Part shown: piece after piece, positions 1 to 35,172 of the stretch
Numbering within the stretch: position 1 is the stretch's first letter
Layout of the letters: every line of letters starts with the position of its first letter
NCBI GenBank assembly: GCA_016929245.1
Contig: JAFGJE010000151.1
Coordinates: 1-35,172, forward strand
Source: Phycisphaerae bacterium
GTDB lineage: Bacteria; Planctomycetota; Phycisphaerae; SM23-33
DNA length: 35,172 nucleotides
Reading direction: 5' to 3'
Position numbers and translations under genes: made by a program
The notes under the pieces: generated by a model
Database searches by the model: none
What the model was told of the DNA's origin: nothing
What the model saw: only the letters and a program-made list of their open reading frames with translations

Positions 1-899
1 CCGTCGATCTGCGCGTCAGCACGCTGCCCACCGTCCACGGGGAAAAGTGCGTCATTCGCATCCTGGACAACCGTTCGATCTGCGTGGGACTGGAGAATCT
101 CGGGTTCGCGGCGGCTACCTTCGAAACCTGGAAGCGGGAAATCCTTCAGCCGCACGGCATCATCCTCGTGACGGGACCGACCGGAAGCGGAAAGAGCACC
201 ACGCTGTACTCGTCGCTGCAGATCATGGACCGCGAGAAGCTGAATATTTCCACCGTCGAGGATCCCGTGGAATACGAACTGGACCACATCAACCAGGTCA
301 GCGTGCGGGACACGATCGGCATGAGCTTCTCCGCGGCGTTGCGCAGCCTGCTGCGCCAGGACCCGGACATCATCATGGTCGGCGAAATCCGCGACCAGGA
401 AACCGCCTGCATCGCCGTGCAGGCGTCCCTGACCGGGCACCTGGTGCTCTCGACGCTGCACACCAACGACGCGCCGTCGAGCATCACGCGCCTGATCAAC
501 ATCGGCGTGGAACCGTACCTGATCAGCGCGTCGGTCAACGCCGTGCTCGCCCAGCGCCTCGTGCGGCGCATCTGCCCGAACTGCAAGGAAGAAACCAACT
601 CCTTCCTGGAACACGAGGAAGGCTTCATGAAGCGACGGAATCTGACGGTGGAAAAACACTTCCGCGGAAAAGGCTGCGAGAAGTGCCGCAAAACCGGATA
701 CAAGGGACGGCTTGGGTTGTACGAACTTCTCGTGCTGGACGACGAACTGCGCGACGTGATCACGAGCAGCCCCGCGCTGGGCGATCTGCGTCGTTACGCG
801 CAAAGCCACGGAATGGTCAGCCTGCAGCAGGACGGACTGCTGAAGGTCACCACCGGAGAAACCACCGTCGAGGAAATCATGCGCGTCACGGAAACGTAA
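1..899 (+). CDS. pilB: Type IV pilus assembly ATPase PilB/GspE (5' truncated by window edge)
   Basis: C-terminal part of the hexameric ATPase that powers pilus extension from the cytoplasmic side of the inner membrane. The reading frame is open from base 3, and the codons before the first internal ATG are clearly coding (VDLRVSTLPTVHGEK), so the gene starts upstream of the window. Visible motifs in order are Walker A GPTGSGKSTT (bases ~174-203), the Asp box around EDPVEYEL, Walker B QDPDIIMVGEIRD, the His box TGHLVLSTLHTND, and a PilB/GspE tetracysteine zinc motif (CPNC ... CEKC). The tetracysteine separates it from PilT, which follows 18 bases downstream. First visible gene of a seven-gene pilus operon. 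Confidence 0.95.
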   Translation, partial: VDLRVSTLPTVHGEKCVIRILDNRSICVGLENLGFAAATFETWKREILQPHGIILVTGPTGSGKSTTLYSSLQIMDREKLNISTVEDPVEYELDHINQVSVRDTIGMSFSAALRSLLRQDPDIIMVGEIRDQETACIAVQASLTGHLVLSTLHTNDAPSSITRLINIGVEPYLISASVNAVLAQRLVRRICPNCKEETNSFLEHEEGFMKRRNLTVEKHFRGKGCEKCRKTGYKGRLGLYELLVLDDELRDVITSSPALGDLRRYAQSHGMVSLQQDGLLKVTTGETTVEEIMRVTET

Positions 900-917
900 A
901 CCGTACTGGAGTTGAAC

Positions 918-1979
918 ATGTTACCCCGTGTGGAAATTTTAACCAAAGCCGTCGCCGCCGGCGCCAGCGACGTGCACATCGTGCCCGGACAACCGCCCAT
1001 CATGCGTCTGCACACCATCCTGGCGCCGATTGACGGATACCCCCTCGTGCAACCCTCCGACGCGATGGACATGGTGCGGGACATGGTGCCCGAACGGATG
1101 CTGGGGCGCCTCGACGAAATCCGCGACCTGGACTTCGGCGCGCAGATCGACGGTGTGGGCCGCTTCCGCGTCAACGCGCACTACCAGCGCGACGTGGTGA
1201 GCATCGCCTTCCGCGCCATTCCCCACGAGGTGCCCGACGTCCTTTCGCTGCACCTGCCCCAAGCCATCGAAAAATTCGCCGACCTTCCCCGCGGCCTGGT
1301 GCTGGTGACCGGACCGACCGGAAGCGGAAAAAGCACCACCCTCGCCAGCGTCATCAACGCGATGAACCATCGATCCAATCGCCACGTGATCACGATCGAG
1401 GATCCCATCGAATACGAACTGATCTCCGACAAATGTCTCATCGAGCAGCGCGAACTGGGCCTGGACGTGCCCTCGTTCGCCAGCGGTCTGCGCCACGCGC
1501 TGCGCCAGGACCCGGACGTGATCCTCGTCGGCGAAATGCGCGACCTGGAGACCACGTCGGCCGCCATCACCGCCGCGGAAACCGGGCACCTGGTCCTCTC
1601 GACCCTGCACACGTCCAGCGCCGCGCAAACCTGCGCGCGCATCGTGGACATCTACCCCGGCGAACAGCAGACGCACATCCGCAACATGCTCGCGGGCAGC
1701 CTGGCGGCCGTCATCACGCAAACCCTGTTCAAACGCGCCGATCAACCGGGCATGATCCCCGCCTGCGAAGTGATGATCTGCAACGCGGCCGTGCGAAACT
1801 GCATCCGGGAAAACCGTCTGCACGAAATCCCCAACATCATCGGAACCAACCGAAACATCGGGATGTGCATGATGGATGAATCGATCAAAACGCTTGTCGT
1901 CAACGGAAAAATCACCCGCGAGGACGCCCTCGCCAAGGCGAGCCATTCCGAGGCGCTGGCGCGCATCCTGCGCGGATGA
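918..1979 (+). CDS. pilT: Twitching motility/retraction ATPase PilT
   Basis: Cytoplasmic ATPase of the PilT family that disassembles and retracts type IV pili. The 353-residue length matches PilT (about 340-370). It carries the N-terminal PAS-like segment (ASDVHIVPGQPPIMRLH), Walker A GPTGSGKSTT near residue 135, Walker B QDPDVILVGEMRDLET, the His box TGHLVLSTLHTSSA, and the PilT-specific C-terminal AVRNCIREN, which corresponds to the AIRNLIRE retraction motif. It has no tetracysteine motif. I chose ATG 918 because GGAG at 908-911 sits 6 bases upstream. An in-frame TTG at 912 would add two residues but overlaps that ribosome site. Confidence 0.95.
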   Translation: MLPRVEILTKAVAAGASDVHIVPGQPPIMRLHTILAPIDGYPLVQPSDAMDMVRDMVPERMLGRLDEIRDLDFGAQIDGVGRFRVNAHYQRDVVSIAFRAIPHEVPDVLSLHLPQAIEKFADLPRGLVLVTGPTGSGKSTTLASVINAMNHRSNRHVITIEDPIEYELISDKCLIEQRELGLDVPSFASGLRHALRQDPDVILVGEMRDLETTSAAITAAETGHLVLSTLHTSSAAQTCARIVDIYPGEQQTHIRNMLAGSLAAVITQTLFKRADQPGMIPACEVMICNAAVRNCIRENRLHEIPNIIGTNRNIGMCMMDESIKTLVVNGKITREDALAKASHSEALARILRG

Positions 1980-1989
1980 GGTATGTATC

Positions 1990-3216
1990 ATGCCGAAGTA
2001 TAAATACGAGGTGCAAGGCGCCGGTTCGGACATCTCCACGGGCGTCGTGGAGGCGGGCAATCTCATCGAAGCCTCCGACTGGGTTCGCTCCCAGGGCGGG
2101 TATCTCGTGAACATCGTCCCTCTTCCGGACGGCGGCGGATTCCTGAATCAGGTGAAGAACCTGCGCCTCGATCCCAAACCCGGACTCAAGGACATTCTGA
2201 GTTTCACGAAGCAGTTGTCGGTGATGATCAAAGCCGGCATCGGCATCCGCGACGCCGTCGAGGGAATCGCCGATCAGGTGATTAACATGCGATTCAAGAA
2301 AATCCTCGACGAAATCAAGGACGACGTCGAATCGGGTATGGCGTTTTCCGCGGCGCTGGCGAAGCATCCGAAAATCTTCAGCCCGTTGTACGTCAACATG
2401 GTCCGCGCGTCGGAAATGTCCGGCACCTTTTCGCACATGCTCAACCGGATCGGATCGTACCTGTCCCAGCAGGCCGAAACGAGACGCATGGTCATCGGCG
2501 CGATGGTCTATCCCGCCGTCCTGTTCTTCATGTCGATGGCCGCCGTGACCTTCCTCCTGACCTGGGTGCTCCCGCGATTCCTGACGTTCTTCGCCGGAAA
2601 AGAACACCTGCTGCCCAAGCCCACGCTGTTCATCATGGGCGTCAGCGATTTTCTCACCCACCAGTGGTACTTCCTGATCCTGGGGATCATCGTGACGATC
2701 GTCGGATTGACATTCGCCGTGCGAACACCCCAGGGAAAACTGATCTGGGACACCATCAAACTGAAACTTCCCATTTTCAAACGCATGTTCCGGGCGCTGT
2801 ACATCACGCGAAGCCTTCAGACCATGGGCGAACTGCTTGCCGCCGGCGTTCCGATTCTCGAAACCCTTGAGATCACATCCGAAGTATCCGGAAATCAGAA
2901 TTATATGAATATGTGGAATAATGTGAGGGATGCGGTTCAACAGGGGAATCAAATCATTCAGCCGCTGCACAATCAGAAGCTCCTGCCCCCCAACGTGGTG
3001 CAGATGATCGGCGCGGGAGAAAATTCAGGAAATCTTGGCCCCGTGCTCCAAGATATCTCAGACTTCTATCAGAAGGAGTTGAAAGACACGATCAAGGCCG
3101 TTACCTCCTTGATCGAGCCGGTCATGATTGTATTCATGGGCGTGGTCATCGGAGCGATCGCCATGAGCATCATGTTGCCGGCGATTAAGATTTCCAGCAT
3201 CATGAAACCCACTTAA
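1990..3216 (+). CDS. pilC: Type IV pilus inner-membrane platform protein PilC (GspF family)
   Basis: A 408-residue polytopic protein that forms the inner-membrane platform on which the PilB and PilT motors act. It starts MPKYKYEVQG, typical of the family, and contains two GspF domains, roughly residues 65-190 and 270-395. The first includes LSFTKQLSVMIKAGIGIRDAVEGI and the second ITRSLQTMGELLAAGVPILETLEI. Three hydrophobic segments lie near residues 172-195, 220-242 and 375-400. ATG 1990 is preceded by GAGG at 1978-1981. The frame is open further upstream (to 1876), but that part overlaps pilT and reads as its shadow. The gene follows pilT by 10 bases, and its 3' third is less GC-rich. Confidence 0.94.
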   Translation: MPKYKYEVQGAGSDISTGVVEAGNLIEASDWVRSQGGYLVNIVPLPDGGGFLNQVKNLRLDPKPGLKDILSFTKQLSVMIKAGIGIRDAVEGIADQVINMRFKKILDEIKDDVESGMAFSAALAKHPKIFSPLYVNMVRASEMSGTFSHMLNRIGSYLSQQAETRRMVIGAMVYPAVLFFMSMAAVTFLLTWVLPRFLTFFAGKEHLLPKPTLFIMGVSDFLTHQWYFLILGIIVTIVGLTFAVRTPQGKLIWDTIKLKLPIFKRMFRALYITRSLQTMGELLAAGVPILETLEITSEVSGNQNYMNMWNNVRDAVQQGNQIIQPLHNQKLLPPNVVQMIGAGENSGNLGPVLQDISDFYQKELKDTIKAVTSLIEPVMIVFMGVVIGAIAMSIMLPAIKISSIMKPT

Positions 3217-3230
3217 CTCAAGAGACAAAG

Positions 3231-3686
3231 ATGAAAACGCGACGCCGGGACAGGAATCACCGAGGGGGGAAACGCCTGGGATTTACCCTGGTCGAAGCCC
3301 TGGTCACGATTCTCATGCTGAGCATCGGATTGGCGGGAATCATGGGCGCGGTGAACCTCGGCATTCGCTACAGCGGAGAAGGGGCGGAGCTGACCCAGGG
3401 GATTTTCCTCGCGCAGGAAATCCGCGAGCGTACATTGAACATGGACTTCACGGATGTCGCGGCCCTGGACGGCGTGACGTATCAACCGCCGATCAACAGC
3501 CACGGCGTACCCATTCTCGGTATGGGCGGGTGGTCCCAGACGATCACCACGTCCTACCGTTCGGAAAGTGATCCCAGTGCGACCTTGGCCTCAGGGACGA
3601 GCGACCTTGTATACGTTCAGGTGCAGACCGCCAGGCAAGGCGACGTCGCCCTGACGACGGGCTGGCTGGTAGCCAGGAAGGAGTGA
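3231..3686 (+). CDS. PilV-like minor prepilin (type IV prepilin N-terminal motif)
   Basis: A 151-residue protein with a long basic leader (about 21 residues, many Arg/Lys) followed by a class III prepilin cleavage site and hydrophobic alpha-helix: RLG then FTLVEALVTILMLSIGLAG. The Glu at +5 after the expected PilD cleavage is present. Spacing and sequence after the helix (MGAVNLGIRYSGEGAELTQGIFLAQEIRERTL) resemble the PilV/GspI minor pilin group. It lies 14 bases after pilC and 4 bases before the next gene. It probably joins a tip complex of minor pilins that primes pilus assembly. The family is secure. The PilV assignment rests on overall pattern only. Confidence 0.85.
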   Translation: MKTRRRDRNHRGGKRLGFTLVEALVTILMLSIGLAGIMGAVNLGIRYSGEGAELTQGIFLAQEIRERTLNMDFTDVAALDGVTYQPPINSHGVPILGMGGWSQTITTSYRSESDPSATLASGTSDLVYVQVQTARQGDVALTTGWLVARKE

Positions 3687-3690
3687 TCTT

Positions 3691-5055
3691 ATGCGAGCAC
3701 GACGTAGGTCACGTCCACGTTCACGCCGCAGAGGCGCGTCCTACGTGTTGGCATTAATCATGACGGCGGTGTTGTCCACCATGGCGATGGCCATGGTCAA
3801 GTCCACCGGCGTGGAAGTTCGGAAAGCCGTCAACCAGCGTGAGTCGGTCAAAGCCCGTCTCGCGGCGGAGAGCGGCGTGGCGTTCCTGACGACAAAACTC
3901 GGGCAATTCCAGATCACCGGAAGCCCCACCCCCGAAACGGTTCTGAGCAATCTCGCGTCCTTCCTCAACACGGAACTGCCCGACGGAACCGTCAGTTTCG
4001 GCGGGGGGGAGATTCAGATCACCGGTCTGACCATCGATCCCTCGTGCGGAACGTTTACCGGCGCGTTCGCCCTGAACGCCGAGGACGATATCGAACTGGA
4101 AGTGGAGGGACAGTCCTCCCAGGCGCTTCGCACCATCGGGCTGAACTACGAGCTGACCCCCGGCGGACAGGGGATTTTCTCCAAGGGGATCGTCGCCGGA
4201 GGTTCCATCCAGATGACGGGCAACGCGCATATTGACGGGGCGAATTCCGCCGAAGAAGGATCGATCCTCAGCCTGTCGGATCAGACCACCGTGTACGATC
4301 TGACGGGCAACTGCCGCATCGAGGGCGACATCTACGGTTCCAATCCCGACGGAGAATGCGACTTGACGGGCAACGTCGAGATCGGCGGCGTCAACGCGAG
4401 CAACCCGGAGGTGGTCAACCACATCCACTTCGGCGTGGATGAAACGGAAATTCCCCGTCCCGATCCGAGCGTGTTTGAACCCTTCGCCACCACCGTGTTG
4501 AGCGGAGGCACCAGCGGAAACAAAACATTCACGAACATTCGCATCCCCGCCGGCACGAATCCCACCTTCGCGGGAAACATCACTCTCAAGGGCGTGATTT
4601 TTGTCGAAACGCCCAACGACGTGACGTTCGCGGGCAATCTGAGTCTCCAGGGGATCATCGTCACGGAAGACCCCGGTTCCTACGCGACGGCTGACAACAA
4701 GCTGAAATTCACCGGAAACACCAGCCTGCAGGGCGTCGAAACCCTGCCAGACCAGCCGGAATTCGCCGGTCTGCGCGACATGCCCGGAGCGTCCATCCTC
4801 GCTCCGGGATTTGAAACGCGGTTCACGGGCAACTTCGGAACCGTGGGCGGAACGCTGGCGGCCGAGAAATTCACGTTCGTCGGGAATGCTTCGGCGACGG
4901 TCAAGGGAAGCATTCTGAGTTTCGGTGACGATCCCTTCGTGATGACGGGAAACGCCCACATTACCATTGACCGATCCGAATACGACGATATCCCGCCGGG
5001 ATTCAGCGTTCCTTCGACACTTTCTTCCATCGCATCTTCCTATGTAGAGTACTGA
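3691..5055 (+). CDS. PilX-like large minor pilin with TGN repeat (putative beta-solenoid), copy 1
   Basis: A 454-residue protein. The N terminus has a very basic leader (MRARRRSRPRSRRRG), a transmembrane helix at residues ~17-38 and a PilX_N-type segment ending in the AAESG motif (residues 58-62). The helix begins ASYVL, so the Glu expected at position 5 of a normal pilin is replaced by Leu. Residues ~175-425 contain nine copies of a short repeat of the form [FLM][TAV]GN-x-x-[hydrophobic]-x-G, such as MTGNAHIDG, LTGNCRIEG, FAGNITLKG, FAGNLSLQG and FTGNTSLQG. This is typical of stacked beta-strand folds. AGGAG lies 7 bases before ATG 3691, overlapping the stop of the previous gene. It is probably a surface-exposed or tip component of the pilus. 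The exact role is unknown. Confidence 0.85.
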   Translation: MRARRRSRPRSRRRGASYVLALIMTAVLSTMAMAMVKSTGVEVRKAVNQRESVKARLAAESGVAFLTTKLGQFQITGSPTPETVLSNLASFLNTELPDGTVSFGGGEIQITGLTIDPSCGTFTGAFALNAEDDIELEVEGQSSQALRTIGLNYELTPGGQGIFSKGIVAGGSIQMTGNAHIDGANSAEEGSILSLSDQTTVYDLTGNCRIEGDIYGSNPDGECDLTGNVEIGGVNASNPEVVNHIHFGVDETEIPRPDPSVFEPFATTVLSGGTSGNKTFTNIRIPAGTNPTFAGNITLKGVIFVETPNDVTFAGNLSLQGIIVTEDPGSYATADNKLKFTGNTSLQGVETLPDQPEFAGLRDMPGASILAPGFETRFTGNFGTVGGTLAAEKFTFVGNASATVKGSILSFGDDPFVMTGNAHITIDRSEYDDIPPGFSVPSTLSSIASSYVEY

Positions 5056-5057
5056 TC

Positions 5058-6425
5058 ATGATACGGCAGCAGATAAAACGTAAGGTTCCAAAGAAACACA
5101 AAGGCGTTTCGTACATCCTTTCCCTCATCGTCGTCATGCTCCTGGGCGCGTTGGGCATGGCGATGATTCAAAGCACCGGCAAGGAGATCCACAAGGGTCT
5201 CAACCAGCGCGACGGGATGAACGCCCGCCTGGCGGCCGAGAGCGGTTTGGCGTATCTGACGGAGGTTCTCGAACGATTCGAGATTTCCGGTTCTCCCAGT
5301 TCCTCCGCGCTGTTCAACGCCCTGGGTTCCTATTACAACGACGAACTGACGACCGGGAGCGTCTCCTACGACGGCGCGCACGTGACGATCAGCGGCGTGC
5401 AGGCCGGTCCGTCGGGATCGACGTTCACCGGTCAATTCGCCCCGGGCGTGGAAAACGAGGTGGTCGTGACGGTCACGGGGCAAACCGGCGAGGCGCAACG
5501 AACCTTGCAATTGAGCTTCGAGCTCGTGCCCGGCGGCGGAATTTTCGACAAGGGCATCGTCTCGATGGGTCCGATCCACATCTCCGGCAGCGCTCAGATC
5601 GACGGCGCCAACAACAACGGCGAATCGGATATCCTGAGTCTCTCGGACAGCGGAATCGTGTTCGACCTTGCCAGCAGTTGCGACCTGGCCGGCGACATCT
5701 ACACCGTCAGCGACGATCCGGCGAGCGTGGATCTGTCCGGGGCGGTGACGGTCGCGGGCATTCCGCGAACCAACCCCGCGATCTGGAATCACATTCACCT
5801 GGGCGTCGAACCGCAGGAACTGCCCCGTCCGGACACGTCCACCTTCGCCGCCTTCGCCACGAACACGCTGGCGAGCGTTCCTCCCGCCGGTTCGACAATC
5901 ATCAATACTCGCGTCCCCGCGGGGATGAATCCGACGTTCAATGACAACACCGTCATCCAGGGGGTGCTGTACATCGAGTCGCCGAACGAAGTCACGTTCA
6001 GCGGAAACGTGTCCGTCTCGGGCGTGATCGTGACGGACGACCCCGGCGCGGGCGCGACGGCCGACAACACGCTGAGTTTCCAGGGAAACGCGTCCATCGA
6101 AGGCGTGGAATCCCTTCCCGCCGACCCGTTGTTCGACGAACTCCGTACCATGCCCGGATCGTCGATCCTCGCCCCGGGATTTGAAGTGACGCTGACCGGA
6201 AGCATGGGCACGGTCGGCGGAACCATCGCCGCCGAACAAATCGCGATGACGGGAAACGCCACCCTCAGCGTGCAGGGAATGATCATGAACCTGGGAAGCG
6301 CCCCGATGGAAATGGGCGGAAGCACGCACGTGACGATCGACCGTTCCGTGTACGACACGGTACCGCCGGGATTCACCGTCCCCTCGGTGCTGTCCACGGT
6401 TCCGTCCTCCTATACGGAAAATTAA
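5058..6425 (+). CDS. PilX-like large minor pilin with degenerate TGN repeat, copy 2
   Basis: A 455-residue tandem paralogue of the preceding gene, colinear from end to end. It shares the basic leader, the helix starting VSYIL (again no Glu at +5), LNQRDGMNARLAAESG, the VPGGGIFDKGIV segment, and the C-terminal YDTVPPGFTVPSVLS (YDDIPPGFSVPSTLS in copy 1). The Gly-Asn repeat is present at the same places but eroded: several TGN cores have become SGS, SSC, SGA or NDN (for example ISGSAQIDG, LSGAVTVAG), while FSGNVSVSG, FQGNASIEG and MTGNATLSV remain. The start lies two bases after the stop of copy 1 and has only a weak ribosome site, so translation is probably coupled. It results from gene duplication followed by divergence. 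Confidence 0.85.
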   Translation: MIRQQIKRKVPKKHKGVSYILSLIVVMLLGALGMAMIQSTGKEIHKGLNQRDGMNARLAAESGLAYLTEVLERFEISGSPSSSALFNALGSYYNDELTTGSVSYDGAHVTISGVQAGPSGSTFTGQFAPGVENEVVVTVTGQTGEAQRTLQLSFELVPGGGIFDKGIVSMGPIHISGSAQIDGANNNGESDILSLSDSGIVFDLASSCDLAGDIYTVSDDPASVDLSGAVTVAGIPRTNPAIWNHIHLGVEPQELPRPDTSTFAAFATNTLASVPPAGSTIINTRVPAGMNPTFNDNTVIQGVLYIESPNEVTFSGNVSVSGVIVTDDPGAGATADNTLSFQGNASIEGVESLPADPLFDELRTMPGSSILAPGFEVTLTGSMGTVGGTIAAEQIAMTGNATLSVQGMIMNLGSAPMEMGGSTHVTIDRSVYDTVPPGFTVPSVLSTVPSSYTEN

Positions 6426-6429
6426 CACC

Positions 6430-6975
6430 ATGAAACCAGCGAGCATATATCGACGTCTCCCGACGCGACGCTCCCTCGGCGTCCGCGGGGGATTCACGCT
6501 CGTGGAAATGCTGCTGTCGATCACGATCATGGCCATCGTGATGGTGGCCGTCGCCGGCGCGACGCACGTGAGCATGCGGACGTACGAAGCCAACCAAACC
6601 GACGCGCAACTCGGCGGAGCGGCCCGCGCGATCCTGCAACGCATCGCGCGGGAGATCCGCGGCGCGTCGTCGGTCACCTGCTCCCTGCACCACCTGACGA
6701 TCACCCCCGCCAGCGGTCCGGACCAGATCGATTATATCCTGGAAGGGGGGCAGTTCCACTGCGACCGCACCACCGGCGCGGGAACCCAGCGATACACCCT
6801 CCTGACCAGCACCGATGACGTCCATATGACGAATTTCCTGATCTATATCTCCACGATGACCGTGGACGAACAAACCGTCACCGCCATGGTCACCGTGCAA
6901 CTGCATTTCATCGCCAACCTGCAGCCGATGGTGGTTTCCGCCTCGGCGTGCCCCAGACAGAACGTCAGTCCGTGA
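6430..6975 (+). CDS. PilW/GspJ-like minor prepilin
   Basis: A 181-residue prepilin. A basic leader of about 25 residues ends in VRGG, followed by FTLVEMLLSITIMAIVMVAVAGA with Glu at +5, the standard prepilin peptidase site and membrane helix. The segment after the helix (MRTYEANQTDAQLGGAARAILQRIAREIRGASSV) matches the conserved start of PilW/GspJ proteins, where a predicted amphipathic helix is followed by R-E-I/L-R. It begins 4 bases after the preceding stop and is the last gene of the pilus operon. The remainder is beta-rich with only one pair of Cys (residues ~83 and ~104), then one near the C terminus. The family call is firm. The specific name is by analogy. Confidence 0.83.
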   Translation: MKPASIYRRLPTRRSLGVRGGFTLVEMLLSITIMAIVMVAVAGATHVSMRTYEANQTDAQLGGAARAILQRIAREIRGASSVTCSLHHLTITPASGPDQIDYILEGGQFHCDRTTGAGTQRYTLLTSTDDVHMTNFLIYISTMTVDEQTVTAMVTVQLHFIANLQPMVVSASACPRQNVSP

Positions 6976-7030
6976 CACGGTTCACTCGATACAACGGCGT
7001 CCCGGTTCGATTCCCGGGAACGAAGGTCGT

Positions 7031-7138
7031 GCGGAGGGTTTGGTGAAACAAGGCGGCCTCCGCGTATTCGTGTGTCCGTCAACCGCGGCAGAAATACGTT
7101 CGCCGCGCGAGGCCGCCCTGTTTCCGCCAAACCCCACG
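7031..7138. repeat. Long imperfect inverted repeat downstream of the pilus operon
   Basis: The left arm (about 7031-7060, containing AAACAAGGCGGCCTC) and the right arm (about 7107-7138, containing GAGGCCGCCCTGTTT) pair over roughly 28 positions with a few mismatches and a ~46-base loop. It differs in sequence from the TCATCCTGAGC palindromes. It could be a 3' UTR structure or an old mobile-element remnant. There is no U-tract on either side. Confidence 0.6.
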
Positions 7139-7158
7139 GAAAGGATCTATTCACCTAT

Positions 7159-7252
7159 TGTCATCCTGAGCGGAGCGCAGCGGAGTCGAAGGACCTTACG
7201 GGTTGGTTAACGTGAGGTCCTTCGACTCCGCTGCGCTCCGCTCAGGATGACA
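7159..7252. repeat. Palindromic intergenic element A (TCATCCTGAGC type), perfect 37-bp arms
   Basis: Arms 7159-7195 and 7216-7252 are exact reverse complements, with a 20-base loop. Each begins with the module TGTCATCCTGAGC, continues with GCGGAGCGCAGCGGAG, and ends with TCGAAGGACC. The middle module is identical to that of element G at the window end, which has different outer ends. It lies between two co-directional units, 183 bases after the pilus operon and about 98 bases before the next gene. Confidence 0.92.
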
Positions 7253-7313
7253 GTTATCATTATCGTCATCAAATATAACCCACCCATCATCGATGGGAAT
7301 TGTTGCATAACTC

Positions 7314-7342
7314 TTCGCAAAAGGAATCTTCTTTGCTATACT
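7314..7342 (+). promoter_or_regulatory. Predicted sigma70-type promoter of the YkgJ-family gene
   Basis: A -35-like TTCGCA (7314-7319), 17-base spacer and -10 TATACT (7337-7342). The expected start of transcription, about 7 bases later, falls on or next to the ATG at 7350. No ribosome site lies at a usable distance, so the mRNA is predicted to be leaderless. Confidence 0.5.
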
Positions 7343-7349
7343 GACCCGG

Positions 7350-7778
7350 ATGAACACGACCGACAACGATACGCCCTGGTACGCGGCGGGACTGGCGTTT
7401 GAATGTCTGGAATGCGGGCGCTGCTGCGCCGGTCCGGAGGAAGGATACGTCTGGGTGTCCGACGAGGAAATTCGCGTCCTCGCCGATTTTCTCCGCCTGA
7501 CGGACAAAGCCTTCCGCGCCCGGTATGTCCGCCGCGTCGGACGCCGACAAAGCCTCGTGGAAAAGAAGAAACAAAAGGACTGCATCTTCCTGGAGCGGGG
7601 AAAATGCACCGTCTACTCCGTCCGTCCCGTGCAGTGTCGCACCTGGCCGTTCTGGGCGATGAATCTCGCCTCCCCGGAAGACTGGTCCTACGCCGCCTCC
7701 CGCTGCATGGGCATGAATCGCGGAACGGTGTTCCCCCTGGACGAAATCCAGACCCGCGCGAACAAAACCAAAGCGTAA
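7350..7778 (+). CDS. YkgJ-family cysteine-cluster protein (zinc/iron-chelating domain)
   Basis: A 142-residue soluble protein of the YkgJ/UPF0153 CxxCxxCC family, whose members are thought to bind zinc or an iron-sulfur cluster. Their function is not established. Eight cysteines are visible: C19, C22, C25 and C26 (FECLECGRCCAGPE), then C78 (KDCIFLE), C86 (GKCTVYSVRP), C96 (VQCRTWPFW) and C119 (SRCMGM). The order and the VRPxQCRTWPFW block are diagnostic. The gene stands alone between two palindromic elements. ATG 7350 lies about 8 bases after a good -10 box and has no Shine-Dalgarno sequence, suggesting a leaderless transcript. Confidence 0.9.
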   Translation: MNTTDNDTPWYAAGLAFECLECGRCCAGPEEGYVWVSDEEIRVLADFLRLTDKAFRARYVRRVGRRQSLVEKKKQKDCIFLERGKCTVYSVRPVQCRTWPFWAMNLASPEDWSYAASRCMGMNRGTVFPLDEIQTRANKTKA

Positions 7779-7798
7779 TGGAATCCCGGAATTTACGT

Positions 7799-7887
7799 TG
7801 TCATCCTGAGCGGAGCGAAGCCGAAAGACCTTCCCCTCACCTACCCGTGAGGTCCTTCGGCTTCGCTTCGCTCCGCTCAGGATGACA
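7799..7887. repeat. Palindromic intergenic element B (TCATCCTGAGC type)
   Basis: The left arm 7799-7830 and right arm 7851-7887 pair except for a five-base insertion (CGAAG duplicated) in the right arm and one mismatch. An inner CCTCAC/GTGAGG pair extends the stem. It sits between convergent genes, 20 bases after the YkgJ-family stop and 18 bases from the AraC stop, so it could act as a bidirectional 3' structure. The CGAAG slippage shows how such elements diverge. Confidence 0.9.
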
Positions 7888-7905
7888 TGTTGATGTAACG
7901 GGATA

Positions 7906-8811
7906 CTACGACGTTTTCTTCCACCGCGACGAACCTTTCACCTGAAACTCCGACGGCGACAGGCCGTAGTAACGGCGGAAAACCTTGGAAAAATAATTCC
8001 CGTTCATGTACCCCACCTGGTAGGCGATCTGCTTGACGGACAATTCCCCGGCCTCCAGAAGCTCCCGCGCCCGTTCCATGCGCACGCCCGCGAGCACGTC
8101 GGTGATGGACGCGCCGAATTCCCGCGAAAACGCCCGGGACAGGTAGAACGCGTTCATGTTATGTTCCGCCGCGAGTTGCTCCAGGCTGATCGTTTCGGCG
8201 TGATGCTCCTGGAGGTATTCGCGCACCGCATGAACCTGCCGTTTCCGCCGCCGGTCGGCCGCCTGTTGGCTGGCCTGACGCACCCGGCGAGGCGCGGGCC
8301 GGCAGTAGCGGACGCAGGCCGTCACCAGTTCCGCCAGAACCGTATTGGCGCGAAGCCGGGCGTCGGGGGAATCCTGAAGCGCCTCGCGTTGCAGCTCGTG
8401 ACACAACAGCCGCAGGTGCATCTTCGCCTGGGCGGGAACGCGAATCAGACGCCGCACTTCCAGGTCCCGCAATAGTTCGTCGCCGGCGTCCCAGAAAAAC
8501 GAAGCCATCAACACCTGGTACTCCCCCGGACTGGTGCGAAGATCCCGATGCGCCTGGGCCTTGGGAATCAGTATCGTGTCGTCCGGATTCACTTCGATGA
8601 TTCGCGTGTCGAGTTTGAGGCGGGCCTGTCCTTTCCGAACGTGGATGAGTTCATGAGAGGCCGAAATATGCTTCTTCGCCCAGACATCCTCGATCGTCAG
8701 GTTATGGACATAATGCAGTTCCGGAAGATGTCGCATCGCCTCCTGGAGACGGCGGTACCATTCCTCTTCGGGAGCGGCCTTGGGAACGTCGCGTTTTCGT
8801 TTGAATGCCAT
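7906..8811 (-). CDS. AraC/XylS-family transcriptional regulator
   Basis: A 301-residue two-domain regulator. Residues ~40-95 look like the cupin-type effector domain (ELIHVRKGQARLKL...PDDTILIPKAQAHRD). Residues ~200-297 form the AraC DNA-binding domain with two helix-turn-helix units (EQLAAEHNMNAFYLSRAFSREFG and VKQIAYQVGYMNGNYFSKVFRRYYGLSPSEF). A basic Arg-rich linker (~175-195) joins them. It is divergent from the aminotransferase operon, with 137 bases between the start codons, which suggests it controls that operon and possibly itself in response to a sugar-like ligand. The ligand cannot be deduced. ATG 8811 lacks a strong ribosome site, but the N-terminal residues fit a start here. Confidence 0.93.
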   Translation of the reverse strand: MAFKRKRDVPKAAPEEEWYRRLQEAMRHLPELHYVHNLTIEDVWAKKHISASHELIHVRKGQARLKLDTRIIEVNPDDTILIPKAQAHRDLRTSPGEYQVLMASFFWDAGDELLRDLEVRRLIRVPAQAKMHLRLLCHELQREALQDSPDARLRANTVLAELVTACVRYCRPAPRRVRQASQQAADRRRKRQVHAVREYLQEHHAETISLEQLAAEHNMNAFYLSRAFSREFGASITDVLAGVRMERARELLEAGELSVKQIAYQVGYMNGNYFSKVFRRYYGLSPSEFQVKGSSRWKKTS

Positions 8812-8825
8812 GTTTCGTCAAATTG

Positions 8826-8854
8826 TGCAAGATTCTACCCCACTTCGCAAGAGG
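8826..8854. promoter_or_regulatory. Candidate AraC-type operator: GCAAGA direct repeat spaced 21 bp
   Basis: GCAAGA occurs at 8827-8832 and again at 8848-8853, exactly 21 bp (two helical turns) apart. This is the half-site spacing that AraC-type activators commonly use. The left copy abuts the likely -10 of the AraC gene (TAGAAT on the minus strand, 8832-8837) and the right copy is about 30 bp upstream of the operon's -10. A nearly palindromic AGAGGTCCCTCT (8850-8861) overlaps it. Inferred from spacing and position only. Confidence 0.35.
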
Positions 8855-8882
8855 TCCCTCTGGTGTATTTTCCACGTCGATT

Positions 8883-8888
8883 TATACT
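8883..8888 (+). promoter_or_regulatory. Predicted -10 element of the aminotransferase operon
   Basis: TATACT at 8883-8888 with no recognisable -35 at 16-18 bp (the position reads CTGGTG). This fits an activator-dependent promoter next to an AraC gene. The predicted leader is about 55 bases long, ending in AGGAGA at 8935-8940 before ATG 8949. Confidence 0.4.
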
Positions 8889-8948
8889 GAAAACAGAGCA
8901 TAACTCAACGCAATGGATTTTATAAATCTTCTTCAGGAGATCACAAAT

Positions 8949-10220
8949 ATGTCAGAAACGTTAGCCATTCACGGCGGAACGCCCGTACTAGGGCCGGACG
9001 CTTTCCTCAATTGGCCTCCCATCGACGACATCGACCGGAAGATGGTGATGGACTCCCTGGAAGGCAACAAGCACGCCTTCGGCCCGAACTGTCGGGCGCT
9101 GGAAACGGAATTCGCCGAATGGAACGGTAACAAATTCGCCGTGACGACCAATTCCGGAACGGCGGCACTGCACATGTCGCTGGTCGCGTGCGGCTGCGGG
9201 GTGGGCGATCACGTGCTCGTGACCGCCTATAGCTGGTCCAGCTCCGCGACGTGCATCCTGCATCATAACTGCATTCCCGTGTTCGTGGACATCGACTGGG
9301 ACACGATGAACATCGACACGAAAAAGATCGAACAGGCGATCACTCCGCAAACCAAGGCCATCGTCGTTGTGCACCTGCACGGCCTGTCGGTGAACATGGA
9401 CGAAGTGCTCGCCGTGGCGAAGAAGCACAACCTGAAGGTGATCGAAGACGCCTGCCAGGCCCACGGCGCGACGTTCAAGGGGCAAAAGGTCGGCACGTTC
9501 GGCGACTGCGCGGCCTTCAGCTTCAACCAGAACAAGTGCCTCTGTTCCGGCGAAGGAGGCATGTTCGTGACGAACAACGAGGACTATCTCGCCAAGGCCC
9601 GGCAGGTGTGGTCGTTCGGCGAAGTGCGCACGCCCTTGGAAGATCGCGATTACCACGCCTACGCCCTGGGATGGATGTACCGCAACAACGACCTGACGGC
9701 GGCGTTCGGTCGGGCGCAACTGTCCAAACTCACCGGATACATCCGGCAGCAGCGAGAAAACGCCGCACGTCTGACGGAATGTCTCCGGGATATCCCGAAT
9801 CTTCTCCTGCCGACGGAACCGAAAGATCACGAGCATAACTGGTACAATTACACCATTCGGTTCGACATGGAGGCGCTGGGGCATGTCGAAGACGCCGCGA
9901 CGTTCCGCCACAAACTGATCAAGGCCCTCCAGGCGGAGGGATTGCCCACGAGCGTCTGGCAGGCGTTCGCGCTACCGACGATGACGGTCTTCCAGGCCCG
10001 CAACGCCTACGGGAAGGGTTGCCCGTGGGATTGCCCGCACACGACGCCCGTCGCCTACGACGAAGCGGACTATCCCGTCGCGAAAAAACACTGCGACCGG
10101 CACACCGGACTGACCATGCCCCTGCGAGCGCCCAACAAACCCGACGCCGCGAAAAAAGTCGCCCGGGTCTACGAAAAAGTGATGGCCGACATCGATCAGG
10201 TGGAGAAAGTGAAACTATGA
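8949..10220 (+). CDS. DegT/DnrJ/EryC1/StrS-family PLP-dependent aminotransferase
   Basis: A 423-residue fold-type I PLP enzyme of the sugar aminotransferase group, which usually transfers an amino group from glutamate to a keto sugar. Visible features are VTTNSGTAALHMSL near residues 65-80 (phosphate binding), IEDACQAHGA with the PLP-ring aspartate at about D167, and FSFNQNKCLCSGEGG with the Schiff-base lysine at about K196. The family consensus has a Thr-rich sequence after that lysine; here it is CLCSGEGG. ATG 8949 has AGGAGA 8 bases upstream. An in-frame ATG at 8913 would add twelve residues and has no ribosome site. It overlaps the next gene by ATGA. Substrate unknown. In this operon it may act in breakdown rather than nucleotide-sugar synthesis. 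Confidence 0.93.
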   Translation: MSETLAIHGGTPVLGPDAFLNWPPIDDIDRKMVMDSLEGNKHAFGPNCRALETEFAEWNGNKFAVTTNSGTAALHMSLVACGCGVGDHVLVTAYSWSSSATCILHHNCIPVFVDIDWDTMNIDTKKIEQAITPQTKAIVVVHLHGLSVNMDEVLAVAKKHNLKVIEDACQAHGATFKGQKVGTFGDCAAFSFNQNKCLCSGEGGMFVTNNEDYLAKARQVWSFGEVRTPLEDRDYHAYALGWMYRNNDLTAAFGRAQLSKLTGYIRQQRENAARLTECLRDIPNLLLPTEPKDHEHNWYNYTIRFDMEALGHVEDAATFRHKLIKALQAEGLPTSVWQAFALPTMTVFQARNAYGKGCPWDCPHTTPVAYDEADYPVAKKHCDRHTGLTMPLRAPNKPDAAKKVARVYEKVMADIDQVEKVKL

Positions 10221-11029
10221 AACTTTGCATGATGTCCTATACCGTCTCCCGCCGGAAGGATTTTTTTGACCTGAAGCGCATGCTGGATTTGACCGTCGAA
10301 CTCGGATTGGAGGGGATCGACTTCGTCACGCTGCACGACGAATCTCCGCGGACGCTCAAGTCGATGTGTGACGACCGCGGCTTGAAGATCGTCTGCCACA
10401 CGTTCATGGCCGACCTGAACCATCCGACGGCCGAAGAACGTCAACCGGGCGTCGAAACCTGCAAGCAGGGCATCGAAAACGCCGTCGCTCTCGGCGCGCC
10501 GGTGATCATGCTGCCGACGAAAGTCATTCCCGGCCGCTCGTCGGCGGAGAGTCGCCGGAACTGGATCGAAGGTCTGAAGGACGTCGCTCCCATCGCCAAA
10601 GACGCGGGCGTGATTCTCACCGTGGAGAATTTCCCCGGCAAGGAGAGTCCCTTCGTGACGGCCGATCATTTCCTCGAAGCGGCCGGGGAAGTGCCGGGCC
10701 TGAAGCTGACCTACGACTCCGGTAACGCCGGTTCCGGGGAAGACCCCGCCGAGAGCTTTCGCCGCACCGCCTCCCACGCCGTCCACGCCCATTTCAAGGA
10801 TTGGGAAATTTCGGATCAACCCCAAGACGGCTACCGCGAAATGCTGGACGGGCGCTATTACAAACCGGCGTTGATCGGCGAAGGCGACATCCCCCACAAA
10901 CCCGTCATCGAAGCGATGAAATCCGCCGGATACGAAGGCTTCATTAACATAGAATATGAAGGCGACAAATATGACCCCTACGAAGGAATCCGCCGCGCGG
11001 TGGAGTACCTCCGCGGCCTGGGAGTATGA
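10217..11029 (+). CDS. Sugar phosphate isomerase/epimerase family protein (xylose isomerase-like TIM barrel)
   Basis: A 270-residue AP-endonuclease-2/xylose-isomerase-like TIM barrel. Conserved metal-site elements are TVENFPGKES (Glu ligand), LTYDSGNAG (Asp), HAHFKDWE (His/Asp) and the final FINIEYEG (Glu), with GLEGIDFVTLHDE on an early strand. The family covers isomerases, epimerases and dehydratases of keto or inositol sugars, so the exact reaction is open. The ATG overlaps the aminotransferase stop (ATGA, 10217-10220), indicating translational coupling. No signal peptide is present, so it is cytoplasmic. The neighbours suggest it handles the same sugar-like substrate as the aminotransferase. 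Confidence 0.9.
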   Translation: MKLCMMSYTVSRRKDFFDLKRMLDLTVELGLEGIDFVTLHDESPRTLKSMCDDRGLKIVCHTFMADLNHPTAEERQPGVETCKQGIENAVALGAPVIMLPTKVIPGRSSAESRRNWIEGLKDVAPIAKDAGVILTVENFPGKESPFVTADHFLEAAGEVPGLKLTYDSGNAGSGEDPAESFRRTASHAVHAHFKDWEISDQPQDGYREMLDGRYYKPALIGEGDIPHKPVIEAMKSAGYEGFINIEYEGDKYDPYEGIRRAVEYLRGLGV

Positions 11030-11062
11030 CGTCTGCGATCATCGCCTGGGAAAAAAACTCCT

Positions 11063-12139
11063 ATGAACAAACAAACACGTGATCGCTATGCCGCGTTCTG
11101 GGAATGTTCCTCCCTGGGCCGACCGCTGTTATTCGTAACCGCGCCGCGCCCCGACGCCGAAGAGCACCCCGACGACAAGCGTCCCCGCGACGCGGACGAA
11201 CTGGGCGATTGGCTGTTCAACCCGCGACGAGTCCTGCCGCGCCTCGCACGCCGGGTGAAAAACACCTACCACGCCGCCGAAGCCTTTCCGATTACGTTTC
11301 CGATGACCACAAACCTTCCCGCCCTCCAGGCGGGATTTCTGGGCGGCGATTATCGTGTCTCTCCGGACAACGGATCGGGCTGGTGCGACCCCGTGATCGA
11401 CGACCTGGACGAATGGTGTAAAACCGCCGCCGTCGATCCCGAAAATATCTGGTGGACGCGAACGCTCACACTCCTGTCCGAAGCGCAATGCCTGGCGAAG
11501 GAGGGAATCATCGTGGCCCACCCCGACACGCAGGGCGGCGGGCAGATTCTGGATCTGCTGCGCGGGACGGAAAAACTCGCCATGGATATGATCGATCAGC
11601 CGGAGGCGATTCAAACGGCTATGCGAAGAATCGATGAAACCTGGCTGGAGTATTGGACCGCCATGAACGCCGTCATCGGCGAGTATCAGAATGGTCACGC
11701 CGATTGGCTGCGGGTGTATTCCGACAGGCCGATGGTCTGCCCGGAGTGCGACGTGTCCTGCATGATCTCCAACGCGATGTTCCGGGAATTTTTCCTTCCC
11801 AGCGTTCGATTTCAGTGTGAAACCGCCGAACGAAGCATACATCATCTGGACGGCCCGGGCGCGATCCGGCACCTCGACAGTCTTCTGGAAATTTCCTCGC
11901 TCAACGGAATCCAATGGGTTCCCGGCGCGGGGGCGAAGCCCATGGTGGAATGGCTGGATCTTCTGAAGAAAATCCAGGACGCCGGCAAGTGTCTGCATAT
12001 CAGTTGTCCCTCGGAGCAGGTTCTCGCCGTCGTCTCGGAATTGCGGCCGGAGGGTTTGTACATCCGTACCGGTTGCGCTTCCCCCGACCAGGCCGATAAA
12101 CTCGTCCAGAACGTTTCCCGACAATTTGGAGAACAGTAA
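11063..12139 (+). CDS. Uroporphyrinogen decarboxylase-fold protein (URO-D-like, probable catabolic or methyltransferase subfamily)
   Basis: A 358-residue protein of the URO-D/MtaA superfamily. It begins with the RDRYAAFWECSSLGRPLLFVTAP segment seen in the planctomycete/Lentisphaerae-type URO-D-like proteins and ends with HHLDGPGAIRHLDSLLEI, GIQWVPGAGAKPMVEWLDLLKKI and LHISCPSEQV. The His-x-x-Cys near the end could bind zinc, as in corrinoid:CoM methyltransferases, but the full ligand set cannot be confirmed. Length and context argue against a haem-pathway HemE: there are no other haem genes, and it sits in a sugar-type operon under an AraC regulator. It starts 33 bases after the previous stop with only a weak GGGA ribosome site. 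Confidence 0.82.
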   Translation: MNKQTRDRYAAFWECSSLGRPLLFVTAPRPDAEEHPDDKRPRDADELGDWLFNPRRVLPRLARRVKNTYHAAEAFPITFPMTTNLPALQAGFLGGDYRVSPDNGSGWCDPVIDDLDEWCKTAAVDPENIWWTRTLTLLSEAQCLAKEGIIVAHPDTQGGGQILDLLRGTEKLAMDMIDQPEAIQTAMRRIDETWLEYWTAMNAVIGEYQNGHADWLRVYSDRPMVCPECDVSCMISNAMFREFFLPSVRFQCETAERSIHHLDGPGAIRHLDSLLEISSLNGIQWVPGAGAKPMVEWLDLLKKIQDAGKCLHISCPSEQVLAVVSELRPEGLYIRTGCASPDQADKLVQNVSRQFGEQ

Positions 12140-12142
12140 AAC

Positions 12143-13609
12143 ATGAACACCCAATCACAAAATACATCGAACCTGAAGATCGGCTGGGCGCGGGCGGACA
12201 TCACCCCGCCGGAACCCGTCGCCCTGTGCGGGCAATTTCACATCCGCATGTCCGAAGGCGTGCACGACCCCTTAACCGCGACCGTCCTGGTGCTGGACGA
12301 CGGGAACGACCAGGCGGTGTTCGTCAGTTGCGATCTCGTTGCCACGTCCAACGAACTACGAGACGACGTGATATCCCGCCTGGCCGGGCGGGTAGATGTG
12401 TTGAACCCGCAAAAAATCATCCTTCACGCGACGCACACGCATACGGCCCCGAATGTGTGTCCTAAAACGTCATTCCAACATGAGGAAACCATCACGCTTC
12501 TGAAGATAGACGCGATGGACACGGAGGACTACATTTGCTTTGCGGGTGAACGGATCGCCGATGCCGTCGATAAGGCATGGAAATCCCGCGCTACGGGAAA
12601 GATCGCGTTCGGAATGGACTACGCCGTCGTGGGCCGCAATCGCCGATGGGTGAATACCGAAGGCGTGTCCAAAATGCTTGGTAACACGAACGACGAAAAG
12701 TTCAGCCACGTCGAAGGCTACGAGGATCACTCCGTGGGCGTGATCGCTACGCGCGACGAAAAGGGCGAATTGACCGGCCTGGTGGTCAATATCGCGTGTC
12801 CCTCGCAGGTGGTGGGCGGCGAGTATACCGTCAGCGCGGATTTCTGGCACGACATCCGCGTGGAACTGCGAAAACGATTCGGCGAAACCCTGTTCATTCT
12901 CCCGCAACTCAGCGCCGCCGGGGACCAGTGCCCGCATCTGATGTACGACAAGCAGGCCCACCGGCGCATGCTCGAACTGGCCGGCCGAACCGAGCGCGAG
13001 GAATACGGCCTTCGCGTCGCCGACGCGGTTTCGCGCGCCCTGGCGATTCTCGGCGACCGCACCGACGCCGCTGCGCCCCTGCGACATCACGTCGAAACGC
13101 TTCAACTGCCCGTGACCCGCATCACCCAACAACAGGCGCAGGACGCTCGGAACGAAGCGGAAACCTGGAAGCATACCTTCGACGAGGAAATAAAAAAACT
13201 CGAAGACGATCCCTCCCTGCGCGAGCAGCCGCGATGGTACGTACCCGCTTCCCGCGCCCGAAGCCGGATGTTGTGGTATCAAAGCGCCGTGGATCGATAC
13301 GAGCAGCAGGAGAAAAACGCCGCCAAACCCTATCCGGCGGGAATACACGTCATCCGGCTGGGCGATATCGTCTTCGCGACGAATCCGTTCGAGTATTACC
13401 TCGATTTCGGCGTGTTCATCAAGGTCCGCAGCAAGGCCGTCCAGACGTTCCTGGTGCAACTGGCGGGATCGGCCACGTACGTTCCATCCCAGCGTTCGAC
13501 CCAAGGCGGCGGATATGGTTCGGTGCCTTCGAGCAATCCCGTAGGCCCGGAAGGCGGGCGGATGCTGGCGGAAAAAACCATCGACGTGATCGAGCAACTC
13601 TGGAAATAA
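12143..13609 (+). CDS. Neutral/alkaline ceramidase-like hydrolase, cytoplasmic form
   Basis: A 488-residue protein matching the N-terminal catalytic domain of neutral ceramidases: GWARADITPPEPVALCGQF at the start, then LVLDDGNDQAVFVSCDLV, and the zinc motif HATHTHTAPN near residues 95-104. Ceramidases use a nucleophilic Ser in GDVSP. The matching place here is AAGDQCPH with Cys at residue 263. There is no signal peptide and no C-terminal immunoglobulin-like domain, so a cytoplasmic amidase on a small N-acyl or related substrate seems likelier than ceramide. GGAG lies about 10 bases before ATG 12143, which follows the previous stop by 3 bases. It is the last gene of the AraC-divergent operon. 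Confidence 0.85.
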   Translation: MNTQSQNTSNLKIGWARADITPPEPVALCGQFHIRMSEGVHDPLTATVLVLDDGNDQAVFVSCDLVATSNELRDDVISRLAGRVDVLNPQKIILHATHTHTAPNVCPKTSFQHEETITLLKIDAMDTEDYICFAGERIADAVDKAWKSRATGKIAFGMDYAVVGRNRRWVNTEGVSKMLGNTNDEKFSHVEGYEDHSVGVIATRDEKGELTGLVVNIACPSQVVGGEYTVSADFWHDIRVELRKRFGETLFILPQLSAAGDQCPHLMYDKQAHRRMLELAGRTEREEYGLRVADAVSRALAILGDRTDAAAPLRHHVETLQLPVTRITQQQAQDARNEAETWKHTFDEEIKKLEDDPSLREQPRWYVPASRARSRMLWYQSAVDRYEQQEKNAAKPYPAGIHVIRLGDIVFATNPFEYYLDFGVFIKVRSKAVQTFLVQLAGSATYVPSQRSTQGGGYGSVPSSNPVGPEGGRMLAEKTIDVIEQLWK

Positions 13610-13625
13610 GACTCTGATGAGATAA

Positions 13626-13648
13626 CCCCTCAGGGACTCAGGATGACA
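13626..13648. repeat. Solo half of a TCATCCTGAGC palindrome (element H)
   Basis: This 23-base stretch matches the right arm of element E (31543-31579) over CCCCTTAGGGGCTCAGGATGACA with two substitutions, but has no left arm beside it. It lies in the 54-base gap between the convergent ceramidase-like and RDD genes, 16 bases after the former's stop. It is best read as a decayed or half element. Confidence 0.7.
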
Positions 13649-13663
13649 ATACGGGGATGGATT

Positions 13664-15349
13664 TCAGTTGGTGGATTCGTCGTTTTTTCCCGTTGGAATC
13701 GACGGCGGGGTCGGAAGGCTTCTTCGTTCGACGACCGCCGTTCGGGCGATCATGTCGCCGAGGCGCTGACGGTTTCGCGTCAGCAACGGCAGGAGAACGA
13801 AGATCATCATCAGCCAGGCCATCGGCGAAACCAGCATCGACAGCTCGATGGCCTTCGTGAAATTGCGAAGAACCGCTTCCCGGAAGTTCGGCTTGCGCCC
13901 GTTCTCGTTGACGGATCGCAGGCGAAGGAGCATCTTGCCCGGCGTCGCGCCGTAGCGCAAATCCATGATGGTTCCGTAAACGATGTACAATCCCTGGGAA
14001 AGGATGATCGTGTAAATCGTCGCCACCAACAGCGACGGAGGGGCGGTTTCGGGATGTTCGATCATCTGCTGCACGGCGTCCAGATTCAGGTTCGTCGGGA
14101 GGAAAAATATCCCGGAGAGGAAATACAACGGCAGGAAATCCACCAGCGCCGCCAGCAGGCGCTTGAACAGGTTGCCCGGAATCAGGTTCTTGGGAAGAAG
14201 AAACGGTTTGGGCGGCTGACGGAAACGGCGGAAGAACATTCCCACGCCGATTAAGATCACCACGCCCAGCAGGAAATAATTGTACAGGTCGCTCGCCCAG
14301 GCGGTATCGGGCATGGATTGCAGTTCTTCGGTGACGTTTTCGGGTTCGCCCAGCGCCCCGCTGGGGCTGCACAGGGTGAAGTAGATCGTCTTTCCGTCCT
14401 GCCGGAGGATCGCCAGTTGATCGCCCAGCCGCGAGACGCGAGGCGAAGCGTCCGCCGGCCAGGTTACGTCCTTCTGATTTCGCGTGATCGGCTGGGTGGT
14501 GAACGGGACTTTCGAGTCGGGGGCGTATCGCGTGATCGCCAGGGAGAATTTCGTCGGCGCGGTCGTGGTGGTTTCTTCCCCGGTGCGATGCACGACCAGA
14601 AGCCGATTTTTCACCGCCGCCATGCCCACGGGGAATTGTTCCGCCGGGAACGTGTGAATCACGTCCCATCCAGCCTGGCCGTTCCGCGCGGGGGAATATC
14701 GGCGCAACAGGGAAGGTTGAACCGAAGATTTCCCTTCGCGGTGCATGAGTTGGTACAATTGCCCCTTCAGAATCGCCAGATACACCGGCGCGTCCGGCGC
14801 GGGCGCATCGTCGGGTGCGACAGGTCCCCAGGCGACGGGCGTCCAGTCGTTTCCCGTCGCGCGGTAAAGGCATTCGCGGGGCGCCGGGGTGGCGGGTTGG
14901 GGCTGTGTCGTCGCCGCCGCCGTCGTCGGTTGGGTGGTGGAAAAGGGCGGTTTGGGCGGTTCGTCTCGCCGAACCAGAACGAAGACCGCCGATTGATCCT
15001 TTTCCAGGCCGCCGAAATTCTCACCGCTACAGACGGCGAGAAAGTCTCCGGGCAGATTCGCCGCCACCCGCATGTCGCCCAGGGCGTTCACGATGACGTG
15101 CTGGCGGTCCGCGTAAAATAAATGCAGCGCATCGCCGTCGGCGACGGCGGCGACGGGAACTTTCGTCTGATTTCGCGCGCTGACGCGCCAGGAGACGCCG
15201 AGTTCCTTATAAAACACGTCGGACGTTTCGCCGCTTTCGGCGGGGCGAACCAGCCAGAGCTTCCTCGCGTCCCCGGCGAGAAGATCGTCCGCCAAGACGC
15301 GGGAATTCAGCAGAAGCACCAATACGGCGATAATCGTTCGAACCTTCAC
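13664..15349 (-). CDS. RDD-family membrane protein with large exported N-terminal region
   Basis: A 561-residue protein. An N-terminal signal peptide (MKVRTIIAVLVLLLNSRVLA) leads into an extracytoplasmic region of about 330 residues that contains a low-complexity TTQP/TAAATTQP linker near residues 135-150 and no recognised domain. A transmembrane helix follows (YFLLGVVILIGVGMFF), then an RDD domain with three helices: FKRLLAALVDFLPLYFLSGIFF, LVATIYTIILSQGLYIVYGT with LRYGATPGKMLLRL, and MLVSPMAWLMMIFVLLPLL followed by RLGDMIARTAVV. The GTG start overlaps the upstream lipoprotein stop (GTGA), so the two are coupled. RDD proteins are variously linked to transport and envelope processes. No specific role can be assigned. 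Confidence 0.85.
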   Translation of the reverse strand: MKVRTIIAVLVLLLNSRVLADDLLAGDARKLWLVRPAESGETSDVFYKELGVSWRVSARNQTKVPVAAVADGDALHLFYADRQHVIVNALGDMRVAANLPGDFLAVCSGENFGGLEKDQSAVFVLVRRDEPPKPPFSTTQPTTAAATTQPQPATPAPRECLYRATGNDWTPVAWGPVAPDDAPAPDAPVYLAILKGQLYQLMHREGKSSVQPSLLRRYSPARNGQAGWDVIHTFPAEQFPVGMAAVKNRLLVVHRTGEETTTTAPTKFSLAITRYAPDSKVPFTTQPITRNQKDVTWPADASPRVSRLGDQLAILRQDGKTIYFTLCSPSGALGEPENVTEELQSMPDTAWASDLYNYFLLGVVILIGVGMFFRRFRQPPKPFLLPKNLIPGNLFKRLLAALVDFLPLYFLSGIFFLPTNLNLDAVQQMIEHPETAPPSLLVATIYTIILSQGLYIVYGTIMDLRYGATPGKMLLRLRSVNENGRKPNFREAVLRNFTKAIELSMLVSPMAWLMMIFVLLPLLTRNRQRLGDMIARTAVVERRSLPTPPSIPTGKNDESTN

Positions 15350-16269
15350 TGGGCGGGCGTTCCTTTCTTCACGTCAACGGCCGGCAGGTGGGCGTCGATG
15401 GGTTCGGTGGTCAGACGGTCTCGGCAGCGGTACGCCGCCGGATCGACCTTGTCGGCCGTGGTCATGTTGGAAAGTTTCAGGCGAAGCTCCCCCCCGGTCT
15501 TTCGCCATCGCATGAGAATGTCCGTGGGCATCTCCACGGGAGTCTCGTCGTCGACGTCTTCCATCGCGACGGGTCGATAGTTTTTCATTTCCGCCGTCAG
15601 CACCGCCAGGCCGTTCGCGTCGAACAGGTCCGCGCGAAACGCGCGGCGGGGTTCGTTCTCGGCCCAGCGAAGGTACATGTCGCGTTTGAACAGGAATTTT
15701 CCCGTGATCGGCTGGCGATCGACGTAGGTCAGCACGTACGCGCAGGGATCGAAGCTGATGCGCTGGGCGACGAACGGGGGAGTCGTCGCGTCGGCGGGCA
15801 GTTCGCAGATCGCCAGGACCGCCGGGATGTGCGTCGGGTCGATGGGCATGTCTTTCACGCCCGGCGCGCCCGCCAGCGGCAGGCGTCCCCAGCGACAGCT
15901 TTTGCGGTCGCCGGCCTGGAACCAGAGGTAGTACACTCCCTCGGCGGTGCTGACGCCCAGCCGCCCGATTTCCGTACCGGCTTCGCGGAACAACAGGAAA
16001 AAGTCCGCCGGCTGGGTCGGATCGGCGGATTTCCGCAACGCCAGCAAACCCAGGGCGGAAAAGGGAAGACCTGTCGCCGATTCCTTGTACGTCACCTCCG
16101 CCCGGGCCCACAAGCGGGGCACGCGCGCCGCCGCCTCGTTGTACTCCGCGACGATTTTCGCCGGCGGCTGAATCGTCGAAAGCGGCGGGTGGGGTTTCTC
16201 GCACCCGATCACCGGCAGGATGGTTGCAAGCAGGAGGATGAACAGGCTGCGCCGGGTTGGGAAGGTCAT
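15346..16269 (-). CDS. Hypothetical lipoprotein, possibly LolA/LolB-like
   Basis: A 307-residue predicted lipoprotein. The signal sequence MTFPTRRSLFILLLATILPVIGC carries a lipobox with Cys23. The mature part begins with a proline-rich linker and an AEYNEAAARVPRLWARAEVTY segment, then alternating beta-type segments (LGLLALRKSADPTQPADFFLLFREAGTEIGRLGVSTAEGVYYLWFQAG) resembling LolB/DUF4292-like outer-membrane lipoprotein folds; similarity is by pattern only. ATGA overlaps with both neighbours make this the middle gene of a three-gene operon (zinc-finger protein, lipoprotein, RDD protein). It is probably anchored in the envelope. Confidence 0.8.
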   Translation of the reverse strand: MTFPTRRSLFILLLATILPVIGCEKPHPPLSTIQPPAKIVAEYNEAAARVPRLWARAEVTYKESATGLPFSALGLLALRKSADPTQPADFFLLFREAGTEIGRLGVSTAEGVYYLWFQAGDRKSCRWGRLPLAGAPGVKDMPIDPTHIPAVLAICELPADATTPPFVAQRISFDPCAYVLTYVDRQPITGKFLFKRDMYLRWAENEPRRAFRADLFDANGLAVLTAEMKNYRPVAMEDVDDETPVEMPTDILMRWRKTGGELRLKLSNMTTADKVDPAAYRCRDRLTTEPIDAHLPAVDVKKGTPAQ

Positions 16270-16784
16270 TCGAAATCCCCCTCCATGATCTCGCCCAGCG
16301 ACGAACTGACCTGGGCGATTTTATCCTCGTCCATGTGCGGGTCGATCACCTCGTGAATCGCGTCGGCGCCCTTGAAGCGCATCTTCCAGACCTCCACGCC
16401 GCCGTCGCGACGGTCCATTCCTTCGTACACGAGGATTTTTTTCCGCATGAGAATCAGCGCCAGGACGTAGCGGAAGTTGATCTTCGCGGGGTCGTCCGCG
16501 CCGTCGAGACGCTCGAAGAAGTTGATAATCAGCGAATCGTCGACGAGGAGTTTTTTCTTTTCCTCCGGCCGGGGGACGCGCGTCCGCCAGACGCCCAGCA
16601 CCTCGGGATCGTCGGCGGGGGTGTTTTCGCCCAGCGAATCCCAGCAGGCGCGGTGATAGTCCCGGCGGAGCAGTTCCTCCTCCCCGCTGCACGCCAGCGC
16701 GACGATTTCCTCCTCCGGCTGAAGGGCCTGCCCGCAGACGCCGCAGACGCCTTCGGATTTACTGATTTTGAATTCCTTGGCCAT
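16266..16784 (-). CDS. Hypothetical protein with N-terminal CxxC...HxxC zinc knuckle
   Basis: A 172-residue soluble protein that I do not recognise by name. Residues 14-47 contain C14xxC17 (VCGVCGQAL) and H44xxC47 (YHRACWDS), a LIM- or zinc-ribbon-like ligand set. The rest is acidic and helical (EEKKKLLVDDSLIINFFERL, YVLALILMRKKILVYEG) without membrane segments. The first gene of the lipoprotein/RDD operon; its stop overlaps the lipoprotein start. ATG 16784 has a GGA-containing site (ATATGGAAAACC) upstream. It is probably a small metal-binding structural or regulatory protein. Confidence 0.75.
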   Translation of the reverse strand: MAKEFKISKSEGVCGVCGQALQPEEEIVALACSGEEELLRRDYHRACWDSLGENTPADDPEVLGVWRTRVPRPEEKKKLLVDDSLIINFFERLDGADDPAKINFRYVLALILMRKKILVYEGMDRRDGGVEVWKMRFKGADAIHEVIDPHMDEDKIAQVSSSLGEIMEGDFE

Positions 16785-16804
16785 GGTTTTCCATATATAG
16801 ATTG

Positions 16805-16905
16805 AAGAGAACGCGAATGACGCGAAGAAGACGAATAACGCGAATATTTTATATTATAAAAACCTTCGCGTAATTCGTCTTTATTCGTCTTATTCGCGAT
16901 CTCTT
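16805..16905. repeat. Palindromic element I (TTCGCG/ATTCGTC type), imperfect ~41-bp arms
   Basis: The left arm (about 16805-16845) and right arm (about 16865-16905) pair with several mismatches around an AT-rich centre (TATTTTATATTATAAAAA). Both are built from TTCGCG and ATTCGTC words. It ends 7 bases from the stop of the downstream cyclodeaminase-like gene. A different sequence family from the TCATCCTGAGC elements, but the same position relative to genes. Confidence 0.8.
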
Positions 16906-16911
16906 GATTTC

Positions 16912-17541
16912 TTATCCATCCAGTTGCGCTTCGGTCGCCTGTTCGATTTGTTTTGCCAGTTCCGCCGCGCGGTTTCGGTCGGCGGTGCTGGCGGTGCGGA
17001 GGTCATTCGCTGCCTGGGTGTCCGAAAGGTTCTTGGCGTTGATGCGCACGTTCAGGTCGCACAGGACCGTCACGGCGGCGGCCAGGGTTCCCGCGGCGAT
17101 CAGGTCGCTGACCAACCAGGGATTGCACTTATCGGACAGGCTCAGCAGGTCTTCCAGCAGCGCCAGGGCGAGTTTGGCCATCTCGCGCGGCACATCAATG
17201 GCGGCTGCCAGGGCGAGGGCTTCGGCGTCGGATTTTTCCGGGCCTTCGGGCAGTTTCATCGCCCGGGAATACATTCCGTAGGCGGTGATGTCGTCCGCGA
17301 TCAGCGTCAGGAACATTCCCCGCGTTTTTTCCATCCGGGCGCCCAGGTGGGCGTAAAAGTCCTCGTGTTCGGCGAATTTCTTCTTGCCCCGCGTGAAGTT
17401 CAGCGACATTTCCCCCAACGCCGTCGCCAACGCCGCCACGACCCCCGCGACGCTTCCGCCGCCGGGCGTGGGCTGCCTGGCCGCCGTCGCGGCGACAAAC
17501 TCCTGAACCGAAGAACGCAACATTTCCGTAGCCGGATCCAT
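16912..17541 (-). CDS. Cyclodeaminase/cyclohydrolase family protein (FTCD C-terminal-like)
   Basis: A 209-residue helical protein of the formiminotransferase-cyclodeaminase family. The motif ATAARQPTPGGGSVAGVVAALATALGEM near the start is diagnostic (PGGGS phosphate/folate loop). Length matches stand-alone cyclodeaminase-like proteins. The usual role is the ammonia-releasing step on formimino-tetrahydrofolate, giving methenyl-THF. No formiminotransferase or other folate gene is nearby. I chose ATG 17541: AGGAG lies 8 bases upstream and a good promoter lies at 17596-17625. The longer open frame (to 17625) runs across the promoter, and the ATG at 17568 lacks a ribosome site. Confidence 0.88.
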   Translation of the reverse strand: MDPATEMLRSSVQEFVAATAARQPTPGGGSVAGVVAALATALGEMSLNFTRGKKKFAEHEDFYAHLGARMEKTRGMFLTLIADDITAYGMYSRAMKLPEGPEKSDAEALALAAAIDVPREMAKLALALLEDLLSLSDKCNPWLVSDLIAAGTLAAAVTVLCDLNVRINAKNLSDTQAANDLRTASTADRNRAAELAKQIEQATEAQLDG

Positions 17542-17595
17542 CTGACCGTCTCCTATCGGGTTTTCCATCGTTGCACTAACAACAGGCGAATGGGT

Positions 17596-17625
17596 ATTAA
17601 GCCACGAAAAACCCTCAAGTGTCAA
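17596..17625 (-). promoter_or_regulatory. Promoter of the cyclodeaminase-like gene
   Basis: On the minus strand a perfect -35 TTGACA (17620-17625), 18-base spacer and -10 CTTAAT (17596-17601). Transcription would start near 17588, giving a leader of about 47 bases with AGGAG before ATG 17541. Confidence 0.55.
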
Positions 17626-17658
17626 AGAAAATCGAGGGATTTTACCGAGTGTGTATTA

Positions 17659-17801
17659 TCATCCTGAGCGTATCGTGGCACCTTCAAACGTCGCTTCGAC
17701 GTTTGTAGGTGTTCCCGCGATAATTGATGAAAAGCACCCGCAAGCGAGACCTGTCCCTGAGGGAAGACTCGCTTGAAGGTGCCACGATACGCTCAGGATG
17801 A
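17659..17801. repeat. Branched palindromic element C with 29-bp outer stem
   Basis: Outer arms 17659-17687 and 17773-17801 are exact reverse complements. The 85-base interior folds into further hairpins: AAACGTCG/CGACGTTT with a 3-base loop at 17686-17704, and CAAGCGAG/CTCGCTTG at 17741-17748 with 17768-17775, the latter enclosing a TCCC/GGGA pair. Inner and outer stems share one or two end bases. The outer end is TCATCCTGAGCG as in elements A, B, D and E, but the next module (TATCGTGGCACC) is unique here. It lies 28 bases from the M16 protease stop. Confidence 0.88.
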
Positions 17802-17829
17802 CAGAAATTTGATGTTAGTGAATCAAACG

Positions 17830-20574
17830 CTATTCCGTTTTTTCCACCTGCTTTTCTTCCTGCACTATGGTTTCGGGGGGGAAGAGTTCGGGGTTGGGGG
17901 TGATGACGGTGACGACCAGGCCCCGGTCGAGGAGTTGTTTCGCGACGTCCCGGACCTGTTGGGGGGTGACGGCTTTGAGCTTTGCTTCCAGCGTTTTGGG
18001 CCAGTCCACCCCCAGGCCGTACAGTTCATTCAGCGCCGCGGCGAGCGACAGGGCGTCCACGGTCTGGTTGTCGAGAATCTCGGATGTGACGATGGAGGTG
18101 ATCGCCCGGTCGAGTTCGTCCCGCGTGGGAGTGTATTGGGCCGCCTTGCGGAGATTCGCCTGGATAATGTCCACGACTTTTTTGGCGTGTTCCGGCTGGG
18201 TTCCGGCGTAGACGAGAAACGCGCCCGGCATGAAGCCCGTCTTGTGGTAGGCGTGGACGACGTACACGAGCTTCTTGCCCCGCAGTTCCTTGTGCAGCCA
18301 GCCGGACGGCAGGCTGTATCCGCTGATGATCGTGTCCAGCAGCATCAGGGGAAGGCGCTGCTTCAGATCGGGCACGGTCGTCCCGGGGGCGGCGACGATG
18401 ATGCCCGCCTGTTTCGTGTTCGTTTTTTTCACATAGGTTTCCCCGCCGGATTTCACGACGCGGGGTTTGGCGGGGTGCGGCGGGGTCGGCCCGACGGGCA
18501 TATCGCCGAACCGACGGGCGATGAGGGCCTTGACCTTCGCGGGGTCGAAATTCCCGAACACCGTCAGCACGCTGGAACCGGCGAGCACGACGCGGTCGTG
18601 ATAGGCCTTCAACTGCTCCGGTGTGGCGGCCTGGATGACGGGGAGGCGTCCGTCGGGCAGCATTTCCCAGGGGCAGCCGGCGAAGAATTTCGCGCGCCAG
18701 AACTTGCTCAACTGCGAAAACCAGTGTTCGTCCTGCCGGCGGATTTGCGCCTCGATCAAAGGACGATAGGCGTCGAGTTCCTTTTTGGGAAACGTGGGAT
18801 TCAGCACGACGTCCGCGAAAATCTCCAGCGCCGGGATCACCTCGTCGCTCAAGACCGACGCCTGCCAGTACAGCGAATTGTCGCCGCAGGCGCCCTGGAT
18901 GCTCCCGCCGGCGTGGCTGAAAAACGCGGCGATCTCGTCGCCGGTGCGCTGGCCCGCCCCGCGCGTCGAAAGCGACGTCAGAAGATTCCCCAGGCCGTTG
19001 GTTTCGGACGTTTCCAGCAGCAGTCCGCCTTTACTCGCCAGCGTCATCGCCGCCAACCCGACCTCTTCGGACGGCTGGAGCACGACGCGCAGGCCGTTGG
19101 GCAGCGTGTAGACGTCCGCCTGGGAGACGTTGTTCGTTTTCGTTGTCGTCGTCACGTCGGATTGGTGGGATTCCGGAACGACGCGCGTGACGGCAAGGTC
19201 GTCGAAGCGGAAATATTTCTTCGCGACGGCGAGGACTTCCTCGGCGGTGACCTTCCGGATGTTTTTCGTGTAGTTCTCGCTGAAGGCCGGGTCGCCCGTG
19301 GTCAGCAGATCGCTTCCGAGCGTAGCCGCGACGCTCTCGGCCGTCTGCTGCCGACGGACAAAGTCCGCCGTCATCTGCCGCTTCGCGCGGGCGAGTTCCT
19401 CGTCGGTCACGCCTTCCTCGAGAACCTTTCGCAGTTCCTCCAGGATCGCTTTTTCGGCGAGGTCCGCCCGGCCGGGCTGCGTGCGGAAGCTGATCGCGAA
19501 ATCGCCCAGCCCCCAGGCCGGGGTGCTCGACCACGTGTCGATGTAGGTCACGAGACGTTTCTCGAACTGCAGCGCCTTGACCAGCCGGCTGGCGTCGCCG
19601 CGGGAGAGGATCGTGCTCAGCACGTCCAGCGGATACAAATCCGGGTGCAGCAGGGGGATGGTCTGGAAGCTGATGAACTCGGCGGTTTCCTGGAAGGCCT
19701 TGCTTTTGGCGACGACGCGGCGGACGCCGGTGAGCTTCGGCGCGTCGGGCAGGTCGAGAACGGGCTGCCTGCCCTGGTTAAATCCCCGCGTCTGTTTGGC
19801 GACGTGATCGAGCATCGCCCGGGGTTCCACGTCGCCGGCGATCACCAGGACCATGTTCTGCGGGACGTACATCTCGCGGTGGTACGCCAGCACGTCGTCG
19901 TAGGTCAGGCGGGACAGCGGGCCGGGGTATCCGATCACGGGCACGCCCGCGGGATGATCCTGGTAGAGGTTCTTCATGTGCATGTAATAGAGGATGCGCA
20001 TGGGGTCGTCCTTGCCCATTTCCAGTTCGCGCTGCACGACGCCGTGTTCGCGCTCGAAGTCGGCCAGGGTGATATCGGGTTCGGCGAGTTGCTCGACGAT
20101 CAGGTCGATGCAGTCGGTCGCCTTGCTGGCGACCGCCGAGACGTAATAGCAGGTACTCGCCAGGCTGGTGAAGGCGTTGGCCTGTCCGCCGATTTTGTCC
20201 AGCCGGCTGACGGATTCCTCGGACTTGGTTCGGATGTGTCCCGCGGCCGATTCCGTGGTGCTGTATTTCGCGACCAGGTGTTCGACGAGATGACTGATCC
20301 CACAGCCCAGCCATTTTCCTTCGTACAATCCGCCGGCCCGCACGAACGCCCGCACGCTGACGACCGGTGCGGTATGGTGCGGTTTGACGACCACCCGCAG
20401 GCCGTTCGACAAACGAGCGACCACCGCGCCGGAAGCGTCCCGCGTCCGCTCGACGACGCGGATGTCCTCCCAAGCCGGCTGGGTGTCGGCGGGTTGGGTG
20501 GATTGGGCGAACGCGAAGGAAAATGGAAACACGGAGACAAGGATGATCAAGGAAGCAAAAGAAGAATGTTTCAT
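17830..20574 (-). CDS. M16-family zinc metalloprotease (two-domain, exported)
   Basis: A 914-residue predicted exported protease of the pitrilysin family. A signal peptide (MKHSSFASLIILVSVFPFSFAFA) is followed by a QSTQPADTQP linker. The first M16 domain has the inverted zinc motif HLVEH (H95, E98, H99) and the expected third ligand Glu in FEREHGVVQREL about 77 residues later. A second, non-catalytic M16-type domain begins near residue 485 (YTLPNGLRVVLQPSEEVGLAAM), where the zinc motif is replaced by GLGNLLTSL. Such proteases degrade peptides in the periplasm. GGAGG lies 5 bases before ATG 20574, which fixes the start. A longer frame from a TTG at 20586 would cover that site. It appears to be a single-gene unit. 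Confidence 0.93.
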   Translation of the reverse strand: MKHSSFASLIILVSVFPFSFAFAQSTQPADTQPAWEDIRVVERTRDASGAVVARLSNGLRVVVKPHHTAPVVSVRAFVRAGGLYEGKWLGCGISHLVEHLVAKYSTTESAAGHIRTKSEESVSRLDKIGGQANAFTSLASTCYYVSAVASKATDCIDLIVEQLAEPDITLADFEREHGVVQRELEMGKDDPMRILYYMHMKNLYQDHPAGVPVIGYPGPLSRLTYDDVLAYHREMYVPQNMVLVIAGDVEPRAMLDHVAKQTRGFNQGRQPVLDLPDAPKLTGVRRVVAKSKAFQETAEFISFQTIPLLHPDLYPLDVLSTILSRGDASRLVKALQFEKRLVTYIDTWSSTPAWGLGDFAISFRTQPGRADLAEKAILEELRKVLEEGVTDEELARAKRQMTADFVRRQQTAESVAATLGSDLLTTGDPAFSENYTKNIRKVTAEEVLAVAKKYFRFDDLAVTRVVPESHQSDVTTTTKTNNVSQADVYTLPNGLRVVLQPSEEVGLAAMTLASKGGLLLETSETNGLGNLLTSLSTRGAGQRTGDEIAAFFSHAGGSIQGACGDNSLYWQASVLSDEVIPALEIFADVVLNPTFPKKELDAYRPLIEAQIRRQDEHWFSQLSKFWRAKFFAGCPWEMLPDGRLPVIQAATPEQLKAYHDRVVLAGSSVLTVFGNFDPAKVKALIARRFGDMPVGPTPPHPAKPRVVKSGGETYVKKTNTKQAGIIVAAPGTTVPDLKQRLPLMLLDTIISGYSLPSGWLHKELRGKKLVYVVHAYHKTGFMPGAFLVYAGTQPEHAKKVVDIIQANLRKAAQYTPTRDELDRAITSIVTSEILDNQTVDALSLAAALNELYGLGVDWPKTLEAKLKAVTPQQVRDVAKQLLDRGLVVTVITPNPELFPPETIVQEEKQVEKTE

Positions 20575-20667
20575 GGATTCCTCCAAAAATGTTCGGATCG
20601 CGTCGCGCGGCGGAAAGGTATTTGAAAAAACCGCCTCGCTGTATGTACTTCAACCCCGCGGTGTCGG

Positions 20668-21141
20668 TCAGGTTTCGGCGTTTTGTTCCACTTCGCTGAG
20701 ATACGCCAGCGTGCGGTCGAGTTCGTTTTTCAGGTGCCGGACGCGCAACAGGCTTCGCACGCGGGTCACCAGTTCGAGGCGGTTGACGGGTTTCGTGATG
20801 AAATCGTCCGTTCCGCTTTCCACGCCCCGCTCGATGTCGCCCAGTTCATTGAGGGCCGTGACCATGATGACCGGGATGTCGCGCGAATCCGGGTTGCTGC
20901 GCAGCTTCCGGCAGCACTCGAAACCGCTCATGCGGGGCATCATCACGTCCAGCAGGATCAGGTCGGGCACGGCGGCCTGAACTTTCTCCAGCGCGTCGAC
21001 GCCGTCGACAGCCGTGTCGATCTCGCAGTCCAGGGCGTTGAGATATTCCACGAGAAGCTCGAGGTTCTGGGCGTTGTCGTCCACGACCAGAATGCGATCC
21101 CGCGAAGTTCGCGTGTCATCGTTTGCAGGTCCCTCTGCCAT
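20668..21141 (-). CDS. Stand-alone response regulator receiver (CheY-like)
   Basis: A 157-residue receiver domain with a short C-terminal helix and no output domain. Acid pocket D21/D22 (ILVVDDNAQ), phosphoacceptor D65 (LILLDVMMPRMSG), T95 (VIMVTALNE) and K117 (DFITKPVNR) are all present. The C-terminal RSLLRVRHLKNELDRTLAYLSEVEQ forms a likely coiled coil that could dimerise or contact a partner. AGGAG lies 9 bases before ATG 21141. No kinase is adjacent, so its partner is elsewhere in the genome. The M16 gene follows downstream on the same strand after 93 bases. Confidence 0.94.
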   Translation of the reverse strand: MAEGPANDDTRTSRDRILVVDDNAQNLELLVEYLNALDCEIDTAVDGVDALEKVQAAVPDLILLDVMMPRMSGFECCRKLRSNPDSRDIPVIMVTALNELGDIERGVESGTDDFITKPVNRLELVTRVRSLLRVRHLKNELDRTLAYLSEVEQNAET

Positions 21142-21488
21142 GATCCGGTCTCCTTACAACAAACGGGAAAAGGCGTAACGTGTTCACCAACCAACAGCGT
21201 AGCGTTGTCAGGAACGCTACGCAAGAGGCAGTTGGGAAATTTGGGCGCCGGGGTTTGGGGACTTGAGGCTTGCCACGACGAAGCCCACGTAGACGTCAAA
21301 GCCGACAGGCGAAGACGCCACGATAGCACTCTGTCACATCAAAAATTAGAATCTGTCATCCTGAGCGCAGGCCCGCAGGGCCGAAGTCGAAGGATCTTAC
21401 GCGTAGCTATCCGTAAGGTCCTTCGACTTCGCTCGAAGACTCGCTACGCTCAGGATGACAACTTAATGTTTCTGGAAGTGACAAAGTT
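21142..21488. other. 347-base intergenic region between response regulator and GH127 gene
   Basis: No credible gene. It contains a perfect 10-bp hairpin GCGTAGCGTT/AACGCTACGC (21197-21222) framed by CCAAC/GTTGG, then about 110 bases with GCCACGA words that resemble decayed pieces of element C, and finally palindrome D (21354-21460). It may be a graveyard of the same repeat modules. The upstream part must also hold the response regulator promoter, which I could not pick out. Confidence 0.55.
21354..21460. repeat. Palindromic intergenic element D (TCATCCTGAGC type, asymmetric middle)
   Basis: The outer TGTCATCCTGAGCG/CGCTCAGGATGACA and inner CGAAGTCGAAGG...CTTACG/CGTAAGG...CGACTTCG parts pair. 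The middle sections differ between arms (CAGGCCCGCAGGGC against CTCGAAGACTCGCTA), giving an internal loop. The right middle section shares GAAGACTCGCT with the interior of element C. On the minus strand it is followed by a T-rich stretch (TTCTAATTTTTG). It ends 28 bases from the GH127 stop. Confidence 0.85.
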
Positions 21489-23525
21489 CTACGTTTTGGC
21501 GGATGATTTCCATTCCTGGGCATGGGGAACGTCACGGATCACGGGCAGGCAGCTCATCCGCAGGCGGGCGCAGCCGAGGGGAATCATCGTCACCGTTTCT
21601 TCGGGTTCCGCGGAGCGAATGGGACTTTCCTGGAGTTCATCCACGGTTTCGTTGACCAGTGTCCAATTGGGGATGCGTTTGGCGGTGGCGGTGATTTCGA
21701 TGGGAGCCGCATCGGGCGTCCAGGGTTGATCGGCGACTTGTCCTTTTTCGAGGACCTTGAAATCCTTCAGGGGATTTTCGCCGTCGAGAACCAGGCCGTA
21801 GTTCCAGGGGGTCGTCGGAAGCACTTCCCATTCGGGCCAATCGTCCGTCCCGCCGCAAGTCCGCCATTTTTCCCCGATCTTCACCGAATAGCTCAACGGC
21901 CCGCGGTCCACGGTCACGCTGCCGGTTCGCGGCCAGGTGGTCAGAGACAGGGACATCGCCATGTCGATTTCCACGACGTCGCCTTTCGCCCAAGTTCGTT
22001 CGATGCGCAGGTATTGGCCGGGAATCCCTTCCGTTTCGAGCGATTGACGGTTGATCCGCACACCAAATCCATTGCACCATCGCGGAATTCGCAGATACAG
22101 CGGGAAGGTTATCGGGGAGTCGCAGGAGACGGTTAGTTTCACACCGCCTCGGAAGGGGTAGTCCGTTTCCTCGGAAATCTTGACCGTTTTCCCGCCGGCG
22201 ATCCTGGCGGTTACGTCGCATGCGGAGTACATCCACGCCGCCAGTCCGCCGTCGGCGGTCGCCTGCCAGAGATTTTCGACCAGCCACGGCCAGGTCATCG
22301 CCACGTTATGTCGGCAGCAGCGATACAACCAGGGGGAGTAGTCAATCATATGACCTTTATTCCAGTATTCATGGCTTTCGGAAGCGTCGAGTTGCGGCTG
22401 ATTGGCGGCGGTCAGGTAATGCAAACCCTTCCAATCCGGCGTATGCGACGCGGGGAAGTGATTGAACAGGAGATCCTCCACCCGGTCGGCGTACATCGCA
22501 TTTCCGGTCAGCCGGCCGAGGAGATAAAAATTCTTGGCGAATTCGCCGAAACCGCAGGTTTCAAACGCCTGGCGCGGATCGACGCGACCGGTAGTGATTT
22601 TTTCATCCGCGCCGAAAATCCCGCGCGGCTGCTGCCCCCACGTGCCGAGATGCTGATGATACCAGTATTCGCTCAACGCGAGATGGCGCGGATCGTTCGT
22701 TTGCGTGGAATACACCCCCGGATACCCGAATCGCTGCGTGAAATGGATCACGTGATGATCCAGCCATTCGTCCGTGGGTTTCGTAATCCGCCGGTAAAAC
22801 CGCGTCGCCAAAGTCAGGAGCCATTCTTCGCCCGTTTGATTGAACAGCCAATAGAGGTGCGGCAGCATGTCACCGGCCCGGACACGCTGGATGTGAGGAT
22901 GCCAGTTTTTCCCCCAACCTTCCCGGCAGGACGGAACGAACTGATCGTCCGGCATGTCGCGGCAGAAGGCGAAAAACCGCGTCATAAAGGGAATGACTCG
23001 TTCGTCGCTCGTGGCTTCGTAATGTCGGATCACCGCGTCCAGCATGATCATGTGAGGCCAAAGGTCGCACATTTCCTGGCCGTTGTCGCCGACGCACTTC
23101 TTTTGGGCGGCCGCGCCGAAATATCCGTCCGCCTGTTGGCTGTTCAGCACCGCTTCAATCCATCGGTCGGCTTCGGCGAGCAGGCGAGAATCGCCCGTCA
23201 GCCTCGCCAGACTGTAGAAGCCGCGGAACCAGTAGGGCTGTTCCTCCCAGCCGTCGTTCTCGCCGCCGAACCAGCCGTTGTCGGGCGCGAGATCTTTGCT
23301 GATTTCCGGCAACCGGCCCACCATCCCCCCGGCCATGAGATCGAGCTGGTGCTTCAACCAACCGGCGGGACGAACGGCGCCGAGGGGCAGTTTGATCATC
23401 GGGTGAGTCGACAGGGGAGGGCGATGGGTCAGGTAGGCGGAATCTTCCGCGCCCGTCGCCGGCTTTGATACGACCGTTACCTTCATCGAATCCAGGGGTT
23501 CCGATACCGTTGCCGCATGTACCAT
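21489..23525 (-). CDS. Glycoside hydrolase family 127 (beta-L-arabinofuranosidase, DUF1680)
   Basis: A 678-residue enzyme that by family removes beta-L-arabinofuranose from plant or algal glycans. It has an (alpha/alpha)6 barrel followed by beta-sandwich domains. The zinc-cysteine catalytic set known from HypBA1 can be mapped: E308 (FGADEK), E322 and C324 (FETCGFGE), and C403-C404 (YRCCRHN), with spacings 14, 2, 79 and 1, close to 16, 2, 77 and 1 in that enzyme. There is no obvious signal peptide, so its substrate is probably an imported oligosaccharide. ATG 23525 is chosen because GAGGA is 7 bases upstream. A longer frame to 23597 has no ribosome site. Confidence 0.9.
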   Translation of the reverse strand: MVHAATVSEPLDSMKVTVVSKPATGAEDSAYLTHRPPLSTHPMIKLPLGAVRPAGWLKHQLDLMAGGMVGRLPEISKDLAPDNGWFGGENDGWEEQPYWFRGFYSLARLTGDSRLLAEADRWIEAVLNSQQADGYFGAAAQKKCVGDNGQEMCDLWPHMIMLDAVIRHYEATSDERVIPFMTRFFAFCRDMPDDQFVPSCREGWGKNWHPHIQRVRAGDMLPHLYWLFNQTGEEWLLTLATRFYRRITKPTDEWLDHHVIHFTQRFGYPGVYSTQTNDPRHLALSEYWYHQHLGTWGQQPRGIFGADEKITTGRVDPRQAFETCGFGEFAKNFYLLGRLTGNAMYADRVEDLLFNHFPASHTPDWKGLHYLTAANQPQLDASESHEYWNKGHMIDYSPWLYRCCRHNVAMTWPWLVENLWQATADGGLAAWMYSACDVTARIAGGKTVKISEETDYPFRGGVKLTVSCDSPITFPLYLRIPRWCNGFGVRINRQSLETEGIPGQYLRIERTWAKGDVVEIDMAMSLSLTTWPRTGSVTVDRGPLSYSVKIGEKWRTCGGTDDWPEWEVLPTTPWNYGLVLDGENPLKDFKVLEKGQVADQPWTPDAAPIEITATAKRIPNWTLVNETVDELQESPIRSAEPEETVTMIPLGCARLRMSCLPVIRDVPHAQEWKSSAKT

Positions 23526-23600
23526 GATAGTTTCCTCGTTTGAAGATTCCTGCAAGAACAGAACGATTCTGACTTGCCGTCTCCATTGTTGCAGCATAAA

Positions 23601-23630
23601 TTTTTAGTACAAGAGGACGAATTATGACAA
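23601..23630 (-). promoter_or_regulatory. Possible promoter of the GH127 gene
   Basis: Minus strand TTGTCA (23625-23630), 18-base spacer and TAAAAA (23601-23606). This would give a leader of about 69 bases before ATG 23525. Only weak matches, listed as a possibility. Confidence 0.3.
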
Positions 23631-23645
23631 TATCAGGACAATTCC

Positions 23646-23699
23646 GACATGAATTCCGTTTTTTTATCGAAACGCGCGGGGAAACGGAATATCCATGTC
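23646..23699 (-). terminator. Hairpin overlapping the SRAP stop codon, probable terminator
   Basis: GACATG with CATGTC and ATTCCGTTT with AAACGGAAT form a 15-bp stem (one small bulge) around a ~20-base loop. The right side includes the stop codon of the SRAP gene (23698-23700). There is no long U-tract after it, so the mechanism is uncertain. Confidence 0.45.
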
Positions 23700-24393
23700 A
23701 GAACAGCGTGGGGGGCGGATCGGATTTCAGGTCGATGGGCGTGATGCAGTCGGGGGTGTCGTTTTTCGGGTCGTTGACGTTTCGCCGGACGGGGTGGGCT
23801 TGCAGGAGGATATCGTCCCTGGGTCGCAACAACTCCTTCCGCCGTTCCGTCTCCGTCGCGTCATCGAGCCAGAGGTCGCATTCCTCCGGCGCGAGGATCG
23901 CGGGCATGCGGGTGTGGATGTCCGCGGCCGCGCCGACGGCATCGACGGTGATGATCGTACAACCGCGAATTTTTCCGCCGTCGGGCGCGGTCCATTCGTC
24001 CCACAATCCCGCGAAGACGAGAGGCTGTTCGTCGCGTCGGCGGAGATAGAAGGGTTGTTTCCCGCCCCGTGAACCCGCCTGCCATTCGTAGAATCCGTCG
24101 GCGGGGATCAGGCAGCGTTTGTTCCGAAAGGGTTCGCGGAAGGCGGGTTTTTGCTCCAGCGTTTCGGCGCGGGCGTTGATGAGTCGATTGCCGATCGCCG
24201 GGTCGTTCGACCAGGCGGGGATCAGTCCCCATCGCATGGTCTCCGCGAGGCGTCGCCCCTGGACGAGGCGCACGACCAGCACCTCCTGCGACGGGGCGAT
24301 GTTGTAGCGTTTCGACAGCGCCGGAGTGTTGTCAAAATGCAACACCTCCCGCAGCCGCGCCGCGGGGGTTCGTAATGCGAATCGGCCGCACAT
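23698..24393 (-). CDS. SOS response-associated peptidase / abasic-site DNA crosslinker (SRAP, YedK/HMCES family)
   Basis: A 231-residue SRAP protein that in the family traps abasic sites in single-stranded DNA through its N-terminal cysteine. It starts MCGRFAL, with the catalytic Cys2 exposed after Met removal. Other conserved parts are RYNIAPSQEVLVV, MRWGLIPAWSND, LINARAETL (Asn), CLIPADGFYEWQ (Glu) and DIHTRMPAIL (His), all present. Length matches bacterial YedK. It begins 46 bases left of element F, which follows the Gfo/Idh gene. The ribosome site is weak. No other repair gene adjoins it. Confidence 0.94.
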   Translation of the reverse strand: MCGRFALRTPAARLREVLHFDNTPALSKRYNIAPSQEVLVVRLVQGRRLAETMRWGLIPAWSNDPAIGNRLINARAETLEQKPAFREPFRNKRCLIPADGFYEWQAGSRGGKQPFYLRRRDEQPLVFAGLWDEWTAPDGGKIRGCTIITVDAVGAAADIHTRMPAILAPEECDLWLDDATETERRKELLRPRDDILLQAHPVRRNVNDPKNDTPDCITPIDLKSDPPPTLF

Positions 24394-24438
24394 GGTTTCC
24401 GGGGATGGTCCCTATATGGGGTGGAAAAAATAAACTAT

Positions 24439-24576
24439 GGGTGCCGTGGTTCGCGGAGCCCCAACGGGGTGGAGCAACCACGCTACAGGATCGCAAATAT
24501 CGTGGTTGCTTCGCTGCGCTTGCTACTCTGCGAAGTAGCCTTCGCTACGAAGCACGAGACGCGAACCACGGCACCC
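24439..24576. repeat. Palindromic element F (GGGTGCCGTGG type), multi-hairpin
   Basis: Outer arms GGGTGCCGTGGTTCGCG (24439-24455) and its exact complement (24560-24576). An inner pair AGCAACCACG/CGTGGTTGCT (24473-24482 with 24501-24510) and a further CGAAGTAG/CTACGAAG-type hairpin fill the interior. On the minus strand the element is followed by TTTATTTTTT, like a terminator tail, and begins 20 bases after the Gfo/Idh stop. Same outer module as element G, with an expanded interior. Confidence 0.88.
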
Positions 24577-24595
24577 TATGGAATATTGGAAGAAC

Positions 24596-25891
24596 TTACA
24601 ACCTCTCGCCGTTCAGCAGGGCGTCGACGTTGATGGGTTTGTGCTGGTCGATGCTGTGATAGGCCGCCACTCCGATGAGAATGGAATACGCGCCGTCCCG
24701 CGTGCCGGCTTTTCGCTTGAGGGGATCCGCGGGGGCGTTGGGGTCGAACATGTCGGTCAGCAGGATCGGGTCGCCGCCTCCGTGTCCGCCCGTTCCGGTG
24801 CGAACTTCGATCGACTCGGGCGCGGAAAATTCGCGGATCAGCGTGATGGACGTGTTGCCCTTTTCCAACTCGCCGGGAACGGTTCCGTCTCCGCTGATGT
24901 AGGTGTTTTCGCAGGCGTGATGTTCCAGGCGCCCTTTCGTTCCGTTAAAGGCGATTCGGTATCCTTCATACGGCGAGTAGGCGTGCAGCAGGTAACTCAA
25001 CACCGCCCCGCGACGATACTTCACCGACACGGACATGTTGTCGAAGATGTCGATTTCCTCGCCGAAGACGCAGCGGTCGCGGAAATATCCGTCTTCCTTT
25101 TCGCAGTCGTAATAGTAATCCTTGAAATGTCCCTCGGTGATGTCGAGGTAGAACTGACATTTCTCCTTCACCGGACACGTCAGGCAGCGTTCTCCATGTT
25201 TTTCCAGGCCTCGCTGTTTGGCGGTTTCGGGCGTGTAGAATTTCCGCGTACCGTGGCAGAACACTTCCTCCGGCGCGTCGTCGATCCACCAGTTGACCAG
25301 GTCGAAATGATGGGTGGATTTGTGCACCAGCAGCGAACCGGAATTTTTACGATTCCGATGCCAGCGGCGGAAGTAGTCCGCGCCGTGGCTGGTGTTGAGC
25401 AGCCAGGCGAAGTCGATGCTGAGCACCTCGCCGATCTCGCCGGCCTGGATGAGTTCCTTCAACTGGCTGCGCGGCGGGGCGTAACGGTAGTTGAAGCTGA
25501 CCTGCACGTTCCGGCCGGTTTTCTTCTGCGTTTCGAGAATTTTTCGACATCGCACCTCGTCGGTGGTCATGGGTTTTTCGGTCACGACGTCGCAGCCGAG
25601 TTCCATCGCCCGGCAGATGTAATCGCTGTGCGTGGCGTCCGGTCCGGTCGTCACGATCACGGTGTCGGGTTTCTTTTCCGCGATCATCCGGTCGAACTGA
25701 TCGGCTTTATACGTGGGAATCGCTTCGTGCTCTCCCTCGGTGATTTGGCGGTTGAAAAAATCCATGCGTCCCTGGTTGGTGTCGCAGATGGCGACGAGTT
25801 CCGCGAGGGAGGAAAAATCGCCTAAAATGGCGGAGGTGAACATTCTGCTTCTACCGCCCAGTCCCACCTGGACATAGCGTTTCTTGGACAT
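24596..25891 (-). CDS. Gfo/Idh/MocA-family oxidoreductase
   Basis: A 431-residue NAD(P)-dependent oxidoreductase of the glucose-fructose oxidoreductase group. The N-terminal Rossmann segment (YVQVGLGGRSRMFTSAIL) and the CDVVTEKPMTTDE motif with its catalytic-type Lys are clear. The C-terminal domain contains WHRNRKNSGSLLVHKSTHHFDLVNWW. A Cys cluster (CLTCPVKEKC, then C...RDRC) occurs near residues 190-240 and is found in some glycan-linked members. It likely oxidises or rearranges a sugar, consistent with the nearby GH127 and sialate esterase. ATG 25891 has AAGGA 8 bases upstream. The longer frame to 26017 covers the promoter. Confidence 0.9.
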   Translation of the reverse strand: MSKKRYVQVGLGGRSRMFTSAILGDFSSLAELVAICDTNQGRMDFFNRQITEGEHEAIPTYKADQFDRMIAEKKPDTVIVTTGPDATHSDYICRAMELGCDVVTEKPMTTDEVRCRKILETQKKTGRNVQVSFNYRYAPPRSQLKELIQAGEIGEVLSIDFAWLLNTSHGADYFRRWHRNRKNSGSLLVHKSTHHFDLVNWWIDDAPEEVFCHGTRKFYTPETAKQRGLEKHGERCLTCPVKEKCQFYLDITEGHFKDYYYDCEKEDGYFRDRCVFGEEIDIFDNMSVSVKYRRGAVLSYLLHAYSPYEGYRIAFNGTKGRLEHHACENTYISGDGTVPGELEKGNTSITLIREFSAPESIEVRTGTGGHGGGDPILLTDMFDPNAPADPLKRKAGTRDGAYSILIGVAAYHSIDQHKPINVDALLNGERL

Positions 25892-25974
25892 CGAACAATT
25901 CCTTCGTTTCAAACGTTTCGGGTGTAACTTTCGCACGCGCAACGCGTAATATGCCAACGTCGGCAAAACATGGT

Positions 25975-26002
25975 ATTGTCCCCTTCCAAGGGGGAAAGTC
26001 AA
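25975..26002 (-). promoter_or_regulatory. Promoter of the Gfo/Idh gene with operator-like palindrome in the spacer
   Basis: Minus strand TTGACT (25997-26002), 16-base spacer and GACAAT (25975-25980). The spacer region contains the perfect palindrome CCCCTTCCAAGGGG at 25980-25993, exactly where a repressor would block polymerase. The leader would be about 77 bases. Confidence 0.4.
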
Positions 26003-26019
26003 TCGAAAAACGGGCAAAT

Positions 26020-26053
26020 CCCGCGAGGAATCGAATCATCTTGTCCTTGCGGG
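26020..26053 (-). terminator. Probable terminator of the AsmA-like operon
   Basis: Stem CCCGCGAGGA/TCCTTGCGGG (10 bp with one G-T pair, 14-base loop) starts 3 bases after the AsmA-like stop and is followed on the minus strand by ATTTGCCCGTTTTT. It is a weak but well-placed intrinsic terminator. Confidence 0.45.
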
Positions 26054-26056
26054 AAT

Positions 26057-29000
26057 CTACTCCGTTTTCAGGGAAGGTTCCACCAGCCGGCGGATGATCG
26101 TCGCTAAGGGACTCAGGGGAACGGTGTCCATCTTCGGATTTTTCAGCGTTCCGGTCACGTGAATCTCCACCAGCGAGCGGGAAAGAGCTTCCAGGAGGTC
26201 TTCGGTAATTTCCCCCAGGCGAGGCAGTTCCCCGGGCGGGCCGGTGAGAAACGTCAGGTCGAGTTTCTCGTTTTTCATGTTCATCGTGCCCGAACCGAGG
26301 ATGCTGATTCCTTTGCCCATGTTGGTCTTTCGGTCCCATCCGGTCAGGTAGATTTCCTCGAAACGGAGGATGTCGTTTTTCAAATGATAGTTGACGAATC
26401 CCCGATTGAACGCGCCTTCGCCGGGCAGTTGGAGGTAGATCACGTTGACCAGTCCGAGAATGACCGGAAGCTCGAAGATGCGCCCGCGGGAAAGGGTCAG
26501 TTCGCCCGTCGCCTGGCGCTTGGGGTGTTTTCCCCCGACGACTTCGAGGCTGAGTCTTCCGGAAAGTTTTCCGTCGAGTTGAATCCGTTTATTCGGATCC
26601 GATCGTCCGGCGTTGACGAGTTGCCCCATGTCGATATTCCAGACCGACGCGCTGAGTTCGTAGTGGATGGGATCGGTCAGTCGGATGGTCAGTTCCCCGT
26701 CGATTTTCCCGTCGTGCGCCCGGGCGCTGATCTCGTTGATCTGCAGAACGTCGCTGTCGGCGCGTTTGAGCAATCGGCCTTTCAGGTCCGTGATATCATG
26801 TTTTTGGAAGGAGAGGGTTTTGAGCTTCACCTTGGCGTCGATCGTGAGTTTATCCTTCGCCTTCTGTCCGGATCGGCCCGTGAGGCTCCCGGTCATCTTC
26901 CGGGGTCCGAATCCGAAGTCCACGATGACATCCCGCAATTCCACTTTTCCCTCCGCGTCCCAGGCGGCCGGCTGGGTGGTCGCGCCCGGCTGGGTGGTCG
27001 CCGTCGGCGGTCGGTGGATATGCAGCGATTGGATATCGGCGTTGATCGTTCCTCCGGGGGTGATGCGCTGGATGAGCGGGACGACTTCGGCTGGGATCGC
27101 CTCCAGCAGGTTCTTGTCCATGGAGAGGTTATTCGCGGAAATCCGCAACACCACGTCCTGGGCGCCGTCGGGGGTGTGGCGGATTACCCCGGACACCTCG
27201 GTGTAGATTTTCTCGTCGCCGGATCGCATCGTTTCGAGGTTCACCACGCCGGGCGTGACGACCGCCAGGCCGGCGACGTTTCGGAAGGTGTATGGAAAAT
27301 CCCTGTATCGCAGGGAGGCGTCCTCGGCGCGGATCGTCACGCGGTACTCCGGTTTCGTGCCGTCGCCCAGGGATCGCGTCATCACGTCGATGTTCGCCTT
27401 ACCGGCCGGGGAGAGGCTTTCCCATACCTCGCGCAGGTTCGGCGGAAGGGCGTCGTGGAATTCCTTCCCCAGCGTCACGTCGTCGGCCTGGATCGCCAGG
27501 TCATATCCCGCCGGGCGCGAATCGCTCCGCTGGAGATCCACCGAACCGGAAATCGCCACCTTCGCCTTGTCGTTCCTTCCCTGGACGTCTTTTAGGACCG
27601 CCTGGGAGGGAGTGATGCGCACTTCGCCGACGGCGTCCCGGATGGGGTAGGGGAATTTCGCGTAGCGGAACGACGCGCCTTTCAAAACGGCGTTGATGTC
27701 ATAGTCCACCGGTTCGTCCCCCGTTTTCCGCACACGGGCCGTGACGTGACCGATCCGCCCGCCGGGATGCAGATCGGCGATCCATTCCCGCATTGGCCCC
27801 TGCAAGGCGCCCAGCAGCGTCTCGTCCAGCCGGACGCGGGTGGCGTGCAGGTGCAGATCCACCGTCATGTCCGGCGTGGTCAATCCCCGCACTTCGCCTT
27901 TGGCGTGCACGATCATTTGTCCGTTGCGGCTTCGCGCTTCGGCGATGCGGATATCCTTTCCCCGCAGCGTGACTTCGCCGAAGATATGCTTCAGGGGATA
28001 CGGGAAGGCTTCGTAGGTGATCCCCGTGAATCCCTTCATGTGAAAATCCACATCCACCGTCGCGTCGACGAGAGGCTCCTGTTTGACGACGCGCACATCC
28101 ACGTCGCACGTTCCGGTGGGGGAGAGTTTTTCCCAGACCGTGTGGTATTGTTTCGGAAGGGCGTTTCGCGTGTCGTCGTCCAGGGGCACGTTTTTTCCGG
28201 ACACCCGGATGTCGTAAAGAGTTTTTCGATGTTTCGTGTCGCGTTTCAGATCCCCCCCGATCGTGACGTTCGCCTCGCCGCGCCGGGCGGTGAAGGAAAT
28301 GCGATACACCCCCGTTCGGTTGAAATACGCCGCCCCGCGCACGTGATCCACCGTCAGGGGGAAACGGTAATAGGTGATGGTCGCGTCCTGGGGTTCGAGG
28401 CGTCCTTCGCAGCGATTTTCCCCCTGGGCGTCGCGCTGGAAGGTCATGGTGATATTGCCCGTTCCCTTGGGGTGAAAATCCCGCTGCACGGTGGCGACGA
28501 TTTCCGCCAGCGGTCCCTTGATTTTATCGGGGAATTGAACGCCCTGTATGTCGATTTTCGCCTGAAAGGGACTGTCCTTGGCGTATCCGTCGTATCGGCC
28601 GTTGAGGGTGAAGACGGCCCGTCCGGCTTCCTTGACCCGTCCGGTGATGTCGATCATTTCCACGTGTTCTTTCGTGAACCGCAACCGCCCTTGCACGTCC
28701 GAAAGCGTCAGGTTGCCCTCGGTTTCGGGCAGCTTCATCGAGAAGTCTTCCAGCGCGATTTCATAACGGCCTTGCTTGGTGTCCGTGCCTTCGCTTTCCA
28801 GGAGCGTGAAGTCGCCGCGGAAATCGTAGCGGTCGATCCACGTGCGATACTCCGGGGGCATGTGGACGAACCATTGCTCGGTGACGCTGCCGGAAATCAG
28901 GCGAATCTCCCCGGTTTGGGTGTCCAGCAGCATTCGGGCGTAGGGAATGGTCTTCCCGTTGCGCGACAGATCCTGCACCGCGACGTCATAGGTGTACGAA

Positions 29001-29611
29001 TTTCTGGGCGTCAAGGAGGCCTTGAACTGCTGCGGCGGCTGTTCCTCCACCACCGGTCCGGCGCTTCCCATCCGTCGGACGCGCGTGTTGAGCAGCCCGT
29101 CCTTCAGCGTGATGCGCGGCAGGGACGTGAGCATCGACGATTTGTCCCGCTGGCGCGAACTGGCGAGGCGGAACAGGCGCTCGGCGTTGCTCGTTCCGTC
29201 TTCGTATTCCAGGTTCACCACCGGACGAAGGCAGACGATCTCCGTCGGTTCGATGCGCCGCTGAAAGATCAGCACGTCAGGGCGATGCTTGAGCACCACT
29301 TCCTCGGCGGTGAAGAAATGCTCGTCCTCCCCGCGAATGCGGACGCGCACGTTGAACAGGCGAATGCCCTCGAAGACGCTGAAACTCGCGTCTTCCACGT
29401 CCACGTCGGCGCCGGTGAGATCCTCCAGCGTTCGCTTCGCTTCGCGGCGGATGTGGCTGGAGCGCGTGAAAAACCATCCCGCGTAGAGCAGCGTCAGCAG
29501 CAGCGCCAACAAAACCAATCCCACCAGGCGCCGGCGCGGCGAGACGTATTTCCACCGTCGTCGTCGCCGCCGGGGCGGAGGGGACAGAATTTTTTTGGCG
29601 AGGCGTTTCAC
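26057..29611 (-). CDS. Giant AsmA-like envelope protein with ~117-residue repeats
   Basis: A 1184-residue protein with a basic N terminus, one transmembrane helix (residues ~29-48) and a long extracytoplasmic part, ending in an AsmA-like C-terminal region (LTLSRGRIFELPVILGLVNVIYLQLPG, then GKGISILGSGTMNMKNEKLDLTFLTGPPGELP). The centre repeats with a period of about 117 residues. FPYP-type cores lie near 417, 534, 651 and 770 (YYRFPLTVDHVRG, YEAFPYPLKHIFG, YAKFPYPIRDAVG, YRDFPYTFRNVAG). LSPxG-type cores lie near 380, 497, 614, 734 and 851. A TATTQPGATTQP linker follows at ~870. This architecture recalls groove-forming lipid carriers (YhdP/TamB/AsmA). The GTG start at 29611 overlaps the UvrC-like stop by one base. 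Confidence 0.87.
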   Translation of the reverse strand: MKRLAKKILSPPPRRRRRRWKYVSPRRRLVGLVLLALLLTLLYAGWFFTRSSHIRREAKRTLEDLTGADVDVEDASFSVFEGIRLFNVRVRIRGEDEHFFTAEEVVLKHRPDVLIFQRRIEPTEIVCLRPVVNLEYEDGTSNAERLFRLASSRQRDKSSMLTSLPRITLKDGLLNTRVRRMGSAGPVVEEQPPQQFKASLTPRNSYTYDVAVQDLSRNGKTIPYARMLLDTQTGEIRLISGSVTEQWFVHMPPEYRTWIDRYDFRGDFTLLESEGTDTKQGRYEIALEDFSMKLPETEGNLTLSDVQGRLRFTKEHVEMIDITGRVKEAGRAVFTLNGRYDGYAKDSPFQAKIDIQGVQFPDKIKGPLAEIVATVQRDFHPKGTGNITMTFQRDAQGENRCEGRLEPQDATITYYRFPLTVDHVRGAAYFNRTGVYRISFTARRGEANVTIGGDLKRDTKHRKTLYDIRVSGKNVPLDDDTRNALPKQYHTVWEKLSPTGTCDVDVRVVKQEPLVDATVDVDFHMKGFTGITYEAFPYPLKHIFGEVTLRGKDIRIAEARSRNGQMIVHAKGEVRGLTTPDMTVDLHLHATRVRLDETLLGALQGPMREWIADLHPGGRIGHVTARVRKTGDEPVDYDINAVLKGASFRYAKFPYPIRDAVGEVRITPSQAVLKDVQGRNDKAKVAISGSVDLQRSDSRPAGYDLAIQADDVTLGKEFHDALPPNLREVWESLSPAGKANIDVMTRSLGDGTKPEYRVTIRAEDASLRYRDFPYTFRNVAGLAVVTPGVVNLETMRSGDEKIYTEVSGVIRHTPDGAQDVVLRISANNLSMDKNLLEAIPAEVVPLIQRITPGGTINADIQSLHIHRPPTATTQPGATTQPAAWDAEGKVELRDVIVDFGFGPRKMTGSLTGRSGQKAKDKLTIDAKVKLKTLSFQKHDITDLKGRLLKRADSDVLQINEISARAHDGKIDGELTIRLTDPIHYELSASVWNIDMGQLVNAGRSDPNKRIQLDGKLSGRLSLEVVGGKHPKRQATGELTLSRGRIFELPVILGLVNVIYLQLPGEGAFNRGFVNYHLKNDILRFEEIYLTGWDRKTNMGKGISILGSGTMNMKNEKLDLTFLTGPPGELPRLGEITEDLLEALSRSLVEIHVTGTLKNPKMDTVPLSPLATIIRRLVEPSLKTE

Positions 29612-30795
29612 TACTCCGGTTCCTTTGCATCGTCGGCGGATTGTTTTTTCTCGACCGCCGCCGATAAACCCAGATCGTCGCGGCGGGTTTGAACGATTTC
29701 ACCGAGCGTTTCGGGGGTGAGGTTCGCGCACCAGCGTACCGCCACGCCGCCGCGTGGCGGGTCGGCGAACAGGCTTCGGGTGATTAGTCCCATGCGCAGC
29801 CGTCCGAAGTCGTCGCAAGGCGGCGTCCGGGCGGTGAGGATTTTCATGCGATCCAGCACTCCCTGAAGCTCATTTTCCTGTAGAGGCCATTGTATCGCGC
29901 CGGCCGGGACGATGTCTCCCCGCCAAACCAGAAACACCCGCGCCTCGCGCCGCGATCCGCCGCGATGCACCAGAATATATCCGAATTCGTCGGCCGGGTG
30001 AACCTCCCGGAAGCATTCCCGCTCGAACAGGCTCAATCGTTCCAGCCGGGCCTTGAAGGAACCGGCGCGTTCGTAATCCCGCGCCTCGGCGGCGGATTTC
30101 ATTCGCGACGTGAGTTTGTCCCGCAACGTCGCGCGATCCCCCCCCGCGAACGCCAGCGCCTCGGCGAGAATCTCCCGATACGCGTCCATGGAAATCGTTC
30201 CGTCGGCGGGACTGACGCAGCGTCCCATTTCCGCGTACGCGCAGCGCGGGCCGTTCGGCGCTCTCCGCAGGCAGGTGATCGAGCGACACAGGTCGAAACT
30301 CTCCTGCAGGCCTTCGATGAAGCTCTCGGCGCCTTTCGCGTCGGCGAACGGACCGAGATAACTCCCCGGCCGCGCGTACACCTCCCGCGTGCGCTGGAAA
30401 TACGGATACGCGTCCTCCAGGTGGATATGGATGAACCAGGGCGCCTTCCAGGAGATCATTTTCGCGTGGCGCTTCGGCCAGAGGATATGGGCGATTTCGA
30501 GAAACCACAAATCCGTCTCGAAATGGCTCCCGCAGCGTCGATAGAAGACGCGCCGGGTGATCCGGCGGAGATCGGGACGTTTGCTCGGAACCGGAAGGTC
30601 CTCGTCGGTTCGTTCCGCGAGGCGATTCCGCGTCCGGGCGCGCATGTCGGCCGCGGTCAGCATGACGATGGGTTCGTTGTTCTCCCCCGCCAGCAGCACC
30701 ACGCCGCGCTTGGCGGGGACGGCCGCGATCTGCTCGTCGGACACCGGCGTCCGAACGTCCAGCCCCTCGTCGAAGAGTTCCGACCAGTTATCCAT
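29611..30795 (-). CDS. UvrC-like protein with degenerate GIY-YIG domain and UVR motif
   Basis: A 394-residue protein aligning with the N-terminal half of UvrC. Residues ~30-110 occupy the GIY-YIG place but read GVVLLAGENNEPIVMLTAADMRAR, so both tyrosines and the YIG glycine are lost, although an Arg and the Glu at residue 100 (WFLE) remain. Residues 120-205 match the UvrC middle (YLGPFADAKGAESFIEGLQESFDLCR, CAYAEMGRCVSPADG). A UVR motif lies at 228-255 (SRMKSAAEARDYERAGSFKARLERL). The RNase H-like and helix-hairpin-helix domains of UvrC are absent; in their place is an unassigned C-terminal part. It is co-transcribed with the AsmA-like gene. ATG 30795 has no clear ribosome site. Confidence 0.82.
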   Translation of the reverse strand: MDNWSELFDEGLDVRTPVSDEQIAAVPAKRGVVLLAGENNEPIVMLTAADMRARTRNRLAERTDEDLPVPSKRPDLRRITRRVFYRRCGSHFETDLWFLEIAHILWPKRHAKMISWKAPWFIHIHLEDAYPYFQRTREVYARPGSYLGPFADAKGAESFIEGLQESFDLCRSITCLRRAPNGPRCAYAEMGRCVSPADGTISMDAYREILAEALAFAGGDRATLRDKLTSRMKSAAEARDYERAGSFKARLERLSLFERECFREVHPADEFGYILVHRGGSRREARVFLVWRGDIVPAGAIQWPLQENELQGVLDRMKILTARTPPCDDFGRLRMGLITRSLFADPPRGGVAVRWCANLTPETLGEIVQTRRDDLGLSAAVEKKQSADDAKEPE

Positions 30796-30809
30796 TGCAT
30801 AGAAAGCCT

Positions 30810-30915
30810 AATGACGAATTCACGAATGATAAATGACGAATCAATTACGAATATCCGAATATCGAATTGGAATGATTCATAATTGATTCGTCATTCGAAT
30901 TTCGTCATTCGTCAA
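30810..30915. repeat. Palindromic element J (ATGACGAAT type)
   Basis: A perfect 16-bp inner pair AATGACGAATCAATTA (30832-30847) with 30880-30895, flanked by imperfect ATGACGAATTC/ATTCGTCATTCG extensions. AT-rich and built from the words TCGTCATT and its complement. It fills the gap between the UvrC-like start and the FabZ-like stop, ending 6 bases from the latter. Similar in position to element I but with different words. Confidence 0.75.
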
Positions 30916-30920
30916 TTCCC

Positions 30921-31397
30921 CTAAATCCACATGCCGGTAATGACGCTCTCGAAACACATTTTCCCGTCCACGAAACCCTGAATCCCCCCTTTGCAGCGGC
31001 GGGGGGGACGCGATTCGAGCATCTTGCCCACGAGCACCAGACGTTGTCCCGGTTCGATCGTCCCGCGAAATTTCACGTCGTCAACCGCGGCGAATCCGAG
31101 GAACCCGTCCACTTTCTCCGCCGTCCAAATATAGTAACTCACCAACTGCGCCGCCGTTTCGATCATCAGCACGCCCGGAAGGATGGGCCGACCGGGAATA
31201 TGGCCGCGCACCCAGAAGTCGTTTTCGGTCGCGTCGTAATATCCGGCCATCAATCCCCGCTCGACATCGAGGTGAATGATCGCGTCGAGGCGTTCAAACT
31301 CATGCCGGTGCGGCAGGACTTCGTAAATTCCCTTTTTGTCCACGAGCACGTTGTTGCAGTCCAGCGTGTCGATATCCAGATACGGTGTCGGGGGCAT
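30921..31397 (-). CDS. FabZ-like 3-hydroxyacyl-ACP dehydratase
   Basis: A 158-residue single hot-dog domain. The signature GHIPGRPILPGVLMIETAAQ contains the catalytic His66 and Glu80, 14 residues apart as in E. coli FabZ (H54/E68). The end of the protein, VGKMLESRPPRRCKGGIQGFVDGKMCFES, fits the substrate-binding strands. It would dehydrate beta-hydroxyacyl-ACP in fatty acid synthesis or a related acyl pathway in the cytoplasm. No fab or lpx gene adjoins, so it could equally serve a polyketide or special-lipid route. AAGGA lies 8 bases before ATG 31397. Confidence 0.87.
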   Translation of the reverse strand: MPPTPYLDIDTLDCNNVLVDKKGIYEVLPHRHEFERLDAIIHLDVERGLMAGYYDATENDFWVRGHIPGRPILPGVLMIETAAQLVSYYIWTAEKVDGFLGFAAVDDVKFRGTIEPGQRLVLVGKMLESRPPRRCKGGIQGFVDGKMCFESVITGMWI

Positions 31398-31450
31398 GAA
31401 ATCTTCCTTACAAATACGATGAAATCTCCATCTCGTCCGTGAAAAACAAG

Positions 31451-31479
31451 AGCGTATCAGCTTACCGCGGCAGGGTCAA
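31451..31479 (-). promoter_or_regulatory. Possible promoter of the FabZ-like gene
   Basis: Minus strand TTGACC (31474-31479), 17-base spacer and TACGCT (31451-31456), with a leader of about 47 bases before ATG 31397. The -10 is weak. Confidence 0.35.
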
Positions 31480-31495
31480 CGGAAATCGCAATATC

Positions 31496-31579
31496 TGTCA
31501 TCCTGAGCCCCTAAGGGGTGAAGGACCTTACGGATTCGCGGGCGTAAGGTCCTTCACCCCTTAGGGGCTCAGGATGACA
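31496..31579. repeat. Palindromic intergenic element E (TCATCCTGAGC type), perfect 37-bp arms
   Basis: Arms 31496-31532 and 31543-31579 are exact reverse complements around a 10-base loop. They carry the end module TGTCATCCTGAGC, a nested CCCCTAAGGGG palindrome, and the inner module AAGGACCTTACG that is also found in elements A and D. It ends 10 bases from the sialate esterase stop. Confidence 0.92.
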
Positions 31580-31589
31580 TTCAAACCTA

Positions 31590-33572
31590 TTACGGACCGT
31601 CGGTGCGAAAGGGCACCGCCGGGAGGTCCGCCTTGTTGTACAGATTGCACGCGGGATTGTTTCCCCAGGCGTAGCGGACGGCTTTCGGTTCGGCGACCTT
31701 GTCGGACCAGACCAGGACCGTCTCGCCGTCGATCTTCGCGTCGGCCCAGACGAACTTTCCGTTCTCACCGGCGATGGCGAAGCCTACCGGCGATTTGTCG
31801 CCTTTGGCGATGAGTCCACCGTTGACGTGCTCGAACGACAGGCGGATTTTGTTCCCTTCCCTCTTCATGTCCTTGTACATCGGACCGGAGTAGGGAATGT
31901 CCCGGCCGTAAATTTTCGCCCGGGCCCACAGGGCGAGTCGCTTTCCGACATCCTGCTTATTTCGTGGGTGAATGTCGGCGGCGTCGCCGATATCGATCGT
32001 CACCGCCAGGCCGGTGTTCGGAACGGAAAGGGTCATCGCCTGGGCTTCCCGCAGCCGCGCCCAGCCGGTGTCGGTCGGCTGCTCTTCACGCCGCATAAAA
32101 TTCGCCAGTTGCACGATCCCGAAGGCGAACTGTTTCTGTCCCCAGGCGTCGTGCCAGGTTTGGATCATCGCGGGGAGCATTTTACGATACCCCGCCGCGT
32201 TGCCGGCGTTGGATTCTCCCTGATACCAGATCGCGCCGCGCAGGGCATAAGGAATCAACGGATGGATCATGCCGTTGTATAAAACGCATGGATGATTGGC
32301 GTTCGAGGAGGACGTCTGCGGAAGGGGAGGTTTGGGAACCCCCGCCGGATCCCGCGGATTCTGTACGCGCTCCACGCGATACCGCCACCCCTCCGAAAGC
32401 GGGATCGAGGTGTCGCCCTTGTGGGAGGGATACAGTTTTCCCGATCCGGGAAAAGAACCGCTCAGGTGATTGTTGAATACCCGAACGGCGATCGTGTTTT
32501 TCCCGGCCGTGAAACAATGAGACGGCACGTGATAGACGCGTTGCTGCTGCCAGTATCGCGGTGTTTTTTTATCGGTTCGTCCGACCTCCAGGCCGTTGAC
32601 GTAGGTCGTGTCATAATCGTCGATCTCGCCGAGTTCCAGAACCAGTTCCTTGCCCGCCCAGGAATCCGGGATCTCCACCGTGCGACGGTACCAGACCGCC
32701 CCGAGATACCCGATACTGTAATAACCCTTCGCGTCCTTCCATTGGTCCGGGGCGTTGTCCGGATTTGCCCATCCAAGATCAAACCCGTCGTTATGATAGT
32801 CGTAGCAGTTGGATGCTTTTTCCCATTGGGTCAGTCTTTTTAAGTAGATTCGCAGCGCACGGGGATAGTTTTCCCGCGCCAGTTTCGTCAGTTGTTCGGC
32901 CTTGTCGATTTCCTTCTCCCACCCGAGGGCGGCGTAGGTGGCTCGACTGCTCCAGGCTTCAATCGGCGTGCCGCCCCAGGAGCTGTCGATCAGTCCGACG
33001 GGGACTTTTTCCTGCGTCAACAGGTCTCTTCCGAAGAAATACGCCACCGCCGAGAAGCCCGGGACGGTGTGGGGGGAGCATTCCTCCCAGCCGCCGTCGG
33101 CGTCCTCCAGCGGATCGTGAGAGATTTTCTTGCCGACGGTAAACAGGCGCAGGTTCGGGTGGTTCGCGGAGTCGATTTCCTGTCGGGCGTTGTCGGACGC
33201 GCTCACGGGCCATTCCATGTTCGACTGCCCCGACGCCAGCCAGACTTCGCCGATGAGGATATTGTTTAGTTTGCGAGATTCCCCGCCGGCCTGGATGGTC
33301 ATCGTTTGGGGTTTGTCATTGGCTTGCAAGGCCGGGAGGCGAATCATCCATTTTCCGTCCTTGTCGGCGGTGGCTGTGGCGGATTGTCCGGCGAAGGTGA
33401 CGGTGGCGTTTTGCCCCGCGTCGGTCCAGCCCCAGATCGGAATCGGCATGTCCCGCTGGAGGACCATGTTGTCGTTGAGAATCGCGGGAAGTTTCAGTTC
33501 CGCCGAGGTGCGCGTCGAAATCAGAAGAACCGTCGTTAACCCCACGATCCACATCCAGCTAAAACGCTTCAT
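31590..33572 (-). CDS. Sialate O-acetylesterase (SGNH-type, exported)
   Basis: A 660-residue exported esterase. A signal peptide (MKRFSWMWIVGLTTVLLISTRTSA) precedes the family opening LKLPAILNDNMVLQRDMPIPIWGW. The nucleophile block is WLASGQSNMEWPV (Ser ~117), followed by GAIWYQGESNAG and the C-terminal catalytic Asp/His block DAADIHPRNKQDVGKRLA. A beta-galactosidase-type jelly-roll segment (YRRTVEIPDSWAGKELVLELGEIDDYDTTYVNG) is inserted in the middle, as in many polysaccharide-linked members. In this family the enzyme removes O-acetyl groups from sialic acids or from plant-type xylans and pectins; the latter fits the nearby GH127. ATG 33572 has AAGGA 8 bases upstream. Confidence 0.92.
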   Translation of the reverse strand: MKRFSWMWIVGLTTVLLISTRTSAELKLPAILNDNMVLQRDMPIPIWGWTDAGQNATVTFAGQSATATADKDGKWMIRLPALQANDKPQTMTIQAGGESRKLNNILIGEVWLASGQSNMEWPVSASDNARQEIDSANHPNLRLFTVGKKISHDPLEDADGGWEECSPHTVPGFSAVAYFFGRDLLTQEKVPVGLIDSSWGGTPIEAWSSRATYAALGWEKEIDKAEQLTKLARENYPRALRIYLKRLTQWEKASNCYDYHNDGFDLGWANPDNAPDQWKDAKGYYSIGYLGAVWYRRTVEIPDSWAGKELVLELGEIDDYDTTYVNGLEVGRTDKKTPRYWQQQRVYHVPSHCFTAGKNTIAVRVFNNHLSGSFPGSGKLYPSHKGDTSIPLSEGWRYRVERVQNPRDPAGVPKPPLPQTSSSNANHPCVLYNGMIHPLIPYALRGAIWYQGESNAGNAAGYRKMLPAMIQTWHDAWGQKQFAFGIVQLANFMRREEQPTDTGWARLREAQAMTLSVPNTGLAVTIDIGDAADIHPRNKQDVGKRLALWARAKIYGRDIPYSGPMYKDMKREGNKIRLSFEHVNGGLIAKGDKSPVGFAIAGENGKFVWADAKIDGETVLVWSDKVAEPKAVRYAWGNNPACNLYNKADLPAVPFRTDGP

Positions 33573-33668
33573 TGCAACCGTCCTTTCAGAACCCAAAGAA
33601 ATTCCGTCGATCAGGAGAAAAACCCCGGGGAACGAAATCCCGCCGGGCGTATGACATAACGATATAAT

Positions 33669-33699
33669 CGTTCCGGAGGACAGGTTATTGCACGGAACG
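33669..33699 (-). terminator. Probable terminator of the glycosyltransferase gene
   Basis: A 7-bp perfect stem CGTTCCG/CGGAACG with a 17-base loop, beginning 3 bases after the glycosyltransferase stop and followed on the minus strand by ATTATATCGTTAT. A short stem, so a weak call. Confidence 0.4.
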
Positions 33700-33701
33700 T
33701 G

Positions 33702-34928
33702 TCAGAATTCCATGGGCAGTTCGACGGGCGCGCCGGTCTGTACGGACTGCCGCGCCAGATCGTAGGCCTGCGTGTATTGCTCCGCGACCACGTCCCAGGA
33801 CACGACGTTGTCGAGATACCGCTTGAGATTTTCCCCCATGTTCAGGCGCAGTTCCTCGTTGCAGGCCAGTTCGATCACGTGCCGTTTGAGCATCTCGCGC
33901 GTGGTGAACAGCAGCCCGCCGCCGGACTCCAGCGTCTGGGCGGTCAGTCCCTCCATGGGGGCGGTGGTGACGTAGGGTTTGTTCAGCGCGATGATCCGCG
34001 CCAGCGTTCCGGACTGCGTTTCGTCGGTGCTGGGCAGGACGATGAAATCGCAGACCGCCATCATCTTGTAGTACACGTCGCCGCGGGGGACGAATTCGTA
34101 GTAATGGGCCAGCCGCTTCTTTTCGAGCAGTTCCACTTCGGAGCGGTATTTGTCGTAATCGGGTTTGTGGTTCGGGTCGCGCCACGTCCCGGCCGCCAGC
34201 AGGTCCCAGTCCTCGCCGGTGCGCTCGTGAATTTCCTCCGCGATGTTCTCCCACATGCTGGTCAGAATGTCCCACCGTTTGTTGGACTGGATCCATCCGA
34301 TCAATCCCACCAGGTGCGGCGCGAGGTGCTCGACCTTATCGAGTCCCAGGTCTTCGCGCAACTGGACGACTTCCGCGAGGCTGTAGCGTCGGTCCGAACG
34401 GGCGCCGTGGGGCACGACCATGATGTTTTTCGGAGTCGGCCAATCGCGGCCCCGGAATTCCCAGTCCAGCCGCCATTTCTGGTAATGGCACTTGAAGAGC
34501 ACCACGTTGGTCCGCCGGGACATTTTGAAGATGAAATCCGCCTCGAAGTCCGTCAATCGCCCGTGCACGGTGTGCGGCTCCATGACGGTCGGCACGTCGC
34601 TTAATGCCTCCAGCAGGTTCAGCAGTCCCTCGTTGCCGTCGGATTTCCCGCGCTCGTCGTAATAGTTGTACAGGCCGTACTCGTGCTCGATGTGCACGGC
34701 GTGGGGTTGCAGCTTGTGAACCTGTTCCGCCACCGGTTTCCACCAGGTTCGGTTGGAGGTGTCGATGATCGGGAACACCCCGTCGCCCTCGCCGTCGGTG
34801 TGGGAGATCACCAGCACGTCCCGTTCGGGATGGGCCTTCTGGATAAACTCCCGTGCCTCTTCGCAAAACGTGCCGATCCCGCACAGCCGCGGGGGATAAC
34901 TGCTGATCATGACGATGGGGTCAGACAT
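33702..34928 (-). CDS. GT4-family glycosyltransferase
   Basis: A 408-residue GT-B fold glycosyltransferase. The N terminus MSDPIVMISSYPPRLCGIGTF is typical of the GT4 subgroup whose next landmarks are HAVHIEHEYGLYNYYDE and VMEPHTVHG. The C-terminal half has MVVPHGARSDRRYS, the strand VGLIGWIQSNKRW, and the donor-binding stretch FIVLPSTDETQSGTLARIIALNKPYVTTAPMEGL. It would act in the cytoplasm on an activated sugar. Donor and acceptor are unknown. ATG 34928 is preceded by AAGG at 8 bases. The frame continues upstream to 35162 through AT-rich and palindromic DNA that is not coding. Confidence 0.9.
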   Translation of the reverse strand: MSDPIVMISSYPPRLCGIGTFCEEAREFIQKAHPERDVLVISHTDGEGDGVFPIIDTSNRTWWKPVAEQVHKLQPHAVHIEHEYGLYNYYDERGKSDGNEGLLNLLEALSDVPTVMEPHTVHGRLTDFEADFIFKMSRRTNVVLFKCHYQKWRLDWEFRGRDWPTPKNIMVVPHGARSDRRYSLAEVVQLREDLGLDKVEHLAPHLVGLIGWIQSNKRWDILTSMWENIAEEIHERTGEDWDLLAAGTWRDPNHKPDYDKYRSEVELLEKKRLAHYYEFVPRGDVYYKMMAVCDFIVLPSTDETQSGTLARIIALNKPYVTTAPMEGLTAQTLESGGGLLFTTREMLKRHVIELACNEELRLNMGENLKRYLDNVVSWDVVAEQYTQAYDLARQSVQTGAPVELPMEF

Positions 34929-35079
34929 GTCCGAAACCTTCCGAATCTCAACGGGAACCGCGATACCGATCCGCGACGAAACCCACCCGCCGCGCACAAT
35001 TCCAACCATATCATTTTCACAAAGGCGGTTCACGAGGAAAAGTGAAATTGTATTTTTTGTGAGAAGATAAAAAAAACAA

Positions 35080-35171
35080 AAGGGTGCCGTGGTTCGCGGA
35101 GCGCAGCGGAGCAACCACGTTCTTCGAATCGCGTGGTTGCTCCGCTGCGCTCCGCGAACCACGGCACCCTT
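35080..35171. repeat. Palindromic element G (GGGTGCCGTGG type), perfect 40-bp arms, terminator-like
   Basis: Arms 35080-35119 and 35132-35171 are exact reverse complements with a 12-base loop. The end module is AAGGGTGCCGTGGTTCGCGGAG and the inner one GAGCAACCACG. The 16-base GCGGAGCGCAGCGGAG between them is also in element A. On the minus strand the stem is followed by CCTTTTGTTTTTTTT (35066-35084), so it should end transcription of a minus-strand gene lying right of the window. It lies about 150 bases upstream of the glycosyltransferase. Confidence 0.9.
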
Positions 35172-35172
35172 A

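Follow-up and report, generated by a model that had tools for sequence, protein, structure and literature searches.

The window analysed here is the whole stretch of 35,172 bases, which makes up the entire contig C227 of a 4.16 Mb assembly, and we found that it carries, all on the (+) strand and in this order, pilB-, pilT-, pilC- and pilV-like genes, two genes for large minor pilins with a predicted solenoid domain (copy 1 and copy 2), and a pilW/GspJ-like gene. The pilB-like assembly ATPase (3..899; Pfam T2SSE, 2.4e-96) is a 298-residue open frame from base 3 that is truncated by the contig start. It is followed by a pilT-like ATPase (912..1979; T2SSE, 2.2e-48), which occupies the equivalent place in relatives, and by a pilC-like platform protein (1990..3216; Pfam T2SSF, 8.9e-56), the likely start of which, at 1990, agrees with the 408-residue orthologue at L035. 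The pilV-like minor pilin (3231..3686) has a GFTLVE site with Glu5 and matches N_methyl at 6.9e-5 and PilV at 2.2e-7 (the latter under cut-off), while the pilW/GspJ-like minor pilin at the far end (6430..6975) also has a GFTLVE site with Glu5 (N_methyl, 3.2e-6). Directly past the pilus operon, at 7350-7778, lies the gene of a small protein with a CxxCxxCC zinc/iron-chelating domain (1.8e-11). Further along on the same strand (8913-13609) we observe genes for a DegT-type aminotransferase and a xylose-isomerase-like barrel, as well as for a protein matching the neutral ceramidase N-terminal domain (1.7e-10); the called frames of the aminotransferase and the barrel overlap at 10019-10220, and one of them has probably been given a wrong start.

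The two large pilins are encoded at 3691..5055 (copy 1, 454 residues, with a regular T-G-N array) and 5058..6425 (copy 2, 455 residues, with a Ser-rich variant array of SGS, ASS, SGA and similar triplets). A preliminary description made from this DNA had proposed two adjacent paralogues of these lengths, and both reading frames are in place and are 50% identical, with 69% positives, over their full length (E = 5e-161). It had also assigned a PilX-type N-terminal helix to the pair. This assignment stands: in copy 1, PilX_N matches residues 14-64 with 26.4 bits (cut-off 25.5), and copy 2, although under the cut-off at 14.7 bits, shares the 50% identity throughout. The best NCBIfam match of copy 1 is GspK (1.2e-7, under its cut-off), and copy 1 does not match the curated GspK model over its whole length, the alignment being confined to residues 14-72 and scoring 31.5 bits where the cut-off is 130; because this match is partial and sub-threshold, we file the proteins as GspK/PilX-type pilins by their helix and place, not as GspK orthologues. 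Putative cleavage in copy 1 would follow Gly15, and in both copies the +5 residue is Leu, so that Glu5 is missing. The label "giant" given to them earlier is fair when compared with PilX, but large minor pilins of the GspK/ComZ type are already known.

Upon examining the repeats, copy 1 has nine [FLMIVW]xGN motifs within residues 175-423, compared with a mean of 0.78 in shuffled sequences (P <= 0.0002, the floor for 5000 shuffles), with the rung Asn at residues 178, 207, 228, 296, 316, 343, 381, 399 and 421. This bears out the nine [FLM]xGN repeats first counted, although the full pattern proposed with them, in which GN is followed by two residues, a hydrophobic residue, any residue and Gly, is strictly kept by roughly six of them, with departures after GN in the final three. 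Copy 2 was described as keeping the frame of the repeat while losing many Asn, and we find the same: it has three GN, with no excess (P = 0.47), but occurrences of the relaxed frame [hydrophobic]xG[NSAQDTH] outnumber expectation (16 versus 6.8, P = 0.0012). The Ser-rich altered residues of copy 2 are largely common to the copy 2 of a related genome (72% identical overall), indicating a kept variant more than decay. At the DNA level, no tandem repeat was found by TRF with a minimum score of 30.

Predicted fold and other settings of the module

AF2 models were built from four sequences and cover copy 1. The full-length model (mean pLDDT 71) has a helix at residues 15-72 (3733..3906), placed by DSSP of the model together with PilX_N and the family columns, then an alpha/beta module at residues 81-153 (3931..4149) consisting by DSSP of a helix plus five strands with pLDDT of about 70-80, and then repeated strands. 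In this model the alpha/beta module is probably the pilin globular domain. The solenoid domain was refolded alone because a fold search with the whole protein gave weak, mixed matches only, and residues 158-445 (4162..5025), which span the nine x-G-N rungs as delimited by the domain model and the motif counts, form a beta-strand-rich repeat fold with a pLDDT of 88.2 and a pTM of 0.88. The preliminary description had proposed structure prediction for both copies; copy 1 came out strand-rich and solenoid-like, and the corresponding domain of copy 2 (residues 159-445; 5532..6392) is placed by alignment to copy 1 only.

Searching the isolated domain against the PDB with Foldseek, the best match was the DUF3494 ice-binding protein 6eio (E = 1.9e-3, probability 0.95), alongside tapirin adhesin domains (E = 0.015) and the tip pilin ComZ (6qvi; E = 0.054), with nothing at E <= 0.001 and TM-scores of about 0.2-0.3. 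A viral structure library also returned DUF3494 proteins for the solenoid model, whereas the DUF3494 domain itself was not among the Pfam matches of the family proteins. The best matches are weak but coherent, all of them being solenoids, and the repeat domain of copy 1 is therefore predicted to be a beta-solenoid. The beta-helix reading offered at the outset is thus favoured by a confident, strand-rich domain and by solved structures that are beta-solenoids, each matching weakly.

Within a non-repeat excursion of the solenoid, at 4420-4464 (copy 1 residues 244-258), we observe a conserved HIH...P-x-x-D stretch, with His244 kept in 90 of 112 family members and Pro255 in 111, which is possibly a metal site or a structural plug. 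Membership of DUF7305 (PF23981) was rejected on its cut-off, as copy 1 residues 169-251 score 20.4 bits against 27; the model matches one of 12 aligned members, even at E = 0.01, and no paper on DUF7305 was found in the literature. A separate protein with an above-cut-off DUF7305 match (4.4e-7) is encoded elsewhere in the same genome, on contig C53 (G000:C53:1878-2138, (-) strand).

The module also emerges outside pilins. The protein at L073 joins a signal-like N-terminus, the module and a dockerin (Pfam, 3.9e-8), that at L070 joins the module to a PEP-CTERM-like end (1.5e-3, just under cut-off), and a 910-residue protein at L163 combines a beta-helix region with the module, indicating that the domain is secreted and can stand on its own, and that pilins either took it over from such proteins or passed it on to them. 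Additionally, another PilX-type protein, encoded in the genome of a relative (L072:4989-6089), bears a laminin-G/ConA-like lectin module (Pfam, 4.4e-28) near two prepilin-like frames and is a second kind of modular pilin in the group.

Distribution, operon order and tandem copies

The family is present in 34 of 38 genomes of the order, and a 12-member profile matches 115 of the 298 genomes of the class at 1e-10, some of these matches covering the pilin helix and the adjoining region only. Outside the class, a phylum sample of 392 genomes gave no match at 1e-20, the members recovered being of the same class, and neither viral contigs nor plasmids contained a relative. A near relative, the MAG 'Phycisphaerae bacterium isolate Zod_Metabat.1221', carries both genes, and the order pilB-pilT-pilC-pilV-(one to three solenoid pilins)-pilW recurs within the order. 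The helix, the repeat and the tandem pair, which the preliminary description had proposed to look for in homologues, were thus found again in relatives.

When inspecting 95 loci, we find a PilV/PilW-like neighbour of the family member in 44, both PilC and PilV in 34, and two or more copies close together in 35. About half of the loci have no detected PilV/PilW-like neighbour; contig ends occur in some of these and unrelated genes surround others, and lone copies adjoin unrelated genes such as lipA/lipB-like ones (names read from the sequence, with no family search). Adjacent pairs often consist of one near-perfect TGN array and one changed array, as in L038, L040, L042, L043, L045, L046, L047, L123, L036 and the window, and pairs with similar arrays also exist (for example, L135 and L149). 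In the tree, the two copies of the window group with both copies of the sister genome (L036), indicating that the pair came from a local duplication separate from several others. We also observe a longer subfamily of about 540-740 residues (L115:2737-4605, L131:6567-8492, L144:8062-9708 and others), which shares the helix, has a different rung pattern (FxNC, FTGxA, LGNTN), and often stands beside a copy of the GN type; most of its members lie away from the pilB-T-C operon.

Matched residues of the x-G-N array

We newly found that the x-G-N residues agree among the rungs of any one protein and are exchanged as a whole set from one protein to another. Comparing within-protein rung identity at each repeat phase with columns shuffled across proteins, in 87 members under 60% identity, we observed excess identity of 0.113, 0.046 and 0.172 at phases -2, -1 and 0, which form the x-G-N tripeptide (z of 20, 17 and 33, respectively). 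The excess at phase +1 was 0.001 and at every other phase at most 0.024, the weak residual lying mostly at -4, +2, -3 and +6. Residues other than Asn also agree within proteins (0.311 versus 0.148), and the sets include TGN/SGN, SGQ, KNN, EH, HGH, K-A/S, NGS/NGA and Ser-rich types. In a tree built without the array columns, Gln types appear in more than one clade, while tree-based independent-pairs sign tests per rung pair were mostly not significant, being underpowered with few independent pairs. The earlier remark on divergence in binding thus led on to a pattern of matched rungs that runs through the whole family. Furthermore, hydrophobicity alternates from phase -5 to +3, which places phases -4, -2, 0 and +2 outside, and the array residues would accordingly face outward.

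Several trivial sources of the matching were rejected. Relatedness alone does not account for it, since it persists in 25 representatives under 40% identity and the other phases act as an internal control, and neither does an alignment artefact, since an alignment-free motif scan is concordant (z of 11 at -2 and 14 at 0). DNA-level repeats or gene conversion were rejected on the lack of tandem repeats, the unmatched flanking residues and the Asn codons, which agree in the rungs at 0.632 compared with 0.628 for the other Asn codons of the same gene; the Asn codons not being matched, selection on the residue is indicated. Rung Gly codons agree within genes above expectation across the family (0.456 versus 0.382), a modest and unexplained excess.

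Probable tip placement, proposed function and known relatives

At position +5, 100 of 112 family members have Leu, Ile, Met, Val or Ala, whereas Glu5 is found in 40 of 46 PilV-like and 21 of 23 PilW-like neighbours with a readable motif. The first subunit of a filament is described as recognisable by its large size together with a hydrophobic residue at position 5 (PMC5207764), and a large subunit lacking Glu5 is placed first in the filament in a further report (PMC9934059). Missing Glu5, bulk and likeness to GspK and ComZ thus lend indirect support to a location of the solenoid pilins at the tip, as we infer from sequence and analogy. A search for PilY1, considered as a competing tip adhesin, gave no matches in the 38 genomes and none in control genomes either, which makes this negative uninformative.

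Taken as a whole, we consider it fairly probable that these proteins are modular minor pilins of the GspK/PilX type with a tip solenoid bearing a set-wise tuned, surface-binding array. The helix and the small alpha/beta module would seat the protein at the pilus tip alongside PilV and PilW, from which the bulky solenoid would project as the binding surface. The residues on either side of the corner Gly (x-G-x), along a single edge of the solenoid, would stack rung upon rung into a uniform outward polar array. Since the array is the same throughout a protein and differs as a whole set from one protein to another, its most likely target is repetitive and extended, putatively a polysaccharide or some other regular surface, and re-tuning during evolution would move all rungs together. 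The tandem copies (one to three per operon), often a regular TGN array and a changed one, may then give alternative tips with different specificities. More tentatively, and at less than even likelihood, the array is a tunable ligand-binding grid whose rungs are kept identical by selection and re-chosen as a set, with operon duplications repeatedly yielding a regular and a re-tuned tip, so that a cell would make pili differing in surface specificity. Against the preferred explanation counts that two tip-type subunits per operon cannot both cap one pilus in a simple GspK model. The weak Foldseek matches, the small number of sequences behind the models, the loci with no detected PilV/PilW-like neighbour, the Gly codon excess and the mostly non-significant sign tests weigh against it as well.

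The matching might instead be structural, comparable to the Asn ladder of pectate lyase, with any solenoid homogenising its rungs and the protein being an ordinary tip initiator. Stacks of identical side chains are a known feature of beta-helices, and in the model the position lies beside Gly at a strand corner. We regard this as unlikely, since hydrophobic alternation puts the positions outside, sets of Gln, His, Lys or Glu would be poor replacements for a buried Asn ladder, and phases -2 and 0 are both matched while the inward -5, +1 and +3 are not and -3 is so very weakly. A type II secretion role, in which the operon would build a pseudopilus and the solenoid proteins would be GspK-like pseudopilins pushing or gating substrates, could draw on GspK as the best NCBIfam match of the helix, on neighbours resembling GspI/J-type minor pseudopilins and on secretins encoded elsewhere in the genome. 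The PilT-like ATPase in the operon, typical of retractile pili and not of type II secretion, and the presence of the bulky module on non-pilin surface proteins make it the most improbable of the alternatives.

A solenoid tip pilin could also bind DNA in transformation, as ComZ (6qvi), a DNA-binding solenoid tip pilin (PMC6561018), is among the structural matches, and each of the 20 good genomes of the order has ComEC (PF03772). ComEC, however, is found just as well where no family member was detected (G013, G017), no charge type of the array is conserved, the module occurs with dockerin and PEP-CTERM as well, and the family profile matches no PDB chain in sequence at E <= 10. The solenoid also has a strong negative charge (net -21 in copy 1 and -24 in copy 2, with a family median of -16.5), and such acidity speaks against DNA being the general ligand, although charge alone is not decisive because the solenoid of ComZ is itself without obvious positive patches. 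Overall, DNA binding appears quite unlikely, if slightly less so than a role in secretion.

Returning to the reading as surface-binding tip pilins, several known systems can be compared. The closest in structure, although weakly so, are the DUF3494 ice-binding proteins. The tapirins of Caldicellulosiruptor (6n2b, 4wa0) also present a solenoid-type adhesin domain, the match being weak and of low TM-score. Tapirins bind cellulose, and their genes lie close to those of type IV pili; they are not known to be pilins themselves, and no paper treating tapirin together with type IV pili was found. With the GspK/PilX family the proteins share the helix type, the Gly-ended leader, the hydrophobic +5 residue and the standing of largest protein in the minor pilin cluster, whereas the extra part of GspK is an alpha-helical insert in place of a solenoid of about 290 residues, and two or three tandem copies are found here in many operons. 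Streptococcus sanguinis PilB and PilC likewise present at the tip a binding module grafted on a pilin, but their modules are vWA and lectin (PMC8179133, PMC9934059) and PilC carries Glu5 (PMC9934059).

ComZ of Thermus thermophilus is likewise a type IV minor pilin of unusual size that carries a large beta-solenoid, argued to fit only at the tip, seated with neighbouring minor pilins (PMC6561018). FfIBP was found to be the closest relative of the ComZ solenoid (PMC6561018), and DUF3494 ice-binding proteins are the nearest structures to either solenoid. The family profile, in contrast, has no detectable sequence relation to ComZ or any other PDB chain, and in our model the helix and five-strand module seems to be complete before the solenoid begins, the latter not being inserted in the sheet. 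Most pilin-bearing members, however, end in a conserved YxE-like C-terminal tail that L070 and L073 lack, and a returning strand is thus possible. The uniform x-G-N array and the tandem copies have no counterpart reported for ComZ in the passages considered here (PMC6561018). A beta-solenoid tip pilin is therefore already known and the architecture has precedent. The earlier interpretation of the pair is largely right, and its adhesive part is one we infer.

With these findings ComZ, so far the one beta-solenoid tip pilin with a solved structure, is joined by a family that occurs widely in a single bacterial class and whose solenoid is covered by no curated Pfam model. Should the array be the binding face, the specificity of each protein could be read from three residues, and, if true, what environmental pili grip would become directly testable.

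Follow-up and report, generated by a model that had tools for sequence, protein, structure and literature searches.

The 1184-aa protein encoded on the minus strand of a 35,172-nt contig of a Phycisphaerae bacterium (the whole contig is referred to here as the window) contains a tandem repeat of four units, R1–R4, which together span residues 380–850 (Table 1). Judged by its sequence, the protein is best read as a branch of the AsmA superfamily distantly related to YhdP and AsmA. The repeat is real and well defined in this branch; it is of an ordinary kind, but its units can be recognized and counted.

Table 1. Features of the repeat gene and its upstream neighbors (positions refer to the window)
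Feature	Residues	Position	Strand	Basis or remark
Whole gene, 1184-aa AsmA-superfamily repeat protein		26057..29611	-	GTG start
Hydrophobic stretch behind Arg-rich N-terminus	28-49	29465..29530	-	by eye; conserved in relatives; low pLDDT
N-terminal AsmA/chorein-like domain	52-262	28826..29458	-	hhalign, HMM, model match
Unit R0, diverged/partial	263-379	28475..28825	-	Smith-Waterman and profile
Unit R1 (117 aa)	380-496	28124..28474	-	alignment, profile, AlphaFold model
Unit R2 (118 aa)	497-614	27770..28123	-	alignment, profile, AlphaFold model
Unit R3 (119 aa)	615-733	27413..27769	-	alignment, profile, AlphaFold model
Unit R4 (117 aa)	734-850	27062..27412	-	alignment, profile, AlphaFold model
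Unit R5, strongly eroded	851-985	26657..27061	-	alignment, profile
Conserved C-terminal domain, VTGTL-x-x-P region at end	884-1184	26060..26962	-	weak AsmA-like matches
Upstream neighbor, UvrC-like protein (394 aa)		29611..30795	-	
Upstream neighbor, FabZ-like 3-hydroxyacyl-ACP dehydratase		30921..31397	-	

The tandem repeat

A preliminary description of the sequence had proposed a regular repeat of ∼117 residues with two recurring landmarks. Those of the LSPxG type are located at residues 379, 496, 614, 733, and 850, within one residue of the positions given there; those of the FP type are located at residues 417 (FPL), 536 (FPYP), 653 (FPYP), and 772 (FPYT), that is, 119, 117, and 119 residues apart, and the latter three had been placed (at 534, 651, and 770) ∼2 residues too low. 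The regularity itself was borne out by units of 117–119 residues, each pair of which was well discernible from shuffled sequence. All six pairs of R1–R4 gave Smith–Waterman scores between 58 and 100 versus shuffle means of ∼26.5–27 (300 shuffles each; p 1e-4 to 4e-10), and a unit profile refined on relatives matched residues 374–496, 492–614, 611–733, and 732–850 at 6e-30 to 1e-37. When the clean unit profile (see below) was applied to shuffled copies of 132 family members, not a single domain was obtained at iE<1e-3.

Eroded copies had been suggested on either side of the array. A weak unit is indeed present ahead of it: R0 was distinguishable from shuffles with R1 and R3 only (p ∼3e-3), and the refined profile matched residues 279–363 at 7e-10. 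The copy behind the array, R5, was barely detectable; it did not exceed shuffles in the Smith–Waterman comparison (best p 0.05, with R3) and was weakly matched by the profile (910–995; 0.03). R5 contains a low-complexity Pro/Thr/Ala/Gln insert (∼866–883) the length of which differs among relatives, and its region overlaps the start of the profiled C-terminal domain.

In self-comparison, the best 60-residue diagonal of the protein scored 80, versus up to 40 for its eight shuffles. Seven of eight relatives scored between 41 and 111, and one (L053) only 38. A recognizable sequence repeat thus appears to be typical of this planctomycete family, but it can erode.

Predicted structure of the units

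Structure prediction had been proposed as a check for a continuous hydrophobic groove; the prediction gave all four units the same build. AlphaFold modeled the full-length protein with a mean pLDDT of 80.5 (pTM 0.51) and residues 372–858 alone with 88.6 (pTM 0.77); in these models, each of the four units consists of six strands followed by two short helices. The FPYP landmark marks the start of strand 3 of the modeled unit, and the LSPxG landmark the step between the second helix and strand 1 of the following unit. With 58 strands, the full-length model contains the long, sheet-rich shaft expected of the AsmA superfamily.

The odd/even difference in hydropathy along the strands averaged 1.92, compared with 1.2 for shuffled strands. 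Individually, 13 of 51 strands were significant (p<0.05); in several units, strands 1 and 5 alternated most clearly. The four-unit fragment aligned with the TamB shaft (9xdc_B and 9xdd_B; Z 7.2–7.3, rmsd 6.0–6.2 over 207–226 residues). Because of this alternation and this alignment, a hydrophobic groove along the modeled shaft is plausible. Residues 53–216 of the model matched the Atg2 N-domain (Z 5.7, rmsd 4.5, 132 aligned residues), which is below the tool's Z of 8; both TamB and Atg2 have VIA Z values <8, level with those of porins. With Foldseek, no known bridge protein was found at a significant E-value, only apoB100 (4e-4) and porin-like sheets, and the sequence search against solved structures returned nothing significant.

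Placement in the AsmA superfamily

The N-terminal domain is homologous to E. coli AsmA, as the description "AsmA-like" had implied: hhalign aligned the two with prob 91 (E 1.2e-6), and the HMM of the domain matched AsmA residues 9–234 (∼225 residues, iE 2.9e-9). The arrangement by which the superfamily is recognized, an anchor at the N-terminus ahead of an AsmA/chorein-like domain, was found with hhalign and the HMM for the domain and by eye for the anchor (residues 28–49), which is probably seated in the inner membrane. The hhalign comparison with E. coli YhdP yielded E 2e-4 (probability 44), those with E. coli TamB and YdbH were not convincing, and the unit profile matched one stretch of YhdP (652–746, iE 1.6e-5 in a search of one sequence).

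Of the Pfam and NCBIfam matches of the protein, none reached a curated cut-off; those to the YhdP, DUF748, AsmA, and GspN families lie below it but are consistent with each other. Filing the protein as YhdP was rejected, as the PF13116 match (E 1.2e-7) amounts to 30.5 bits when the curated cut-off is 46 bits. The best NCBIfam match is to GspN of the T2SS (E 6e-8, below cut-off), which would fit a GspN-like or AsmA-like accessory of secretion or surface-structure assembly, to which lipid binding is incidental. However, that match is confined to residues 27–109, the part that is AsmA-like too, and secretion genes are absent among the seven flanking window genes scanned; such an accessory role is very unlikely.

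The structural matches to TamB, of low rmsd, also favor a TAM-like shaft, a sheet scaffold that would cooperate with Omp85 in inserting outer-membrane proteins and for which lipid transfer would not be the main role. The genome contains one Omp85 gene, and the relative L089 weakly matches the NCBIfam TamB model (E 2e-4). TamB docks to TamA via its C-terminal domain, PF04357, however, and neither the protein nor its genome matched this domain (positive in 6 of 14 control genomes), for which reason filing as TamB was also rejected. As the C-terminal domain of the family is, in addition, closer to AsmA than to TamB, we regard a TAM-like shaft as unlikely.

No earlier account of planctomycete AsmA-like proteins or of the repeat was found in the literature searched, which lay largely outside subscription journals, and no experimental data on the family were found there. 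The accessible part of a survey of planctomycete outer-membrane genes names neither AsmA nor TamB (PMC3422733).

Number of units in the class and the phylum

A first search in related genomes yielded a family match in 58 of 60. Among 50 complete members from the protein's own class (median length 1207.5 residues), the clean profile (see below) counted 3 units in 2, 4 in 15, 5 in 32, and 6 in 1; the difference between 4 and 5, the numbers found in 47 of the 50, mostly reflects whether the weak R0 was scored. Half-split profiles (alignment A1) placed 121 of 126 segments (R0–R5) of the other half at the right position. The units thus hold positional identity within the class, so the array is older than the class split and has been retained; this identity did not carry over to other classes.

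The gene occurs phylum-wide (match at E≤1e-10 in 170 of 199 genomes). For the phylum sample, which comprised 80 of the places matched in these 170 genomes and 22 named loci, units were counted with a clean phylum profile of 126 positions built from 220 of 544 units; an alternative profile (model length 170) gave equal counts in 110 of 132 members and counts within one in 131. The 132 complete members contained 2 (1 member), 3 (19), 4 (56), 5 (48), 6 (6), or 7 (2) units. Counting repeats in orthologues had been suggested; by these profile counts, unit number runs from 3 to 7 in the phylum and is nearly fixed in the protein's own class.

Whole units have been gained or lost elsewhere in the phylum, in agreement with the growth by internal duplication that had been proposed. 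Candidatus Scalindua and near relatives (L087, L088, L089, L091, and L092) have 4 units and 898–905 aa, whereas family f59 (L123, L124, L125, and L176) has 3 units and 776–797 aa. In the tree of the C-terminal domain, the two clades have SH-aLRT support of 99 and 95, respectively, and are sisters (95); aligned pairwise, they differ by one clean 118-column gap, all other gaps being <30 columns (two of two pairs tried). That repeat number sets length therefore holds for the length of the protein (∼900 aa with 4 units versus ∼780 aa with 3), through gain or loss of whole units. Another 3-unit group (L139, L141, L142, L144, L145, and L173) measures 868–914 aa, and the two members with 7 units, L111 and L171, measure 1369 and 1392 aa. 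The L087 contig is titled Deltaproteobacteria and, as its family member falls inside the Scalindua clade, is probably misbinned. The family gene of Scalindua loci is followed by one for an FtsH protease (L089:10964-12730 by Pfam; L088 and L092 by eye).

Over the 132 complete members, length correlated weakly with unit count (r 0.48; restricted to clean counts of ≥3 units, r 0.52) because linkers and inserts vary. The correlation of span with count in the fully tiled members (73 of 132) was r 0.94, a value that is in part a product of how these members were selected. Frequent changes of unit number, 44 on the C-domain tree, were considered and rejected, as several one-unit differences (L093 versus L099, L153, and L116; L113 versus L110) lack a matching gap and thus point to missed eroded units rather than real changes. 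Single-unit differences between distant members being unreliable, only contrasts with whole-unit gaps were relied on.

Genomic surroundings

The GTG start of the repeat gene shares one base with the 3′ end of the upstream UvrC-like ORF, beyond which lies fabZ, a fatty-acid/lipid gene. In many members of the order, fabZ is located upstream in the same orientation, and the UvrC-like gene may or may not intervene; neither gene was detected in Scalindua or in other families of the class, at loci many of which comprised only 1.5–2 kb of flank. A Pfam search of the genome found no LptD, which leaves the outer-membrane make-up of the host uncertain.

On other contigs of the same genome, three further frames match the family profile in its N- or C-terminal part only (C122:10041-10451, L177; C91:6561-6884, L178; C37:7150-7455, L179), and C122 possibly encodes a second bridge-like protein (open frame of 1439 aa). 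The window also contains a 950-aa open frame (17773-20625) that Pfam did not match at E≤1 and that overlaps a 918-aa frame on the opposite strand, and a gene for a SRAP-domain protein (SOS response peptidase; 23698-24393) near GH127 glycoside hydrolase and Gfo/Idh/MocA genes. At another locus, from a Planctomycetota MAG, the family gene is followed, at a distance of ∼1.3 kb, by one for a compact Cas9-type protein of 1002 aa (Cas9_a, RuvC_III, and HNH_4; L073:9252-12260, plus strand).

A putative lipid bridge

Phospholipid transport in E. coli has been attributed to AsmA-like proteins (PMC8593681 and PMC8912898). We consider it likely that the protein described here is a planctomycete lipid-transfer bridge of the AsmA superfamily. 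The N-terminal helix would anchor it in the inner membrane, the chorein-like domain would take up phospholipid, the long antiparallel-sheet half-pipe of tandem units would carry the lipid tails through the periplasm, and the conserved C-terminal AsmA-type domain would end at or near the outer membrane; phospholipid would thus reach the outer membrane via an inner-membrane-anchored bridge, as proposed for YhdP, TamB, and YdbH. We infer the orientation of this bridge, the continuity of its groove, the carriage of lipid, and the contact with the outer membrane. The homology to the AsmA N-terminus, the sub-cut-off family matches, and the regular build of the four units speak for a lipid bridge, as do the hydropathy alternation, the structural matches to the TamB shaft and the Atg2 N-domain, the presence in most planctomycete genomes searched, the fabZ gene often upstream in the order, and Omp85. 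Against it stand the missed curated cut-offs, the Foldseek result, Z values tied with those of porins, and the missing LptD.

Length modularity would be equally expected of a purely structural link between the membranes, a tether or spacer whose unit number adjusts reach in the absence of lipid flow. The amphipathic alternation of the strands and the chorein-like entry domain indicate a lipid groove instead, and a mere spacer is most improbable.

For the putative bridge, 58 strands at ∼0.48 nm correspond to a shaft of at most ∼28 nm, with twist and curvature ignored, and each unit would, by our estimate, add ∼2.9 nm (six strands at 0.48 nm). Tentatively, and with considerable doubt, a natural ladder of bridge lengths can be envisaged, in which gain or loss of whole 118-residue units has fitted the shaft to the spacing of the two membranes at the sites where it works. 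The planctomycete periplasm is described as invaginated and variable from cell to cell, with wall pits that keep close contact with the cell membrane (PMC5394234). Such variability speaks against a simple relation between unit number and envelope width; a bridge of fixed length could work only at the close contacts. Published periplasm widths for 3- versus 4-unit organisms were not found in the literature searched.

Comparison with known systems

RBG proteins (VPS13, ATG2, SHIP164, Hobbit, and Tweek) likewise have a shaft of tandem sheet units, the number of which sets length; they begin with a chorein-type domain, to which the N-terminal domain described here may correspond. VPS13 is described as having grown by central duplication of units, and its unit number is proposed to fit the width of the gap (PMC7613979). 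In the 6-unit members L102 and L122, the three central units are strongly alike (30–37% identity), which, by analogy with VPS13, fits expansion through duplication at the center. The RBG unit comprises five strands and a helix-loop crossing back (PMC7613979), a definition that the planctomycete unit, with six strands and two helices in each of the four modeled, does not fit. We read the model such that the chain, after six strands, enters and leaves the unit on one side, which would make a crossing loop unneeded. For the eukaryotic RBG proteins, the comparison covered the structural match to Atg2. With recognizable units and sister clades differing by one, the question of gap width can be approached by counting units in genomes and tested by microscopy, and the relatives with three to seven copies provide a natural length set for testing the span of lipid bridges between bacterial membranes.

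Of the E. coli proteins, YhdP (PF13116) is similar in size (1266 aa versus 1184 aa) but lacks an internal sequence repeat above shuffles, its best 60-residue diagonal scoring 35 versus 80 in the planctomycete protein. AsmA (PF05170) shares the homologous N-terminal domain, and C-terminal pieces are also similar; with 617 aa, it is without clear tandem repeat (38). TamB, the sheet shaft of which is a structural match, carries a C-terminal domain that the planctomycete genome lacks by our search, and, like YdbH, has no comparable sequence repeat (30 and 22, respectively). Thus, repeats are no longer recognizable by sequence in the four E. coli members compared but still are in the planctomycete family.
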